Below the pieces are notes generated by a model. That model searched no databases and was not told the origin of the DNA. It worked only from the letters and a program-made list of their open reading frames with translations. Positions 1 through 64,000 of a stretch of 64,000 nucleotides of DNA are shown here, one piece after another; positions within the stretch are counted from its first letter, which is position 1, and each line of letters opens with the position of its first letter. The stretch is from Acidobacteriaceae bacterium KBS 83 (GTDB lineage: Bacteria; Acidobacteriota; Terriglobia; Terriglobales; Acidobacteriaceae): contig KB906733.1 in NCBI GenBank assembly GCA_000381585.1, positions 945,378 to 1,009,377 of the forward strand. Reading direction: 5' to 3'. A program made the position numbers and the translations under genes.

Positions 1-779
1 CCGTATCACCGCCGCCCGATCCGAACGCCTTCGGCAACCGGGTGCGGCTGGACGTGCGTATCACATCCTCGCCGCAGATGGACTTCCAGAACTCCTTCGC
101 ACAGATCGCGGGCAGCGTGAATCTGCGCATCCGGGGCACCGTGGCCCAGCCCGCAGTGCTGGGCCGGATCAATATTACGGACGGTAAGGCCACCTTCAAC
201 GGGACTACCTACCAGTTGCAGCATGGAGACATTTTCTTCACCAATCCGGTCAAGATCGAGCCGGTGATCGACCTGGATGCGACGACGCGCATTGAAGAGT
301 ACGACGTCACGATCGGGTTGCATGGCACGGCCAACAAGCTGACGCCGAACTTCCGCTCTGAGCCGCCGCTGCCGGAGGCGGATGTGATTTCGCTGCTCGC
401 GCAGGGCCGGACGCAGGAGGAACAGTCAATTTACAGCACGCAACAGCAGCAGGCCGGTGTCAACGGCACGACCAACGCGCTGCTGAGCGGCGCGCTGAAT
501 GCCACGGTCAGCAACCGGATCCAGAAACTCTTCGGGGTCGGCAGCGTGAAGATCGACCCGACGTATACGGGGTCGCTGGGACAGTCGAGCGCCCGCATTA
601 CGGTGACGCAGAACATCGGCCAGCAAGTGCTGTTGACCTATTCCACCAGCATCAACTCGACTACCCAACAGCTGATCCAGGCGCAGGTGAATCTGACGCC
701 GACCTTCTCCGTGACCGCGGTGCGCGACGAAGCGGATGTCTTCAGCCTGCTGTTCAAGGTGCACAAACGATATAGGTGA
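1..779 (+). CDS. TamB-like translocation/assembly module protein, C-terminal part
   Basis: The frame is open from base 3 without a stop, so the start lies left of the window; 258 residues are visible. They are beta-rich and contain the motif VISLLAQGRT followed by a glycine/asparagine/glutamine-rich stretch. The protein ends in strands and a final basic SLLFKVHKRYR, as in DUF490/TamB C-terminal domains. TamB proteins span the periplasm and work with an Omp85 partner (TamA or BamA) in outer-membrane protein insertion or lipid transport. The partner would be expected to the left and is not visible. A YtfN/AsmA-like relative is the alternative. The next gene is 131 bases downstream on the same strand and is probably independent. 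Confidence 0.8.
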   Translation, partial: VSPPPDPNAFGNRVRLDVRITSSPQMDFQNSFAQIAGSVNLRIRGTVAQPAVLGRINITDGKATFNGTTYQLQHGDIFFTNPVKIEPVIDLDATTRIEEYDVTIGLHGTANKLTPNFRSEPPLPEADVISLLAQGRTQEEQSIYSTQQQQAGVNGTTNALLSGALNATVSNRIQKLFGVGSVKIDPTYTGSLGQSSARITVTQNIGQQVLLTYSTSINSTTQQLIQAQVNLTPTFSVTAVRDEADVFSLLFKVHKRYR

Positions 780-910
780 CTAAGGCGAATCTAGCAGCGT
801 CTTACAAATGGAAACGAGGAGTGGTAGGCTTCGGGTCGCTGGATTTCCGCGAAAATCCGCGACTTTGAGTCAGGGCGCCGCCCTCCCCGCGCTGTGTAAG
901 GAGAAAGAGA

Positions 911-1696
911 ATGCGCTTTTTGCGAACCATGATTGCCGCCGCTGTGCTGGCTGCTCCACTTGTCACCCTCACTGTTCCACCCGCTGCGTGGGCCGCAGCA
1001 GACGACTCGTCCAAGGACGACGCACAGATCCTGAAAGATGCCCAGAGCAAGCTGAAGAACAAGAAATTCAGCGGAGTGCAGGTCGCGGTGCAGAACGGCA
1101 TGGTGACGCTGACCGGATCCGTCCCGCTCTATGCAGACAAGCAGGATGCGCAGAAGAATGTTGGCAAGGTTAAGAATGTCGTGTCTGTAGTGAACGACAT
1201 CCAGGTGCAGGCGGGCGAGAGTACCGACCAGCAACTGGCGGACAAAATCGGCAAGCAACTGGCCTATGACCGCGTGGGCTATGGCAATGCATTCAACGCG
1301 ATCACCGCGTCGGTTCAGAACGGCGTTGTGACCATGGGCGGGCATGCGCTGGGGCCGGTGGCAAAGGACTCCGCGCTAAATATCGCGAAGCGAACCCCCG
1401 GTGTCACCAATGTGATCGATAAGATCGAGGTAGACCCCGTATCGCCGATGGATGACCGCATCCGCCAGCAAGTGGCGCGCAGGGTCTATGGCTATCCTTC
1501 GCTGAACAAATACGCCATCAATCCAGCGAACCCGATCCGCATTACGGTGATCAACGGCCATGTGATCCTGTCCGGGGTGGTGGACAACCAATCCGACAAG
1601 GATGTCGCGGGCATTCAGGCCAACACCGTCCCCGGAGTCTTCAGCGTGACGAACAATCTGCAGGTGGCGGGACAGCCTGAAGAAAAGCGCCAGTAG
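911..1696 (+). CDS. Secreted protein with three BON domains
   Basis: A 261-residue protein with an N-terminal signal peptide (about residues 1-29, ending AAWAAA). Three BON domains follow, at about 38-99, 105-175 and 180-252. Each has the pattern of a helix followed by a V-x-NG-x-V-x-L-x-G strand (NGMVTLTG, NGVVTMGG, NGHVILSG). BON domains are thought to bind phospholipid or stabilise the outer membrane, as in OsmY. A clear AAGGAG sits about seven bases before the ATG. Location is inferred to be periplasmic. The substrate or partner cannot be told from sequence. It lies next to the TamB-like gene, which fits an envelope role. Confidence 0.85.
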   Translation: MRFLRTMIAAAVLAAPLVTLTVPPAAWAAADDSSKDDAQILKDAQSKLKNKKFSGVQVAVQNGMVTLTGSVPLYADKQDAQKNVGKVKNVVSVVNDIQVQAGESTDQQLADKIGKQLAYDRVGYGNAFNAITASVQNGVVTMGGHALGPVAKDSALNIAKRTPGVTNVIDKIEVDPVSPMDDRIRQQVARRVYGYPSLNKYAINPANPIRITVINGHVILSGVVDNQSDKDVAGIQANTVPGVFSVTNNLQVAGQPEEKRQ

Positions 1697-1731
1697 CGAA
1701 AGAGATAGCTGAGTCGAATCTGTCTCCGATT

Positions 1732-1778
1732 GCGCCGGTTTTTCCCCGTTAGACTTAAAAGCGGGGAGAAAGCGGCGC
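1732..1778 (+). promoter_or_regulatory. Long hairpin sequestering the ribosome-binding site of the prenyltransferase gene
   Basis: Bases 1732-1748 pair with 1762-1778 around a 13-base loop: 15 Watson-Crick pairs, one G-U and one G-G mismatch. The right arm contains the only SD-like sequence (GGGGAGAAAG) and ends on the base before the ATG at 1779. No T-run follows, so it does not look like a terminator. As RNA it would hide the ribosome-binding site, as translation-controlling hairpins do. Function is inference. Confidence 0.6.
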
Positions 1779-2642
1779 ATGGCGTTTTGGCGAAGTCTGG
1801 GCACCACGCTCGAAATGATCAAGTGGGAGCACTCGGTGTTCGCGTTGCCCTTTGCGTTGACGGGCGCGGTGCTGGCGGCTGGCGGCTGGCCGCATGCCAT
1901 GCAGCTCTTCTGGATCATCGTCTGCATGATTATGGCGCGCTCCGCCGCGATGGCTTTCAATCGCTGGGCCGATGCGGATCTGGACGCGGCGAATCCGCGC
2001 ACGGCGTCGCGCGCGATCCCGGCAGGGCTTCTGTCGCGCGGCTTTGTCGGTGCATTCACGGTTGCGATGGCGCTCCTGTTTGTCTTCAGCGCGTCGCGAC
2101 TGAACCGTCTTTCACTGCTGCTGTCGCCCGTGGCGCTCGCGGTGTTGCTGGGCTACTCGTACATGAAGCGGATCACGCGCTGGTCGCATCTGGTGCTGGG
2201 GCTGGCGCTGGGCATGGCGCCGGCGGCCGCCTGGATTGCTATTCGCGGGAGCCTGGACGCACGCATCCTCGTGTTGACCGGGGCGGTGCTCTTCTGGGTC
2301 GCGGGGTTCGATGTCTTGTATGCATGCCAGGACGCTGCACACGATCGCGCGGTTGGGCTCCGGAGCGTTCCGCAAGCACTCGGATTGCACAAGGCCTTCG
2401 GTATCGCCCGCGTGATGCACGGCGTGATGCTGCTTCTGCTGGTCTGGCTGCTGTACCTGTTCCACCTAGGCGCGATTGCGGGGTGGGGGCTGGTGGTGGT
2501 GACGGCGCTCCTGTTTTATGAGCACTCAATCGTGTCCCCCACCGACATGCGGCGGCTCAATGCGGCCTTCTTCACACTGAACGGAATCATTTCGGTGCTG
2601 TTCTTCTGTTTCGTCGCAGTGGCGGTGACGTTGCATCACTAA
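1779..2642 (+). CDS. mqnP: UbiA-family prenyltransferase, MqnP-like (menaquinone biosynthesis)
   Basis: A 287-residue polytopic membrane protein with about eight to nine hydrophobic segments. The first prenyl-diphosphate/Mg motif is NRWADADLD (61-69) and the second is YACQDAAHD (180-188), so both Asp-rich loops of UbiA enzymes are intact. The NRxxDxxxD form is that of the UbiA-like group (TIGR01475) used in the futalosine route, where MqnP prenylates the naphthoate precursor. 4-hydroxybenzoate prenyltransferase is the alternative. ATG 1779 directly follows a hairpin containing the SD. An in-frame ATG at 1815 (residue 13) has no SD. No other mqn genes are in view. Confidence 0.75.
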   Translation: MAFWRSLGTTLEMIKWEHSVFALPFALTGAVLAAGGWPHAMQLFWIIVCMIMARSAAMAFNRWADADLDAANPRTASRAIPAGLLSRGFVGAFTVAMALLFVFSASRLNRLSLLLSPVALAVLLGYSYMKRITRWSHLVLGLALGMAPAAAWIAIRGSLDARILVLTGAVLFWVAGFDVLYACQDAAHDRAVGLRSVPQALGLHKAFGIARVMHGVMLLLLVWLLYLFHLGAIAGWGLVVVTALLFYEHSIVSPTDMRRLNAAFFTLNGIISVLFFCFVAVAVTLHH

Positions 2643-2647
2643 CAGCG

Positions 2648-2677
2648 CAAAAAATGCCTGCGCCTTTCGGCGCAGGC
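2648..2677 (-). terminator. Rho-independent terminator of the CsbD operon
   Basis: A perfect nine-base stem GCCTGCGCC/GGCGCAGGC with a four-base loop. Read on the reverse strand it is followed by ATTTTTT, so it ends the leftward CsbD transcript. It may also slow rightward readthrough from the prenyltransferase gene. Confidence 0.85.
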
Positions 2678-2706
2678 TGGTCATCGGAGAAACGATGTAC
2701 TCGGTG

Positions 2707-3027
2707 CTAGGAGTTGGCCGCGTGCTTCGCGCGCTCGCGCTCCTTGAAATCGTCGATTTTCTCGTTCGCCTTCTTTTTCATTTCGGCAACTTTGTCAGCG
2801 AAATCTTCCCGGTTCGCGTTCGCGGTGTCTTCCGCCTCGGCGGCATGACGATCATGCGTGGTACGTGCCGCGTCCTTGGCATTGCCCCAGGTTTCCTTGG
2901 CCGCGCCCTTCACCTGGTCCGCGACGCCCTGATTGGCAAGCTTTTGATTGCCCACAGCTTCGCCAAGCTTTTCCTTTGCTTTGCCGACACCCTGCTCGAA
3001 TTTTCCTGCTACCTGGTCCTTATCCAT
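2707..3027 (-). CDS. CsbD family stress-response protein
   Basis: A 106-residue, very hydrophilic, Lys/Ala/Asp/Glu-rich protein. It begins with the CsbD signature (MDKDQVAGKFEQGVGKAKEK followed by LGEAVGNQKLANQG), and the rest is a predicted charged helix. Start ATG 3027 is chosen over the upstream 3060 because AGGAGG lies five bases before it. CsbD proteins are abundant general-stress proteins of unknown biochemistry (sigma-B regulated in Bacillus). The gene lies 78 bases behind the small membrane protein at 3106-3258 and probably shares its transcript. A strong terminator follows. Confidence 0.9.
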   Translation of the reverse strand: MDKDQVAGKFEQGVGKAKEKLGEAVGNQKLANQGVADQVKGAAKETWGNAKDAARTTHDRHAAEAEDTANANREDFADKVAEMKKKANEKIDDFKERERAKHAANS

Positions 3028-3105
3028 GCTTACCTCCTGGATTTTTGTTGTGATGCGCACGGCATGATCGTGTAACGCATGCCGTGCGCCAAGTACACCT
3101 CGGCC

Positions 3106-3258
3106 CTAGACGGCTGTTCGACGCCCGCCAATGAGCTGCAGTATGAGCACCACCAACGCGATGAGAAGCAGAATGTGTATATATGCTCCCAGTACGTGGA
3201 ATCCTACGAAGCCCAACAGCCACAGCACCAGCAATACGACAAAGATTGTCCAGAGCAT
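3106..3258 (-). CDS. Small lmo0937/DUF5670-like membrane protein (50 aa)
   Basis: A 50-codon gene on the reverse strand, ATG at 3256-3258 and TAG at 3106-3108, with AGGAG about ten bases upstream. The product starts MLWTIFVVLLVLWLLGF, has two hydrophobic segments split by a short G/H/Y turn (GFHVLGAYIH), and ends QLIGGRRTAV. This two-helix layout with a basic tail is that of the lmo0937 family, widespread in soil bacteria and often found beside CsbD. Function is unknown. Co-transcription with csbD is likely, which suggests an envelope-stress role. Confidence 0.75.
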   Translation of the reverse strand: MLWTIFVVLLVLWLLGFVGFHVLGAYIHILLLIALVVLILQLIGGRRTAV

Positions 3259-3365
3259 TTGTATCTATCTCCTCGCAAATATGCGCGCTTCGGTATGTTA
3301 TGGTGCGCTTGACGGCGCGTGAGTTGCCGTAACTGCGCAAATAAATAAATCCGTTTTGAGGATTC

Positions 3366-4187
3366 ATGAAGATAGCTATCCAAGGCGAACTCGGTTCGTT
3401 CAGCCACCAGGCCGCACTTCGTTCGATACCGGACGCTACGGTTATTCCCTGTGTGCTCTCCGCCGATGCTTTTGAGCGGCTGCGCAAGGGTGAAGTCGAT
3501 GCCATCATGATTCCGATCGAGAACTCGCTCGCCGGCTCGGTCGTCGAACACTACGATCTGCTGCGCGAACATTCTGTTTTTATCGAGCGCGAGATAGTCG
3601 TGCGCATTGAACACAATGTCATCGGGATCGGCGACAGCAACATGGAGGAGGTGCAGCGCGTCTACTCGCACCCGGTTGCGCTGGCACAGTGCCGCAGCTT
3701 TTTTTTGCAGCATCCCGGCATTGAGCCGATTGCGTTCTATGACACGGCCGGAGCTGTGAAACAGATCATCCAACTACGCGAACGGCACTCCGCGGCGATT
3801 GCGGGCAAACAGGCGGCGGAGCTCTACGGCGGCGTAGTGCTGATGGAGGGGGTAGAAGATAACTCCGCCAACTTCACCCGTTTTTTTCTGGTGCGGGAAG
3901 GGGCGCCGGCAACCATTCCCGAAGGAGCTCACAAACTAAGCATCTGCTGCAGTGTCCCCCACCGGCCGGGTGCGCTGGCTACGGTTCTGGCCGAGGTAGC
4001 CGCGGCAGGCGGCAACCTGACCCATCTGCAATCGCGGCCGGTCCATGGACGGCCGTGGCACTACTACATCTTTCTCGACGCCCTGATGGCCGACGCCGGG
4101 GCAACGGAGCGGTTGCTGGACCGGCTCTCCGAGCTGGGCACCAGTAGCAAGGTGCTGGGAAGGTATGCCCCCGCGCCCGAGGGATAA
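3366..4187 (+). CDS. pheA: Prephenate dehydratase
   Basis: A 273-residue monofunctional enzyme converting prephenate to phenylpyruvate in phenylalanine synthesis (cytoplasm). The dehydratase domain (1-180) starts with the typical GxxGSFSHQAA motif and carries the catalytic TRF triad at 171-173 (SANFTRFFLV). A C-terminal ACT domain (about 189-268) has PGALATVL and LQSRP, a variant of the ESRP phenylalanine-binding motif, so feedback inhibition by phenylalanine is expected. No chorismate mutase domain is fused. GAGG lies four bases before the ATG. It diverges from the small membrane gene to the left and precedes lon, but with a 252-base gap, so probably not in its operon. Confidence 0.93.
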   Translation: MKIAIQGELGSFSHQAALRSIPDATVIPCVLSADAFERLRKGEVDAIMIPIENSLAGSVVEHYDLLREHSVFIEREIVVRIEHNVIGIGDSNMEEVQRVYSHPVALAQCRSFFLQHPGIEPIAFYDTAGAVKQIIQLRERHSAAIAGKQAAELYGGVVLMEGVEDNSANFTRFFLVREGAPATIPEGAHKLSICCSVPHRPGALATVLAEVAAAGGNLTHLQSRPVHGRPWHYYIFLDALMADAGATERLLDRLSELGTSSKVLGRYAPAPEG

Positions 4188-4439
4188 GGGATTGGTGATG
4201 ACGGAACCGCAAACGGGCGGTGCCCGCTCGTAACGCACCGAGGAGTGGGCAAAGAACACAAAAATCAAGCCTTCCGACAATTTCGCCGATAGACTTCTGG
4301 GGCGGTGAGGACGGGACTGGGAGGCAAATGCATCCAACCAGTAGGGCCCGAAAGTCACGCCGCCCTAGTACCCGTCGATTCCTGCGACTTTTGGAACCCT
4401 GATGCGTCCAATGTACACATATTTGATATAAGGACACTC

Positions 4440-6908
4440 ATGGCTAGCGACTTCCTCAGTATTATTGAACCCGCCAATCGCACGCAGCGGGACGAGAGCG
4501 GCGAACCTGCGGCGAGCGGACGGATCCTCCCCGTTCTGCCGGTCCGGGACACGGTCTTGTTTCCCCATGCCGTGCTGCCGTTGACGGTGGGCCGGGAAAG
4601 CTCGATCCAGCTCATCCAATCGCTCGGCGACGAAAAAACAGTAGTGGTGGTGGCACAGCGCGACGCTCGCGTCGATGCGCCCCAACCCAGCGACCTGCAC
4701 GCTGTTGGCACACTGGCGACGGTGCACAAAGTCGTCAAGATGCCCAATCAGAGCCTGTTTGTCTTCACCGAAGGCACGCAGCGCGTGAAGCTGGGCGAAT
4801 TCAACCAATTTGAGCCGTTCATGACGGCAGGGGTGGAGCCCGTGCCCGAGATCACGCCGGCCAAGGGCACGGAGATCGAAGCTCTGCACCGCAATGTGAC
4901 CTCGCAGTTCCAGCAGATCGTGACCTCCTCGCCGACGTTGTCGGACGAGTTACAGACGATCGCGCTGAACATCGAAGATCCAGGCCGCTTGGTGGACTTC
5001 ATTGCGTCGTCCCTGCCGTTTTTGCCGACCACCGAAAAGCAGGAGCTGCTGGAGACGCCGGACGTGGTGTCGCGCATGGAGCGGATCAACAAGCACCTTG
5101 CCAAGGAGCTTGAGGTTCAGCAACTGCGCAACAAGATCCAGTCCGAGGTGCAGGACCAGGTGCAGCAGTCGCAGCGCGACTACTACCTGCGCGAGCAGAT
5201 GAAGGCGATCCAGAAGGAACTCGGAGAAATGGACGAGGGCCAGAAGGATATCCAGGAGCTGCGTGACAAGATCGAAGCGGCGGGCATGCCGGAAGAGGTG
5301 AAGAAAGAGGCGACCAAGGAGCTAAACCGGCTCTCGCGCATGTCGCCGATGGCAGCGGATTATTCGCTGACGCGGAACTACATCGAGTGGCTGGCGGTGC
5401 TGCCATGGACCAAGAGCTCTGGCGGCGCAGTTGACATTGCGAAGGCGAAGGAGATCCTGGACGAGGACCACTACGATCTGAAGAAGGTGAAGGACCGCAT
5501 CCTGGACTACCTGAGCGTGCGCCGGCTGAAGCCGGACATGAAGGGACCGATCCTGTGCTTTGTCGGACCTCCGGGCGTAGGCAAGACCTCGCTGGGCCGT
5601 TCGATCGCGCGCGCACTGGGACGCAAGTTCCAGCGCATCTCGCTCGGCGGTATGCATGACGAGGCGGAGATTCGCGGACATCGGCGCACCTACATCGGCG
5701 CGTTGCCCGGACAGATCATGCAGGCGCTGCGCCGCGCGGAGACGAACGATCCCGTCTTCATGCTGGACGAGATCGACAAGCTGGGACGCGACTTCCGTGG
5801 CGACCCAGCCTCGGCGCTGCTCGAGACGCTCGATCCGGAGCAGAACAACACGTTCCGCGACAACTATCTGGACGTGCCGTTCGATCTGTCGAAGGTGCTT
5901 TTCATCTGCACCGCGAACATGCTCGATCCGGTGCCCGCGCCGCTGCTTGACCGCATGGAGATCATCGACCTCTCGGGTTATACCGAAGAGGAGAAGGTCC
6001 ACATCGCGTTCCGCTATCTGATTCCGCGGCAGATCAAGGAGAACGGCATACAGCCGGGGGAGGATGGCCGCGCGCAGATCGAGTTCCCCGAGGACAGCGT
6101 GAGCTTCATCGTGCGGCATTACACGCGTGAGGCCGGGGTCCGTAAGCTGGAGCAGTTGATTGGCACCGTCTGCCGCAAGCAGGCGCGCCGCATCGCGGAA
6201 GGCAAGACGGACACGCTGGTGGTCGATCGCGCGACGATCCACGAGTTCCTTGGCGGCATCAAGGTGCGGGTGGACACGGAGATTGCGGAGCGCACCAAGC
6301 GCGCCGGCGTATCCGTGGGGCTTGCGTGGACGCCTGCGGGCGGCGACGTCCTGTTCATCGAGGCGAACCGCATGAAGGGCAAGGGCGGCTTCACAATGAC
6401 CGGGCAGCTGGGCGATGTGATGCGCGAGTCGATGCAGGCGGCACTGAGCTGGGTGCGGTCGAATGCGGCTGAGCTTGGCCTGAAGGAAGACTTCACCTCC
6501 GAGCAGGACCTGCACATCCACGTGCCGGCCGGCGCTATTCCCAAGGATGGCCCGTCCGCAGGCGTGGCGATGGCAACCGCGATTGTCTCGTTGATGACCG
6601 ATACACCGATTCATCCGCTGACGGCGATGACCGGTGAGATCACACTCAGCGGCAATGTACTCCCGGTGGGCGGCATCAAGGAGAAGTTCCTTGCGGCCAA
6701 GCGCGCGGGCGTCATCGACGTGATTCTTCCGGCGGAAAACCGGCAGAACGTCGAAGAGGACCTGACGCCGGATCAGACGGACGGTGTCACGATCCACTAC
6801 GCGAAGACCATCGATGATGTGCTGCGGGTTGCACTGCCTCGCTCGTCGAGCGAACAGCAGCATGACAGCGAGCTGCGCGAGCAGGTGATCGAGCACGCTA
6901 CAGCCTAA
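4440..6908 (+). CDS. lon: ATP-dependent protease Lon (first copy)
   Basis: An 822-residue ATP-dependent serine protease degrading misfolded and regulatory proteins in the cytoplasm. It has an N-terminal LON substrate-binding domain (about 30-220), an AAA+ module with Walker A GPPGVGKT (376-383) and Walker B in [11 protein letters not shown], and a protease domain with the catalytic Ser706 in PKDGPSAG and Lys749 in GGIKEK (43 residues apart as in E. coli). The frame is open further upstream to 4305. ATG 4440 is preferred because AAGGA precedes it by six bases and the length then fits the family. A strong terminator follows. A paralogue lies at 51854-54298. Confidence 0.95.
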
Positions 6909-6925
6909 TCGCAGAAGGCAAAACA

Positions 6926-6960
6926 AAAGGCCTCGCCGGAATGGCGGGGCCTTTCTCTTT
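6926..6960 (+). terminator. Rho-independent terminator after lon
   Basis: Stem AAAGGCCTCGCC/GGCGGGGCCTTT with one G-U pair and a short GGAAT loop, followed by TTTCTCTTT. It starts 17 bases after the lon stop codon. Confidence 0.85.
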
Positions 6961-7004
6961 CTCGCGAAAATCGTTGGATCGATAGCGGGTTCAAGACCGG
7001 CCGA

Positions 7005-8057
7005 TCATTTCTTCCGCTCTGCGGTCCACCGCCCATCGGCGCGACCCTCCACTTTCACCCGTCCCTTCGCTGAATCTCCATCCACCCATCCGGCAAACGT
7101 CGCAATCACGGTTCCAGGCTGCTTGTGCCACGTCCCGCCGAATGTCAGTTCCACATAGCCGTCGCGCCACACACCGCTCACTTGTTGGTCTGGGCCAAGT
7201 TCGCCTGACCATATGCCAACGAGATTGCTGTCTTGGCGAACCAGCTTGAGAGTGCCGCTGATGCCGCCGGCATCGGTGGCACATGTGACTTCCCAAGTGC
7301 CGGCGGCCTCTCGATTGTTTTCGAGCGGTTCAGGCTTGGAGTTACTGATCCTCAGATTGGAGAAGTATGTTTCCTGTCCCGTATACCCCCACAGTGCAAT
7401 GGCGCCCTGCAGGTCTTCGCCCTTGAGACCGTCGACGATGAGGCTCGGCCTGTCTGAGCCGTTGACGTAGAGTTTGCTCTGACGGCCATGCACTTCGATC
7501 TTCATCTTCGTCCACTCATCGGTCTGCAAATCCGCGTACGACTCGTAGATGAAGGGCCAATTCCGCCGCAGCTTCTCCCATCCGAAATCCGGCTCGGACG
7601 TGTATTGGACAGAGTGATTCCGCTTTGCCTGATCGTCTTCCGTGGCGTTGCCGGGTCGCAGATAGAAGAGCTCATAGTGTGATCCGTCATCGCGGCCACG
7701 GAACGCGATGCCGCTGAAGCCCGGCCTCCTTACGCCCGGCGGCTTGACCAGTTTCGTCGCAATGTCCACGTCGATCGTGCCATCGCGAAACTGCGTTCCA
7801 TTGATGTAGGCAAGCGCGGGCTCATCCGCCGCATCTTTCGTCAAGCGAACGGCTTTGCGGCCCCGATACTCGACCGCTTCCGCCTTTACGCCGGGTGCCA
7901 ACACCAAATCCTTGATGTCGGTGAGCGCAAAGGTCTGCGATGTCGGCGCTACTGCTTCATCGGTTTTGGCAACCTCTCGCGCTGCGCCGGTCTGTGCTGC
8001 GGATAAGAGAAGCAGTGCGATTCCAAAGGCAGAGGAGACTCTGATCGATCGCGGCAT
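7005..8057 (-). CDS. Secreted concanavalin A-like (DUF1080/LamG-type) domain protein
   Basis: About 350 residues with a signal peptide (SSAFGIALLLLSAAQTGAA). Residues of roughly 40-240 form a jelly-roll domain with FSGIAFRGRDDGSHYELFYLRPG and a YVNGS turn, as in 3-keto-disaccharide hydrolase/laminin-G-like (DUF1080) proteins. A C-terminal region (from GTWEVTCATD) looks like a separate beta-barrel domain. It may bind or cleave glycans outside the cytoplasm, but no catalytic residues can be named with confidence. The start is uncertain: ATG 8057 gives the cleaner signal peptide, ATG 8093 is in frame upstream, and neither has a strong SD. Confidence 0.65.
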   Translation of the reverse strand: MPRSIRVSSAFGIALLLLSAAQTGAAREVAKTDEAVAPTSQTFALTDIKDLVLAPGVKAEAVEYRGRKAVRLTKDAADEPALAYINGTQFRDGTIDVDIATKLVKPPGVRRPGFSGIAFRGRDDGSHYELFYLRPGNATEDDQAKRNHSVQYTSEPDFGWEKLRRNWPFIYESYADLQTDEWTKMKIEVHGRQSKLYVNGSDRPSLIVDGLKGEDLQGAIALWGYTGQETYFSNLRISNSKPEPLENNREAAGTWEVTCATDAGGISGTLKLVRQDSNLVGIWSGELGPDQQVSGVWRDGYVELTFGGTWHKQPGTVIATFAGWVDGDSAKGRVKVEGRADGRWTAERKK

Positions 8058-8187
8058 GAGCGGAACAGTAGGAGGGAGTTCCAGGGGAAGCAAGCATTCG
8101 TGTGACGAGGGAGCAAAAATGTGGTGTGGATGGCTATTGATTTTTCGAGATTGCTACGCGAAGGGCACACACCGTCGACCAAAAAAC

Positions 8188-8214
8188 GAAAGGCCCCACT
8201 CGGTGAGGCCTTTT
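8188..8214 (-). terminator. Rho-independent terminator of the small gene 8281-8481
   Basis: Hairpin AAAGGCC-C-CAC/GTG-A-GGCCTTT around TCG. On the reverse strand it is followed by CGTTTTTT, and a TTTT also follows on the forward strand. It separates the 66-residue gene from the secreted protein gene downstream. Confidence 0.75.
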
Positions 8215-8280
8215 CGTAATGGCTGGATTGCGGGTTATTGAAAGACTAAGTTTGCGATGGGGCCCGCAGATACTTACAGC

Positions 8281-8481
8281 TCATGCCTGGAACCGAAACC
8301 TGTCGTTTGCGTGAATCAATTGGTTGTAGCGCTCCCACTCGCGGCGATAGCCCTGGATGATGCGCCAGATGATTCCTTCATCCGGCGAAGACCGCGCGGG
8401 AGAGTTTCGCAGGTCTCGAATATGGCTCTGGATGGCTGCCTGGCGATGACGCCAGATTCGCTTCGCTTCTCGGAGAGTCAT
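8281..8481 (-). CDS. Small basic protein of unknown function (66 aa)
   Basis: The product (MTLREAKRIWRHRQAAIQSH...) is rich in Arg, Trp and Gln and is predicted all-helical, without a signal peptide or membrane segment. Support for a real gene is the unusually good ribosome-binding site GAGGTGATC seven bases before the ATG, plus a terminator 67 bases after the stop. No family was recognised. The amphipathic Arg/Trp-rich helix could suggest nucleic-acid or membrane contact, but that is only an impression. Confidence 0.55.
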   Translation of the reverse strand: MTLREAKRIWRHRQAAIQSHIRDLRNSPARSSPDEGIIWRIIQGYRREWERYNQLIHANDRFRFQA

Positions 8482-8840
8482 TGTGGATCACCTCACCTAT
8501 CGGCCAGTGTTGTGTCCCTACTTCATGCGATGCTGACTCCGTCTCAGGCTTTGCATGCTTTTGCGAACTTTCAGGCCTAACAACTTGTGGTTCCGGCACC
8601 GATCGAAGGCAACTCGTCACATGGGAAAAAATGCAGAGAGCCATCCCGACTTTCTTACCCGACGGAGGGAGTTTTTCCTTTTGAGCGGGGTGGGCGGCAA
8701 GATCGCGGAGCGCTGGGCCACCGTGACGCCGCCTGCGGAAGGAACGTCGTGAACAAAAACGCAATTGCATGATCCGGCGTCGGTGTGAAGGCTTGATTGC
8801 GGATACATCGCGAGCGGAGACTGAGGGACAGGAGGAAGTA
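8482..8840. other. Intergenic region with one doubtful small frame
   Basis: A 359-base stretch between the divergent small gene and the NmrA-like pseudogene. A 43-codon frame at 8621-8752 (see the separate entry) is the only candidate. I see no convincing promoter, RNA gene or repeat in the rest. Confidence 0.4.
8621..8752 (+). CDS. Doubtful 43-codon ORF with a Tat-like RRREFFLLSG motif
   Basis: Reads MGKNAESHPDFLTRRREFFL, then LSGVGGKIAERW and a proline-rich end. The TRRREFFLLSG stretch resembles a twin-arginine signal motif but is followed by only a short, weakly hydrophobic segment. A GAAGG lies about eleven bases upstream, which is far. It may be a remnant of a larger Tat-exported protein or chance. 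Confidence 0.2.
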   Translation: MGKNAESHPDFLTRRREFFLLSGVGGKIAERWATVTPPAEGTS

Positions 8841-9468
8841 ATGATTCTGATCACGGGCGCCAGCGGGAATGTGGGCAGAGAGGTGCTCAAGCAGATTGTT
8901 CCAACAGGAGCATCCATACGGGCTGCGTTTCAATCGATGAGAAAAGCGGCTTCAGCGCCTCCGGGAGTGGAAGTCGCTGTTGTGGATTACGAACAGCCGG
9001 AAACACTACGGGCCGCGCTGAAGGGCGTAGAGAAAGTATTGCTGGTGGGTCCGCCGACCGCGCGACTCGCCGCGCTGGAGCGAAGCGCCATGGACACTAT
9101 TTGGCAATCAGAGGTTCGCCAGGTGGTGAAGCTGTCTGCCATGGGCGGGCGCGCGGCGACCTTTCCCCGCCAGCACGCCGAATCCGAGGATTACATCCGC
9201 TCCTCCGGAGTGGCTTATACGTTTCTGCGCCCGAATGGATTCATGCAGAACATCTTGCTCTACAGCGGAGATACCGTCCGGACGCAGAATGCGTTCTATG
9301 GGAGCGAAGGCGAACGGCCGCGTCAGTCAGATCGACGTCCGCGATATCGCCGCAGTGGCAGTCAAGACCCTGACCGAGGGAGGCCATGAAGAGAAGACCT
9401 ATACGCGCGCAAAAAACGTAACAGTTAAGGAATTTATGTCCGCGTTCAGGGTCTGTCTGCGAGCGTGA
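8841..9468 (+). pseudogene. NmrA-like NAD(P)-binding protein, frameshifted and C-terminally truncated
   Basis: ATG 8841 has GGAGG six bases upstream. The first frame gives MILITGASGNVGREVLKQI (Rossmann GxxGxxG) and then YTFLRPNGFMQN, an NmrA/SDR-type oxidoreductase or quinone reductase. At about 9312, one extra base in the run GGCGAACGG shifts the frame. The protein logic continues one frame over as NGRVSQIDVRDIAAVAVKTL, ending at a stop at 9466-9468. Relatives are about 280 residues; here about 208 codons remain and homology is lost after KTYT, so the C-terminal third is missing. The end overlaps the convergent DUF4440 gene by 23 bases. Probably non-functional unless the shift is a sequencing error. 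Confidence 0.75.
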
Positions 9469-9949
9469 CCTGCGTATAGGTAAGCTGCCATCCCTTCGGG
9501 CCTTTGTGCCAGATGTCGGCGAAGCGTGCCTTCTGTTCGAAGGGTTTGCCATTCTCCGTGCCGGAGATGCGGACCCAGCCGCCGAGAATGACGGTGGTGC
9601 CGAGATCGCGGACGAACGGTGACTCGACGGTGTAGGGGTTGGTGTATGAACCGGGATGACAGACCAGGTCGATGAGTCCGGCCTTGTTCGTCACCTTGCC
9701 GCTGGCGCGGACGAGAACGTAATTGTCAGCGACCAGCTTTTCGAGTTCCGCGCGGTCGCCTTTTCCTTCCTGCGCCCAGTCGTAGCGCTGCGCAGCGCTG
9801 GCGAGCGCGGGGTCGGGGAGGTCGTAGTGATGGGTCTTAGGATTGTGGATCGTCGGAATGTGCGTCGGGGACGACTGAGCAAGTGAAAACGATGCCGTTG
9901 GGAGAAACAGGAGCGCCAGCGCCGCGGCGCGTCGCAGGGGAAAAAGCAA
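9446..9949 (-). CDS. Secreted DUF4440/SnoaL-like (NTF2 fold) protein
   Basis: A 167-residue protein starting at TTG 9949 with GGAGG five bases upstream. A signal peptide covers about 1-24 (LALLFLPTASFSLAQ). The mature part has the NTF2-like pattern: a helix with ELEKLVADNYVLVRASG, then strands TTVILGGWVRISG and ARFADIWHKGPKGWQLTYTQVT. That layout is typical of DUF4440 proteins, whose fold hosts many small-molecule enzymes and binders. No catalytic residues can be assigned. The gene overlaps the degraded NmrA-like pseudogene tail to tail, so the two probably became adjacent through a deletion. Confidence 0.75.
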   Translation of the reverse strand: MLFPLRRAAALALLFLPTASFSLAQSSPTHIPTIHNPKTHHYDLPDPALASAAQRYDWAQEGKGDRAELEKLVADNYVLVRASGKVTNKAGLIDLVCHPGSYTNPYTVESPFVRDLGTTVILGGWVRISGTENGKPFEQKARFADIWHKGPKGWQLTYTQVTLADRP

Positions 9950-10065
9950 AGGTGCCTCCGGTAGTTACGAATTGGGCCACGGTTCGACGGGCTGAGGATA
10001 ACAGCGTGCAATGGCAGTCTGCAGGGGATTGGGACGAACGCGGGTTGTTACAGAGAGTCGCCTTG

Positions 10066-10102
10066 CGCAGCCGTTCCAAGTGCTCCTAATGGAACGGCTG
10101 CG
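10066..10102. repeat. Perfect 13-base inverted repeat, hairpin after the YXWGXW gene
   Basis: CGCAGCCGTTCCA at 10066-10078 pairs exactly with TGGAACGGCTGCG at 10090-10102 around an 11-base loop. It lies just past the stop of the leftward YXWGXW gene (10124). Neither side has a T-run, so it is terminator-like but not a canonical intrinsic terminator. Confidence 0.6.
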
Positions 10103-10123
10103 TACAGCCCGCGGCGTCTGGCT

Positions 10124-11731
10124 CTAGCGGTGTGGGTTATCCGGGTGCTGATTGTCGTGAGGAGCCTCTCGCGGCGGCTCGGCCTGTGGTCGCGGCTGCG
10201 AAGCGGGACGCGCGGGCTCCGGCGCGGGTCTCACCTCAGGCCGTGGTTGGGGCGCCTGATGCGCCTGATGCGCCGGCTGCACAGGCTGAGGTGTCGTGTG
10301 CTCAGGCTGCGGACGGGCAGGCGGTGGTTGCGGAGCCGGGTGCGCGGGCTGAACGGGTTCTGTGTGGGTAGGCTGGGGCCGATTCGGCACTCTGGCTGGC
10401 TGGTTAGGAGCGGGCTGGGTGGGCCTTGCCGGTTCGGGCGTTCGTGCCCCCGTGTTGTTGGGCCGCGCCGGCGCTACAGGCGCGCCGGGCCGAGCCGGTT
10501 GTGGATGCGCAGCAACGGTTGTGGGGCGGGTGGCGCCGTTTACGCCCGGGTTCACGACGGTGGGCGCGGGAGTGATGTGATGCGGCGCGAGAGGCCGGTC
10601 CGCCACAATCATCGCCGGCTTGCCGTGGTTGACGCTCGCGAACTGCTGGCGGTTCTGCATGGCCTGGGTGCGATGCGCAACCTGCGTGGGCAACGGGCGC
10701 ACGTGTTGCTCGCGCATGGCGTTGAACTGGGCCTGCGTCGGACGCACGGTGAGGCCGCCGTGGCCGCCGTTGTAGCTGATGCGGTTGTTCGTCTGGTTCA
10801 CGATCACGGTGCGGTTGTAGACGTTGGTGATATTGATGGTGTTGATGTTGGTGACCGAGCGGTTGTACATGAAGCGATCATGATCCCAGTAGCCGCCGTG
10901 GAAGCCGTCGCCGGTATATCCGTAGCCGTAAGGAACTCCGCCGTAGAAGCCGATGTGCGGACCCCAATAGCCGGAGTGCCAGCGATAGAGACCACCGAAG
11001 AAGCCCCACCAGCCGGGTGTCCATAGTGCGCCGGTGTACGGCGATAGAACCCATACGCCGGGGACCCAGTAGTAGCCACCATTGCCATAGCTCCAGTAGC
11101 CGGGGTTCCACATGTAGCCCGGCCGGGGGCAGGGCGGCTGCGCGTAAACGGGCAGCGGGGGTGGCGGCTGGCTCGCCTCCAAGCCCTGCTCATACCCCTG
11201 CTGATAGCCGTCGCTGTAAGCGTCCTGCTGGTAGGTCTGGTTGTCGTAGGGGTTCTGCGATTCGTAGTCCCCGGAGTTGTAGTCGCCAGACTGGTCGTAC
11301 GGCTGCTGCGGCTGGGCCTGCGTATAAACCTGCCTCGGTTGGGACGGCGGCGGCGCGCTGGCCTGCTCCGATGGATAGCTCTGGGGAGGCGCCTGCTGAG
11401 CGGGCGGGGTTTGAGCGGGCTGGGGCTGAGCAGGCGCGGTCTGGCCAGGTTGGTTCTGGTCTGCCGGGGCGCAACTGTTGTCGCTCATCAGCACCTGGCC
11501 GGCCGGGCAGGTGTTCTGCGCCGCCGCGGCGTTGACGTCGGATGGATCGCCTGAGCCGCTCGCAGCGTTCTGGCCGTTGGCGCTGTGGCAGCCAGTCACG
11601 GCTATGGCAAATACGAGCGCCATGCCGGCGGCCGTGATCATCCTCGAAAAGATCTGCCCCACCTGACGTGAGGGGCCTTCTGGCGTTGGCAAAGTGTTGT
11701 CTTGTCTATGGCTTACAGTTCCGTCTTCCAT
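10124..11731 (-). CDS. YXWGXW-repeat lipoprotein with proline/glutamine-rich arms
   Basis: About 535 residues. A hydrophobic segment ending VFAIAVTGC-HS looks like a lipoprotein signal with the lipobox cysteine. A P/Q/A-rich linker follows. The central block is aromatic and glycine-rich, with repeats of the YXWGXW type (GYMWNPGYWSYG, GYYWVPGVWV, LWTPGWWGFFGG, WHSGYWGPHIGFYGG) and then an Asn/Thr-rich beta segment (RSVTNINTINITNVYNRTV). The C-terminal 170 residues are a P/A/R/Q/H-rich low-complexity tail. Such proteins are surface- or outer-membrane-associated with unknown function. The start is uncertain: ATG 11731 has no clear SD, and ATG 11641 lies right before the hydrophobic segment. Confidence 0.7.
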   Translation of the reverse strand: MEDGTVSHRQDNTLPTPEGPSRQVGQIFSRMITAAGMALVFAIAVTGCHSANGQNAASGSGDPSDVNAAAAQNTCPAGQVLMSDNSCAPADQNQPGQTAPAQPQPAQTPPAQQAPPQSYPSEQASAPPPSQPRQVYTQAQPQQPYDQSGDYNSGDYESQNPYDNQTYQQDAYSDGYQQGYEQGLEASQPPPPLPVYAQPPCPRPGYMWNPGYWSYGNGGYYWVPGVWVLSPYTGALWTPGWWGFFGGLYRWHSGYWGPHIGFYGGVPYGYGYTGDGFHGGYWDHDRFMYNRSVTNINTINITNVYNRTVIVNQTNNRISYNGGHGGLTVRPTQAQFNAMREQHVRPLPTQVAHRTQAMQNRQQFASVNHGKPAMIVADRPLAPHHITPAPTVVNPGVNGATRPTTVAAHPQPARPGAPVAPARPNNTGARTPEPARPTQPAPNQPARVPNRPQPTHTEPVQPAHPAPQPPPARPQPEHTTPQPVQPAHQAHQAPQPRPEVRPAPEPARPASQPRPQAEPPREAPHDNQHPDNPHR

Positions 11732-11906
11732 AACGGTTTGGACACCAAACCGGAGGCAGGGTTGCTCTGAATCGTCCCTTTCTGTTGTGGAAGGATCGAA
11801 AAATGGGAAGCTTGAGAGCAGGAAGGCAAGCGGCAGCGACACGAAGCGGCGGGCTTAGCTGGTTGGGTTCCACGGCCGCGGTCCGCCGCAGCGTCATATA
11901 TGCTGA

Positions 11907-12740
11907 GTGCCGACCATGGCACGCATTCTTACCGCAGCGGTGTTGATACCGCTGGTCATCCTTCTGCTGTTTCGCGCGCCCTTCTGGGTGGTGACGCTGG
12001 CGACGGCCGCGGTCGCAATTCTTGCCTGCTGGGAGTATCTGGGGCTTGCTGATGGAAGCGGAGCCGACACGCCCCGCTGGCTGGTGCTGATCGCGGTGGC
12101 GGCGCTGTTTGCCATCAACTTCTTCCGGCCCGAGATGTTGATGGCAGGCTTCAGTGCGCTGGCCTTCCTCCTGTTTGTGGTGATCGCGTTCCGCTCTCCT
12201 CTCGAGCGGGTCCTGCTGGATACGTCGGCATCGGTCTTCGGGTTGCTGTACATCGGCTTTGCGCTCGTGACCATCCCGTTGATCTGGGCGCAGGAGCATG
12301 GACCGTCGTTGCTGCTGCTGTTGTTCTGCGTTGTTTGGTCGGGCGATATTGCTGCGCTTTACGTTGGGCGCTCGATGGGCCGCCGCAAACTGGCGCCGAA
12401 GCTAAGCCCGGGCAAGACATGGGAAGGCAGCATGGCTTCCGTGGGGGGCAGCCTGATCGTGACTGTGCTGTTGGTCCTGCTGGGGCAATGGATGGTGCGG
12501 CACAATCTGATGGGGCTGTCTTATGAGGGAAGTTGGACGCACTGGTTGGTGCTGGCCGTGGTACTGAACATCGCGGCGCAAATCGGGGACCTGGTGGAAT
12601 CGGCGCTGAAGCGCGGCGCGAAGGTAAAAGACTCTGGATCGCTGCTGCCCGGCCACGGCGGGGTGCTCGATCGTATCGATGCGCTGCTGCTGGCGGCTCC
12701 GGTTCTGTGGTATGCGCAACTGGTGCAGCAGTCGTTTTAG
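11907..12740 (+). CDS. cdsA: Phosphatidate cytidylyltransferase
   Basis: A 277-residue integral membrane enzyme making CDP-diacylglycerol from CTP and phosphatidate, the entry to bacterial phospholipid synthesis. About eight membrane segments. The C-terminal CDP-DAG synthase signature is complete: SALKRGAKVKDSGSLLPGHGG followed by VLDRID (about 226-254). GTG 11907 and ATG 11916 are both possible starts, and neither has a strong SD. Synteny with dxr and rseP downstream is the classical cdsA-dxr-rseP order, here with a DinB-like gene inserted. Confidence 0.93.
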   Translation: MPTMARILTAAVLIPLVILLLFRAPFWVVTLATAAVAILACWEYLGLADGSGADTPRWLVLIAVAALFAINFFRPEMLMAGFSALAFLLFVVIAFRSPLERVLLDTSASVFGLLYIGFALVTIPLIWAQEHGPSLLLLLFCVVWSGDIAALYVGRSMGRRKLAPKLSPGKTWEGSMASVGGSLIVTVLLVLLGQWMVRHNLMGLSYEGSWTHWLVLAVVLNIAAQIGDLVESALKRGAKVKDSGSLLPGHGGVLDRIDALLLAAPVLWYAQLVQQSF

Positions 12741-12781
12741 AATCAGCAGGGCCCACGGCTGGCCGGGAAGGCGTCGTCACG

Positions 12782-13321
12782 ATGAAAAGAGCGTTTTTGC
12801 TGTTTCTGGTTTTCGCGCTGCCAGTTGTCGGTGTCGCGACGGTACAGGCCCAGAGCGCCGCGCAAATCGAGGGACTCTGGGAAGGCTATGACGGCGAGTG
12901 GGGGCATGTTTCCAGGCAGCTGATCCAGCTGGCAGAGGCGATTCCCGCAGACAAATACTCCTGGCGTCCAGCGCCGGGCGTGCGGTCGGTGAGCGAAGTC
13001 TTTATGCACATTGTGCTCGCAGACTTTTGGCTGTTGAGCATCACCGGCCCGAAGATGCCGCCCGACCTGAAGCAAGAGATGGAAAAGACGGTGACGAAGA
13101 AGGCGGACGTCATCGATTGGCTAAAACGCTCTGTGGATGCGGTGAAGACGGCACGCGCACACTTGAAGCCGGGCGACCTGGAACGCAAGGTCAAGGTCGA
13201 GGGCAAAACGGTCACCGTCGACGGCATGTACCTGCGGATCATCGTCCATGCCAACGAACACATGGGGCAACTAGTTGCCTACGCGCGGATGAACGGCATT
13301 GTGCCGCCGTGGTCAAAGTAG
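12782..13321 (+). CDS. Exported DinB-superfamily protein
   Basis: A 179-residue protein with a signal peptide (MKRAFLLFLVFALPVVGVA, cut near VQAQ). The rest is a four-helix DinB/YfiT-like domain: WRPAPGVRSVSEVFMHIVLADFW carries the first metal-ligand histidine, and IIVHANEHMGQLVAYARMNG carries the second pair (HxxxH). The family includes metal-dependent thiol transferases and many uncharacterised members. An exported version is common in Acidobacteria by my recollection. It starts 41 bases after cdsA and its stop is 20 bases before dxr, so it is in the operon. Function is unknown. Confidence 0.8.
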   Translation: MKRAFLLFLVFALPVVGVATVQAQSAAQIEGLWEGYDGEWGHVSRQLIQLAEAIPADKYSWRPAPGVRSVSEVFMHIVLADFWLLSITGPKMPPDLKQEMEKTVTKKADVIDWLKRSVDAVKTARAHLKPGDLERKVKVEGKTVTVDGMYLRIIVHANEHMGQLVAYARMNGIVPPWSK

Positions 13322-13340
13322 CAAGGAGTACTCACAGATC

Positions 13341-14537
13341 TTGAAGAACATTGCCATCCTGGGTTCGACCGGCTCGATCGGCACCAGCACGCTCTCCATT
13401 GTCGCGAGTTATCCGGAGCGCTACCGCGTGGCCTCGCTGGTGGCTGGGCGCAACGTGCACCTCGCCTTTCAGCAGTGCGCGCGCTGGCGGCCATTGCTGG
13501 CTTCGATGGCAACGCCCGAGCTTGCACAGCAGCTTGCGGCGCGGCTGCGCTCCTCCGGCGTTACCGGCATCGAGATCGTGCACGGCACCGAGGGCAGCGT
13601 TCGGGCGGCAACGCTCAAGGAGGTCGACTTCGTCGTATCGGCCATTGTGGGCGTGGCGGGGCTCGAGGCGACCTATGCGGCGGTCATGGCGGGCAAGCCG
13701 ATCGGTCTTGCTAACAAGGAGTGCATGGTGGCGGCGGGCGAGATCCTGACTGCTGCGGCACGAGAGGAGAAGGTTCCGCTGCTGCCGATCGACTCAGAAC
13801 ACAACGCGATCCACCAGTGCATGCGCGCGGGGACGCTGCAGGAGGTGAAGCAGATCTGGCTGACGGCTTCGGGCGGCCCCTTCCGCAAACTGCCGCTGAG
13901 CGAGTTCGAGCACATCACTGTGGAGCAGGCGCTGAAGCATCCGACGTGGGTGATGGGGCAGCGCATCACGATCGACTCCGCAACGTTGCTAAACAAGGGA
14001 CTCGAGATCATCGAGGCATGCCGGCTGTTCGATCTGCCGCCGGCGCAGGTGAAGGTGACGGTGCATCCACAGTCCACAGTGCATTCGCTGGTGGAGTACG
14101 TGGACGGATCGATCCTGGCGCAGATCTCCGTTACGGACATGCGGCTGCCCATCCTCTATGCGCTGAGCTATCCGGAGCGGGTGGAAAGCGAGCTGAACTT
14201 TGACATGCGCGCGCTGGCCGATCTGCACTTCGAGCCGCCGGATCTGGAGCGCTTTCCCTGCCTGCGGCTGGCCTATGAGGCGGCCGAAGCGGGGGGCGCT
14301 CACCCCATCGCGCTGAATGCGTCCGATGAAGTGGCGGTCGCGGCATTCCTCGAAGGACGTATCTCCTTCATGGGCATCCCGCGTACAATCGAGGAAGTTC
14401 TGGCAGCGACCCCGGCCAGCCACCCTTCGACGATTGCCGAAGTGCTGGAAGTGGATGCCCAGTCCCGCGAGCGGGCCCATGCCGTGATTGCGGCAAGGAC
14501 TGTTGCAGCAAGGAAGGATATGCCAGTCCGCGCCTGA
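13341..14537 (+). CDS. dxr: 1-deoxy-D-xylulose 5-phosphate reductoisomerase
   Basis: About 398 residues. It catalyses the NADPH-dependent second step of the MEP isoprenoid pathway (DXP to MEP). The N-terminal NADPH site is GSTGSIG (8-14). Active-site features include NKECMVAAGE, the metal-binding DSEHNAIHQC, the flexible loop LTASGGPFR and NKGLEIIEA. TTG 13341 is taken as start because LKNIAILGSTGSIG fits the family N terminus and AAGGAG lies upstream, though at a long 12-base spacing. GTG 13299 in the same frame would overlap the DinB-like gene. It feeds the polyprenyl synthase at 28428-29417 in pathway terms. Confidence 0.93.
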   Translation: MKNIAILGSTGSIGTSTLSIVASYPERYRVASLVAGRNVHLAFQQCARWRPLLASMATPELAQQLAARLRSSGVTGIEIVHGTEGSVRAATLKEVDFVVSAIVGVAGLEATYAAVMAGKPIGLANKECMVAAGEILTAAAREEKVPLLPIDSEHNAIHQCMRAGTLQEVKQIWLTASGGPFRKLPLSEFEHITVEQALKHPTWVMGQRITIDSATLLNKGLEIIEACRLFDLPPAQVKVTVHPQSTVHSLVEYVDGSILAQISVTDMRLPILYALSYPERVESELNFDMRALADLHFEPPDLERFPCLRLAYEAAEAGGAHPIALNASDEVAVAAFLEGRISFMGIPRTIEEVLAATPASHPSTIAEVLEVDAQSRERAHAVIAARTVAARKDMPVRA

Positions 14538-14612
14538 CGGAGCACGCTCCGGGGTGCGGCGATCGAACGGCTTGCGCAGCAGCCGCCAGAAGGGAAGCCG
14601 CTTTTCTCATTT

Positions 14613-16025
14613 ATGCCTTTCGTTGTTATCAGTATTTTGTCCACGCTCATGGTGCTCGGCATCATGGTGCTGGTGCACGAGTTCGGCCATTTTGCGATGG
14701 CCAAGTTGTTCCGGGTGAAGGTGGAGGTTTTCTCCATTGGCTTCGGAAAACGGTTGTTCGGCTTCCGCCGCGGCGACACTGACTACCGCTTGAGCCTGCT
14801 ACCGCTGGGCGGCTATGTGAAGATGCAGGGCGAGTTGGGCGGCGACGGCACTGTGCCGCTTGAAACTTCGGTTCTGTCCGGCACTGCCGCCACGGGCGAT
14901 GCGCCACGCGACTCCGGCGATCTGAATGCGAAGCCGCGCTGGCAGCGCGTACTGATTGCGCTGGCCGGGCCGGTCGCGAACTTCATCCTCGCCCTGGTGC
15001 TGATGACCGGGCTGTACATGATGCACAACGAGGTGGACGCCTACCGGTCGAAGCCGGCGGACATCGACTTTGTGACGCAAAATTCCCCGGCGGCCAGCGC
15101 GGGCCTGAAGGCCGGCGATCGCATCGTGCACATCGACTCGCGCAACAATCCGACCTGGGACGATGTGTGGGTGCGGATCGAGGTGAACCTGGGCCAGAAG
15201 GTTCCGGTTACGGTGCTGCGTGACGGCGAGCGGGTAAGCACGACGCTCGCGGTGACCTCGCCGCGGAACCCGGATGATTTTTCTATCGGTACGCTAGGCA
15301 TCGTGCCGCTGATGCAGCCGACGCCGGTTGTAGTGCATGCGGTCACTCCCGGTATGCCCGCAGGCAAGTCAGGGCTGAAACCGGGTGACAAGGTGCTTTC
15401 ACTGAATGGCCTGCCGCTGCATTCGGTGTCGGCGATGCTGGCCTTTCTTCAGCAAAATCACGACGCTCCGGTGACGGTCAAGGTCCAGAGCGGCAGCACT
15501 GTGCACGATCTCCAGGTGACACCGCTGCTTTCCGATAACAGCGAGGGCAGCAAAAGCTATCAAATGGGCTTCGAGGCGGAGCCGCCGCCGTTCAAGGTGC
15601 AGAAGCTGGCGCTTCCCGCAGCAATGATCCAGTCGGTGAAGTTCAACGTGAAGAACTCCAGCCTGATCATCGAGGTGCTGCGTCGCATGGTGACCCGCCA
15701 TATGGCGGTGCAGAACCTGAGCGGGCCGATCGGTATCGCACGCGAGACCGGATTGGCGGCGACTTCGCCGGGATGGCAGCCGATCATCGCGCTGATGACG
15801 ATCATCAGCCTGAACCTCGGCATCTTTAACCTGCTGCCGGTGCCGATCCTGGATGGCGGCGTGATTCTGCTGCTGCTGATCGAAAGCATGCTGCGGCATG
15901 ATCTGGATCAGAAGTTTAAGGAACGCATCTATCAGGGGGCTTTCGTGCTGCTGCTGTTGTTCGCGGCGTTCGTGATGATCAACGACATCACCAAGCTGCC
16001 GATTCTCTCAAAGGTCAAGCCATAA
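14613..16025 (+). CDS. rseP: RIP zinc metalloprotease RseP (site-2 protease)
   Basis: A 470-residue intramembrane zinc protease that cleaves anti-sigma factors and signal peptides. The first membrane segment carries HEFGH (22-26) and the C-terminal one NLLPVPILDGG (around residue 405-415), supplying the third zinc ligand. Two PDZ domains lie between (about 145-220 and 225-310, with GLKAGDRIVHIDSRNNP and GLKPGDKVLSLNGLPL). A longer insert (about 70-115) follows the first membrane region. It is 75 bases after dxr, and the next gene starts on the base after its stop codon. Confidence 0.93.
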   Translation: MPFVVISILSTLMVLGIMVLVHEFGHFAMAKLFRVKVEVFSIGFGKRLFGFRRGDTDYRLSLLPLGGYVKMQGELGGDGTVPLETSVLSGTAATGDAPRDSGDLNAKPRWQRVLIALAGPVANFILALVLMTGLYMMHNEVDAYRSKPADIDFVTQNSPAASAGLKAGDRIVHIDSRNNPTWDDVWVRIEVNLGQKVPVTVLRDGERVSTTLAVTSPRNPDDFSIGTLGIVPLMQPTPVVVHAVTPGMPAGKSGLKPGDKVLSLNGLPLHSVSAMLAFLQQNHDAPVTVKVQSGSTVHDLQVTPLLSDNSEGSKSYQMGFEAEPPPFKVQKLALPAAMIQSVKFNVKNSSLIIEVLRRMVTRHMAVQNLSGPIGIARETGLAATSPGWQPIIALMTIISLNLGIFNLLPVPILDGGVILLLLIESMLRHDLDQKFKERIYQGAFVLLLLFAAFVMINDITKLPILSKVKP

Positions 16026-17102
16026 GTGAGCCGAGGTCCGGCGGCTTCGGCCGCCTCCACGGCAGGAAGACAGAAAGCGCGCCCCACGGACGCCGTCGAC
16101 GCTGCATTCGATCGCGCATTGCGCCGCTTCCTTGGCTGGGCCGTATTTCTCATCACCGGCGGTTACACATTCCTCGATTACTGGAACTATAGCCGCACCT
16201 TCCACGAGGGTGGCGGCGAGTGGGAGGCGCTGCTTGCCGGGCGCAGCTTTGCGCCGGCGCAATATCGCATCGGTGTGGTGCGAACTGCCGACCTGCTGGC
16301 GCGGCTGACGCATACGCACCTGCGGCATATGTTTGCTCTGATCGACTTTGTATGTCTGGGGCTAAGCCTGGTGCTGCTGCTGTGGCTGCTCGGCCGGATG
16401 GAGATATTCCGCAACGCGGCTCGGCTCGGACGCTGGCTGCAGGCGAGCCTCGCTCTGGGCTGTTTCCTGCTGTACCTGCTATGGAGTTTCTGGTTTCAAC
16501 GGCCGGAGACGCACCCGACTCTGCTGCTGCTGGTGCTCAGCGCCACAGTGGCGCAATGGCGGCAGCGCGTCCCGGCTGTGGTCGCCTTGATCGCACTGGC
16601 CGCGGCTGGTGCTACCGTACGGGCGGATGCCATGTTCGCCTTCCACGCAGGTTTTCTGGCCGCGTGTCTTGTGCCACAGTCGCGCTCGCTGCCGCTGGGC
16701 CGCATCGCACAGGCAATTGCGAGTGGGCTCTCCATCACCGCGGCAATCGGTGTGGAGTACTTCATCATGCACTACGTCTACCCCAACGCTCCGCGGCAGG
16801 TTTCGGCCTTTCAACTCGTCGGCAATCTCAAAACGTGGTTGAACTATTTCATCGAGGCGATGGCGCTCTTCCCATGGTGGATTACGATTGCGTGCGCATT
16901 TCGGCGCTGGCGCGCACTGGATGGTTGGGCTGCGGGGCTCGTGGTCGGATCGCTGGTGCACTTCGCCTTCTACTACAGCTTCGGGATAGCGTGGGAGGTG
17001 CGCATCTTTCTGCCCTTTGCTATGACGCTGGTGCCGCTGACGGTGACGCTGGCTTATGCATCGATCGATCGAGCGGGCGAAACAGCAATTCCGGCTCGGT
17101 AG
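16026..17102 (+). CDS. Multi-pass membrane protein of unknown function
   Basis: 358 residues with about nine or ten hydrophobic segments after a basic 45-residue N terminus. Between segments are conserved-looking patches EWEALLAGRSFAPAQYRIGV and WFQRPETHPTL, and the C-terminal YSFGIAWEVRIFLPFAMTL. The layout is reminiscent of GT-C type membrane glycosyltransferases or O-antigen-type membrane enzymes, but no catalytic Asp motif was recognised. The GTG start at 16026 abuts the rseP TAA, with AAAGG about a dozen bases before, so it is translationally linked with rseP. Confidence 0.6.
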   Translation: MSRGPAASAASTAGRQKARPTDAVDAAFDRALRRFLGWAVFLITGGYTFLDYWNYSRTFHEGGGEWEALLAGRSFAPAQYRIGVVRTADLLARLTHTHLRHMFALIDFVCLGLSLVLLLWLLGRMEIFRNAARLGRWLQASLALGCFLLYLLWSFWFQRPETHPTLLLLVLSATVAQWRQRVPAVVALIALAAAGATVRADAMFAFHAGFLAACLVPQSRSLPLGRIAQAIASGLSITAAIGVEYFIMHYVYPNAPRQVSAFQLVGNLKTWLNYFIEAMALFPWWITIACAFRRWRALDGWAAGLVVGSLVHFAFYYSFGIAWEVRIFLPFAMTLVPLTVTLAYASIDRAGETAIPAR

Positions 17103-17111
17103 ACTAGGTGC

Positions 17112-17543
17112 ATGTCGCCCGCTCACATCGCTACCATCCGGGTCCGCTATGCGGAGACCGACCAGATGGGCGTCGTCTATTACGCCAACTACTTCGTGTG
17201 GTTTGAGATCGGACGTGTGGAGCTGATGCGTTCCCTCGGCTTTGAATATCGCGATCTGGAGGAGCAGGACCAGTGTTTCCTGCCAGTGGTGGAGGCGAAC
17301 TGCCGTTACAGGGCGCCGGCGCGTTACGACGATGTCCTGACGCTCGAAACCCGGGTGCTGAATCAGCGCACGTCCATGATCCGTTTCGGCTATCGATTGT
17401 TGCGCGAGACGGCGGGGAAGGACCATGTGCTGCTGGCCGAAGGCGAGACGGTGCACGTAGTGGTCGACCGCGCCATGCAGAAGACCGTGCTGCCGGAGCG
17501 CTTTGCGACGGCGCTGCGCACCCTGGGCGGTGGCGCTCAGTGA
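17112..17543 (+). CDS. ybgC: YbgC/FadM-type acyl-CoA thioesterase
   Basis: A 143-residue single hotdog-fold protein. The motif RYAETDQMGVVYYANYFVWF contains the catalytic Asp of 4-hydroxybenzoyl-CoA/YbgC thioesterases, followed by the family's E(I/L)xRxELMR. Such enzymes hydrolyse acyl-CoA or act in phospholipid metabolism with the Tol-Pal system. No tol or pal genes are visible here. The gene starts nine bases after the membrane protein gene and sits at the end of the cdsA-dxr-rseP run. Confidence 0.88.
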   Translation: MSPAHIATIRVRYAETDQMGVVYYANYFVWFEIGRVELMRSLGFEYRDLEEQDQCFLPVVEANCRYRAPARYDDVLTLETRVLNQRTSMIRFGYRLLRETAGKDHVLLAEGETVHVVVDRAMQKTVLPERFATALRTLGGGAQ

Positions 17544-17572
17544 TCATCGTTTCCTAGTCGGGAAGAATATTT

Positions 17573-18790
17573 ATGTCGAGTCTCACGGGATTAGCGACCG
17601 TCCTCCTGTTGTCTACCGCAGTTCTTCACGCGTCCGATGTGTGCCATCCGCAGGTGAAGCCGCCTGCCGACGCAGAGCAGGCGAAAAAGCAGATCGTCGA
17701 TTTCCAGTCGCGGCTCGCGACAGCATCGGACCGGGAGACGGTCCTCTACGCGATCTCGACCGAGCAGGCACACCTGGGCGAGTGGGATAACGCTTACCGC
17801 AACCTGAAATCCGCTGTTGCCGGGCGGCCCTGGTTCGATCCTTCCCAAGACGCGGCATTTCAACCCGTGCTGGGCTGTCCGCTGGTCCAGCAGGTGATCG
17901 CCCGCGTTCGTTCCGGCCACCCTGCTGTCCCGGCCGGACTGTACCGCACGATCCCGCCGCCGGACCTGATTCCAGAAGGACTCGCTGTCGATCCTGCAAC
18001 CGGCGATTTTTATCTGAGCAGCATCTTCCATCGCAAGATCGTGCGCTTTGGCACGGATGGTATTCCTCACGATTTCATCGCATCCGGCCAGGACGGAACG
18101 CTCGGCGTGTTAGGAATTCGCATCGACCCGCGAGACCACACCGTCTGGGCGAACAGCGAGGCTCCAGGCGAAGGCTGGCTGCATCACTGGGACCAGTCAG
18201 GCAAGCTGATCGCCCGCTATACGGCTGAGGGTGGGGAGCACTTATTCAACGACTTGGTCGTAGACCGAAAAGGAAATGTCTATCTGACAGCCAGCGCGGA
18301 CAATTGCCTGTACACGTTGCAGCAGGGCAGCCAGACACTGGAGCGTATTCCGCTCCCTAAGGCCTTTTATCCCAATGGAATCGCGCTCAGTGGTGACGAG
18401 AAGCATCTGTACGTCTCGGACGCCTTCGAGCTTTTCCTCGTTCATATCGCGTCGAGAACGGTGCGCCGTCTCACTCCGCCCAAGGGGGCCAGTATCGCTG
18501 GATTCGATGGCCTTTACTTCTATCGTCAATCTCTGATTGGGATTCAGAACGGGGTAGGCACTCCGCGTGTTCTCCAGGTGAAACTCTCTGCAGGTGGCGA
18601 CAGGGTCGAAGGGGTTCGGACTCTTGAATACCGCTCTCCTCTGGTCGAAATTCCCACGACCGGGGCAATCTACGAAGACCGCTTCTACTTCATCGCCAAC
18701 AGCCAGATCGATCAATTACAGAACGGCAAGATCAAAGATCCGGCGAAGCTGAAGCCCGTGCACATTGCAGTCGTGCCTTTGCCCCGTTGA
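17573..18790 (+). CDS. Secreted SMP-30/gluconolactonase-like beta-propeller protein
   Basis: 405 residues: a signal peptide (MSSLTGLATVLLLSTAVLHA), a helical part (24-110, with VLYAISTEQAHLGEWDNAY) that may be TPR-like, then a six-bladed propeller. The propeller is suggested by repeats such as PEGLAVDPATGDFYLSSI, FNDLVVDRKGNVYLTAS, YPNGIALSGDEKHLYVSD and TGAIYEDRFYFIANSQ. These resemble SMP-30/NHL/strictosidine-synthase-like propellers, which often bind calcium and act on lactones. The exact substrate is unknown. It starts 29 bases after the thioesterase gene. Confidence 0.75.
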   Translation: MSSLTGLATVLLLSTAVLHASDVCHPQVKPPADAEQAKKQIVDFQSRLATASDRETVLYAISTEQAHLGEWDNAYRNLKSAVAGRPWFDPSQDAAFQPVLGCPLVQQVIARVRSGHPAVPAGLYRTIPPPDLIPEGLAVDPATGDFYLSSIFHRKIVRFGTDGIPHDFIASGQDGTLGVLGIRIDPRDHTVWANSEAPGEGWLHHWDQSGKLIARYTAEGGEHLFNDLVVDRKGNVYLTASADNCLYTLQQGSQTLERIPLPKAFYPNGIALSGDEKHLYVSDAFELFLVHIASRTVRRLTPPKGASIAGFDGLYFYRQSLIGIQNGVGTPRVLQVKLSAGGDRVEGVRTLEYRSPLVEIPTTGAIYEDRFYFIANSQIDQLQNGKIKDPAKLKPVHIAVVPLPR

Positions 18791-18857
18791 AGGCGGCCAG
18801 GGAGGTACACAGAAAGTAGCGTTGTATTCCTCAAGACACCGGGATATGAAAGGACAC

Positions 18858-18980
18858 ATGAAGAAGATTGCACTGGCCCTTCTTGCCGCGGTCCTCGTGT
18901 CGTCTGCATCCCCTGCATTCGCCCGCGCCCACCATCATCATCGTCACCACCATCACCACCACGCATCTCACTCCGCATAA
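18858..18980 (+). CDS. Small secreted polyhistidine peptide (40 aa)
   Basis: Forty residues: a clear signal peptide (MKKIALALLAAVLVSSASPA, cut near FARA) and a mature tail of about 17 residues that is mostly histidine (AHHHHRHHHHHHASHSA). ATG 18858 is preceded by AAAGGA. An in-frame ATG at 18846 would add four residues. A strong terminator follows at 19000. A histidine cluster of this density would bind Ni, Zn or Cu in the periplasm, which is inference. No metal-transport gene is adjacent. Confidence 0.6.
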   Translation: MKKIALALLAAVLVSSASPAFARAHHHHRHHHHHHASHSA

Positions 18981-18999
18981 GAGTGGGAAGCGATCACGG

Positions 19000-19026
19000 A
19001 GGCGAGGCCGACCTGGTCTCGCCTTT
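19000..19026 (+). terminator. Rho-independent terminator after the polyhistidine peptide gene
   Basis: Ten-base stem AGGCGAGGCC/GGTCTCGCCT (one G-U pair) with a five-base loop and TTTT directly after. Confidence 0.85.
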
Positions 19027-19087
19027 TGCTATTCCTGCTGCACTTGCCAACGGTGACGACTCGCGGTGAGAATGCTGCAGGTTCGTC

Positions 19088-20356
19088 ATGGACAGCGTAC
19101 AGATCGGCCGAAGGAAGCAAGCCAGCTTTGGGCCGGCGCTGTTTCTTCTATTCCTGGCGGTGGTGATCAATTATGTCGATCGCGGGAATCTGTCGATTGC
19201 CGCACCTCTGCTGAAGGATGAGTGGCACCTGAGCGCGTCTACGCTCGGGGCGCTCTTGTCAGCATTCTTCTGGTCCTACACGGCGCTGCAGTTTGTTGGC
19301 GGGTGGTTACTCGATCGTTTCGACCCTTGCCGCGTCCTTGCTCTCGGATTTTTCGTGTGGTCGCTGGCCACGGCGCTCACTGGCTTGTCTACGGGTTTGG
19401 TGATGTTGATGTGCCTGCGTCTGCTACTTGGCGTCGGCGAGTCCGTGATTTGTCCTACGTCTTCACAGATACTTGCCCGCTATCTGCCGGAAGAGAGACG
19501 CGGCTTCGCGAATGGTGTCGTGTGCGGGGCGATGCGCTTCGGGGCAGTCGTGGGAACATTCGGCGGCGGATTGCTGATGGCGAGGTACGGATGGCGTCCG
19601 GTGTTTCTCGGCGTTGGCGCCTTGAGCCTGCTGTGGCTTCCCGCATGGTGGCGATGGAGACCGCGCCAAGAGTTGATAGCCACGACTGTTGCGACGGGCC
19701 AGACGCCCGGGTTCATAGAGATTTTCGAACAGCGATCGTTCTGGGGCGCATCCGCAGGTCATTTCTGTAGCAACTATCTGCTGTATTTCATGGTCACATG
19801 GCTGCCTCTTTACCTGGTGCGGGAACAGCACATGACGATGACTGCGATGTCGCGGATCGCTGCGCTGTACTACGTGACAGACGCCTGCTCCGCGTTCGCA
19901 ACCGGCGCGCTTGCGGATCTGTGGATGCGGCACGGGGGCACCACCACGCGGGTACGCAAGACCGCGATGGGCGTGGGATTTGCGCTTGCCGCGGTCTTCC
20001 TGGGCTTTCTGTCGTTCTCCACGCCGGCCACGTACCTCTTATATCTGTTGCTTGCTGGAGTGGGCTGTGGCATGACCAGCGCCACCTTGTTTGCCTACGG
20101 CCAGACACTCGCCGGCCCGGCGGCCGTTGGACGATGGACCGGTCTCCAGAATGGCTTCGCGAATTTCGCCGGCGTTATCGGTCCGGCGTTGACGGGCTTC
20201 CTCGTTGACAAGACCGGGCACTTCGCATCGGCGCTGGTGATTGCGGCTGCCATATGCGTTGCGGGAGTGTTCGCGTGGATCTTCGTCGTCGGGCGCGTGG
20301 AGCCAATTTGTTGGAAATCGGACACATCGCTGAGGGATGTAACCGAGGCGGTGTAA
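19088..20356 (+). CDS. MFS transporter, anion:cation symporter-like (first of a tandem pair)
   Basis: 422 residues with 12 predicted membrane segments. VINYVDRGNLSIAAP in the first segment and RLLLGVGESVICPTSSQILARYLP in the fourth to fifth are signatures of the MFS anion:cation symporter group (hexuronate, glucarate or galactonate permeases). The loop GGWLLDRFDP is the MFS A-motif region. The likely substrate is an organic acid such as an aldonate or hexuronate, but no catabolic gene is adjacent to specify it. It ends 45 bases before a clear paralogue. Confidence 0.8.
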   Translation: MDSVQIGRRKQASFGPALFLLFLAVVINYVDRGNLSIAAPLLKDEWHLSASTLGALLSAFFWSYTALQFVGGWLLDRFDPCRVLALGFFVWSLATALTGLSTGLVMLMCLRLLLGVGESVICPTSSQILARYLPEERRGFANGVVCGAMRFGAVVGTFGGGLLMARYGWRPVFLGVGALSLLWLPAWWRWRPRQELIATTVATGQTPGFIEIFEQRSFWGASAGHFCSNYLLYFMVTWLPLYLVREQHMTMTAMSRIAALYYVTDACSAFATGALADLWMRHGGTTTRVRKTAMGVGFALAAVFLGFLSFSTPATYLLYLLLAGVGCGMTSATLFAYGQTLAGPAAVGRWTGLQNGFANFAGVIGPALTGFLVDKTGHFASALVIAAAICVAGVFAWIFVVGRVEPICWKSDTSLRDVTEAV

Positions 20357-20401
20357 AGCTCACACGGTCAGTTAGCAGCTTGCCAGTGAGCAGGAAGACG
20401 A

Positions 20402-21700
20402 GTGACAATCCCGCAGGCGTTTCCCTTGCACAACCAAACAGAAAGCGGCCGGGCCCTCGCTCGCTTTGCGCCGACGCTGCTACTGCTGTTCATTGCCATT
20501 CTCATCAACTACGTCGACCGCGGGAATCTTTCGGTAGCAGCGTCGCTGGTACAGCAGGTGTGGCATATCTCCTCCTCCAAGCTAGGCGTGCTGTTCTCGG
20601 CGTTCTTCTGGACCTATACCGCGATGCAGTTCTTCAGCGGATGGATGACGGACAAACTGGGCGCAACCCTGGTGATGGGTTTGGGATTTCTCGTCTGGTC
20701 GCTTTCTACGGCCATTTCGGGTCTGGTCTCCGGGATTGCCTTGTTGTTCCTCATGCGACTCATGCTGGGGGTGGGCGAGTCGGTGATGTATCCCGCCTCC
20801 TCGAAGATCCTGGCCGAGCACTTGCCGGAAGAGGCGCGTGGATTTGCAAACGGAGTGATCTGCGCAGGTCAGAAGTGCGGCCCGGCGGTAGGCACACTTG
20901 CCGGTGGGATGCTGATGGCGCGCTACGGCTGGCGCTGGACGTTTCTCTGGATTGGGCTGGTGAGCCTGATATGGGTGCCGGCCTGGTGGCGGTGGGGAGC
21001 GCGCAGTTCCCGCGCAAACTGTGACGACGCAGGGCGCTCCCCGAGTACGGTGGATATCCTGCGGCAGCGTTCCTTCTGGGGAGTCACCTTTGCTGCTCTC
21101 TGCGGGGGTTACGAGATCTACTTCGTTGTGATCTGGCTGCCCCTGTATCTCATGAAAGAAATCCATCTCCCCATGAGAGCGATGGCGCGAGCGGCGGGCG
21201 CCTTCTTCCTGATTGAAGCGGCCTCAGCATTGATTACCGGATGGGTGGCTGATTCGTTAATCCGCGGGGGAAGATCACCGTCGATAGTACGCAAGTCAAT
21301 GATGGCCTTCGGGACCATCATTGCGGCAGCCGGGCTGCTGTTTTGTGCCTTTGCCGGCGCACACGCATATCCATGGGGTCTGGCGCTTACCACCGTGGGG
21401 GGCGGCGTGTTCAGTTCTGGATACTTCACATTCGGCCAGACACTTGCCGGGCCGCTCGCCGCCGGTAGGTGGGTTGGACTGCAAAATGGCCTGACTAACG
21501 TTTCGGGCATCGTCGGACCCGCGGTTACGGGATTCCTTCTCGATCGTACCGGAGGCTTCGCCGTTCCACTGATAGTGACGGCCGCGATGACCCTCATCAG
21601 TGGCTGGGCCTGGGTATTCCTGACAGGTCCGCTGAAGCAGGTGGAGTGGACAAAGATGCCGGCGGCCTCACCCATGGATACGATCAGTCCCGTTGGATGA
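20402..21700 (+). CDS. MFS transporter, anion:cation symporter-like (second of a tandem pair)
   Basis: 432 residues, 12 membrane segments, aligning throughout with the preceding gene: INYVDRGNLSVAAS, RLMLGVGESVMYPASSKILAEHLPEEARGFANG and a near-identical MARYGWRWTFLWIG. It starts at GTG 20402 with AGGA six bases upstream. The two genes look like a tandem duplication that has since diverged, perhaps to different organic acids. Its stop lies nine bases from the stop of the convergent B12-binding gene, with no terminator visible between them. Confidence 0.8.
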   Translation: MTIPQAFPLHNQTESGRALARFAPTLLLLFIAILINYVDRGNLSVAASLVQQVWHISSSKLGVLFSAFFWTYTAMQFFSGWMTDKLGATLVMGLGFLVWSLSTAISGLVSGIALLFLMRLMLGVGESVMYPASSKILAEHLPEEARGFANGVICAGQKCGPAVGTLAGGMLMARYGWRWTFLWIGLVSLIWVPAWWRWGARSSRANCDDAGRSPSTVDILRQRSFWGVTFAALCGGYEIYFVVIWLPLYLMKEIHLPMRAMARAAGAFFLIEAASALITGWVADSLIRGGRSPSIVRKSMMAFGTIIAAAGLLFCAFAGAHAYPWGLALTTVGGGVFSSGYFTFGQTLAGPLAAGRWVGLQNGLTNVSGIVGPAVTGFLLDRTGGFAVPLIVTAAMTLISGWAWVFLTGPLKQVEWTKMPAASPMDTISPVG

Positions 21701-21709
21701 GCGAGATAG

Positions 21710-22129
21710 TTAGACGATCAGGTCGCGCGGCTTCACGTGTTCGCGGATGAAGGTGACCGTTGCGTCAAGCGAGGTGCCGGGACCGAAGATGGCAGCGACG
21801 CCCTGCTGCTTGAGAAACTCGACGTCCTGCTCCGGAATGGTGCCGCCGACGACCACCAGCACATCGCTGGCGCCTCTCTCTTTGAGCAGCGTCGTGACCC
21901 TGGGCACGATTGCGTTGTGCGCGCCGGAAAGGATACTCAGGCCGACGCAGTCGACATCTTCCTGGAGCGCGGCGTTGACGATCATCTCCGGCGTCTGCCG
22001 CAGACCGGTGTAGATGACCTCCATGCCGGCGTCGCGCAGCGCGCGCGCGATGACCTTGGCGCCGCGGTCGTGACCGTCCAGGCCGGGCTTGGCAACGAGG
22101 ACACGGATGGGTGGGGCAGATTCAGGCAT
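21710..22129 (-). CDS. Free-standing cobalamin (B12)-binding domain protein, methylmalonyl-CoA mutase C-terminal type
   Basis: A 139-residue protein equal to the B12-binding module of methylmalonyl-CoA mutase. It has [19 protein letters not shown] with the D-x-H-x-x-G motif (His20 is the lower-axial cobalt ligand), then [24 protein letters not shown] (the S-x-L motif) and [10 protein letters not shown] (the GG motif). Such separate subunits pair with a catalytic subunit encoded elsewhere in isobutyryl-, ethylmalonyl- or methylmalonyl-CoA mutases. No mutase or MeaB gene is in the window. The start ATG 22129 lacks an SD. It is divergent from the ArsR-type gene. Confidence 0.85.
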
Positions 22130-22181
22130 CGGACGGAGGAGAATATCACAGCCGGTACGGAGGCGCCCGGACCGCCTCGAA

Positions 22182-22199
22182 TCGTTTTCCCGGAAACGA
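22182..22199. promoter_or_regulatory. Inverted repeat TCGTTT-N6-AAACGA between divergent genes
   Basis: Exact six-base arms separated by six bases, located between the B12-binding gene (start 22129) and the ArsR gene (start 22212). Size and position fit an operator for a dimeric regulator. Its sequence differs from the TTCGA boxes further right. Confidence 0.4.
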
Positions 22200-22211
22200 C
22201 ATCTTTCCGGT

Positions 22212-22511
22212 ATGCGAACGAAGGGCGACAGGTCGAGCGTGATGATGCCAGACGTGCAGTTTCGCGCCATCGGCCGGGCGCTCGCTGACCCGCACCGGTT
22301 CGCCATTCTGCAGCAAGTCGCGGCCGCAGAAGGCATGCCGTGCGCCCGCCTTCAGGAACACGCCGTACTTAGCCCGGCCACAATTTCCCATCACATGAAA
22401 GAACTGAGCGAGGCCGGCCTGATAGACATAACGCGCAAAGGCCGGGATGCCTATCTTTCCCTGCTGAGGCCGGTTTTGGATGCTTACCTCGAACGCCTCG
22501 CCTCGCTCTGA
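22212..22511 (+). CDS. ArsR-family transcriptional regulator
   Basis: About 99 residues (89 if ATG 22242 is used) forming a single winged helix. [20 protein letters not shown] is the ArsR opening, [19 protein letters not shown] the recognition helix, and [13 protein letters not shown] the wing. The metal-binding CxC motif of classical ArsR is absent, so it may sense a small molecule or redox state. The gene points at the first dehydrogenase copy, whose 107-base upstream region holds two TTCGA-N6-TCGAA boxes, the likely targets. Starts 22212 and 22242 are not separable, since both have weak SDs. Confidence 0.8.
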
Positions 22512-22569
22512 ACGCCCGGGGATTTTTCACAGGTGGCATGCTGAATCTATTCTGCAGGCAGCGCATCTG

Positions 22570-22585
22570 TTCGATATACGTCGAA
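22570..22585. promoter_or_regulatory. Operator box 1 (TTCGA-N6-TCGAA) before the first dehydrogenase gene
   Basis: TTCGATATACGTCGAA, a perfect five-base inverted repeat with a six-base spacer. It sits exactly 20 bases (two helical turns) before box 2 and 34 bases before the ATG. A related box lies before the paralogue. Confidence 0.65.
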
Positions 22586-22589
22586 ATGT

Positions 22590-22605
22590 TCGACAGACAT
22601 CGAAG
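22590..22605. promoter_or_regulatory. Operator box 2 (TTCGA-N6-TCGAA) before the first dehydrogenase gene
   Basis: TTCGACAGACATCGAA, the same inverted repeat on the same helical face as box 1, ending 13 bases before the ATG at 22619. A bound repressor here would block initiation. Confidence 0.65.
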
Positions 22606-22618
22606 TGAGGTGGAAGAT

Positions 22619-23368
22619 ATGGCAAAGCTGACAGGGAAGGTAGCCGTGGTGACTGGGGCATCGAAGGGGATCGGCGCCGGGATCGCAAAGGAGCTTGCGG
22701 CACAGGGTGCGTCGGTGGTGGTGAACTATTCTTCGAGCAAAGAGGGCGCGGAGAAGGTAGTTGCGGAGATTACGAAAGCGGGCGGCAAGGCGGTAGCCGT
22801 GGGTGGCAGCGTGGCCAAAGCTGGCGACATCGAGAAGTTGTTTGCCGAAGCGAAGAAAACCTACGGTAAAGTGGACATCCTGGTGAACAACGCGGGCGTG
22901 TATGCATTTGCGCCGCTCGAGGCGATCACAGAGGATGAGATTGACCGGATCTTCGACACGAATGTTAAAGGATTGCTGCTGGCAACGAAGGCCGGTGTGG
23001 CGCTCTTTCCGTCGGAGGGCGGCAGCGTCATCAACATTGGGTCGGTAGTCAGCGATTCCACGCCGGTCGCGTCAGCGGTCTATACCGGCACCAAGGGCGC
23101 GGTGGATGCGATCACCCGTGTCTTCGCAAAGGAGTTGGGACCAAAGAAGATCCGCGTGAATGCGGTGAATCCGGGACCGGTAGTGACGGAGGGCTTTAAG
23201 TCTGCCGGCATCGAGGGCAGTGATCTTGAGAAAGGCATGGTCCAGGGCACTCCGCTGGGGCGCCTCGGGCAGCCGGATGATATCGCCAGCGTAGTGGCAT
23301 TCCTGGCCTCGGATGATTCGCGCTGGATCACCGGATCGCTGCTTCAGGCCGCGGGCGGTCTGCGGTAA
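22619..23368 (+). CDS. Short-chain dehydrogenase/reductase (first of two near-identical copies)
   Basis: A 249-residue classical SDR with NAD(P) motif TGASKGIG (12-19), NNAG near 90, and the catalytic Ser, Tyr and Lys in INIGSV and VYTGTK. The C terminus ends ITGSLLQAAGGLR. Such proteins are often labelled glucose 1-dehydrogenase or 3-oxoacyl-ACP reductase, and the real substrate cannot be read from sequence. The start is fixed by GAGGTGG before ATG 22619. It lies behind an ArsR gene with two operator boxes and ahead of a strong terminator. The copy at 26735-27484 is about 90% identical. Confidence 0.88.
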   Translation: MAKLTGKVAVVTGASKGIGAGIAKELAAQGASVVVNYSSSKEGAEKVVAEITKAGGKAVAVGGSVAKAGDIEKLFAEAKKTYGKVDILVNNAGVYAFAPLEAITEDEIDRIFDTNVKGLLLATKAGVALFPSEGGSVINIGSVVSDSTPVASAVYTGTKGAVDAITRVFAKELGPKKIRVNAVNPGPVVTEGFKSAGIEGSDLEKGMVQGTPLGRLGQPDDIASVVAFLASDDSRWITGSLLQAAGGLR

Positions 23369-23388
23369 GGCGCGGTTCCAAGGAAGGA

Positions 23389-23428
23389 GGCCGCGCGCTC
23401 TTGAACGTCGAGCGCGCGGCCATTTTAT
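23389..23428 (+). terminator. Rho-independent terminator after the first dehydrogenase
   Basis: Perfect 12-base stem GGCCGCGCGCTC/GAGCGCGCGGCC with a nine-base loop, then ATTTTAT. A clearly homologous terminator follows the second dehydrogenase copy. Confidence 0.85.
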
Positions 23429-23449
23429 ATTCGTCTGAGGGGCGCTTTG

Positions 23450-24754
23450 CTATGGGGTAAGGCGGTAACGGTCGCGCGGGTAGAGGACTGCCTGACGCAC
23501 GTTTGCGAGGTTCAGTATGCGCGCCGTCAGCCTTTCCAGTCCGATAGCGAAGCCGCCGTGTGGGGGCATGCCCACGTCGAATATCCTGAGGTGGCTTTCG
23601 AAATTAGCGGGCTCGATGCCGCGTGCCCGCATTGCTTCTTCCAATTCGTCACGCCGATGTAGCCGCTGGCCCCCAGTCGTGACCTCAATACCTTCAAAGA
23701 GCAGGTCGAAGCTGCTGGCTGCTCCGCTGCTGCCTCTTGGAGCCGTATAAAACGGGCGTGCCGCGAGCGGAAATCCCAAAACGAAGACAGCGGCTGCCCC
23801 GGTCTTCTCCTGCGCGAGCCGGCATAACTGTCTCTCCGCTTCCGGATCCAGGTCATCGACGAGGTCCGTGCGCTGAAAGTGCTCCTTCAACATTTCCAGA
23901 CACTCAGCGAACTCCCAGCAGGGAACGTCGAGCATTCGGGGAAGAGCGGCGGCCCGGTGTGCGAGCAGGACTGACGCGTAACTCTCATTCAGCCGGGCGA
24001 AGATGAAATCCAGGAGCTCGCGTTCCAACTGAATGACATCCTCGGGACCATCAATGAATCCGAACTCGACGTCGAGCGAGTAGTACTCCGTAAGGTGGCG
24101 GCTGGTGGCATGCGGCTCAGCGCGATAGACATGACCTGTTTCGAAGACCCGTTCGAAGCCGGCCACCGTTTGTTCTTTATAGAATTGCGGACTCTGTGCC
24201 AGGTATGCGACGCGGTCGAAATACTTCAGTTGGAAGAGATTTGTTCCGCCCTCCGTTCCGGACGAGACGATCTTCGAAGTGACGATCTCCGTGAAGTGAT
24301 GTGCAGTGAGGAATTCCCGAAAGAACCGCAGCAGAGCGGCCTGCACTCGGAAAATATCGCCAATCGAGTTATTGCGCAGGGCGAGCGGACGATACTCCAG
24401 CTGAACCTCCTGCCCGATGGATTCAAGATCTGTGGCTGCAGTGAACGGCAGGTTATGGCCGCAACGGTTCAATATTCGAATTTCGAGGACATCGACTTCG
24501 ATCCCTGATTTTGCGCGCTCGTCACGGCGCGTTAGGCCATGCACTTCGACGACATCTTCCGTTTTGAGATGAAGCTCGCGCAGCGCTTCGGACGCTGCGA
24601 CACACTGCAATTCACCTGAGCAGTCTTTCAGAATGACGAAAGTAGTCTTGCCAAGTACGCGGAGCCGGGAAATCCATCCGCGAAGGAGGACCGGCTTCAG
24701 AATGTGTTCAGGAAGAGATCGAATGAAAATGCGCTGGCTCGCCTTCTCGTGCAT
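23450..24754 (-). CDS. aspS: Aspartyl-tRNA synthetase, archaeal (probably non-discriminating) type
   Basis: A 434-residue class IIb synthetase: an N-terminal OB anticodon-binding fold (ILKPVLLRGWISRLRVLGKT) and a catalytic core with TSRHLTEYYSLDVEFGFIDG and the motif-3 GMPPHGGFAIGLERLT near the end. It lacks the large GAD insert of bacterial AspRS and is far shorter (434 versus about 590), which marks the archaeal/AspRS2 type. In other bacteria this form also charges tRNA-Asn with Asp for GatCAB amidation. Start ATG 24754 has GGAGG eight bases upstream, better than the in-frame 24793. It is convergent with the first dehydrogenase gene. Confidence 0.88.
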   Translation of the reverse strand: MHEKASQRIFIRSLPEHILKPVLLRGWISRLRVLGKTTFVILKDCSGELQCVAASEALRELHLKTEDVVEVHGLTRRDERAKSGIEVDVLEIRILNRCGHNLPFTAATDLESIGQEVQLEYRPLALRNNSIGDIFRVQAALLRFFREFLTAHHFTEIVTSKIVSSGTEGGTNLFQLKYFDRVAYLAQSPQFYKEQTVAGFERVFETGHVYRAEPHATSRHLTEYYSLDVEFGFIDGPEDVIQLERELLDFIFARLNESYASVLLAHRAAALPRMLDVPCWEFAECLEMLKEHFQRTDLVDDLDPEAERQLCRLAQEKTGAAAVFVLGFPLAARPFYTAPRGSSGAASSFDLLFEGIEVTTGGQRLHRRDELEEAMRARGIEPANFESHLRIFDVGMPPHGGFAIGLERLTARILNLANVRQAVLYPRDRYRLTP

Positions 24755-25114
24755 AGCAAAAACCTCCGTTATGGAGAATTTCGCTGGAGCCACGGTGGCG
24801 GCGGTACCATCCAGCTTCCGGCAGGGCGCCGGCGCTTGATTCGGCGTTATGTCGTAACGAACGTTTCCCGCTACTAGGGCCTGCTATTCAGCTTCCTTTT
24901 TGCGGGAACCTCTTAGAGGGGTCTGTCCTCGTCGACGAGTTGTCTCTATGCTGCCATCATGTACTCCGAAAGACAAGGTGCGTGTAGCGTGGTCGAGCAA
25001 CCAGCGCTGGTGTCGAGTCGCGCCGGTAATGGAGCACAAGCCGATAAGATTCTGCATGCAAGCTGGTGCACGTCCGGTTCAGATTGGTGCCAAACGCCTG
25101 TCTGATCATGTCAG
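24755..25114. other. Intergenic region, no gene recognised
   Basis: 360 bases upstream of aspS and downstream of the PQQ-repeat gene, less GC-rich than its flanks. Apart from the aspS ribosome-binding site at the left end I see no RNA gene, strong hairpin or convincing coding frame. Confidence 0.4.
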
Positions 25115-26443
25115 TTATTGGAGCGCGTAGAGGCTGCCGTCGGCGCTTCCGACATAAACCACGTTGCCGGAAATAACGGGCGAAGACAGGATCGTCCCGA
25201 CAGCGTGCATCTTGCCGATGCCAACGAGCATGTCGTCGTAGAAATTTGAAACAAAGGCGGCCTCGTAGTTAGGTTTGCCGTCGCTCTTCGAGAGCGCGGC
25301 GAGATTCCGGCGCGAGCCTTCTGTTTGGAACACCCAGGCGGATTTCCTGGTCATCAGATCGATGGCGACCAATTTGCCATCCTGTCCAGCTACATAGAGC
25401 GTGTTGCCTGCGATCGAGGGGGAGCTGAAGATCGGCCACTGGTAATTGAGAGTATCGATGGGCGCGCCGGTCTGCGCGTCCACCACGTGCAGAAGCGCCG
25501 TGTCGGACGTAGCGAAGTAGACTTTGCCCTCATGCACGACAGGTGAGGTGATAACCCAGGATCCCTTGTTGGCAAAGACCCATCGTTGCTTTCCCGATGC
25601 AGCGTCCAGCGCGTAGAAGTTGGAATCGCGGCAACCGAAGTAGACGACGCCGCTCGCCACAGTAGCCGAAGACTGGATGCCGACCTGATTGTGAATGTCG
25701 GGGTCCTCTCCGGTTTTGAAGCGCCACACCTGCTTTCCAGTGGAGGCGTCCAGTGCATAGAAATGACTGTCCCAACTCCCTACGTAAAGTTTGCCATCGA
25801 CGATGGCGGGCGACGCGTGCACGACGTCACCAGTCTGAAACTTCCACTTGAGCGAGCCACTGGCGGCATCGAGGGCATAGATATTGCCGTCACCGCTGCC
25901 GAAGTACACGGCGCCACTCCAAAACGAGGGCGAGGAGAGATAAACGTCGAAAGGGTCGGGCATCGTTTCGCCTGTGGGAAGCGAACCATGCAGATGAGTT
26001 GCCGCATAGCGGCGCTCGCCTGCATTACGGAATTTCCATCGCAGTTTTCCAGTGACAGCATCCACAGCGTAGAAGTTGCCGTCGTAGCTGCTGAAATAGA
26101 CCAGGCTATTGGCGACAGCCGGTGACGAAGCGACGCGGGCTGTGGTGGAGAAATTCCACTTTTCAGAGCCTGTCTGCTGGTCAATCGCGTAGAGCTTCCC
26201 GTCATTACTGCCCACGTAGACGATGCCGCCGACGATGGCGGGCGAAGAGACGACTTCCCCTTGCGTGTGGAAAGCCCATTTGACGCCATTCAGTCTCGGC
26301 ACTCCGGCAGCGGCGTAGACGCCGGAGTGAGTAAGATCGTTGCGGAACATAGGCGTGTCCTGCGCAAAGGCGAATGAGCAGGAAAGAAAAATCGGCAAGA
26401 GAGAACGAAGCAGCTTTCGCACGTGCGACCCGTCTGGTTTCAT
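25115..26443 (-). CDS. Secreted PQQ-repeat (BamB/quinoprotein-like) beta-propeller protein
   Basis: 442 residues: a signal peptide (KLLRSLLPIFLSCSFAFAQ) and at least seven PQQ-type blades with the repeat W-x-F-x-T-G, S-S-P-A-I-V-x-G-x-V-Y-V-G-S-x-D-G-x-x-Y-A-L-D-A. These are the blades of BamB and quinoprotein dehydrogenases. No haem-binding CxxCH and no clear PQQ-ligand Asp/Glu pair were seen, so it is more likely a structural or binding propeller than an alcohol dehydrogenase. Start ATG 26443 is chosen by the signal peptide, with a weak SD. Confidence 0.8.
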   Translation of the reverse strand: MKPDGSHVRKLLRSLLPIFLSCSFAFAQDTPMFRNDLTHSGVYAAAGVPRLNGVKWAFHTQGEVVSSPAIVGGIVYVGSNDGKLYAIDQQTGSEKWNFSTTARVASSPAVANSLVYFSSYDGNFYAVDAVTGKLRWKFRNAGERRYAATHLHGSLPTGETMPDPFDVYLSSPSFWSGAVYFGSGDGNIYALDAASGSLKWKFQTGDVVHASPAIVDGKLYVGSWDSHFYALDASTGKQVWRFKTGEDPDIHNQVGIQSSATVASGVVYFGCRDSNFYALDAASGKQRWVFANKGSWVITSPVVHEGKVYFATSDTALLHVVDAQTGAPIDTLNYQWPIFSSPSIAGNTLYVAGQDGKLVAIDLMTRKSAWVFQTEGSRRNLAALSKSDGKPNYEAAFVSNFYDDMLVGIGKMHAVGTILSSPVISGNVVYVGSADGSLYALQ

Positions 26444-26573
26444 CGCAGAGCAATGAAATCCAATGAAGTGAAGGCTGAGTGTAAAGGCAGTCGCGTGATT
26501 ATACGAGGTGATTGGGATGAACTGACGGGGGTGGGTGATGGGTGCGGATTGTTGACCGCTACTCCCGAGCGAC

Positions 26574-26640
26574 GGACAAAGTCCGGCATCCACAGCAACG
26601 CGCGGCGCTTATCACTCTCTGGCAGGCCGGCGACCAGGGT
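26574..26640 (-). pseudogene. Remnant of a polyprenyl diphosphate synthase 3' end
   Basis: About 67 bases match the last part of the polyprenyl synthase gene at 28446-28510, in the same (reverse) orientation. The first 25 bases are identical and most later differences fall at third codon positions. Translated, it reads LVAGLPESDKRRALLWMPDFV against LVADLPESDERRALLWMPDFV in the intact gene. The frame then runs on into unrelated residues without the original stop. No other part of the gene is visible nearby, so this is a relic left in the intergenic region before the second dehydrogenase. Confidence 0.7.
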
Positions 26641-26666
26641 CGGGCGGTCAAAACTGGTTGAATCGA

Positions 26667-26695
26667 TTGCCGTGACGAAGCATCTTTTCTGTAAA
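26667..26695 (+). promoter_or_regulatory. Candidate sigma-70-like promoter of the second dehydrogenase
   Basis: TTGCCG (26667-26672), a 17-base spacer, then TGTAAA (26690-26695). The -10 is poor but overlaps the degenerate operator box at 26687-26702, which would suit repression. Assignment is tentative. Confidence 0.35.
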
Positions 26696-26702
26696 CGCCG
26701 AA
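26687..26702. promoter_or_regulatory. Degenerate operator box before the second dehydrogenase gene
   Basis: TTCTGTAAACGCCGAA matches box 1 of the first copy at 12 of 16 positions and lies 19 bases before the intact box, against 20 at the first copy. It looks like a decayed version of box 1. Confidence 0.45.
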
Positions 26703-26705
26703 TAA

Positions 26706-26721
26706 TTCGACGTACATCGAA
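26706..26721. promoter_or_regulatory. Operator box (TTCGA-N6-TCGAA) before the second dehydrogenase gene
   Basis: TTCGACGTACATCGAA, a perfect five-base inverted repeat and the counterpart of box 2 of the first copy (TTCGACAGACATCGAA). Both end 13 bases before the ATG. It is presumably bound by the same regulator. Confidence 0.65.
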
Positions 26722-26734
26722 ATGAGGTTGCGAG

Positions 26735-27484
26735 ATGGCAAAGCTGACGGGGAAAGTGGCTGTGGTGACTGGGGCATCGAAGGGGATCGGCGCCGGGATC
26801 GCGAAGGAGCTTGCGGCACAGGGTGCATCCGTGGTGGTGAACTACGCCTCGAGCAAAGAGGGCGCGGAGAAGGTGGTCGCCGAGATCACGAAAGCGGGTG
26901 GCAAGGCCATTGCAGTGGGCGGCAGCGTGGCCAAGGCTGGCGATATTGAGAAGTTATTCGCCGAAACTAAGAAGGCGTACGGCAAAGTGGACATCCTGGT
27001 GAACAACGCGGGCGTGTACGCATTTGCGCCGCTCGAGGCGATCACGGAAGAGGAGATCGACCGCATCTTCGACACCAATGTCAAAGGATTGCTGCTGGCA
27101 ACCAAGGCCGGCGTGGCGCTCTTTCCGCCGGAGGGCGGGAGCGTGATCAACATTGGATCGGTCGCGAGCGAGCAGACGCCTCCGATGTCGGGCGTGTACA
27201 GCGGCACCAAGGGCGCGGTGGATGCGATCACCCGTGTCTTCGCAAAGGAGTTGGGACCAAAGAAGATCCGCGTGAATGCGGTGAACCCCGGGCCGGTAGT
27301 GACGGAAGGCTTCAAGAGCTCGGGCGTTGAGGGCAGCGACTTCGAGAAAAGCATGCTTCAGGGCACGCCGCTTGGGCGACTCGGACAGCCGGACGATGTC
27401 GCGACGGTGGTGGCGTTCCTGGCATCGGACGACGCGCGCTGGGTTACTGGATCGTTGCTGCAGGCCGCGGGCGGCTTGCGCTAA
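26735..27484 (+). CDS. Short-chain dehydrogenase/reductase (second of two near-identical copies)
   Basis: 249 residues, about 90% identical to the protein at 22619-23368, with the same TGASKGIG, NNAG and VYSGTK active-site motifs. Differences cluster around the substrate-side segment after the catalytic serine (SVASEQTPPMSGVYSG versus SVVSDSTPVASAVYTG) and near the C terminus. This could reflect a change in substrate preference. The shared operator box and terminator show that the duplicated unit included its control signals. No ArsR gene accompanies this copy, so the regulator at 22212 may act on both. Confidence 0.88.
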   Translation: MAKLTGKVAVVTGASKGIGAGIAKELAAQGASVVVNYASSKEGAEKVVAEITKAGGKAIAVGGSVAKAGDIEKLFAETKKAYGKVDILVNNAGVYAFAPLEAITEEEIDRIFDTNVKGLLLATKAGVALFPPEGGSVINIGSVASEQTPPMSGVYSGTKGAVDAITRVFAKELGPKKIRVNAVNPGPVVTEGFKSSGVEGSDFEKSMLQGTPLGRLGQPDDVATVVAFLASDDARWVTGSLLQAAGGLR

Positions 27485-27505
27485 GCGACATTTTTCTTTC
27501 GGCTC

Positions 27506-27549
27506 AACGGCCGGGCGTTCTTGCAATCACGGAGCGCGCGGCCGTTTTA
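27506..27549 (+). terminator. Rho-independent terminator after the second dehydrogenase
   Basis: Stem AACGGCCGGGCG/CGCGCGGCCGTT (one mismatch) with a 17-base loop, then TTTATT. It is homologous to the terminator of the first copy but with a looser loop. Confidence 0.75.
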
Positions 27550-27563
27550 TTCTTGCAGCCGAT

Positions 27564-28040
27564 ATGTCTTTAGCAATTCGAGCAGCAGGAGAGCACGACG
27601 TCGCCGGCATGGCGGCACTGCGAGCGCAGACACGGGGAACAGAACCTTACTGGACAGCGCGCATTGGCGGCTATCTCAACGGTGAGCATTCCCCACAGCA
27701 GGCGTTGGCGGAACGCGTGGCGTTTGTTGCGCACGATGGGGACGGGGTGGTCGGTCTCGTCGCGGGCCATCGCACGAAGCGCTTTGGTTGCGACGGCGAA
27801 TTGGAGTGGATCGACGTCGCGAAAGAATGCCGCGGGCAGGGAATCGCCGACGGGCTGATGACTGCGATGATCCAGTGGTTTGTGGAACAAGGAGCGCTGC
27901 GGGTATGCGTGAACGTCGCACCCGAGAATATTCAGGCCTGTCGCCTTTATGCCAGATATGGTGCGGTGCTGCTCAATCCGCAGTGGATGATCTGGAAGGA
28001 CGTAAGCCGTTCCTTAAATAAGCTCGCGGACGGTACTTAG
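27564..28040 (+). CDS. GNAT-family N-acetyltransferase
   Basis: A 158-residue protein with the GNAT fold: LAIRAAGEHDVAGMAALRAQ opening, VAFVAHDGDGVVGLVAGH (beta 2-4), the acetyl-CoA motif A VAKECRGQGIADGLMTAMI (the R/Q-x-x-G-x-G/A loop is CRGQGIA), and ENIQACRLYARYGA near the end. The substrate is unknown. The start ATG 27564 is chosen because the GNAT fold begins there. The frame is open far upstream, but those codons shadow the dehydrogenase gene. Confidence 0.85.
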   Translation: MSLAIRAAGEHDVAGMAALRAQTRGTEPYWTARIGGYLNGEHSPQQALAERVAFVAHDGDGVVGLVAGHRTKRFGCDGELEWIDVAKECRGQGIADGLMTAMIQWFVEQGALRVCVNVAPENIQACRLYARYGAVLLNPQWMIWKDVSRSLNKLADGT

Positions 28041-28195
28041 CCGCCGACTTGCTTGTCACGCATCCAGGCGCAGCAGGCGCTCGCCGTCCGGGTGTTCGTT
28101 GCTCTGGATGATTCGAGGGTCACGGGATTTGTCCGGACCATCGAGTCCAGACCATCCAGTTCCATCGTGCCCGGGATAGACCGATAATTAGGAAT

Positions 28196-28411
28196 ATGGG
28201 ACGGCTGCTGATCTATCTGGGAATATTGTTCATTGTCGCCGGCCTCGTGACCATCGCCCTGGGCCGCATGGGAGTTCCACTGGGACATCTCCCCGGTGAC
28301 ATCACGTACCGCGGCAAGAACGTCTCCGTGTTCGCACCGATCGGGACATCTATTCTGCTCAGCGTTCTGCTCTCGCTTCTGCTGTATGTGATCGCGCGCC
28401 TGCTGCGCTGA
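28196..28411 (+). CDS. DUF2905 small membrane protein (71 aa)
   Basis: Seventy-one residues with two membrane helices (about 4-24 and 48-69) separated by the family's conserved GRMGVPLGHLPGDI and YRGKNVSVFAPI. This pattern defines DUF2905, small inner-membrane proteins of unknown function found across many phyla. AGGA lies just before the ATG at 28196. It is convergent with the polyprenyl synthase gene, 16 bases apart. Confidence 0.85.
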   Translation: MGRLLIYLGILFIVAGLVTIALGRMGVPLGHLPGDITYRGKNVSVFAPIGTSILLSVLLSLLLYVIARLLR

Positions 28412-28427
28412 AGTGCTAGTGGCAGCA

Positions 28428-29417
28428 CTATTTATCCCGCGCAACGACAAAGTCCGGCATCCACAGCAACGCCCGGCGTTCGTCGCTCTCCGGCAGGTCG
28501 GCGACCAGGGCGCGGGCCAGATCGGCGTAGTGGTAGGCGGCGGCGAGTGCGTACTCGACCGACTGGTGCCGTTCGAGGATCGCCAGAATCTCCGGGTGCG
28601 AGACACGCTCGAAGGATTGGTCGGCGAGCACCTGGTCGATAGCGGCGCGTTCGGCCGGGGTGCCGTGCTGGTAGGCGTGGATGACCGGCAAGGTCGCCTT
28701 GCCCTCGCGCAGATCACTTGCGACGGGCTTTCCCAAAGTCTCTTCGTTGGCAGTAAGGTCCAGCACATCATCGACGATCTGGAAGGCGACGCCGAGATTG
28801 CGGCCGTACTCGCCGAGCTGTTCTTCGAGCGCTTCTGCGACTTCGGCAAGCACCGCGCCGAGCCGCATGGAGACCCGGAAGAGGCAGGCTGTCTTGCGAT
28901 AGATGAGATCGTAGTACTCGCCTTCGGAGACCAGACGGCCCAGGGTTTCAGTCTGCAGCAGCTCGCCTTCAACCATCTGCTGGGTGAGGCCGATGAGCAG
29001 GTCGAGCACTTTGAAGTTGCGTTCATCGAGCGCTATCCGAAAGGCCTGCATGTAGAGCCAGTCACCGGCGAGCACACAGCGGGAGTTGCCCCAGGTAGTA
29101 TTGGCGGAGGGCCGGCCGCGCCGGGTGTCGGCCGCGTCGATGATGTCGTCGTGCACCAGTGTGGCGGTATGGACCATCTCCACCACGGCCCCCAGCCGGA
29201 CGCTGCCGCGGCCTCTATAGCCGAGCGCACGAGCCGCCAGCAGCAGCAGCGTAGGCCGGATGCGTTTACCGCCGCCCTCGCGCAGATAGCCTGCAATTTC
29301 GGTGATGGCCTGGACGGAAGAGTCCGAATCGCGCGCGAGCTCCCGCTCTACAGCGCGGAGGTCATCCCGCAGCAGCTCGAACACCTCTTTCGCTGTACCT
29401 ACCGCCTGTGTGCTCAC
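28428..29417 (-). CDS. ispB: Polyprenyl (all-trans) diphosphate synthase
   Basis: A 329-residue class I trans-prenyltransferase extending allylic diphosphates with IPP to make the long chain for menaquinone. The first Asp-rich motif is LVHDDIIDAADTRRG and the second FQIVDDVLD, with GGGKRIRPTLLLL binding IPP. Small residues before the first motif suit a long (C35-C45) product. It supplies the chain used by the MqnP-like enzyme at 1779-2642 and depends on the MEP pathway (dxr here). ispB is used by homology, and heptaprenyl or octaprenyl specificity is not resolved. A fragment of its 3' end is duplicated at 26574-26640. Confidence 0.9.
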   Translation of the reverse strand: MSTQAVGTAKEVFELLRDDLRAVERELARDSDSSVQAITEIAGYLREGGGKRIRPTLLLLAARALGYRGRGSVRLGAVVEMVHTATLVHDDIIDAADTRRGRPSANTTWGNSRCVLAGDWLYMQAFRIALDERNFKVLDLLIGLTQQMVEGELLQTETLGRLVSEGEYYDLIYRKTACLFRVSMRLGAVLAEVAEALEEQLGEYGRNLGVAFQIVDDVLDLTANEETLGKPVASDLREGKATLPVIHAYQHGTPAERAAIDQVLADQSFERVSHPEILAILERHQSVEYALAAAYHYADLARALVADLPESDERRALLWMPDFVVARDK

Positions 29418-29489
29418 GTAGCCGGGGACTCCCTATGAAAGTAGTGTATCTGGTTAAGTGCAAGAAGCCCCAGTTATGCGACAAAAGCG

Positions 29490-29993
29490 TCAGTTCGAGC
29501 GGTAGTTGGTGAACTGCAGGTCGAGGCCGAAGTCATGGCCACGGAGCAGGGCAATGGCCTCCTGGAGGGTGTCACGGTCCTTGCCGCTGATGCGTACCGT
29601 TTCCCCCTGAATGGATGCCTGGACCTTCTTCTTCGAGTCCTTGATGAGCTTGACGATTTCCTTGGCCTTCTCGCCGGGAATGCCCTGCTGCAGCGTGACC
29701 TTCTGGCGGACGCTCTTGCCCATGGCCGGCTCCAGCTTCTCGTACTTGAGCGACTTGAGGGAGACACCGCGCTTGACAAGCTTGTGCGACAAAATTTCCT
29801 TCACGGCCTCGAGCTTGTACTCGTCCGCGGAGGCGAGCTGGATGACCTTGTCCTGGTCCTCCAGCTTGATCTCGGAATTTGAGTCCTTGAGATCAAACCG
29901 CGCGCGGACTTCCTTGATGGCCTGATCGATGGCGTTGCGCACCTCCTGGATCTCCACTTTGCTGACCACGTCAAATGAATTGTCTGCTGCCAT
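29490..29993 (-). CDS. yajQ: YajQ-family nucleotide-binding protein
   Basis: A 167-residue member of the DUF520/YajQ family. The signature MAADNSFDVVSKVEIQEVRN opens the protein, followed by two ferredoxin-like halves (RFDLKDSNSEIKLEDQDKVI; SLKYEKLEPAMGKSVRQKV; VQASIQGETVRISGKDRDTLQ). In Xanthomonas a homologue binds cyclic di-GMP and a LysR regulator; elsewhere the role is unknown. The gene starts 136 bases after the membrane-protein gene at 30130 and probably has its own promoter. Confidence 0.92.
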   Translation of the reverse strand: MAADNSFDVVSKVEIQEVRNAIDQAIKEVRARFDLKDSNSEIKLEDQDKVIQLASADEYKLEAVKEILSHKLVKRGVSLKSLKYEKLEPAMGKSVRQKVTLQQGIPGEKAKEIVKLIKDSKKKVQASIQGETVRISGKDRDTLQEAIALLRGHDFGLDLQFTNYRSN

Positions 29994-30129
29994 ATGTGTT
30001 TTCCTTTCTTATCTGGATGCGTGTCTCCTGGCGCTCGGCTCAGTCTCCAAAACAAAACGCAACTGTGGGACGCCATAGTACGCCCTTCAGAATTTCATGG
30101 GGAATGGTTCGCTATGCAAGCCGCCGCGT

Positions 30130-30393
30130 CTATGCAGCCCTTCCGTAATTCTTGCGCAGGATCGCCGCAAGGATGAGCAAGAAGGCAAGCAGCCGAACGA
30201 GGTAAATGTAGGGGCTGCCTTCGTTGGGTTTATTGAGCAGGAGCACGGCGCAGCGGTTGAGTCCTTCGACCACGAATGCCAGGCCAAATGCCAGGAAGAG
30301 CGAGTCGCGGGTCTTCTTCCAGAACTTCAGAAAGAAAACGCCCGCGGTCAACGATGATGTTGCGATGACGCCGAGCAGGAAGGCTTCGAACAT
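30130..30393 (-). CDS. Small membrane protein, DUF5985-like (87 aa)
   Basis: Eighty-seven residues, three hydrophobic segments, with FFLKFWKKTRDSLFLAFGLAF in the first loop and a basic end (RKNYGRAA). ATG 30393 has GGAAGGAG upstream and lies four bases after the stop of the preceding gene. Pattern and pairing resemble DUF5985 proteins, which occur as adjacent small membrane partners in Acidobacteria and Proteobacteria. The family name is given from memory and is tentative. Last gene of the metG run. Confidence 0.65.
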   Translation of the reverse strand: MFEAFLLGVIATSSLTAGVFFLKFWKKTRDSLFLAFGLAFVVEGLNRCAVLLLNKPNEGSPYIYLVRLLAFLLILAAILRKNYGRAA

Positions 30394-30397
30394 GGGC

Positions 30398-30661
30398 TCA
30401 CTCTCCTTCCCAGATAAGACCATAGAGCAGAAGAAGCATCGCTACGGCGGCGGTGGTCAGGCGCAGGGGATACAGGTCAACCTGGGTGGGGAACACAACG
30501 AGATCGAGAAACACGAGGAAGTTCGAGATCGCAAGACCAAAGAAGCAGAGACTGCTCCAGAGCAGCAGTTTGTGCCTGCCGCTGAGGTAACCGCGCAGCA
30601 ACAGAATGGCACAGGCAAGGGCCACCAGGGTGCCGAGAATGTAGACTGCACCCGCTATCAT
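30398..30661 (-). CDS. Small membrane protein, DUF5985-like (87 aa)
   Basis: Eighty-seven residues with three hydrophobic segments (IAGAVYILGTLVALACAILL; LLWSSLCFFGLAISNFLVFL; LTTAAVAMLLLLYGLI). Its ATG overlaps the stop of the HTH gene upstream by four bases, and its stop is four bases before the next gene, so the three are translationally linked. Function unknown; probably forms a membrane pair with the following protein, as the two are the same length and layout. Confidence 0.65.
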   Translation of the reverse strand: MIAGAVYILGTLVALACAILLLRGYLSGRHKLLLWSSLCFFGLAISNFLVFLDLVVFPTQVDLYPLRLTTAAVAMLLLLYGLIWEGE

Positions 30662-31047
30662 TGTTTGTCCTTCTTAATGCGGAATGCACGCGCGAAATCG
30701 AGCACGCCGGCAGAGGCCTTGGAGTGAATCAGCGAAGAGATGCGGATCACTTCCTTGCGGTAGACCGCGTCGACACTTTGCATGAGACTGTTCTTCTCTG
30801 CATCATCGGGACTGTAGCCATATTCGCCGGGCTTGTCTGGACTGACCGCGATGAGTTTGCGCTGCACCAAGCTATCCAGGATCTTTGATGCGACTTCGCT
30901 ATGCACATAGAGCGAGCGGGCCATCTCGTCTGCAGTCCGCGCCTTTGGCTGGCTGTTGAACAGCAGCAGTAGCGCCTCCAGGTGGGGCACACTGTCGATC
31001 TGCTCGAGGATGAACCGATCGACCTGTAGCCTTCGCGTGCCCTCCAT
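30658..31047 (-). CDS. Winged-helix DNA-binding-like protein of unknown target
   Basis: A 129-residue protein. Residues 15-75 (PHLEALLLLFNSQPKARTAD, EMARSLYVHSEVASKILDSLVQRKLI) have the helix pattern of a winged helix-turn-helix. The C-terminal half is helical and charged and ends with basic residues (FRIKKDKQ). It may be a local regulator for the two membrane proteins with which it overlaps. It starts 15 bases after tatD ends, so it may be read from the metG promoter. No named family was recognised. Confidence 0.6.
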   Translation of the reverse strand: MEGTRRLQVDRFILEQIDSVPHLEALLLLFNSQPKARTADEMARSLYVHSEVASKILDSLVQRKLIAVSPDKPGEYGYSPDDAEKNSLMQSVDAVYRKEVIRISSLIHSKASAGVLDFARAFRIKKDKQ

Positions 31048-31062
31048 CCGTGCTCCGTTATA

Positions 31063-31905
31063 TTAGCTGGCGATCCGCATCAGCGTCTCAAAGTTTCGCG
31101 TGGTGACGGCGGCAAGCTCTTCAACCCCCACTCCGGCCAGTTCGGCGAGCTTTGCTGCTGTCACGGTTACGTATGCGGGTTCGTTGCGCTGGCCGCGACG
31201 AGGCACCGGCGACAGAAAGGGAGCGTCAGTTTCGACCAGCATGGACGCGAGCGGCAGGGCCTGCGCGGCGTCGCGGATAGCTTGCGCCTTGGGGAAGGTG
31301 ATATTGCCGGCAAAGGAGATGAGAAAACCGAAGTCAATGGCGCGCTTTGCGTGCTCGACGGTGCCGGCGAAGCAGTGCAGGATCCCGCCAAGCCCGGTCT
31401 GTCGCCAGTGGCGGTCGAGCAGGTCGAGTGTGTCGTCCCATGCGGCAGTATCGCCGGTCCCGGCGCGCTCTGCGGCGCGGCAGTGGATCACGATGGGCAG
31501 GCAGTGGCCGGCGGCGAGCTCCATCTGCTCGATGAAGGCTTCCTGCTGCACGGCGCGGGGCGCAGTGTCCAAGTAATAGTCGAGGCCGATCTCGCCGCAG
31601 GCAATGACTTCGGGCGCGGCGAGGAGCCTGTTCAGCTTGTCGAGCGCAGCATCATTGAGTGAGGCGGCCTCGTCCGGATGAACGCCTGCAGTTGCGTAGA
31701 GGCGCGGTACATCGGTGCGGCCTGCGTATTCGCGGCACAGGTCAAGTGCGCGGTGCATCGTCTCCGGCCCGTCGCCGATGCCGATCGAGAGCACCGTGGC
31801 CACGCCTGCCTCGAGCGCCGCTTTGAGCATGGCTTCGCGGTCAGCGTCATATCGCGGGCTGTCGAGGTGCGCATGTGAGTCGGTGAGGCCCGGAGACGAC
31901 GGCAT
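31063..31905 (-). CDS. tatD: TatD-family metal-dependent hydrolase/DNase
   Basis: A 280-residue TIM-barrel hydrolase with DSHAHLD near the N terminus, CGEIGLDYY, VIHCRAAE, LHCFAG and VETDAPFLSP: all metal-ligand motifs of TatD/YcfH are present. Members have 3'-5' DNase and D-aminoacyl-tRNA deacylase-like activities reported. The gene sits four bases behind metG, a conserved bacterial pairing (metG-ycfH), so it is clearly co-transcribed. Confidence 0.92.
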   Translation of the reverse strand: MPSSPGLTDSHAHLDSPRYDADREAMLKAALEAGVATVLSIGIGDGPETMHRALDLCREYAGRTDVPRLYATAGVHPDEAASLNDAALDKLNRLLAAPEVIACGEIGLDYYLDTAPRAVQQEAFIEQMELAAGHCLPIVIHCRAAERAGTGDTAAWDDTLDLLDRHWRQTGLGGILHCFAGTVEHAKRAIDFGFLISFAGNITFPKAQAIRDAAQALPLASMLVETDAPFLSPVPRRGQRNEPAYVTVTAAKLAELAGVGVEELAAVTTRNFETLMRIAS

Positions 31906-31909
31906 GGTT

Positions 31910-34069
31910 CTACTTCACCTTCGCGCCGAGGGGCACGTCTTCGAGAAAACTGGCGAGCACGGCCTTGCCTCCTTCGATGGAGCCGGCAAGCAGCATTCCA
32001 TTCGATTCGAGACCGCGCATCTTGCGGGGCGCGAGGTTCGCGACGACGATCACCTTGCGGCCGATCAGAGATTCGGGCTCGTAGGATTCGGCAATGCCCG
32101 CGAGGATCTGGCGCGTCTCCGAGCCGAGATCGACTTCGAGGCGCAACAGCTTGTCCGCCTTGGGTACGCGCTCGGCGACCTTCACCTGTGCGACGCGCAG
32201 CTCAACCTTGGTGAAGTCGTCGATCGTGATCTGTCCGGGCACCGCGGCGGGAGTGCTTACAGTCGCAGGAGTGCTCGGTGTTTCGACAGCTAGCGGCTTC
32301 GGGCCCGCTTCGGGAGCGGTTGTGTCTGCTTTCTCGGCAGGCTTATCGGTCGGAGCGTTCGACGTCGGGCTAGTGGCGGACGGCTCCACGCGAACCGTGG
32401 GGATGGAGGACAGCGCCTGCTCAAGCGCGCTCTGCGGGCGATTCTCTTCGATCTCTTTCATGCGGGTGACTGCATCCTTTTCTGCGCGGGGGAAAAGCGG
32501 TGTTTCAATTTTTGGACCCAACTCAGCCCCTAAATTCCATTGACCCCATCGGAGGCTCGCTGCGTCGAACTCGTTGATTTTTCCCAACCCAAGCTGCTGC
32601 CATACTGTTTTAGCTGCTTCAGGAATGACCGGTTGCACGAGAGCAGTGATGATTCGAATCGCCTCAACCGCGTTGTAGAGTATCTCGTCCAATTCCGGGG
32701 TCGGGCCAAGCACCGTGCCCTGCTGTTTGATGAGCTTCCAGGGCGTTGTTCGAGTGAGATAGCCATCTGTGGCAGCGACCAACTCCCAGATTCGCTCGAG
32801 GCCGCGAGAAAACTCAAAGTTATCGAAGTAGCGACGCGTGTCTGCGATGACTTCTTCTACCAGTCGAGATAAGTCGCTGGCCGGTGCTTTACGTTGAGGG
32901 CTCGCCGACTTTTCCGAAGGTCGGCCCTCTGTATGCGAGTGTGCGTAAACGCTGCGTACCATGGCCAGCGTGCGGCTGACCAGGTTGCCATAGCCATTGG
33001 CGAGGTCGCCATTGTAGCGCTGGACCAGCGCGTCGAAGGTGAAGTTTCCATCCTGGCCGAAGACGACCTCGCGCAGCAGGAAGTAGCGCAGCGCATCGTT
33101 GCCGAGCACATCGTGGATGGTTTCGGCGCGCACCACGTTGCCGCGCGACTTCGACATCTTGTTCTGGTCGAAGAGCAGCCAGCCGTGCGCGAAGATCGAT
33201 TTGGGCAGCGGCAACCCGGCAGCCATCAGAACCGCGGGCCAGTAGACGCAATGGAAGCGCGAGATTTCCTTGCCGATGATGTGCAGCGGCGCTCCTTCAG
33301 CGCGCAGGCGATCGTCAGCCCAAAAGCGCTGATATTTCGAGTCATCTGCTGAGCCCCAGCCGAGCGCGGTGATGTAGTTGGCGAGCGCGTCCATCCAAAC
33401 ATAGATCACGTGCTTCTCATCGCCGGGGAAGGGAATGCCCCAGGAGAAGCTGGGGCGGCTGATAGAGAGATCGCGCAGGCCGCCCCGTACGAAGGAGAGC
33501 ACCTCGTTGCGGCGCGTCTCGGGCCGGATGAAGTCGGGTTGCTCTTCGTACAGTTCGAGCAGCTTGCGCTCGAAGGCGGAGAGCTTGAAGAAATAGTTCT
33601 CCTCGGTCACCGTCTCGGTAATACGGCCGCAGTCCGGACATGGCTCCCCGGGACCGACATCGACCCACGCCTCGTCGGAGACGCAGTACTGGCCAGTATA
33701 GGTGCCCTTGTAAATGTACCCGCGCTCCTTGAGCAGCGTGAAGAGTCGCTGCACGCCCTGCTTGTGGCGCGGCTCGGTGGTGCGGATGAAGCCGTCATTG
33801 GTTAACTCGAGCGTCTTCCACAGCGCCCGGAACTCCTCCGAGACCTTGTCCACGAACTCCTGTGGCGTGCAGTTCGTCGCTTTGGCGGAGCGCTCGATCT
33901 TCTGCCCGTGTTCGTCGGTTCCGGTGAGAAAGAAGACGTCGAAGCCTTGGGCGCGCTTGTAACGCGCGATCGTGTCGGTAACGATGGTCGAGTACGCGGT
34001 GCCGAGGTGCGGTCGCGCGTTCACGTAGTAAATCGGCGTAGTCAGGTAGTAGGGTGGGCGATCAGGCAT
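31910..34069 (-). CDS. metG: Methionyl-tRNA synthetase
   Basis: A 719-residue class I synthetase. The HIGH motif is HLGT (21-24) and KMSKS is at 304-308. A zinc knuckle contains C129 with CPDC (144-147). An anticodon-binding helix bundle follows. A Pro/Thr-rich linker (about 555-615) leads to a C-terminal Trbp111/EMAP-II tRNA-binding domain starting ITIDDFTKVELRVAQV. Dimeric full-length form. The portion encoded at about 32500-32880 (anticodon-binding region) uses visibly more A/T-ending codons than the rest. First gene of a five-gene leftward run; divergent from argS. Confidence 0.95.
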   Translation of the reverse strand: MPDRPPYYLTTPIYYVNARPHLGTAYSTIVTDTIARYKRAQGFDVFFLTGTDEHGQKIERSAKATNCTPQEFVDKVSEEFRALWKTLELTNDGFIRTTEPRHKQGVQRLFTLLKERGYIYKGTYTGQYCVSDEAWVDVGPGEPCPDCGRITETVTEENYFFKLSAFERKLLELYEEQPDFIRPETRRNEVLSFVRGGLRDLSISRPSFSWGIPFPGDEKHVIYVWMDALANYITALGWGSADDSKYQRFWADDRLRAEGAPLHIIGKEISRFHCVYWPAVLMAAGLPLPKSIFAHGWLLFDQNKMSKSRGNVVRAETIHDVLGNDALRYFLLREVVFGQDGNFTFDALVQRYNGDLANGYGNLVSRTLAMVRSVYAHSHTEGRPSEKSASPQRKAPASDLSRLVEEVIADTRRYFDNFEFSRGLERIWELVAATDGYLTRTTPWKLIKQQGTVLGPTPELDEILYNAVEAIRIITALVQPVIPEAAKTVWQQLGLGKINEFDAASLRWGQWNLGAELGPKIETPLFPRAEKDAVTRMKEIEENRPQSALEQALSSIPTVRVEPSATSPTSNAPTDKPAEKADTTAPEAGPKPLAVETPSTPATVSTPAAVPGQITIDDFTKVELRVAQVKVAERVPKADKLLRLEVDLGSETRQILAGIAESYEPESLIGRKVIVVANLAPRKMRGLESNGMLLAGSIEGGKAVLASFLEDVPLGAKVK

Positions 34070-34253
34070 TAGCAGGCTGGACTTTCCGGCAATTGCGCTT
34101 GCGGCAGGACGACGAGACTACTTTTTATCTTAGGTGTGCTGCCGGGGTGCGTCAAACGGGCGAGCGCATCGTGCTCTGCTAGAATCGGCAATAAAATCAA
34201 GGCTTTCGCGGACTCATGCCGCGGCCCGCTAGGACCCTCCACTGTACAGAGAC

Positions 34254-36248
34254 ATGCAACAAGTTTTGCGCCAGCGACTGCGCAGCATTCTGCTCGAACG
34301 GTACGGCGACACGGTCGCGTCCGTAGCAGACAGGTTCAATATTGAGCAGCCGCCGCAGGTAGCTTTGGGTGATTACGCAACGCCGGTGGCCTTCGAGCTG
34401 GCGCGCCCTCTCCGTCGCTCGCCCAAGCAGATTGCCGCGGAGTTGCTGGAGTCGCTGAACAGCCAGCCGCTTGCCGGATTTGCGAGTTTTGAAGTTGCTG
34501 GCGCGGGCTACCTGAATGCGCGGCTCGATCGTGGCGCGGCGCTGACGGCGATTGCCAAGGCGCAAGAGGATGCCGACTTCGGTGCCGGCGTGCACTCGCT
34601 GGTAGAGCACACGAGTATCAACCCGAACAAAGCCGCTCACGTCGGGCATCTGCGCAATGCGATCCTGGGCGACACTTTTGTGCGCCTTCTGCGTGCCGCC
34701 GGACAGCGGGTCGATGTGCAGAACTACATCGACAACACAGGCGTGCAGGTTGCGGATGTGGTTGTCGGCCTGATGCACCTCGAAAACCTCTCGCAGGAGC
34801 AGATCGCGACGCTCTTCCGCGAGCTGGCAGCGCGCAACGAGCGGCTGGATTACTACTGCTGGGATGTCTACGCCAGGGTGTCTGCCTGGTACGACGCCGT
34901 GGATGACCCGGAAGAAAAGGCGAATCGTCGCGCCCTGAGGCTGGGCACGCTGCACGCCATCGAGGCCGGCGGAAATGAGATTGCCGCAGCGGCAGATACG
35001 ATTTCGACCGCGGTATTGCGCCGGCATCTGGAGACGATGCTGCGTCTGGACATCGAATACGACTTCCTGCCGCGGGAGAGCGAGATCCTGCGCCTACACT
35101 TCTGGGAACTGGCCTTCACCCAACTGAAGGAACGCGGCGTGGTGTATCTCGAACGGGAAGGAAAGAACAAGGGATGCTGGGTGATGCGGCGCGCCGGTAC
35201 AGATGGTGCAAGTCCGGACGGCTCACCGGATGAGGATGCCAAGGTCATCGTGCGCTCGAACGGCACCGTGACCTACGTCGGCAAGGACATTGCCTATCAC
35301 CTGTGGAAGTTTGGCCTGCTTGGTCGCGACTTCGGCTATCGCCGCTTCTTTGAATATCCGGAACGCACCTGCTGGATCTCCGCCGAGCATGGCGAGCGGG
35401 AACACCCGCACTTCGGGGGCGCCGAGGCCATCTACAACGTCATCGATTCGCGGCAGGCCGATCCGCAGTCAAACGTGATCGAGGCGCTGCGCGGCATGGG
35501 ATATACCGGCGCAGCGGACCGGTACGTGCACTTCTCCTACGAAATGGTGGCCCTTACGCCGCGGTGTGCCGAGGAACTGGGCTACACGCTGTCGGATGAA
35601 GACCGCAGCCGCGCGTACATCGAGGTGTCGGGCCGCAAAGGCTTCGGCGTGAAGGCGGACGATTTGATCGACCGCCTTATCGAGGCGGCGAGGTCGGAGG
35701 TCGACTCGCGGCATCCGGAACTGAACGATGGGGAGCGGCGAAAGATCGGGACCAGCATCGCCATCGGCGCGCTGCGCTACTTCATGCTGAAGTACACGCG
35801 CAATTCCGTGATCGCCTTCGACTTCCACGATGCGCTCAGCTTCGAGGGCGAGACCGGGCCATATGTGCAGTACGCCGTGGTGCGGGTGCGCAGCATCTTC
35901 CGCAAAGGCCGCACGACGAGCGCGGCTGCGCTGGCCGCGGTCGATGGCGCTGCGCTCAGAAAGTATGTTGAGAGCGAGGAAGGCGGCGACATCTGGGAGT
36001 TGTGGCAGACCGCGTCCAGGACCTCGCTGGTGCTGGAGCAGTGCATCGCTACGGCGGAGCCGGCCTACCTGGCAAAGCATGCCTTCCTGCTTGCCCAGCA
36101 GTTCAACAACTTCTATCACCGCTTCCACATCCTGACCGAAACCGATGAAGCGCGGAAGCAACTGCTATTGGCAACTGCAGCGGTTGCAGAACGCGAGCTG
36201 ATCCGCGTGCTGGACTGGTTGGGAATCGACGCGCCGGAAGTGATGTAA
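34254..36248 (+). CDS. argS: Arginyl-tRNA synthetase
   Basis: A 664-residue class I synthetase. The N-terminal Add-1 domain (1-105) precedes the HVGH signature (129-132, in SINPNKAAHVGHLRNAILGD). The DALR anticodon-binding domain forms the C terminus (from about 550, NFYHRFHIL). It is longer than usual (about 560-600). Part of the excess is a Gly/Asp/Pro-rich insert around 310-330 (RRAGTDGASPDGSPDEDAK) in the catalytic domain, a common form in Acidobacteria by my recollection. Weak SD before ATG 34254. Transcribed away from metG; ends convergent to pstS. Confidence 0.94.
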   Translation: MQQVLRQRLRSILLERYGDTVASVADRFNIEQPPQVALGDYATPVAFELARPLRRSPKQIAAELLESLNSQPLAGFASFEVAGAGYLNARLDRGAALTAIAKAQEDADFGAGVHSLVEHTSINPNKAAHVGHLRNAILGDTFVRLLRAAGQRVDVQNYIDNTGVQVADVVVGLMHLENLSQEQIATLFRELAARNERLDYYCWDVYARVSAWYDAVDDPEEKANRRALRLGTLHAIEAGGNEIAAAADTISTAVLRRHLETMLRLDIEYDFLPRESEILRLHFWELAFTQLKERGVVYLEREGKNKGCWVMRRAGTDGASPDGSPDEDAKVIVRSNGTVTYVGKDIAYHLWKFGLLGRDFGYRRFFEYPERTCWISAEHGEREHPHFGGAEAIYNVIDSRQADPQSNVIEALRGMGYTGAADRYVHFSYEMVALTPRCAEELGYTLSDEDRSRAYIEVSGRKGFGVKADDLIDRLIEAARSEVDSRHPELNDGERRKIGTSIAIGALRYFMLKYTRNSVIAFDFHDALSFEGETGPYVQYAVVRVRSIFRKGRTTSAAALAAVDGAALRKYVESEEGGDIWELWQTASRTSLVLEQCIATAEPAYLAKHAFLLAQQFNNFYHRFHILTETDEARKQLLLATAAVAERELIRVLDWLGIDAPEVM

Positions 36249-36354
36249 AGGCGGGAGACCACGACAGATAGCTTCAGCCAAAAGCAGACAAACGGCCGAA
36301 GGGGGTGCTCTCCCTGTCTGCCGTTCTCTCGTGTCGTCTGAAGTTGTCTTGCCG

Positions 36355-37404
36355 TTACTGCAGTGGCTTGCCCTCTGCCGTCAACTCGTTCAGCAAGTTC
36401 AAGTCGTTTTGCTTTACGCCGTCAGGCAATGGGGCGTAGTTGAGCGAAGTGGCTACGCTCTGCCCGTCGGTCACGATGTACTTGATGAAATCCTTCAGTG
36501 CCTGACGCTTCTCCACGTCGACGCCGTCCTTCGGGACGATGAGGAAGGTGAGCCCAGCGATCGGATAGGCTTCGCTCGCGCCGGCGGGCGGGTTCACGAT
36601 AGGGACGCGCGGGTCCTGCTGAAGCTGGTTCGCGAAGCCATTGATGGCTGCCGTCGTGCTCTGAGGACTGGGCAGCACATAATGGCCGGCCTGATTTTCG
36701 ATGGCAGCAACCGGCAGATTGTTCTGCTGCGCATAGGTCAATTCGACATATCCGATCGAGCCGGGGGTCTGGCGAAGCTGGCCGGTCACGCCTTCGCTGC
36801 CCTTGCCGCCGTTGCCGGCGGGCCAGTTCACCTGCGTGCCTTTGCCCACCTTGGTGGCCCAGTCCTTGCTGACCTCAAACAGATAGCTGGTGAAGATGGC
36901 GCTGGTGCCGCTGCTCTCCGCGCGATGGACCACTGCAATACCGGTCTTTGGCAGATCCACGCCGGGGTTCGCGGCCTTGATGACGGGATCCTGCCAGTTT
37001 TTGATGGTGCCAAGGAAGATGCCGGCCAGCGCCGCCGCCGAAAGGTGCAACGGCTGCTTCAGTTCCGGCAGGTTGTAGGTGATGCAGACCGGACCGGCCG
37101 ACTCCGGGAATTGCAGCATGGGCTTCATCTGCCCAAGCTGCTGGTCGGTAAGCGCTGCATCCGATGCGCCGAAGTCCACCGTACCCGCCTTCACCTGCTG
37201 GATGCCGCCGCCGGACCCGATCGACTGGTAGTTGATCTGAACAGTCTTGTGTGCCCGCTGGTACTCCGCCGCCCAGCGGCCCATGGCCGGATTGATGAAT
37301 GTGCTGCCCGCGCCGGAAATCTTCGTGGTCTTGGTGGTGTTGCAGGCGGTGAGGGTAAGAAGTGCTGTAGCGGCGGCGAGAATCGCCTTCGTGCTGGCTG
37401 TCAC
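36355..37404 (-). CDS. pstS: Phosphate ABC transporter substrate-binding lipoprotein
   Basis: A 349-residue phosphate-binding protein. GTG 37404 is taken as start because AGGAG lies nine bases before it and it gives a proper lipoprotein signal ending LLTLTA-C21. The mature protein has the PstS landmarks: ISGAGSTFINPAMGRWAAEY, the phosphate loop SIGSGGGIQQV, DFGASDAALT, VVHRAESSGTS and GSIGYVELTYA. It delivers phosphate to the PstCAB permease, whose genes are not in the window. I could not find a convincing Pho box upstream. It is convergent with argS. Confidence 0.93.
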   Translation of the reverse strand: MTASTKAILAAATALLTLTACNTTKTTKISGAGSTFINPAMGRWAAEYQRAHKTVQINYQSIGSGGGIQQVKAGTVDFGASDAALTDQQLGQMKPMLQFPESAGPVCITYNLPELKQPLHLSAAALAGIFLGTIKNWQDPVIKAANPGVDLPKTGIAVVHRAESSGTSAIFTSYLFEVSKDWATKVGKGTQVNWPAGNGGKGSEGVTGQLRQTPGSIGYVELTYAQQNNLPVAAIENQAGHYVLPSPQSTTAAINGFANQLQQDPRVPIVNPPAGASEAYPIAGLTFLIVPKDGVDVEKRQALKDFIKYIVTDGQSVATSLNYAPLPDGVKQNDLNLLNELTAEGKPLQ

Positions 37405-37569
37405 GTTCGAGGTCTCCTGGTTTCGATCATCTGATGTCGCGTCAGTGAGATTCGTCGATTTCAACTGCAGGCGAGCATCCGTCCAAATGAGGAATGAATT
37501 TACCGATGCGCTGTCGCAATTGGCAACGGGGCCGGAATCCCCAGATTCCTAGATACCAGAGGTAAATTT

Positions 37570-38130
37570 ATGAGCGGTGAGTTAAAGGGACGTAAAATCG
37601 CCATTCTGGCGACGGATGGGTTCGAGCAGGTAGAGCTGACCGACCCTAAGAAATACGTCGAAGCCGCCGGGGCCAGCACCGAGGTGCTGAGTGTCAAGGA
37701 CGGCTCGATTAAAGGCTGGAAGTTCACCGACTGGGGCGACAGCGTCCGGGTCGACAGGCTCGTCGGCAAGGCCAATGTCGACGATTACGATGCGCTGATT
37801 CTCCCCGGCGGGCAGATCAATCCGGACAGGCTGCGGATGGAGAAGCCGGCGGTCGAGTTCGTCAAGAAATTTGTGGCGACGGGCAAGCCGGTAGCGGCCA
37901 TCTGCCATGGCCCCTGGATGCTGATCGAAGCCGGCGTGGTGAAGGGAAAGAACGTTACGTCATGGCCCTCGATCCACACCGACCTGGTAAACGCAGGCGC
38001 GAAATGGGTGGACAGGGAAGTGGTGGAGGACGGAAACCTGATCACCAGCCGCAAGCCCGACGACATTCCGGCGTTCAGCAAGAAGTTAACTGAAGTCGTA
38101 GCGAAGAGCCCGCAGCACGCTCACGCCTGA
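37570..38130 (+). CDS. DJ-1/PfpI family protein (glyoxalase/deglycase-like)
   Basis: A 186-residue single-domain class I glutamine-amidotransferase-like protein of the PfpI/YhbO type. The nucleophilic elbow AAICHGPWML carries the catalytic Cys. The Glu partner is in FEQVELTDP, and the His follows the Cys directly as in PfpI. Relatives protect against methylglyoxal and oxidative damage or have weak protease activity. SD-like AGAGG lies about nine bases before ATG 37570. It stands alone between pstS (divergent) and pepA (convergent). Confidence 0.9.
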   Translation: MSGELKGRKIAILATDGFEQVELTDPKKYVEAAGASTEVLSVKDGSIKGWKFTDWGDSVRVDRLVGKANVDDYDALILPGGQINPDRLRMEKPAVEFVKKFVATGKPVAAICHGPWMLIEAGVVKGKNVTSWPSIHTDLVNAGAKWVDREVVEDGNLITSRKPDDIPAFSKKLTEVVAKSPQHAHA

Positions 38131-38216
38131 CAGAAATTGAACTCTCCCCACAAACCGATCGTGGCGGGAGAAGCTTGACAAGCGCTCGCCGCCACCGATC
38201 GAAGAATTACTGAAAT

Positions 38217-39719
38217 TCAGGCGTACGAACGCACCCACTCGGTGATGCTGCGCACCCCGATGCCCGTTGGCCCAGACGCGATCCACGGCTTCGCATCGTC
38301 GTTCCAGGCAAGAGCCGCGATATCCAGGTGCAGCCACGGTGTCTCGCCGACGAATTCTTTCAGGAACATTGCCGCGGTGACGGCGCCGCCGTAGCGTCCG
38401 CCGGTGTTCTTGATGTCCCCGATCTGGGAGACGATCTGCTCGCGGTACTCATCTTCGATGGGCAGCCGCCAGAAGCGCTCACCGGACTGCTCTATCGCTC
38501 GCGTGAAGTGCGCGTACTCGTCATCGTTGTTGGAAAAGACGCCGCCGTTGATCTGCCCCAGCGCGACGGCGACTGCTCCGGTCAGGGTTGCGGCGTTGAT
38601 CAGATGGGTCGCGCCGAGCTGCTGCGCGTAGTGCAGCCCGTCGGCAAGCACAAGGCGGCCTTCCGCGTCAGTATTGATGATCTCGATGGTCTTGCCGGAC
38701 ATCGCGGTTAAGACATCGCCCGGCCGGTAAGCCTTCCCGCCAGGCATGTTTTCTGTCGAGCAGATGACGGCCACCACCCGCACCTTAGGTTTGAGTTGCG
38801 CGATAGCGCGCATCGCCGCGATCATGGCCGCGCCGCCCGCCATGTCGTACTTCATCTTCTCCATATTGTCGGCGGGCTTGATGGAGATGCCGCCGGTGTC
38901 GAAGGTGATCCCCTTGCCCACCAGCCCGAGCACCGGGCCGTCCTTCGGAGCGTCTGCCGGCTCATAGCGCAGCACGATCAGCGCAGGTGGCTCGGCCGAG
39001 CCCTGCGCTACCCCGAGAAAGGCACCCATCTTCAATTCCTTCAGCTTGTCCGTGGAGTGGACCTCGCAGGCGAGACCGTTCTCCTTCGCCATGGCGGCGG
39101 CGCGGCGACCAAATTCGGTCGGAGTGAGCACGTTGCCCGGCTCGTTGATCAGCACGCGGGCGAAGTTCTGCGACTCCGCGATGATGACGCCTTCGTTGAG
39201 ACCGGATTTGTACGCGGATTCCGCTGCTCCCCCGGGTGTCAGCAGCGTGACCGTCTCGACGCTGCGGTCCTTGCGGTCAGAGCGATAGGTGTCCGAATCG
39301 TAGTCGGCCACGACGGCGCCTTCGATGGCCGCGCGCGCCGTGTTGATGGCGGGAAAATCTGTTGCTGTAGGAAGAAGCAGCGCCAGCGAGCGAATGCTGC
39401 GCGGCTTGGCGAAGCGGACGGCGGCGCCGGCCGCCTTGCGCAACTCTGCCATGGTCGGCTTGGCCACTCCGACAATCAGCAGGCGTGCGGCCTTCAGGCC
39501 CGCAGGCTGGTGCAGCAGCAGCGTCTCACAGCTTCCCGCGGCGAACTCCCGGCCGCTGACCGCTTTCGCGGCGGCGGAGGTCACCGCGTCGTCCGGCGTA
39601 AGCAGCTCAATCTGTGGATCTGCTTTCTTGTCCTTCTTATCGGCCTTGTTGATGGCGAATACGACCAGCATCTCGGTCTCAAAGGACGCGGGGGCGAGCG
39701 ACGACAACTCTGTCTTCAT
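38217..39719 (-). CDS. pepA: Leucyl (cytosol) aminopeptidase PepA
   Basis: A 500-residue M17 aminopeptidase removing N-terminal residues from peptides, with a two-metal centre. The catalytic half carries VGKGITFDTGGISIKP, KYDMAGGAAMIAAM and the signature NTDAEGRLVLADGL. The N-terminal domain is the variable M17 portion. It acts downstream of Lon and ClpP in peptide recycling. It lies 24 bases after smpB on the same strand, so the two are likely co-transcribed. Confidence 0.93.
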   Translation of the reverse strand: MKTELSSLAPASFETEMLVVFAINKADKKDKKADPQIELLTPDDAVTSAAAKAVSGREFAAGSCETLLLHQPAGLKAARLLIVGVAKPTMAELRKAAGAAVRFAKPRSIRSLALLLPTATDFPAINTARAAIEGAVVADYDSDTYRSDRKDRSVETVTLLTPGGAAESAYKSGLNEGVIIAESQNFARVLINEPGNVLTPTEFGRRAAAMAKENGLACEVHSTDKLKELKMGAFLGVAQGSAEPPALIVLRYEPADAPKDGPVLGLVGKGITFDTGGISIKPADNMEKMKYDMAGGAAMIAAMRAIAQLKPKVRVVAVICSTENMPGGKAYRPGDVLTAMSGKTIEIINTDAEGRLVLADGLHYAQQLGATHLINAATLTGAVAVALGQINGGVFSNNDDEYAHFTRAIEQSGERFWRLPIEDEYREQIVSQIGDIKNTGGRYGGAVTAAMFLKEFVGETPWLHLDIAALAWNDDAKPWIASGPTGIGVRSITEWVRSYA

Positions 39720-39743
39720 GGGTCTCCTGGGGGTAAGTAAAGA

Positions 39744-40295
39744 TTATGCAGTGTTGCGGTGCTGGCTGCGGACAATCGCGGCGCGGGCCTCCCGGTCGGC
39801 CTCGCGGCGCTTTACGGTTTCGCGCTTGTCCCAGTCCTGTTTGCCTTTGGCCACGGCCAGCTCGCATTTCACCCGGCCGTGGCGGAAATAAAGCCGGGTG
39901 GGGATGAGCGTATGACCTTTGATCTGCGTCTTTCCCTCGAGTTTCCTTAGCTCATCCCGCTTCAGCAGCAGTTTGCGCGTCCGAACGGACTCGTGATTGC
40001 TGGCATTACCGTGGGAATACGGACCGATATGCGCGTTCAGCAAAAAGGCCTCGCCGTTCTTGATCAATCCGTAGGCGTCCTTCAGGTTGGCTTTGCCTTC
40101 GCGGATGGATTTGACCTCGGTGCCGCGCAGGGCGATGCCGGCCTCGAATTTCTCGAGCAGGAAGTAGTTGTGGCTCGCGGCGCGATTGACCGAGGCGTCC
40201 CGCGCACCGGCGGCAACCGGATCTCGTTCCTTTGTCTTTTGCGGGGCAGTCTTTTGCGGGCTTGCCTGCACAGTGTGGCTGGTCTGCCGGGGCAT
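39744..40295 (-). CDS. smpB: SsrA-binding protein SmpB
   Basis: A 183-residue tmRNA-binding partner that rescues stalled ribosomes and leads tagged proteins to ClpXP and Lon. The core starts NYFLLEKFEAGIALRGTEVK, with IREGKANLKDAYG and GKTQIKGHTLIPTRLYF, and a basic C-terminal tail that enters the A site (KRETVKRREADREAR). Compared with typical SmpB (about 155) it has an extra 30-residue hydrophilic N-terminal extension (PQKTAPQKTKERDP). No ssrA gene was found nearby. Confidence 0.93.
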   Translation of the reverse strand: MPRQTSHTVQASPQKTAPQKTKERDPVAAGARDASVNRAASHNYFLLEKFEAGIALRGTEVKSIREGKANLKDAYGLIKNGEAFLLNAHIGPYSHGNASNHESVRTRKLLLKRDELRKLEGKTQIKGHTLIPTRLYFRHGRVKCELAVAKGKQDWDKRETVKRREADREARAAIVRSQHRNTA

Positions 40296-40612
40296 AGGCG
40301 TAACTCTTATCCTAAAGCATTTTTTTCATCATCACGGAATTCTGCCCATGCTGCAGGCGCGGGATCGCTATCCTCACGGCGAATGTCGCTGGATGAAACT
40401 CCGCCAGACATCCAATTATGGGAAAAACGTCGTCGCAATACACTTACAGGCCAAGATAGCGTTCCGGGTAAATCCGCACTGCTTTGTTATAATCCCGCTT
40501 CAGCGAGCCAGCTCTCGTGAACGCAGGGCGCAAGAGCGCGCTGAGGAGCGTGGATCGAGTCCGTGTTCGGACAGGCCGTGCGAACCGTCGCTTTTTTTAT
40601 CCATGGAGTTTC
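40296..40612. other. Divergent intergenic region between smpB and the secretin gene
   Basis: 317 bases. It holds the probable secretin promoter (40485-40493). I looked for a tmRNA or tRNA because of the smpB neighbour and found no acceptor-stem or T-loop pattern. Otherwise nothing recognised. Confidence 0.4.
40485..40493 (+). promoter_or_regulatory. Extended -10 promoter element before the secretin gene
   Basis: TG-T-TATAAT, a perfect extended -10. No good -35 is present at 16-18 bases, as is allowed for extended -10 promoters. The transcript would have a leader of about 110 bases. Confidence 0.5.
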
Positions 40613-42940
40613 ATGCTACGTCGCACCATTCACTGGACCCTTCCTATCCTTCTCCTGCTCACCATGCCGGCATTCGCGCCGGTCGTGCACGCGAAAGACA
40701 AATCGGCAAAGCAGCTTTACAAGGACGGACAGACGGCCGAGGCCAAGGACGACTACCTCGGAGCCTATGCGGCGTATGCGGCAGCTTACCAGAAGGATCC
40801 GAAGAACCTTTACTACAAGACCTCATACGAGCGGCTGAAGTACACCGCCGCATCGGTCCATACGCACCAGGGCGAGAAGCTCCGCGATCAGGGAGACATG
40901 ACCGGCGCCATGACCGAGTTCATGCGTGCGCTCGAGATTGATCCGGCCAATGAGCTGGCCCAGCAGGACATTCGCTCGATGAAGCAGAAGCTTGTCGGCA
41001 CACAGACCGGCGAGCCCTCGGAAACTCCGCAGAATGAGACTCCCCTGACCGAGGTGGGGGGACCGCCGGAGTTGAAGCCGACGTCAAACGAGCCCATCAC
41101 CATTCACGTCCCGTCCGAAGATTCCAAGGTGGTCTATCAGACCATCGGCAAGATTGCGGGCATCAACGTTCTCTTCGATCCCGATTACACCGGCAAGCGG
41201 ATCCAGGTGGATCTGCAGAACGTATCGGTGCTGGATGCGCTGCACATCGTGGGGGTGCTTTCGAACACCTTCTGGCGGCCGGTCACGAACAACACCATCT
41301 TCGTCGCGCAGAACACCCGCGCCAAGCGGACGGAGCTCGACGCGCAGGCTGTGCAGACGTTTTATCTCTCCAACACCTCGCAGACCAACGACCTGAACGA
41401 CATTCAGACCGCGCTGCGCAATGTGCTGACCAACGCGAAGCTCTACGCGGTTCCCAGCCAGAACGCGATTGTGATGCGCGCAACGCCGGATGAGCTGCTG
41501 CTGGCGCGCAAGCTGGTGGATGATCTGGACAAGGCGCGGCCCGAAGTGGTGGTAGACGTCGCGGTGCTCGAAGTCAACCGCAATAAGGAACGCAACCTGG
41601 GCATCATCCTGCCGCAGCAGATCACTGCGAGTCTGGTGGGCAATACCACCACCACGACGACGACGAACAACGACAACGGCACGGGCACCGGCACCGGCAC
41701 CACGCCGACTAATACCAATAACAATCTGACGCTCAATACGCTCGGCAACCTGAATGCGAACAACGTCGCCATCACCATCAGTACGGCGACAGCCAACCTG
41801 CTGTTGACCGACAACGATACCCGCGTGCTGCAGAACCCACGGATTCGCGCCACGGATGGCCAGAAGGCGGACCTGAAGGTCGGCTCGAAGATCCCCATCG
41901 CCACCGGGTCATATCAGACCGGCGCTGCGACAGCCGTTGTCAGCTCGCTGGTAAACACCCAGTTCCAGTATCAGGATGTCGGCGTCGAAATCGAGATCAC
42001 GCCCACCATCCACTATGACCGTGACGTGACGCTGAAGCTGAAGATGCAAATCTCGCAGCAGAGCGGCACCGTGTCCCTGAGTGGTATTAACCAGCCAATC
42101 TTCAGTCAGCGCGTCGTCGATCAGACCATCCGGTTGAAGGAAGGGGAGGCCAGCATCCTTGGTGGCCTGCTCCAGCAGAGCCTTACGAACAACTTCTCCG
42201 GCACCCCCGGTCTTTCGCAGATTCCGATCTTGAAATATCTGTTCAGCAACACTGACAAAATTCAGTCACAGGATGAGATCGTCTTTCTGCTGATCCCGCA
42301 TGTGGTGCGCGGTGAGGAGCTGAGCCCGCTGAATCTGAAGGAGATCGATACGGGCACCGGCACCAGCGTGTCGCTCCGCCGCATCGCCACGATTCGCGTG
42401 CCGGCCTCTGCTGTTGAGCCGGCAAAGCCGGCCAATCAGCAGGCCGCTCCTGGCGCAGCGCAGCCGCAGGGCATGCAGCAGGCGGCTCAGCAGGCAATGG
42501 AGCAGGCTGCTACCGCGAACAACGCCGCGCCGCTTTCCGTGGCGCTCGCCGCACCGGCGGCCGCGCCCAAGGTCGGGTCTACCTTCCAGGTGCCGATCAA
42601 TGTCTCGGGCGGCTCGGATGTCTTCTCTGTTCCGATGCAACTGCAATACGATCCCGCGAAGCTGACGTTGATCAATGTGGACTCAGGCAGCTACCTCGGC
42701 CACGACGGCCAGACTGTCGCACTGGTCCACCGGGATGACGGCGCTGGCGGAGTAGCCATCTCGGCCTCGCGTCCGCCGGGCGCCTCAGGCGTGAACGGAA
42801 CAGGCCAGCTCTGCGTCCTTACATTCCAGGCGAAGGCTGCAGGCGACAGCATCGTGAGCGTTACCAAGGCAGCTGCGCGTGACAGCAAGCAGCAGGCGCT
42901 TCCGGTGATCACTTCCGGCACCATCGTGCATGTGCAGTAG
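40613..42940 (+). CDS. Secretin (GspD/PilQ-type) with N-terminal TPR and C-terminal cohesin-like domain
   Basis: 775 residues. Signal peptide 1-27; TPR-like helices (about 28-135, KDGQTAEAKDDYLGAYAAYA); a short secretin/TonB N-domain (163-234, VLFDPDYTGKRIQVDLQNVS); a second N-domain with VVDVAVLEVNRNKERNLGII. A Thr/Asn/Gly low-complexity loop (about 345-380) comes before the pore. The secretin core (about 385-560) has VGVEIEITPTIHYDRDVTL and PGLSQIPILKYLF. An Ala/Gln linker follows, then a cohesin-type beta-sandwich (650-775, VPINVSGGSDVFSVPMQLQY). GGAG is five bases before ATG 40613. It forms the outer-membrane pore of a type II/IV-pilus-like system with the two pseudopilins downstream. Confidence 0.88.
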   Translation: MLRRTIHWTLPILLLLTMPAFAPVVHAKDKSAKQLYKDGQTAEAKDDYLGAYAAYAAAYQKDPKNLYYKTSYERLKYTAASVHTHQGEKLRDQGDMTGAMTEFMRALEIDPANELAQQDIRSMKQKLVGTQTGEPSETPQNETPLTEVGGPPELKPTSNEPITIHVPSEDSKVVYQTIGKIAGINVLFDPDYTGKRIQVDLQNVSVLDALHIVGVLSNTFWRPVTNNTIFVAQNTRAKRTELDAQAVQTFYLSNTSQTNDLNDIQTALRNVLTNAKLYAVPSQNAIVMRATPDELLLARKLVDDLDKARPEVVVDVAVLEVNRNKERNLGIILPQQITASLVGNTTTTTTTNNDNGTGTGTGTTPTNTNNNLTLNTLGNLNANNVAITISTATANLLLTDNDTRVLQNPRIRATDGQKADLKVGSKIPIATGSYQTGAATAVVSSLVNTQFQYQDVGVEIEITPTIHYDRDVTLKLKMQISQQSGTVSLSGINQPIFSQRVVDQTIRLKEGEASILGGLLQQSLTNNFSGTPGLSQIPILKYLFSNTDKIQSQDEIVFLLIPHVVRGEELSPLNLKEIDTGTGTSVSLRRIATIRVPASAVEPAKPANQQAAPGAAQPQGMQQAAQQAMEQAATANNAAPLSVALAAPAAAPKVGSTFQVPINVSGGSDVFSVPMQLQYDPAKLTLINVDSGSYLGHDGQTVALVHRDDGAGGVAISASRPPGASGVNGTGQLCVLTFQAKAAGDSIVSVTKAAARDSKQQALPVITSGTIVHVQ

Positions 42941-43003
42941 TAAGGCGCCCCTTCATTCGCTGCCGGCAGCCTGAAGGTGCCGCGTAATCTAATAGGACTG
43001 GGT

Positions 43004-43489
43004 ATGATTCGCACCTTGAGCTCGCGCCGGTCGTTCTCGCCCCATGGGCGCGAGGCCGGCCTTACGCTCATTGAGCTGATCGTGACCGTGGCCATTCTGG
43101 GTCTGCTCGCTTCGGCTGCAGTGCCGCTGGCGCGCTGGAACATCAAGCGGGTCAAAGAGCGTGAGCTCCGCTCAGACCTGTGGGAGATGCGCCGGGCAAT
43201 CGACGCCTACAAGGACGCGGCTGACAAGGGCGGCATCCAGACCAAGGTGGACAGCGACAACTATCCTCCCGACCTCGACACGCTGGTAAAGGGCGTCGAA
43301 GTCAAAGGTAAGAAGGTTCGTTTCCTGCGCCGCGTTCCCGTCGATCCCATGACCGGAAAAACTGAGTGGGGTCTGCGTTCGGAGCAGGACGATCCCACCG
43401 GCGACTCCTTTGGCGGACAGAACGTCTACGATGTCTATTCCAAATCGCAGGGTACGGCCCTGAACGGGACCAAGTATGCCGACTGGTAA
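43004..43489 (+). CDS. Type II secretion/type IV pilus pseudopilin (GspG-like)
   Basis: A 161-residue prepilin. The leader ends HGREAG-19 followed by LTLIELIVTVAILGLLASAA, with the required Glu at +5, so it would be cut by a prepilin peptidase and N-methylated (here Leu rather than Phe at +1). The C-terminal half has PPDLDTLVKG, RRVPVDPMTGKTEWGL and DVYSKS, the GspG-type calcium-loop layout. It follows the secretin by 63 bases and overlaps the next pseudopilin by 14 bases. A frame extends nine codons further up to 42977 without an SD. Confidence 0.85.
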   Translation: MIRTLSSRRSFSPHGREAGLTLIELIVTVAILGLLASAAVPLARWNIKRVKERELRSDLWEMRRAIDAYKDAADKGGIQTKVDSDNYPPDLDTLVKGVEVKGKKVRFLRRVPVDPMTGKTEWGLRSEQDDPTGDSFGGQNVYDVYSKSQGTALNGTKYADW

Positions 43490-43889
43490 GTTGCGCAGCA
43501 AAAGGACCGAAGCGGGGTTTACGTTACTCGAACTGATGATCGTCATGCTGATTGTGGCGATCCTCGCGGCCGTGGCCATTCCTGCATACCTGGCGTCCAT
43601 CAAGGCGGCCAAAGAAGCTGTCCTGAAGGAAGACTTGCACGTCATGCGTGGAGCGATCGACGCCTACACCGCCGACAAGGAAAAGGCGCCGCAGTCGCTG
43701 GACGATCTGGTCCAGGCTGGATATCTCAAGAAGTTGCCACTGGACCCGATGACGCACAGCGACACGACCTGGGTTACCGCCACGGACGACACTTTACAAA
43801 ATATTGATCAAACCGAACCAGGTGTGAATGACGTACATAGTGGTTCGGAAGAAACCGGTAGTGACGGCCAACCCTATTCGAGCTGGTGA
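43476..43889 (+). CDS. Pseudopilin, short GspG-like
   Basis: A 137-residue prepilin with leader RTEAG-14 followed by FTLLELMIVMLIVAILAAVA and Glu at +5. The globular part is short: KAPQSLDDLVQAGYLKKLPL and DPMT, then an acidic, Ser/Gly/Asp-rich tail. It overlaps the previous gene by 14 bases, so translation is coupled. The two pseudopilins and the cohesin-tailed secretin form a compact set without the GspE ATPase, GspF or a prepilin peptidase, which must be encoded elsewhere. Confidence 0.83.
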   Translation: MPTGKLRSKRTEAGFTLLELMIVMLIVAILAAVAIPAYLASIKAAKEAVLKEDLHVMRGAIDAYTADKEKAPQSLDDLVQAGYLKKLPLDPMTHSDTTWVTATDDTLQNIDQTEPGVNDVHSGSEETGSDGQPYSSW

Positions 43890-43923
43890 TCCGACAAAAT
43901 TTAGCTGCATCTAATCCTGCACG

Positions 43924-44766
43924 ATGCATGATGCACCTGCGAACACGGGTACCCCGCAGTTCAGAATGCCGCCCGTCGCGGCCGTGCGCGATTACTATGC
44001 GCTGCTCTGCGGTGCTGCTGCTTCGCAATTTGGCGCCAGGTCCCTGGCCGGACGTCTGCTGCTGGCCGATGGCCTCGCCCAGGAAGGCGATGCGCTGCTG
44101 ATCGCGGCCAGCATTGCCGGTGGGGCATCGCTGGTGCTCGAAACGGGGACAGACGCTGTTCGTCATTGCGTTCGCAACGGTATTGTCGATTTTGCAGTGA
44201 CGACGCTTGCCGAGGCGCTGCGCATCCTGAAGAACGAGATCCGCAAACAGCAACCCATCGCGGTGCTGCTGGAGCAGCAGCCTGCGGCGGTTCTGGCCGA
44301 GATGGTGGATCGCGGCGCGCAGCCGGACATGCTGCGTTGGCCGGCTCCAGACGCAGCCGTGAAGAGCACGATCGACACGCTGCGAGAGCGCGGCGCGCGG
44401 CCGCTGCCGGCGCCACCCGAAAGGGCCACGCGTCTGGAGTCCCATCCTCCCAACGATGATTCTCTGAACGATGAGTCTCTGACCGATGTGTGCTGGCGCG
44501 CCGGTGAGGGCGGCAGCTCTGTTCTCCGCCAGCTTGACCTGTTAGCAGGCAAGATTGTGCCTGAGGAGGACCTGGAGCGGCAGAATTGGATCGCGCGTGC
44601 ACCGCGTTATCTGTCCCGCGCTCTGCGGCTGGAGCGTCGTGTTGCCATGAGCCAGCAAGAGCGCGCGGCCCTCCTTGCTGCTGTGGAAGAAAGAGCGCAT
44701 CAGGGCGCGCTTGCGGCTCGGGTCGAAATCGAGGGCGATGGGCAAGTACGCAGCTTCGGCGCGTGA
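43924..44766 (+). CDS. Unrecognised protein with a urocanase-like segment
   Basis: 280 residues, no signal peptide or membrane helix. The first 130 residues form an alternating alpha/beta region: GDALLIAASIAGGASLVLET, GIVDFAVTTLAEALRILKNE, QPIAVLLEQQPAAVLAEMVD and then RGAQPDML. The last part recalls urocanate hydratase (an 'AAEVxPELVRRGxxPD' segment), but the protein is half the length and lacks the NAD-binding glycine motif I would expect. The C-terminal half is polar and ends with a helical QERAALLAAVEERAHQGALA. It follows the pseudopilins by 34 bases, so it may belong to the same operon. Function unknown. Confidence 0.55.
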   Translation: MHDAPANTGTPQFRMPPVAAVRDYYALLCGAAASQFGARSLAGRLLLADGLAQEGDALLIAASIAGGASLVLETGTDAVRHCVRNGIVDFAVTTLAEALRILKNEIRKQQPIAVLLEQQPAAVLAEMVDRGAQPDMLRWPAPDAAVKSTIDTLRERGARPLPAPPERATRLESHPPNDDSLNDESLTDVCWRAGEGGSSVLRQLDLLAGKIVPEEDLERQNWIARAPRYLSRALRLERRVAMSQQERAALLAAVEERAHQGALAARVEIEGDGQVRSFGA

Positions 44767-44779
44767 CACTGCCAAGCAA

Positions 44780-45373
44780 TCACGTTGCCGCGATCGCCCG
44801 CAGCCGAGCCCACAACTCCTTCATGCCGAGTTCCGTCTTTGCGGAGCACAGAAGCAGTTCGTCGACGCCAAGCGCCCGCTTCAGCGCGGCAGCCGATTTC
44901 GTGCGTTCATTGCCGGAGAGCCGGTCTGCCTTAGTGGCCACGACAACATAGGGTCTCTCGATTTCCTTCAAGTAATGGATAAGCCGCTGATCGCTCTCCT
45001 GCGGAGGGATCTTGCTATCCACCAGGCACACACAAAGAGCCAGAGTCGGCCGCATAGCCAGATATGGCTCGATGAACTTCGGCCATTCGGCTGAGATCGA
45101 CTTTGATACCTTCGCGTACCCGTAGCCGGGCAGATCAGCAAAGAGCAGCACGGGTTGGATGCTGGCCGCCGCCTCCTGCAGGGCAAAGAAGTTGATCGCC
45201 TGCGTGCGACCCGGCGTCGAGGAGACGTGCGCCTGTTTCGAGCCGACCAGCGCATTCAACAGGCTCGATTTGCCGACATTCGAGCGGCCGAGGAAGGCGA
45301 CTTCCGGAGCAGACGACGGCGGGAAATGATCCGGCGAGGTTGCGGAGAGAAGGAACTTCGGGATGAGACGCAT
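44780..45373 (-). CDS. engB: YihA/EngB ribosome-biogenesis GTPase
   Basis: A 197-residue TRAFAC GTPase needed for 50S assembly. G1 GRSNVGKS (29-36), G2 region TPGRTQAINFF, G3 DLPGYGYAKV, G4 TKADRL and G5 CSAKT are all present in order. It is convergent with the urocanase-like gene (13 bases apart). The divergent ArsR gene to the right has its own promoter. Confidence 0.93.
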   Translation of the reverse strand: MRLIPKFLLSATSPDHFPPSSAPEVAFLGRSNVGKSSLLNALVGSKQAHVSSTPGRTQAINFFALQEAAASIQPVLLFADLPGYGYAKVSKSISAEWPKFIEPYLAMRPTLALCVCLVDSKIPPQESDQRLIHYLKEIERPYVVVATKADRLSGNERTKSAAALKRALGVDELLLCSAKTELGMKELWARLRAIAAT

Positions 45374-45471
45374 TGCTCACGATTCTCGCAGATAGCCTTC
45401 GTGACCTGCCCTCCGCCAGATCCAATGGAGGTCGAAGTGGCTGCCCAAATCAAATTTCAGCTGGGTACCAC

Positions 45472-45499
45472 TTGACATATTCCGATATAGGAATATTAT
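45472..45499 (+). promoter_or_regulatory. Sigma-70-type promoter of the ArsR-SRPBCC-DUF899 cluster
   Basis: Perfect -35 TTGACA (45472-45477), a 16-base spacer and -10 TATTAT (45494-45499). The predicted start point falls at or within a base or two of the ATG at 45507. There is no SD, so the first gene is probably translated from a leaderless mRNA. Confidence 0.75.
45477..45496. promoter_or_regulatory. Palindromic operator ATATTCC-N6-GGAATAT
   Basis: Perfect seven-base arms around GATATA, lying across the whole spacer between the -35 and -10. This is the classic place for autorepression by the ArsR-type protein encoded immediately downstream. Confidence 0.7.
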
Positions 45500-45506
45500 C
45501 AAACTT

Positions 45507-45872
45507 ATGGCACGAGCCGCGACGACTCTGGATGTTTTCAACGCAGTGGCCGAGCCGCGGCGGCGGGAGATCCTCGACGTGCTAGGAGATGGCCGTGAGC
45601 GCGCCGTGAACGAGGTGGTTGAGGCCGTAGGCATGCCACAGCCTTCCGTCTCAAAACACCTTTCAGTGCTGCTGAAGGTCGGGGTGGTCACCGTGACACG
45701 CAATGGACCGATGCGCATGTACCGGCTGAACGGGAGCAATCTGAAGCCCGTCCACGACTGGGCGAAGACCTTTGAGCGGTATTGGACGCACCAGCTGGAT
45801 CAAATCAAGGAACGCGCGGAGCAGAAGATGCTGCACCGCAGGCAGGACAACAACAACCAGGAGGAACTATGA
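45507..45872 (+). CDS. ArsR-family regulator (SRPBCC-associated type)
   Basis: A 121-residue winged-helix protein: TTLDVFNAVAEPRRREILDV opening, recognition helix VGMPQPSVSKHLSVLLKVGV, wing VTRNGPMRMYRL, and a C-terminal helix WAKTFERYWTHQLDQIKE. It belongs to the non-metal ArsR subgroup that is regularly encoded with an SRPBCC/AHSA1 protein. Its stop overlaps the SRPBCC start (ATGA). Probably represses its own promoter through the palindrome at 45477-45496. Confidence 0.88.
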   Translation: MARAATTLDVFNAVAEPRRREILDVLGDGRERAVNEVVEAVGMPQPSVSKHLSVLLKVGVVTVTRNGPMRMYRLNGSNLKPVHDWAKTFERYWTHQLDQIKERAEQKMLHRRQDNNNQEEL

Positions 45873-46348
45873 GCGCAGCGCGCACTGTGGTGCAGCCACT
45901 CGCCGAGGAAGCTGTTCGCAGCTTCTCCGTCAAGCGCGAAGACCGGATCGAGGCGTCAATCGACATCGTCTTCGAAACGATCCTTGAGCAGATGGGATCT
46001 CTGAATGTGAAACCGGACGGAGCACCGATGCCGATGCAGCTCGAAGCGTGGCCTGGCGGCCGCTGGTTTCGGGATCTCGGTAACAACAATGGCCACATGT
46101 GGGGCCACGTGCAGGCAATTAAGGTACCGGAGTTGCTGGAAATCTACGGGCCACTCTTCATGTCCTTTCCCGCCACTTCGAATGTGCAATATCGGCTGAA
46201 GGCCGACGGCAACGCAACCATTCTCCAGTTCAATCACACAGCAATGGGACTGATACCGGACGACATCTCCGCGAACGTAAGCACGGGGTGGGACAACATG
46301 CTGAAACATATCCGCGCTGACGCAGAGCGTAGGGCGCGCCAGTCCTGA
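45869..46348 (+). CDS. SRPBCC/AHSA1-domain protein
   Basis: A 159-residue START-like ligand-binding protein. FSVKREDRIEASIDIVFETI is the typical first strand and helix. LEAWPGGRWFRDLGNNNGHM with GHVQAIKVPELLEI and the final helix STGWDNMLKHIRADAERRAR complete the AHSA1 pattern. AGGAGG lies four bases before ATG 45869, which overlaps the ArsR stop. A hydrophobic cavity for a small ligand is expected. In such pairs the protein may produce or bind the signal read by ArsR, which is inference. Confidence 0.85.
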   Translation: MSAARTVVQPLAEEAVRSFSVKREDRIEASIDIVFETILEQMGSLNVKPDGAPMPMQLEAWPGGRWFRDLGNNNGHMWGHVQAIKVPELLEIYGPLFMSFPATSNVQYRLKADGNATILQFNHTAMGLIPDDISANVSTGWDNMLKHIRADAERRARQS

Positions 46349-46411
46349 AAACAGCTAAGCGAATCGCTAACTCGCAAAGCCGCCTCAAGAATCACGACAA
46401 AGGAGAGAGAT

Positions 46412-47170
46412 ATGGAGAACAAGAAATCCCAGATGAAGACGCCGTCGATCGTCTCGCCGCAGGAGTGGGAAGCCGCGCGCGAACAGATGCTCGTAAAGGA
46501 GAAGGCCTTCACCCGCGCCCGTGACGCGATGGCCGCCGAGCGCCGGCGGATGCCGTGGATGGCTATAGAGAAAAATTACGAGTTCGAGGGACCTAAGGGC
46601 AAAGTGAGTCTGCTCGACCTGTTTGAAGGCCGCCGTCAACTGATCGTCTACCGCGCCTTCTTCGAGCCCGGTGTCTTCGGCTGGCCCGACCATGCCTGCC
46701 GAGGCTGCTCTCTGGGAGCCGATCAGGTAGCGCACCTCTCTCACTTGAACGCCCGCAATACTACCCTCACCTACGCCTCACGCGCGCCGCAGGCGGACAT
46801 CGCGCGCCTGAAGTCGCGGATGGACTGGGAGATGCCATGGTACACGATCACCGACAGCTTCGACACCGACTTCGGCGTAAACGAGTGGCACGGCCACAAC
46901 GCATTCATCCGCGACGGCGCCAACGTGTTCCGCACCTACTTCATCAACAATCGCGGCGACGAGGCGATGGGGAGTACTTGGAGTTACCTCGACATCACTG
47001 CGCTGGGACGCCAGGAGGTATGGGAAGACTCGCCGGAGGGCTACCCCCAGACCCTGCCGTACAAGTGGTGGAACTGGCACGACAACTACGCCGCCGAGGC
47101 CTCGCCTGATCCCAAGTGGGTCCAGGTGTCCGACGCTGGAGAAGCCGCCTTCCGAAAGCGCGAGGCATAA
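46412..47170 (+). CDS. DUF899 thioredoxin-like protein (first copy)
   Basis: A 252-residue DUF899 protein: the N-terminal helix WEAAREQMLVKEKAFTRARD, the conserved RRMPW, EKNYEFEGPKGKVSLLDLFE, then a thioredoxin-like core with CRGC in the CxxC position (HACRGCSLGADQ) and MDWEMPWY. The C terminus is Trp/His-rich (YKWWNWHDNY). DUF899 proteins are predicted thiol oxidoreductases of unknown substrate. GGAGAGAG precedes the ATG. It is 63 bases after the SRPBCC gene and is followed by a paralogue. Confidence 0.85.
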   Translation: MENKKSQMKTPSIVSPQEWEAAREQMLVKEKAFTRARDAMAAERRRMPWMAIEKNYEFEGPKGKVSLLDLFEGRRQLIVYRAFFEPGVFGWPDHACRGCSLGADQVAHLSHLNARNTTLTYASRAPQADIARLKSRMDWEMPWYTITDSFDTDFGVNEWHGHNAFIRDGANVFRTYFINNRGDEAMGSTWSYLDITALGRQEVWEDSPEGYPQTLPYKWWNWHDNYAAEASPDPKWVQVSDAGEAAFRKREA

Positions 47171-47265
47171 GCGAAGCAAGAGCGAGGCCCATTCCGCCCT
47201 CTCGACCGGCGGTGTGGATCTGAAAACGAGATGGAGAGAACCAACCGAAGCGAGGAGAATGCGCA

Positions 47266-48042
47266 ATGCCGACAGCGGAAGCAGTGGATCACAAAGTCGT
47301 ATCGCATAAGGATTGGATCAAGGCGCGCACGGAATTTCTGAAGAGCGAGAAGGAGTTCACGCACGCGCGTGAGGCGACGGCGCAGAGACTGCGCGAGCTG
47401 CCCTGGGAGAAGGTGGAGAAGGAATACGTCTTTGAAGGCGAAAAGGGCAGGGTGACGCTGGCCGAACTATTCGCGGGCAACAGCCAGCTCGTGGTTTACC
47501 ACTTCATGTTTGGGCCGGACTGGAAGGAGGGTTGCCACGGATGCTCGTTCATGGCGGACCACATCGACGGTCCGAACCAGCACCTGCGGCATCACGATGT
47601 CACGCTGATGTGCATCTCGCAGGCACCTTACCGCACGCTCGCCGAGTACAAGAAGCGGATGGACTGGCACTTCCCCTGGGTCTCCTCCGAGGGCAGCGAT
47701 TTCAATTACGACTACGGTGTTTCCTTCACTAAGGAACAACTCGACAAGGCGGAGCTTCCGTACAACTACGCGGTGATCACCGAGAAGCGCTATCAGAGCG
47801 ATCAGCTACCCGGCCTAAGCGTCTTCTACAAGGATCCGTCCGGGGAGATCTTCCACACTTACTCCACCTACGCGCGCGGCCTCGACCCCATCATCGGAGC
47901 GAATCACTTTCTCGACCTGACGCCCAAAGGCCGCAATGAGCGCGGTCCTGACGGCAAGATCGTCGAGTGGGTGAAGCGCCACGATCAATACGACAACGCG
48001 CCGAAAGCCTCAGCGTGCTGCCACGATGAAGTGAGTGCGTGA
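47266..48042 (+). CDS. DUF899 thioredoxin-like protein (second copy)
   Basis: 258 residues, paralogous to the preceding protein (WIKARTEFLKSEKEFTHARE; KEYVFEGEKGRVTLAELFAG; CHGCSFMADHIDG; MDWHFPWVSS). The CxxC is CHGC. A further CC pair lies at the C terminus (KASACCHDEVSA). The two copies differ enough to be old paralogues. The stop codon overlaps the ATG of the next gene (TGATG), so the cluster continues. Confidence 0.85.
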   Translation: MPTAEAVDHKVVSHKDWIKARTEFLKSEKEFTHAREATAQRLRELPWEKVEKEYVFEGEKGRVTLAELFAGNSQLVVYHFMFGPDWKEGCHGCSFMADHIDGPNQHLRHHDVTLMCISQAPYRTLAEYKKRMDWHFPWVSSEGSDFNYDYGVSFTKEQLDKAELPYNYAVITEKRYQSDQLPGLSVFYKDPSGEIFHTYSTYARGLDPIIGANHFLDLTPKGRNERGPDGKIVEWVKRHDQYDNAPKASACCHDEVSA

Positions 48043-48467
48043 TGCCTTCGCAGAACACAGCGGCGTATCCCGTTTGCCCTTGCCGGCGGAGTGCGGCTTA
48101 TCCTTCCAGGGAAGCCGCGCCGGGCCCTGACCCTGGCCGCCCCGTCACGGAGAAGAGATCCAAACCGCGAACACGCAGCGCGGCAGCCTTTGCGCTGCCC
48201 AGTATCGCGCTCGCTCTGGTGCCGAAGTGCCCAATGTGCCTTGCCGCGTATCTCGCGATAGGCGGTGGACTCGGGGTCTCTCTCAGCACGGCGGCGCATC
48301 TGCGGACGGCAATAGTGTGGCTGTGCTGGAGTGTGCTCGTGCTGCTCACCGCACGTGTCGCAATGCGGCTCGCTATTGCGTCCGTGCTCCGGGCTCGACT
48401 CAAGTCAATATTGGTGTCGCTGCCCAGCAGCACCTTCTGGTCCATGCTTAGAACACGCGCGTCGTAA
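48042..48467 (+). CDS. Small membrane protein with a KCPMC motif
   Basis: 141 residues: a 45-residue polar N terminus containing PVCPC, then two or three membrane segments, the first starting ALPSIALALVPKCPMCLAAYL. The CPMC pair at the membrane edge recalls MerT/MerC-like mercury or metal proteins and small redox membrane proteins, but the family was not identified. Translation is coupled to the DUF899 gene through TGATG. With thioredoxin-like neighbours, a thiol-exchange or metal role is plausible. Confidence 0.55.
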   Translation: MPSQNTAAYPVCPCRRSAAYPSREAAPGPDPGRPVTEKRSKPRTRSAAAFALPSIALALVPKCPMCLAAYLAIGGGLGVSLSTAAHLRTAIVWLCWSVLVLLTARVAMRLAIASVLRARLKSILVSLPSSTFWSMLRTRAS

Positions 48468-48760
48468 AGAGCCTTCGGCTCTGACGGCGGCGCCACGATT
48501 GCTGGCCGCCTCGCGTATTCCATTGCGCAATGTCGCACCAGGGTATATAAGCAGACGCACAGATACCACGACTTCGAAGAGTTTTCGCTTTGTGCAGCGT
48601 TCTCCGCAGCTTTCCCCTCTGCGCTTACGCTTGTTTCCACCTGGCTGCAGGCAAGTCTCCCAGCTTCGCGCCAGGCTGATGTCCGAGTAAGGGCCTTCCC
48701 CCATCGCTGACCATCCCCGTGACTCAACCGCTGCCTCTTCACGCTGGAAGGAAAGAATCC

Positions 48761-49603
48761 ATGTTAAGCAAGACAATCGGAGCATGTGCAGGACTGTGTT
48801 TCTTTATTAGCGGAATTTGTGGACTTCCGGCCGCCAAGGCTCAGGGGACCGGGGCGCAGGTGATGCCGCCGCCCAAGGTCGCGGTGATTGATATTGAATG
48901 GCTCAAGCCGGGAAAGGGGGGAAGCGCCCACCAGAAGACGGAAAGCGCATTCGTGCAGGCTGCCGAGAAGGCGAAGTCGACCCAGCACTACGTTGCCCTG
49001 GAGGCGCTCTCAGGACCGCCACGGGCGCTGTTCTTCTTCGGCTATGACTCATTCGCCGCGATGGAAAAGGCGCGGCAGGAGGAGATGGCCAACGCGAGTC
49101 TCAGCGCCGATCTTGATCGCGCCTTTGCCGAAGATGGCGAGCTACTCTCCTCGACGGCGAGGAACATCTTTACCCTGCGCGACGACCTGATCCCTGAACC
49201 AGGTGTGGCCATTGCAACCATGCGTTACATGCAGATCACTCGTGTCACCATTCGACCGGGACACCAGGCGGATTGGGAGGAATACCTGAAGCTGTTCTGG
49301 AGCACAGTGCAAAAGACCGAACCAGACCGGCACGTAGCTCTCTATCAAAGTTCCTACGGTTGGGAGAACGGAGGCATATGGCTGCTGATCACCCCGATGA
49401 AGTCGCTGGGCGAGGCGGACAAGATGGATGCGAACGCTGCGAAGTTCCGTGAAAATTTGGGCGACAACATGAAGCGCTATCGCGAACTCGCTGGTGCCGC
49501 GATCGAGTCTTCACAACGCAACCTCTATGCATTCGATCCGGCGATCAGTTATGTGCCGGATGCCTGGGTGAGCGCGGACCCCTCATTCTGGAAGCACAAA
49601 TAG
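48761..49603 (+). CDS. Exported protein of unknown function, dimeric alpha/beta-barrel-like
   Basis: 280 residues with a signal peptide (LSKTIGACAGLCFFISGICG, then PAAKAQ). Two similar halves (VAVIDIEWLKPGKGGSAHQK and MRYMQITRVTIRPGHQADWE, each followed by a helix and a strand such as HYVALEALSG and HVALYQSSYG) suggest two ferredoxin-like (ABM/NIPSNAP-type) repeats. AAGGAAAG about eight bases before ATG 48761. Monocistronic: about 290 bases of apparently empty DNA precede it and a terminator follows. Confidence 0.65.
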   Translation: MLSKTIGACAGLCFFISGICGLPAAKAQGTGAQVMPPPKVAVIDIEWLKPGKGGSAHQKTESAFVQAAEKAKSTQHYVALEALSGPPRALFFFGYDSFAAMEKARQEEMANASLSADLDRAFAEDGELLSSTARNIFTLRDDLIPEPGVAIATMRYMQITRVTIRPGHQADWEEYLKLFWSTVQKTEPDRHVALYQSSYGWENGGIWLLITPMKSLGEADKMDANAAKFRENLGDNMKRYRELAGAAIESSQRNLYAFDPAISYVPDAWVSADPSFWKHK

Positions 49604-49626
49604 TTTCGGAGGCAGGCCGAAGGACG

Positions 49627-49657
49627 AAAAGGGCGTCGCTGCTGTGACGCCCTTTTT
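49627..49657 (+). terminator. Rho-independent terminator
   Basis: Stem AAAAGGGCGTC/GACGCCCTTTT with an eight-base loop, ending in TTTTT. Confidence 0.9.
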
Positions 49658-49768
49658 GCATCGTGAAGCTGCTGCTCTCTTCTGAAGTGAGAAGCTCGCG
49701 GATTTGACACAGCCGGTCTTCAATGGAAAGACTCACCGACAGGCACCCAACACCGCCTCCGGAGATCT

Positions 49769-51802
49769 GTGACGTTGACGAACAGGCTTCTTTACGGCAG
49801 CGCCGTCTTTCTCGCCGCGTTCCTTCTTTTTCTCGTTGAGCCGATCGCAGCCAAGCAGTTACTACCCGCCTTCGGCGGCTCGGCTGCCGTCTGGCTTACC
49901 TGCTTGGTGTTTTTCCAAACCGCACTGCTCGCCGGCTACGCGTATGCGCATTGGCTTGCGCGGCCCTCCCGGCAACGCGAACGCCTTGCTCTCTATATCG
50001 CGCTATTGCTGTGCGCCGCACTCTCAGCGCTGGTGTGGTCCTTCAGGCAGGGAAGCTTCCGTTACACGTCGTCCCATCCATTCGCCGTGATTTTCCTCGC
50101 GCTGCTGTTGTCGATCGGCTTACCGTTTCTGCTGCTCGCATCGACCAGCCCCTTGCTGCAGGCTTGGCTCGCGCGGCTGGAACCGGACCGCATCCCATAT
50201 CGCCTCTTTGCTTTGTCGAACCTTGCATCGCTGCTGGCCCTCGCGCTCTATCCCACGCTGATCGAACCGCACCTCACACTCCGCTTGCAGCGGATCCTCT
50301 GGAGCTGTGGTTTCGTTTGCTTCGTCACGCTCGCTGCGACGATTGCCTCGTCGAAACGCGACAAGGCCGCTGGGCCAATTCCGAATGACGGGGGTATTGA
50401 GGATGCACTGCCAGCGTCGCTCAGAAGCAAGTGCCTTTGGCTGCTTCTTCCGATGGTCGCCTCCATGCAGTTGTGCGCCGTCACCAGCTATCTCACGGCA
50501 AACATTGCGGCCATTCCGCTGCTCTGGATCCTGCCGCTCGCCGCATACCTGATCACGCTGATCGTTGCGTTCGAATACGCGCGATTCGTGCCGCGGCCCG
50601 TGCTCACGCGCCTGCTCGCTGTCATGCTCGCCGGGCTCGCATACATGCTGGCCAAAGCCGATGTCTCGCTGCCCGTCGCCATCGGCATCGCCTTCTTCCT
50701 GATCGAGATGTTTCTTGCCTGCCTCTATTGCCATGTGGAAGCCTATGCGCTGCGTCCGCGCGCGACGAGGGATCTGACGGTTTTCTACCTGATGTTTGCT
50801 GCCGGTGGCGCGATCGGATCCTTTCTCATCGGCATCGCATCGCCGCTGATCTTTTCTTCCAATTACGACGTCGCGATCTCCTTCTTCGCCACAGCGCTGG
50901 TCGCGGTGTTGGTGGTGTGGCCGGCAAGCTGGTCGGAGCGCGCACTCTGGTCCGCCGGCGCAGCGATGCTGCTCTATGTGCTCGTGCTGCTGCACGCTGC
51001 CTATCAACGCGACACGATGTTCTCCATCCGTAACTTCTATGCGAGCCTACGGGTAAAGCAGGCATATGACCGCAATCAGCACTGGATCCGCACACTCAGC
51101 AACGGAACCATCCAGCATGGAACTCAAATCTTCTCGCCAGCGCTGATGAAAACACCGACCACCTACTACGCGGAGGATTCCGGGGTGGGTCTGGCACTGC
51201 GCTATTGCTGCGGAGACCGCGCGCGCAACGTGGGCATCGTGGGACTCGGCGCGGGAACCATCGCAGCATACGGACGGACTGAGGACCGCATGCGCTTCTA
51301 TGAAATCAACCCGGCGGTCGAGCCGATCGCGCAGCACCTGTTCACCTATCTGCGCGATTCACCCGCGCAGATCAGTTTTGTGGACGGTGATGCGCGGGCC
51401 TCGCTTGCTCAAGAGCCAGCGGAACACTTCGATATTCTGGTGATCGATGCCTTTACTGGGGACGCCATCCCGCTGCACCTGCTGACGACCCAGGCCATGG
51501 CGATCTATCGCAGGCATCTCGCACCCGGCGGCGTTCTCGCCTTCCACATCTCAAACCAGCATGTCGATCTCGGGCCGGCAATCTATCTGCTCGCCCAGGC
51601 TGCCGGCATGCAGGCGCGCACCGTGCACAGCCTGGCGGATGATCCGCGCGGCGAGTTCAACGCCACGTGGGTGCTCGTGACCAACAACGACGCGTTCCTC
51701 ACGCTGCCGGCGATCGCGGACCATTCGCATCAGACGGAGCCGCGTGCTGGCCTCCGAGTCTGGACCGACGACTACTCCAGCCTGCTCGCACTGCTTCATT
51801 GA
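49769..51802 (+). CDS. Membrane-bound spermidine-synthase-like protein
   Basis: 677 residues: about 12 membrane segments (1-420, starting FLAAFLLFLVEPIAAKQLLP) fused to a soluble Rossmann domain (about 470-677). The Rossmann domain has the SAM/aminopropyl-binding motif VGIVGLGAGTIAAYG (about 487-501), the acidic MRFYEINPAV, and LVIDAFTGDAIPLHLLT. This matches the 'spermidine synthase-like, fused membrane' proteins of unknown reaction. The polyamine-binding Asp pattern of true SpeE is not evident. The start is GTG 49769 with GGAG upstream. It stands alone between two terminators. Confidence 0.8.
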   Translation: MTLTNRLLYGSAVFLAAFLLFLVEPIAAKQLLPAFGGSAAVWLTCLVFFQTALLAGYAYAHWLARPSRQRERLALYIALLLCAALSALVWSFRQGSFRYTSSHPFAVIFLALLLSIGLPFLLLASTSPLLQAWLARLEPDRIPYRLFALSNLASLLALALYPTLIEPHLTLRLQRILWSCGFVCFVTLAATIASSKRDKAAGPIPNDGGIEDALPASLRSKCLWLLLPMVASMQLCAVTSYLTANIAAIPLLWILPLAAYLITLIVAFEYARFVPRPVLTRLLAVMLAGLAYMLAKADVSLPVAIGIAFFLIEMFLACLYCHVEAYALRPRATRDLTVFYLMFAAGGAIGSFLIGIASPLIFSSNYDVAISFFATALVAVLVVWPASWSERALWSAGAAMLLYVLVLLHAAYQRDTMFSIRNFYASLRVKQAYDRNQHWIRTLSNGTIQHGTQIFSPALMKTPTTYYAEDSGVGLALRYCCGDRARNVGIVGLGAGTIAAYGRTEDRMRFYEINPAVEPIAQHLFTYLRDSPAQISFVDGDARASLAQEPAEHFDILVIDAFTGDAIPLHLLTTQAMAIYRRHLAPGGVLAFHISNQHVDLGPAIYLLAQAAGMQARTVHSLADDPRGEFNATWVLVTNNDAFLTLPAIADHSHQTEPRAGLRVWTDDYSSLLALLH

Positions 51803-51805
51803 CAG

Positions 51806-51838
51806 AAAAAGGACGCTGCCGGGGGCAGCGCCCTTTTT
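51806..51838. terminator. Bidirectional terminator between convergent genes
   Basis: AAAAAGG-A-CGCTGCC/GGCAGCG-C-CCTTTTT hairpin with A- and T-runs on both flanks, so it can end both the rightward spermidine-synthase-like transcript and leftward lon (stop at 51854). Confidence 0.88.
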
Positions 51839-51853
51839 GGATTGCTGAATCAG

Positions 51854-54298
<2,445 letters not shown>

Positions 54299-54316
54299 TT
54301 CTGTCCTTCCGCCCAC

Positions 54317-54731
54317 GATTGCCGGTGAGCGTCGGCGTCAAAACCTGCGTTGGAAGACGCAGTAAGCGAGACAGCCGCGTCATGCAGTACGGCCGGTATC
54401 TGTCAGATGTTCAAACGCCTGTGGGAGGATCACCGTCAGGCGAATTAATCCAAGGTCAACGTATGCTAACCGACAAGCCGTGCGCTTGTATCGGTCCCTT
54501 ACAAAAAGGTTAAACCATTGGGGTTCCGAGTGCACTTTCGGGTCTGGATCGTGTCAACTCAGTTATCCCGGTTATGAAGAGAATGAATGCCTCTCCACCC
54601 AGGGGTCGAGGGCCGAGCCAAGCCTTGGGCTGAAGACGAAGTGACCCGATACCGGCTATCGTTCGACAGCCCGCCCTCCCGAGACACGCAAAGAGGAGGG
54701 GGGCAGGATCTTTCCCTTTTTGGAGAGGCAA
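54317..54731. other. Divergent intergenic region between lon and the receptor gene
   Basis: 415 bases. It contains a small CGCCTG/CAGGCG hairpin (54416-54442) and the terminator-like hairpin in the receptor leader (54669-54720). No heat-shock inverted repeat (CIRCE) and no cobalamin riboswitch core were recognised. No convincing gene. Confidence 0.4.
54669..54720 (+). promoter_or_regulatory. Terminator-like hairpin in the receptor gene leader
   Basis: GCCC-G-CCCTCC (54669-54679) pairs with GGAGGGGGGC (54695-54704) with one bulged G. A U-rich stretch (TCTTTCCCTTTT) comes next, just before the ribosome-binding site at 54722. It is placed like a transcription attenuator, although an accidental GC-rich hairpin is possible. 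Confidence 0.4.
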
Positions 54732-57700
54732 TTGCAAAAGGCTTTCGTTTTCCCAGTGTTGCTCGCCGCAGGAGCCCTGCACGCACAGAGCAACTACGCC
54801 GCTCTGCGAGGTTCCGTCACCGATCCGCAGCAGCGTGCCATACCGCAGGCCCATGTGCACATCACCTCTACGGTGACCGGCGCGACGCGCGAAGTCCTGT
54901 CCGACAGCGCAGGCCTCTACGATGCGGAGGGTCTGCCGCCCGGCCCGTATCGTGTTCAGGTCGACAGTCCCGGCTTCAAGCAGCGCACTGAACAGATTCA
55001 ACTCGAAGTCGGCCAGCAGATGACGCTCGATCAGCCGCTGCAGTTGGGCAAGAAGGCGGAGACCATCTCCGTCTCCGTCGCACCCGAAGTGCTGAAGACC
55101 GCCGATGCCAGTGTCGGTGAGGTCGTGGACCGCAAGTCTGTTGAGCAGCTACCGCTCAACGGACGCCAGCTTATCGACCTGGTGACAACGGTGCCCGGAG
55201 CGCATCAAGGCAGCGGTGCGCAGCAGGGAAATGCCAACCCGCTTTACTGGCGGCCGGGACAGTTCTCCGCCATCAGCATCAGCGGCAGCCGCCCCAATGC
55301 CAATTACTTCTTGCTGGACGGCGCCACCAACACGGACCCGACATTCAACACCCAGAACTTCAGCGCGTCTCCGGACTCGGTGCAGGAATTCCAGGTGCAG
55401 ACAGGCAGCTATGCCGCCGAGATGGGCGGCGCGGGCGGCGGTCAGATCAACATCGCGACCCGCTCCGGAACCAGCGCCTTTCACGGCACTATTTATGAGT
55501 TCCTGCGCAATGGCGCTTTCGATGCCCACACCTTCGGGGACATGGGCGTGAACAACCATCTGGTGCAGAACAACTACGGCGCGGCCTTGGGTGGCCCCGT
55601 CTATGGCAAACGCACCTTCTTCTTCGTGAACTACGAAGGGTATCGCCGCGTCGCTGCAGATGCGATGACCGACACGGTGCCCACCGAAGCCGAGACGAAA
55701 GGCGACTTCAGTCAGAGCGGCGTCACCATCTACGACCCGGAGACAACTGCACCCAATCCCGATTTCAATCCGGCGCTACCCGTGAGCAAGTCGAATCCGC
55801 AGAGCATTCGGCAGCCATTCCCGAACAACGTGGTTCCCGCGAGCCGGATTAACAGCGCGACGGCCATCATGCTGAAGGATTATGTGCCCAGGCCCAACAT
55901 GATGGACATGGGCTCTGCAATGACGATGAATGGACAGCCCGGCGTCGTCGGCGCGGGCAATGATGCGAACAACTACTTGGACATTCGCAACGAGGAACAC
56001 TACACCGACCAGGGCACCGTCCGCATCGATCGCAACTTCAACGACGGCAGCAATGCGTTCTTCCGCTACAGCGCCCAAGGTGAGCGCGGATTCATGCCGG
56101 AGAATCTGCCCGGCTTCGGCTACTTCCACGACAACCTGTCGCAGCAGGGCGTGCTTGGCTCAAGCCAGGTGCTATCGCGGTCGCTGCTGAACACGACGAC
56201 GCTCGCCATCTCCCGCCTGAGCATGAATCACATCACGCAAAGCGCGAACACGAACAACATCGTTGGCCAGCTTGGCATTCAGGGCATCGGTTTCGGCGGC
56301 CCCGGCGCCTGGGGCGCTCCCTACTTCAATGTGCAGGGCTATTCGCCCATCGGCGACAGCTATTCCGCTACCCCGATGCACGCCTGGGACACGGTGATCG
56401 AGGGCCGCGACACGCTGAACTGGCAGAAGGGTCGCCACAGCCTGAAATTCGGCGGCACATTCCAGTGGTACATCTGGCCGATGTGGGGATTCTTCCAGAA
56501 CCGCGGCTACTATCAGTTCACCAACGGCTTCACCACCCACACGCTGACCAACGACGGCACTGGCTCCGCGCTGGCGAGTTTTCTGCTGGGCATGCCGGTC
56601 GTGCGGCAGCGCCAGGCCGGCGTGCCGCAGATGAATCTGCGTCAGTGGTATGCGGACGGCTTCGCGCAGGACAAATGGCGCGTGACCGCCACCACCACGC
56701 TCGACTTCGGACTTCGCTATGAATACATGAGCCCGCTTTGGGACGTGAGCTACACCAATAGCAACCTGGTCTTCAACGATGGCGTACCGTCGCCGTTCAT
56801 TGGCGGCCAGAACGGCTACCCAAGAGGGTTGATGTATCCCAACAAGGCCAACTTCGCTCCGCGTTTCGGCGTGGCGAAATCTCTGCCGAACATTGGACTA
56901 GTGCTGCATGCGGCGTACGGCGTCTTCTATACACCCGTGGATATGAACACTTGGTGTAACCAGCGCCACAACGTGCCTTACGTCTTCCCGGAGACAGCGC
57001 AGAGCGACAACTTCACACCCTCGCCGGCGATCGCGAATTACAACTTCGGCGATCCTGTGCTCGGCAAAACCGTTGTCAGCTTCACCGCGATGGATGTCCA
57101 CGCGCCGGCGCAGTACATCCAGCAGTGGAGCGCATCGGTTGAAAAGGCCTTGGGAAAGGAAACGACGCTCGAGATCGGCTATATCGGTTCCGGCGGTTTC
57201 CACCTGCAGCGCGCGCACCTCATCAATAACGCGCAGCCCGGCGCCGGTGCTATCCAACCGCGCCGCAAGTTCAAGAGCATGGAATTCGTTCCCGGAACCG
57301 TGCTTCCGCCGACGGTGGAGGTCGCCAATCCCGACAACCCGCTCTTCAGTCCGGTAAGCTCCATCAACCTGCTCGAAAACACGGCACAGAGTTGGTACGA
57401 CGCCGGTTACGTCAATCTGCGCCGCCGCTACGGGCATGGTCTCAGCCTGCTGGCGAATTACACGCTCGCCAAGAGCCTGACAAATGCACCGGACTTTCGT
57501 TCACCCATGTATGAGTCGTCCATTCCGCAGAACGACGATGATCTTCAAGCCGAGCGCGGTCCGGCATGCGACATACGAAATCGCTTTTCTCTGAGCGGGG
57601 TCTACGATGCTCCCGCCTGGAACCGTTCGCACCTGAGTACCGCTCTCACCAAGGATTGGCGCTTTTCGACTATCTATCAGGTGCAGAGTGGCTATCCCAT

Positions 57701-58106
57701 GACGATCTCCGTCTTTGGCGATACCGCCAACGCTGGCACTGCGCTGGGTGAGAACCCCATCCGCGCTAACCTCACGGGTCAGGAGATCTTTCCCCATGGC
57801 ACGCGCAATCCGCAGCAATGGTTCAATCCCGGAGCCTTCGCAACACCGCCGGCGTATACCTTCGGCAATGTGGGACGCAACTCGGTCTATGGCCCAGGAA
57901 TGCAAACGTTCGACGTGGCCGTGGTGCGCGCCTTCAGCGTGACGGAAAGGATGAAGCTCGAGACGCGCGGCGAGTTCTTCAACGCGCTCAATCAGGTGAA
58001 CTACGATGTGCCCAACCGCTTTGTGAATACGGCCGGTTTCGGCACCATCACCGGCGCGATGTCGCCGGGGCGGCAGATCCAATTGAGCGCACGGGTGTCG
58101 TTCTAA
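54732..58106 (+). CDS. Oar-like TonB-dependent receptor with carboxypeptidase-regulatory domain
   Basis: About 1124 residues, probable TTG start at 54732 with GGAGAGG just before. Signal peptide (VFPVLLAAGALHAQ); a CarboxypepD_reg beta-sandwich (about 20-105, LRGSVTDPQQRAIPQAHVHI and GLYDAEGLPPGPYRVQV); a plug (about 115-230, VEQLPLNGRQLIDLVTTVPG); then a long beta-barrel ending ISF-like (SARVSF). This is the Oar/CirA-like family greatly expanded in Acidobacteria, thought to import complex glycans, peptides or siderophores. No SusD partner is present, as usual for this type. Inserted between clpX and lon on the opposite strand. Confidence 0.88.
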   Translation: MQKAFVFPVLLAAGALHAQSNYAALRGSVTDPQQRAIPQAHVHITSTVTGATREVLSDSAGLYDAEGLPPGPYRVQVDSPGFKQRTEQIQLEVGQQMTLDQPLQLGKKAETISVSVAPEVLKTADASVGEVVDRKSVEQLPLNGRQLIDLVTTVPGAHQGSGAQQGNANPLYWRPGQFSAISISGSRPNANYFLLDGATNTDPTFNTQNFSASPDSVQEFQVQTGSYAAEMGGAGGGQINIATRSGTSAFHGTIYEFLRNGAFDAHTFGDMGVNNHLVQNNYGAALGGPVYGKRTFFFVNYEGYRRVAADAMTDTVPTEAETKGDFSQSGVTIYDPETTAPNPDFNPALPVSKSNPQSIRQPFPNNVVPASRINSATAIMLKDYVPRPNMMDMGSAMTMNGQPGVVGAGNDANNYLDIRNEEHYTDQGTVRIDRNFNDGSNAFFRYSAQGERGFMPENLPGFGYFHDNLSQQGVLGSSQVLSRSLLNTTTLAISRLSMNHITQSANTNNIVGQLGIQGIGFGGPGAWGAPYFNVQGYSPIGDSYSATPMHAWDTVIEGRDTLNWQKGRHSLKFGGTFQWYIWPMWGFFQNRGYYQFTNGFTTHTLTNDGTGSALASFLLGMPVVRQRQAGVPQMNLRQWYADGFAQDKWRVTATTTLDFGLRYEYMSPLWDVSYTNSNLVFNDGVPSPFIGGQNGYPRGLMYPNKANFAPRFGVAKSLPNIGLVLHAAYGVFYTPVDMNTWCNQRHNVPYVFPETAQSDNFTPSPAIANYNFGDPVLGKTVVSFTAMDVHAPAQYIQQWSASVEKALGKETTLEIGYIGSGGFHLQRAHLINNAQPGAGAIQPRRKFKSMEFVPGTVLPPTVEVANPDNPLFSPVSSINLLENTAQSWYDAGYVNLRRRYGHGLSLLANYTLAKSLTNAPDFRSPMYESSIPQNDDDLQAERGPACDIRNRFSLSGVYDAPAWNRSHLSTALTKDWRFSTIYQVQSGYPMTISVFGDTANAGTALGENPIRANLTGQEIFPHGTRNPQQWFNPGAFATPPAYTFGNVGRNSVYGPGMQTFDVAVVRAFSVTERMKLETRGEFFNALNQVNYDVPNRFVNTAGFGTITGAMSPGRQIQLSARVSF

Positions 58107-58139
58107 TGGATCGATGAACCTTCAAATAAAGAAACGGCA

Positions 58140-58496
58140 ATGACAAAAGACGAGGCTCTAAATCTGGCCAACGATTGGGTGACGGCCTGGAATCGTCATG
58201 ATCTGGACTTGATCATGATGCACTACGACGATGCGATCGAATTGACCTCGCCGGTTGCCGCCCAGCTTTTGGGTATCTCCGACGGCAAAGTGGTCGGAAA
58301 GGCAAACTTGAGAGCTTACTTTCAGCGAGGACTGGAGGCCTACCCGGAACTCCACTTTCGCCTGGAGGACATCCTGTGGGGCGTGAACAGCGTACTGCTC
58401 TACTACACAAACCAAAAGGGGACACGCACAGCAGAGTTCCTGGAGCTGTCAGCGAATGGAAAAGTGGCTCGAGTGGTGGCGAATTACAGTGCCTAG
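58140..58496 (+). CDS. SnoaL/NTF2-like cytoplasmic protein
   Basis: A 118-residue single-domain NTF2 fold: helix ALNLANDWVTAWNRHDLDLI, strand DDAIELTSPVAA, the dimer-side motif GKANLRAYFQRGLEAYPELH, and WGVNSVLLYYTNQKGTRTAE. SnoaL-like proteins serve as small enzymes or binding proteins. No secretion signal, unlike the DUF4440 protein at 9446-9949. It starts 33 bases after the receptor gene and shares its terminator, so it is probably co-transcribed. Confidence 0.82.
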   Translation: MTKDEALNLANDWVTAWNRHDLDLIMMHYDDAIELTSPVAAQLLGISDGKVVGKANLRAYFQRGLEAYPELHFRLEDILWGVNSVLLYYTNQKGTRTAEFLELSANGKVARVVANYSA

Positions 58497-58515
58497 CCGG
58501 TTCTGCAGAGACAAC

Positions 58516-58546
58516 AAAGGCGCTGCTTTTAAAGCAGCGCCTTTGC
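58516..58546. terminator. Bidirectional terminator between the NTF2-like gene and clpX
   Basis: A fully palindromic hairpin, AAAGGCGCTGCTTT/AAAGCAGCGCCTTT, with poly-A and poly-U sides. It serves both the rightward receptor transcript and leftward clpX (stop at 58569). Confidence 0.9.
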
Positions 58547-58568
58547 ACTTTCTGTTCTGCGTGATGAT

Positions 58569-59846
<1,278 letters not shown>

Positions 59847-59884
59847 GGAATCTACTCCTTCTCGCCGAGGTCCTTGCCGGCCGC

Positions 59885-60475
59885 CTAGGTGCGCGGACGA
59901 TCGATGATCTCGTCGATGATGCCGTATTCCTTCGCCTGTGGGGAATTCATAATGAAGTCCCGCTCGACGTCCCGCTCAATACGTTCGAGCGACTGACCGG
60001 TATGTTTGGACATCAGGTTATTGGTGATCTCGCGAATACGCAGGATCTCGCGGGCGTGGATATCAATGTCAGTCGCCTGGCCCGAGAGTCCGCCCATAGA
60101 CGGCTGGTGAATCAGGATACGGGAATTGGGCAGCGCGAAGCGCTTGCCCGCCGTGCCGGACATCAGAAGAAAAGCCCCCATCGACGCCGCCTGACCAATA
60201 CAGTACGTCACCACATCGTTCTTGATGAACTGCATCGTGTCATAAATGGCCAGACCGGCGGTAATCGAGCCCCCCGGCGAATTGATGTAAAGCTGCAGAT
60301 CCTTCTCCGGGTCCTCACCGGAAAGAAAGAGCATCTGCGCGATCACCAGGTTGGCGATCTGATCATCGATCGGCGTCCCCAGAAAAATGATGTTGTCGCG
60401 CAGCAGACGGCTGTAAATGTCGTAGGCGCGTTCGCCACGGCTCGTCTGCTCGATGACCATCGGTACCAGTGCCAT
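59885..60475 (-). CDS. clpP: ATP-dependent Clp protease proteolytic subunit ClpP
   Basis: A 196-residue serine protease forming the double-heptamer chamber. The catalytic Ser98 is in [11 protein letters not shown], His123 in LIHQPSMGG, and an Asp near 173 in [19 protein letters not shown] (oxyanion-hole strand) is conserved. A short propeptide ([15 protein letters not shown]) is autoprocessed in relatives. Lies between tig (108 bases upstream) and clpX. Confidence 0.96.
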
Positions 60476-60583
60476 GCTCTTCTTTATGCTCCTCGCCCGC
60501 CGCTGCTTTCTTTGGCTGGCTGGTTCTCCTGCGTCCCCTCAAGAGCGCTAAGCCTACTCCATTACGACGCGCTCCAACTACAA

Positions 60584-62035
60584 CTAAAGTCTCTCGTACA
60601 ACAGCTTCGCGGTCTTGTCTCTCCGAATTTGTTCCCGGATTCTAGCCATGGACCCATCCTGCGTCAATCGCACCTGCAGGGTATCCAGCGGTTCACGTAA
60701 CTGTAGCGAGAGCAACTCGAGCTCCTGGTGAAGCTCCTGGTCGGAGACGCCGATCTGCTCCGCGTCCGCGATCCGGTCCAGGATGAGCAACGACTTCACC
60801 TCGCTGGTAGCCGAGTCTCGCTGCGCCGCACGCAGCCGCGCGAAATCCAGCCGCTTCATATCTTCTTCGCGCATGCCCTGCGCCGCCAGAGAACGAAGCC
60901 CGCGGTCCAGCCGGGCGTCGATCTGCTGTTGAATCATCGACTCCGGTACCGGAAACTGGAAGCGCTCGCTCAGCGCAGTCAGCAGCCGGTCGCGCGTATC
61001 GGTCTCGGTGCGCCGGTCCTTCTCCGACTGCAGGTTCTCGCGAAACTTTGCCTTGAAGTCCTCGTAGCTTGAGTAATCTCCGAGCTCTTTAGCAAAGTCG
61101 TCGTTTAACTCTGGCTGCACCCGGCGCTTGATTCCTTTGACTGCAACATCGTAGGACACATTCTTGCCCGCAAGCCGCTTCTCGCCAAAGTCCTCGGGAT
61201 AATTCACCTCAAACTTCAGCTCCTGGCCGACCGTGGCTCCGCGCAGAGCTTCGCTGAAGGCGGTAAGCGTATTCGATCCGCCAACTTCGAGGATTACGTC
61301 CTCGCCGGAGAGCGGAGCACTCTCCTTCGCGCTCTCGCCTTCGGCCGCCGGCTGCACGCTACCCGTAAAGGTGATCTGCGCCCAATCGCCGTCTACCAGC
61401 GGACGCTCCTCTTCGACCGGCTCCATCGTGGAGCGGGAGTCGCGCACGCGCTCAACTTCCCCGGCAAATTCCTCGTCACTGAACGCCGCGCTCGGCTTTT
61501 CCACCTTTACATCCGGGTAGCCATCCACGGAGAACTCCGGCATGACTTCGAAGCTCGCCTTGAACCACAGCGGCTTGCCGTCCTCCATGGTCATATCGAC
61601 CACCTGCGGCTGCGATACCAGGCGGAAATTCCCGTCGGTGATGGCCTTCTGGAAGTGCTGCGGCATCACTGCTTCGAGCACCTCCTGGCGGATCCGCTCG
61701 GAAAAGCGCGCGCGGACCAGCGACTCCGGAACCTTGCCGGCACGGAAGCCCGGGATGCGCGCCTGCTTCTGATAGCGCTTTACCGTCGAGCGCATTGCCC
61801 GTGAGACCTCGTCTTCCGGGATAGTGACCTCGACCGAGCGGGTGACCTCCGGATTGAAGACAGGTCCGTGCTGGTGCGTGTGATCGTGTCCCGCATGATC
61901 ATGATCATGCTCATGCTCAGGCTGCGCGGAGGTGTTCTCAGCGGCGGTGGGAGTCTCGACTATATCTGTGTTGTTCAAATCTGTTGTGCTCAGGTCCGTT
62001 GTGCTTTGGTCAGGGATGCTCAAAGTAGTGCCCAA
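60584..62035 (-). CDS. tig: Trigger factor, with a histidine-rich N-terminal extension
   Basis: A 483-residue ribosome-bound chaperone and peptidyl-prolyl isomerase. The ribosome-binding signature GFRAGKVP (96-103) stands about 55 residues later than in E. coli because of an extension. That extension is Thr/Asp-rich at first (STTDLSTTDLNNTD), then a cluster with nine His among 17 residues at 41-57 (HEHDHDHAGHDHTHQHG). The PPIase domain (about 210-290) and the C-terminal arms are normal. Such a His/Asp cluster should bind metal, as the SlyD tail does. First gene of tig-clpP-clpX. Confidence 0.94.
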   Translation of the reverse strand: MGTTLSIPDQSTTDLSTTDLNNTDIVETPTAAENTSAQPEHEHDHDHAGHDHTHQHGPVFNPEVTRSVEVTIPEDEVSRAMRSTVKRYQKQARIPGFRAGKVPESLVRARFSERIRQEVLEAVMPQHFQKAITDGNFRLVSQPQVVDMTMEDGKPLWFKASFEVMPEFSVDGYPDVKVEKPSAAFSDEEFAGEVERVRDSRSTMEPVEEERPLVDGDWAQITFTGSVQPAAEGESAKESAPLSGEDVILEVGGSNTLTAFSEALRGATVGQELKFEVNYPEDFGEKRLAGKNVSYDVAVKGIKRRVQPELNDDFAKELGDYSSYEDFKAKFRENLQSEKDRRTETDTRDRLLTALSERFQFPVPESMIQQQIDARLDRGLRSLAAQGMREEDMKRLDFARLRAAQRDSATSEVKSLLILDRIADAEQIGVSDQELHQELELLSLQLREPLDTLQVRLTQDGSMARIREQIRRDKTAKLLYERL

Positions 62036-62212
62036 GTTTTGCCTTCCGTGAATGTCTGCGCCTGTGCGATCTGATGGGACGGGTTGAAGCCGGGTGGATG
62101 TGAGTTGCGTGCCAGGTCACGCGTCAGGCAGGCGCCTGATTCAATGGTAAGAGGCTTTCGAGAGGGGGTCAAACCGCGGCGGCGCGCAAGTGATTCCGCG
62201 CGAAGACGATTG

Positions 62213-62497
62213 CTAAACAGCCGGACGAAACGCCGACTTCTGACCGGCCTCGCGTTCGGCTGGAAGTGCGGCGCGCACGCGGCCGAGGAAACGCGGATCG
62301 GAGGCGCCGTAGGCGAGGAAGTTCGCGCGCGCCGCGGTCAGGCTCAAGGTGCCATTTGGTCCGCCACGCACCACGTCGGCATCCGCCTCATCCTGTCCGT
62401 CGTCCAGCCACCAGCACACCGGGCAGAGCTCAAAGACCCCGGGAGCAGTGAGCGTCCGGCTGCCGCAGCATAGGCAACGCACATTGATGGTCTCCAT
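62213..62497 (-). CDS. CPCC-type cysteine-rich protein (94 aa)
   Basis: 94 residues with the Cys-rich CPCC family pattern: CLCCGSRTL at 8-16, ELCPVCWWLDDGQDEAD (Cys 25 and 28) and GGPNGTLSLTAARANFLAYG. The cysteines probably bind one zinc ion. Here the first motif is CLCC rather than CPCC. Family members are small, scattered, often near toxin or phage genes, with no known function. The neighbours here (trigger factor, mutarotase) give no clue. Monocistronic; divergent from nothing, 151 bases after the mutarotase gene. Confidence 0.8.
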   Translation of the reverse strand: METINVRCLCCGSRTLTAPGVFELCPVCWWLDDGQDEADADVVRGGPNGTLSLTAARANFLAYGASDPRFLGRVRAALPAEREAGQKSAFRPAV

Positions 62498-62592
62498 ACT
62501 CGTCTAAGACGGTGCTGGTTGCCCGGAGTTGCACAATTTTGTCATGAAGATCACGTGACCTCCGTCATGGAGATAGCAACCCGATTCCAAAA

Positions 62593-62629
62593 TGAAAAAG
62601 CGCCGCAGCCAGTTCGGGCCCGCGGCGCC
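62593..62629 (-). terminator. Rho-independent terminator of the mutarotase gene
   Basis: On the reverse strand: GCGCCGC, a 15-base loop, GCGGCGC and then TTTTTCATTTT. It lies 20 bases after the stop codon at 62649. Confidence 0.8.
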
Positions 62630-62648
62630 TCTCGAGCAATGAGGGCTG

Positions 62649-63893
62649 CTATTTTGCCCCCGGCGTGAACAGCTCCAGCTTCACCTTCCACGTCACGGAC
62701 GCGCCCGGCTTCAGCGTCACCATGCCAGTGTCCGTGGCGTGCCACTCCTTGCCGAAGGGATCGCCGAAGTTGAACTGCTCTTCGATCGCCACGAAGTTCT
62801 TTCCGGGATCGGTCGGCGCGTAGACCTGCACCGTCTTGATCTCCGGCGATTCGCCTAGCACGTGAATGCCGTACTTCGATGCGGGATCGGTCAGCTGCAC
62901 ATCGACGGCCCCGTCGGTGCGGGTGAGTTTCGAAAAGTTGTCGTCGAGGAAGTCACCATCCAGCGGCTTGCCGTCCGGAGCGTTGAAGTCATACTTCGTG
63001 CCCTTGACCGGCTTCAGCTTGCCGGTAGGGAAGACGTCGTCATAGTTGTTCACCAGCGCCATCTTCGCCCCGGGCACATGCAGCCGCGCCTGCCCGCGGT
63101 CGCCGCTCGGAATCGCGAAGTACGGATGCCACCCGATTCCGATCGGCTCCTCTTGGTCGCCTACGTTCTTCGCCGTGATCGTCGCGGTCACGTCTTTTCC
63201 CGCGAGCTCGATCGTGAAATCGAGATCGGTCTTCGAGAGCCAGTGGCCGCCGAAGTCGCCCGCATGAATCGTGCCTGTCACTGTCTGGCCATCAGCTGAA
63301 TCGGCAACCTTCACATCATCGGTCTTCGAGGTGAGGATCAGCCCGTGAATTGAGTGCACCTCCGCGCCCGGCCTCTTGCCGGAGAAGTTCGCGGGCAGCG
63401 TCAGTGTCTTGCCGTGCCATGAGGTCACGATGCTCTGCTTGTCGTCGGAGAGCTTGCCGCGAATGCGGTTCGGATAGGGCACCAGAAAGGCGCCGCCGAA
63501 ACTGAAGGCCACATTGCCGAACTTGTCGGCGTCCGTACCGGTGAGCTTGTTCTGCGCTTCCTGGAGCGAGGGCGCGAAGAAGACATTTGTCGTGCCCTTG
63601 CCGGGAAGGTTGGCGGTGACCTGGAAGAGGTTCATGCCGCGGCCCGGGATGACTGTCGTGGAGAGGAACTCCGGCGCCGCGCCGTTTTGCGTGGGCTTGC
63701 GCTGCAACGTCACGACATCCTGGCCGTTGATCTGCGACGCAGCCGCAGGCACGTTCTGTGGATTGACCGATTCAGGAGGTGCCGAGGACTTGCAGCCGCC
63801 GGCAAGCAGCAGGGTAGCGGCCAGCAGCAGGGCCGGCAATGCGGATCTTGACGCGATTGTTCTGTTCGCGCTGGACGGGGCAAAAACGGGCAT
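62649..63893 (-). CDS. Aldose 1-epimerase (galactose mutarotase)-like lipoprotein
   Basis: 414 residues. The signal ends LLLAGG-C34-KS, so the protein should be lipid-anchored in the envelope. The rest is a mutarotase beta-sandwich with VPYPNRIRGKL, HSIHGLIL (first catalytic His), GWHPYFAIPSGD (second His) and the catalytic Glu in NFVAIEEQFN. It interconverts sugar anomers, and an exported form may prepare periplasmic sugars for uptake. AGGAG is six bases before the ATG. The last 107 bases of the window upstream of it hold nothing recognised beyond this RBS. Confidence 0.85.
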   Translation of the reverse strand: MPVFAPSSANRTIASRSALPALLLAATLLLAGGCKSSAPPESVNPQNVPAAASQINGQDVVTLQRKPTQNGAAPEFLSTTVIPGRGMNLFQVTANLPGKGTTNVFFAPSLQEAQNKLTGTDADKFGNVAFSFGGAFLVPYPNRIRGKLSDDKQSIVTSWHGKTLTLPANFSGKRPGAEVHSIHGLILTSKTDDVKVADSADGQTVTGTIHAGDFGGHWLSKTDLDFTIELAGKDVTATITAKNVGDQEEPIGIGWHPYFAIPSGDRGQARLHVPGAKMALVNNYDDVFPTGKLKPVKGTKYDFNAPDGKPLDGDFLDDNFSKLTRTDGAVDVQLTDPASKYGIHVLGESPEIKTVQVYAPTDPGKNFVAIEEQFNFGDPFGKEWHATDTGMVTLKPGASVTWKVKLELFTPGAK

Positions 63894-64000
63894 GGATGCT
63901 CCTCAAAGGAGGGAAGTATTCGCATCGCGACGGCAAGGCCGTCCGAAGCGCACCCATTCTACGCTGCGTTCTCCCAATTCGAGTTCGCCTTGGCTACTCT

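Follow-up and report, generated by a model that had tools for sequence, protein, structure and literature searches.

Two closely related short-chain dehydrogenase/reductase genes, SDR1 and SDR2, are each preceded by a pair of inverted-repeat boxes of the type TTCGA-N6-TCGAA in the window, i.e. the whole 64-kb stretch of DNA that was analysed. In all probability these boxes are operators of the ArsR-type regulator encoded at 22212-22511, which would repress both SDR1 and its paralogue. This reading was reached by sequence comparison and has five bases: conservation of the box, its fixed spacing, its position, its co-occurrence with the ArsR gene even where the two are unlinked, and the restriction of the double box to these two promoters in the whole genome. 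Binding and repression, as well as the promoter and the signal discussed below, are inferred. The features concerned are collected in Table 1.

Table 1. Features of the window that bear on the predicted ArsR-SDR switch
Feature	Position	Strand	Basis and remarks
ArsR/SmtB-type winged-helix regulator, 99 aa, proposed repressor	22212..22511	+	Pfam and NCBIfam matches, structure model
Promoter-like pair CTGAAT-N17-CATC, directly 5' of box 1	22541..22567	+	positions read; promoter role putative
Box 1, predicted distal operator dyad of SDR1, TTCGATATACGTCGAA	22570..22585	+	motif match; also in nearest relative (L005)
Box 2, predicted proximal operator dyad of SDR1, TTCGACAGACATCGAA	22589..22604	+	19 bp past box 1; 14 bases to ATG
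SDR1, short-chain dehydrogenase/reductase, proposed target	22619..23368	+	'glucose 1-dehydrogenase' PRK07231 subfamily; nearest solved chain 4mow
Box 3, degenerate predicted distal dyad of SDR2, TTCTGTAAACGCCGAA	26687..26702	+	3 half-site mismatches, same 19-bp register as boxes 1 and 2
Box 4, perfect predicted proximal dyad of SDR2, TTCGACGTACATCGAA	26706..26721	+	13 bases to ATG
SDR2, SDR1 paralogue, proposed second target in trans	26735..27484	+	PRK07231 subfamily, protein 91% identical

An earlier note on this DNA had described two perfect boxes before the dehydrogenase gene and a third perfect and a fourth degenerate copy before the paralogue, and all four were found (Table 1). Some details needed correction: the boxes of a pair start 19 bp apart, which is about 1.8 turns at 10.5 bp per turn and not exactly two helical turns, the pair before SDR1 ends at 22604 rather than at 22605, and the distance of 13 bases between box and ATG holds for SDR2 (ATG at 26735) but not for SDR1, where it is 14 bases (ATG at 22619). 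The three perfect copies in the 64-kb window compare with a mean of 0.11 and a maximum of 2 in 100 dinucleotide shuffles, none of which contained three. When up to two mismatches were allowed, the window was not enriched in the motif (26 copies against a shuffle mean of 31.3), so only near-perfect copies are informative.

SDR1 and SDR2 are duplicates with 89% DNA identity (22616-22915 compared with 26732-27031), and their upstream regions align without a gap through both dyads. The likeness of the two promoters might thus be a mere trace of the gene duplication, devoid of function. Such a trace accounts only for the likeness of the two copies in the window, however, and it is contradicted by the relatives: SDRs with as little as 57% protein identity (36% in one locus, L305) also have the box, as do SDRs in Alphaproteobacteria, and we regard this explanation as hardly credible. 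A 65-nt direct repeat (89%) has one copy shortly before SDR2 (26575-26639) and another at 28446-28510, overlapping the end of a gene (28428-29417, minus strand) for a protein resembling polyprenyl diphosphate synthases; the repeat suggests that a rearrangement accompanied the SDR duplication. Between the paralogues lies a tRNA synthetase gene (23450-24793, minus strand), whose product scores above the cut-off for the NCBIfam entry PRK05159, aspartate--tRNA(Asn) ligase. Divergent from the ArsR gene is a gene for a B12-binding, methylmalonyl-CoA mutase C-terminal-type protein (21710-22129, minus strand), and no box with up to two mismatches is present between these two genes.

The genome-wide motif scan proposed in the earlier note gave a divided answer. 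With up to three mismatches, the double box occurs at exactly two places in the 6.25-Mb genome, the two SDR promoters (none for the reversed control), whereas single perfect boxes numbered 14 against 6 for the reversed control. Eleven perfect boxes lie outside the window, six of them within ORFs of 399-570 aa and five overlapping ORFs of 84-222 aa; none is within 5 kb of a listed SDR relative, and on account of this and of their location in ORFs most of them are probably chance occurrences. A perfect box near position 1501 of locus L125 (G000:C5:442787) is part of a longer perfect inverted repeat, GTTCCTTCGATGCGCATCGAAGGAAC, and is probably unrelated. A second ArsR-SDR pair of the genome is located on contig C2 (ArsR 51%, SDR 63% identical), and upstream of it the sequence TTTGACAATCATCGAAATGTCAAA was found, with the pattern TTTGA-N6-TCGAA-N3-TCAAA. 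The generalised form TTNGA-N6-TCNAA-N3-TCNAA has a single match in the genome, at this second pair, and the reversed control also gave one match. The form TTNGAT-N4-ATCNAA was found at seven places (control, none), one of which is a perfect box and none of which is a box of the window.

To follow the boxes in relatives, 79 SDR loci were analysed, taken from the best 80 of 462 matches to the SDR query; an ArsR gene was present nearby in 40 of them (tblastn, E < 1e-6). In the 150 nt upstream of the SDR start, two forms of the box were scored, strict (TTCGA-N6-TCGAA) and relaxed (TTNGA-N6-TCNAA). The relaxed box was present in 33 of the 40 loci with ArsR and in two of the 39 without it (L009 and L011), and the strict box in 17/40 and 1/39, respectively. 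When the upstream sequences of the 40 ArsR-bearing loci were shuffled, on average 0.025 of the 40 contained a strict and 0.25 a relaxed box, and no strict box was found within the SDR genes of these loci. The earlier note had named disappearance of the boxes from relatives that keep the gene pair as an outcome speaking against its interpretation; by this criterion the interpretation was not refuted. Seven of the 40 ArsR-bearing loci lacked a relaxed box, some of them having near-matches, and a third locus without ArsR nearby (L064) contained the partial pattern TCGAA-N3-TCGAA. Boxed loci belonged to Acidobacteriota and to Alphaproteobacteria (Kaistia, Labrys and Methylocapsa), the Kaistia boxes reading TTAGA..TCTAA. 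In two Methylocapsa loci (L050 and L060) the ArsR gene is downstream of the SDR gene and a strict box still stands before the SDR; in a Methylocella locus (L034), where the ArsR gene is also downstream, no relaxed box precedes the SDR. When ArsR and box were mapped on the SDR tree (79 rows), three supported independent contrasts were obtained, too few for adequate power, and the result was not significant; the loci with and without ArsR are therefore not phylogenetically independent contrasts.

Variation of the spacer between N0 and N16 in the same 79 loci (from the best 80 of 462 matches) gave strict matches only at N6 (18) and N14 (6), the latter being due to a third half-site described below. 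In 110 SDR upstream regions from genomes of the order, the corresponding numbers were 35 for N6, 14 for N14, 3 for N10 and 1 for N15, with no matches at other lengths.

These 110 upstream regions came from a set of 120 genomes, which overlaps the 79 loci and is not independent of them. With a profile of 18 ArsRs (E <= 1e-18; absence means that there was no such match) ArsR was found in 63 of the 120 genomes, and the SDR in 65 (E <= 1e-75). The relaxed box preceded 38 of the 47 SDRs with an ArsR-type match within 1.7 kb, the other nine including some with near-matches; it also preceded 24 of 53 SDRs situated away from ArsR in ArsR-bearing genomes, and none of the 10 SDRs of genomes without ArsR. 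As 29 of the 53 ArsR-distant SDRs are unboxed, the box marks only some paralogues. Counted by genome (64 of the 65 SDR-bearing genomes; G060 was left out, apparently on account of a truncated SDR sequence, although its SDR has a box), a boxed SDR was present in 50/56 genomes with ArsR and in 0/8 without. Even where ArsR is not beside the SDR, 12 of 14 genomes had a boxed SDR, compared with none of the eight ArsR-less genomes (Fisher 1.4e-4). The same pattern was seen within genera: 26/27 against 0/3 genomes in g4, and 5/5 against 0/1 in g7. Six ArsR-bearing genomes had no relaxed box (G032, G037, G045, G047, G059 and G079), and near-matches such as TTCGATAGTCATTGAA were present in some of them. 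It may be that the SDRs of the genomes without ArsR are not orthologues but paralogues. The genome counts support the claim of the earlier note that shared motif, spacing and position point to real regulation.

A 20-nt consensus derived from the boxed SDR loci, TTNGAYNNTTRTCGAANTRT, was used to scan the 120 genomes in full, a procedure that presupposes no location of the box. There were 27 matches, distributed over 25 genomes, and none of the reversed pattern. In 26 of the 27 cases an SDR gene starts 21-82 bp further downstream, and all the matching genomes carry ArsR (25/63 with ArsR, 0/57 without; Fisher 5.9e-9). The genome of the window itself has no match to this stricter consensus. Behind the 27th match, in locus L324, the directly following gene encodes a DinB_2 protein, which matches mycothiol S-transferase just under the Pfam cut-off, hinting at thiol chemistry. 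In L305 the boxed SDR, the 36% identical relative of SDR1 mentioned above, is followed by a DinB_2 gene.

The 43 ArsR genes of SDR loci, that of the window included (two of the 43 lie outside the family), have no relaxed box within 130 nt upstream, and autorepression of the window ArsR through the same operator was rejected on these grounds. One ArsR-SDR locus of the 120-genome set, L154 (G024), has a relaxed box just before the ArsR gene. Of the 17 lowest-scoring ArsR matches (L197-L213), 12 have a relaxed box a short distance ahead of the ArsR gene. The neighbour on the far side was checked by Pfam in three (L199, L201 and L213), where it is an AcrB/AcrD/AcrF-type pump; in L197 and L212 a distant SDR of 38-39% occupies this place. 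The box therefore seems to be tied to the regulator and not to a single target. Where no SDR was present within 1.5 kb, ArsR genes were mostly unboxed, and the SDR elsewhere in such genomes was usually boxed; several of these ArsR genes adjoin what we take, by eye, to be a ribosomal protein L17 gene. At two loci (L176, at 1815, and L177, at 1816) a strict box directly follows an ArsR gene although no SDR adjoins it, possibly as a relic of a lost SDR.

The link between box and ArsR rests on comparison of sequences, and the box might instead be bound by another regulator, for example of the TetR or MarR type, that merely co-occurs with ArsR. The SDR family does change regulators: in Mucilaginibacter and others a different element, GGAACGA..TTCC, was recognised by eye, and in Mucilaginibacter SDR relatives without ArsR (e.g. 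L035, L045 and L048) it is repeated upstream and is apparently the operator of another regulator. A different binding protein is, however, rather improbable for the box described here, which accompanies ArsR when the two are linked with ArsR upstream, in two of the three loci with ArsR downstream, and when they are unlinked, and which is shared by ArsR relatives with other neighbours, AcrB-type pumps included.

The fine structure of the predicted ArsR operator was derived from 90 distinct boxed upstream regions, which gave the consensus CATCAA-TTcGAY-N4-RTCGAA-aTRTcgAa. At the positions free of selection by the search pattern, position 5 was C or T and positions 10 and 18 were A or G in 90/90 upstream regions, which are not independent by descent. 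The second and the third half-site together constitute an 8-bp direct repeat. Five pairs of boxes at the 19-bp distance were found among the 110 upstream regions. The distance from box end to ATG is 11-17 bases in 14 of the 90, as in the window, and 25-54 bases in the remaining 76. A TGAAT element is found at -30 to -28 from the box in 41/90 boxed upstream regions, and CATC at -6 in 49/90; judged by their placement, these elements may constitute a core promoter immediately preceding the predicted operator. In a sigma-70 scan SDR1 had a single weak match nearby, and SDR2 had none.

Since the double box is self-complementary and stands just before the start codon, a function at the RNA level, as a 5' UTR hairpin or attenuator, was also considered. 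The predicted RNA fold of 22560-22640 was no more stable than that of shuffled sequences (z -0.41), and no Rfam family reached its gathering score in 21000-28500. Both the letters of the half-sites and their spacing vary little, in part as a result of the pattern used for selection, and the occurrence of the box depends on ArsR. Taken with these observations, an RNA element appears extremely unlikely.

Covariation between the recognition helix and the half-site was examined in 52 rows; L154, the rows L011 and L075 with ArsR matches outside the family, rows with Ser55 and rows with T at the tested base were left out. Pro55 was associated with TTCGA in 25 of 26 rows with Pro, and Ala with TTAGA in 16 of 26 rows with Ala (raw Fisher 1.3e-5 for Pro/Ala against half-site C/A). 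On the tree there were too few independent contrasts, without significant independent support, and other columns had higher mutual information, so this covariation was discarded as support.

The regulator of the window belongs to the ArsR/SmtB family by fold and by profiles. It scored 50.1 bits with HTH_20 (cut-off 27), 26.2 with HTH_5 (cut-off 22) and 59.7 with NCBIfam HTH_metalloreg (cut-off 55). Its AlphaFold model, built with an alignment of 18 sequences, has a mean pLDDT of 84.9, and in a comparison with the PDB ArsR-type regulators came out on top (6j05: Z 14.2, rmsd 1.7, 87 residues aligned). Assignment to the SdpR autorepressor family was rejected (NCBIfam NF033789, 43.4 bits, cut-off 100). 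The metal site usual in ArsR/SmtB metalloregulators is either a cysteine pair or CxC motif of helix 3 or a site made up of His/Asp/Glu residues of helix 5. The window ArsR has a single cysteine, Cys44, which is invariant across the 18 aligned ArsRs, and its C-terminal helix contains no His; it was therefore not classed as a metalloregulator, and a metal is unlikely to be its signal. A thiol-based signal is plausible by analogy. The leading candidate, put forward tentatively after the example of RexT, would be oxidation or alkylation of Cys44.

RexT and four other published systems were used for comparison, each as described in excerpts of the papers cited. RexT is an ArsR-SmtB sensor of H2O2 in Nostoc; it senses through a Cys40-Cys41 pair, controls thioredoxin and recognizes the site ATTCG-N15-CGAAT (PMC8960804). 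Like the window ArsR it is a winged-helix ArsR without a metal site (7txm: Z 11.1, rmsd 2.5, 84 residues aligned; phmmer E 1.2e-4), Cys44 aligns with its Cys40, and its half-sites ATTCG/CGAAT, in that excerpt, resemble the TTCGA/TCGAA of the window. It differs by the cysteine pair, as opposed to one cysteine, and by its thioredoxin target, as opposed to an SDR; the spacing equivalent to that of RexT, TTCGA-N13-TCGAA, was not found in strict form in any of the 79 loci (from the best 80 of 462 matches) or of the 110 upstream regions. CyeR of Corynebacterium, known to us by its description in the same paper, is an ArsR-type regulator of an oxidoreductase gene that is inactivated via one cysteine, equivalent to Cys41 of RexT, and its target is an old yellow enzyme (PMC8960804). 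PyeR, another repressor of the ArsR family, controls an operon that includes an oxidoreductase gene (xenB) and is linked to HOCl protection, but it autorepresses its three-gene operon (PMC7950407). The consensus of the ArsR/SmtB regulator NolR, (A/T)TTAG-N9-A(T/A) (PMC12445080, PMC8960804), resembles TTAGA, the half-site in the Kaistia loci and in some others, whereas its second half differs from TCNAA and its targets are nodulation genes.

The SmtB/ArsR 12-2-12 operators are, according to the excerpt of PMC8790569, inverted repeats near the start site that are bound by a dimer of the ArsR family; repeats such as AATACCTGAACA-GA-TGTTCAAGTATT have the form TGA-N8-TCA. The boxes described here share the inverted repeat near the start site with them, but have a GA-N6-TC core accompanied by a third half-site or arranged as a 19-bp double box. 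Classification as 12-2-12 operators was rejected, as TTCGA-Nk-TCGAA occurred only with k=6 and k=14 in the 79 upstream regions (from the best 80 of 462 matches). The excerpt of PMC12423496 contained no operator sequence for comparison.

An exact-sequence search of the open-access literature with six typical spellings of the box returned no paper, and among open-access articles on ArsR together with short-chain dehydrogenases and operators or Acidobacteria none dealt with such a system as judged by title and beginning of the abstract. The earlier designation as a 'new operator code' can thus be kept for the lettering and the layout, of which these searches brought up no previous account, but not for the kind of switch, which was already known; as far as the open-access literature goes, this appears to be a known type of switch in a form not described before. 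It differs from the known ArsR-family operators by the GA-N6-TC core, which replaces TGA-N8-TCA, by the combination of this core with a third half-site or with a second dyad at 19 bp, and, in nearly all SDR loci, by the lack of a site before the regulator's own gene.

In the mechanism that we propose, an ArsR dimer would bind to each TTNGAY-N4-RTCNAA dyad. The window and a few relatives have two dyads 19 bp apart; in many relatives there is instead a single dyad, followed at 8 bp by a third half-site (RTCGAA-N2-RTCGAA). Bound ArsR would repress the adjacent SDR1 and, in trans, SDR2 located 4 kb away; by covering the DNA just downstream of the promoter-like TGAATC...CATC pair it could block initiation or escape of the polymerase.

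A wider picture can be sketched, which we hold with less than even confidence. According to it, a lineage of one-cysteine, metal-independent ArsRs in Acidobacteriota and Alphaproteobacteria would have its own operator code, made up of RTCGAA half-sites in the form of a dyad with a third half-site at 8 bp or of a 19-bp double dyad. It would sense electrophilic or oxidative stress and induce carbonyl-reducing SDRs, in some species together with DinB-superfamily proteins (possible thiol S-transferases), and related ArsRs would use the same code beside AcrB-type pumps.

Acidobacteriota are soil bacteria with few characterised regulators. For an ArsR lineage without the usual metal sites, the boxes provide a predicted operator that can be tested and from which regulons could be predicted by sequence in this phylum. 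The three-half-site and 19-bp layouts and the lone invariant cysteine raise questions on how the dimers bind and what they sense, and the pair of ArsR and box could serve as a compact regulator-operator part in biosensor work.
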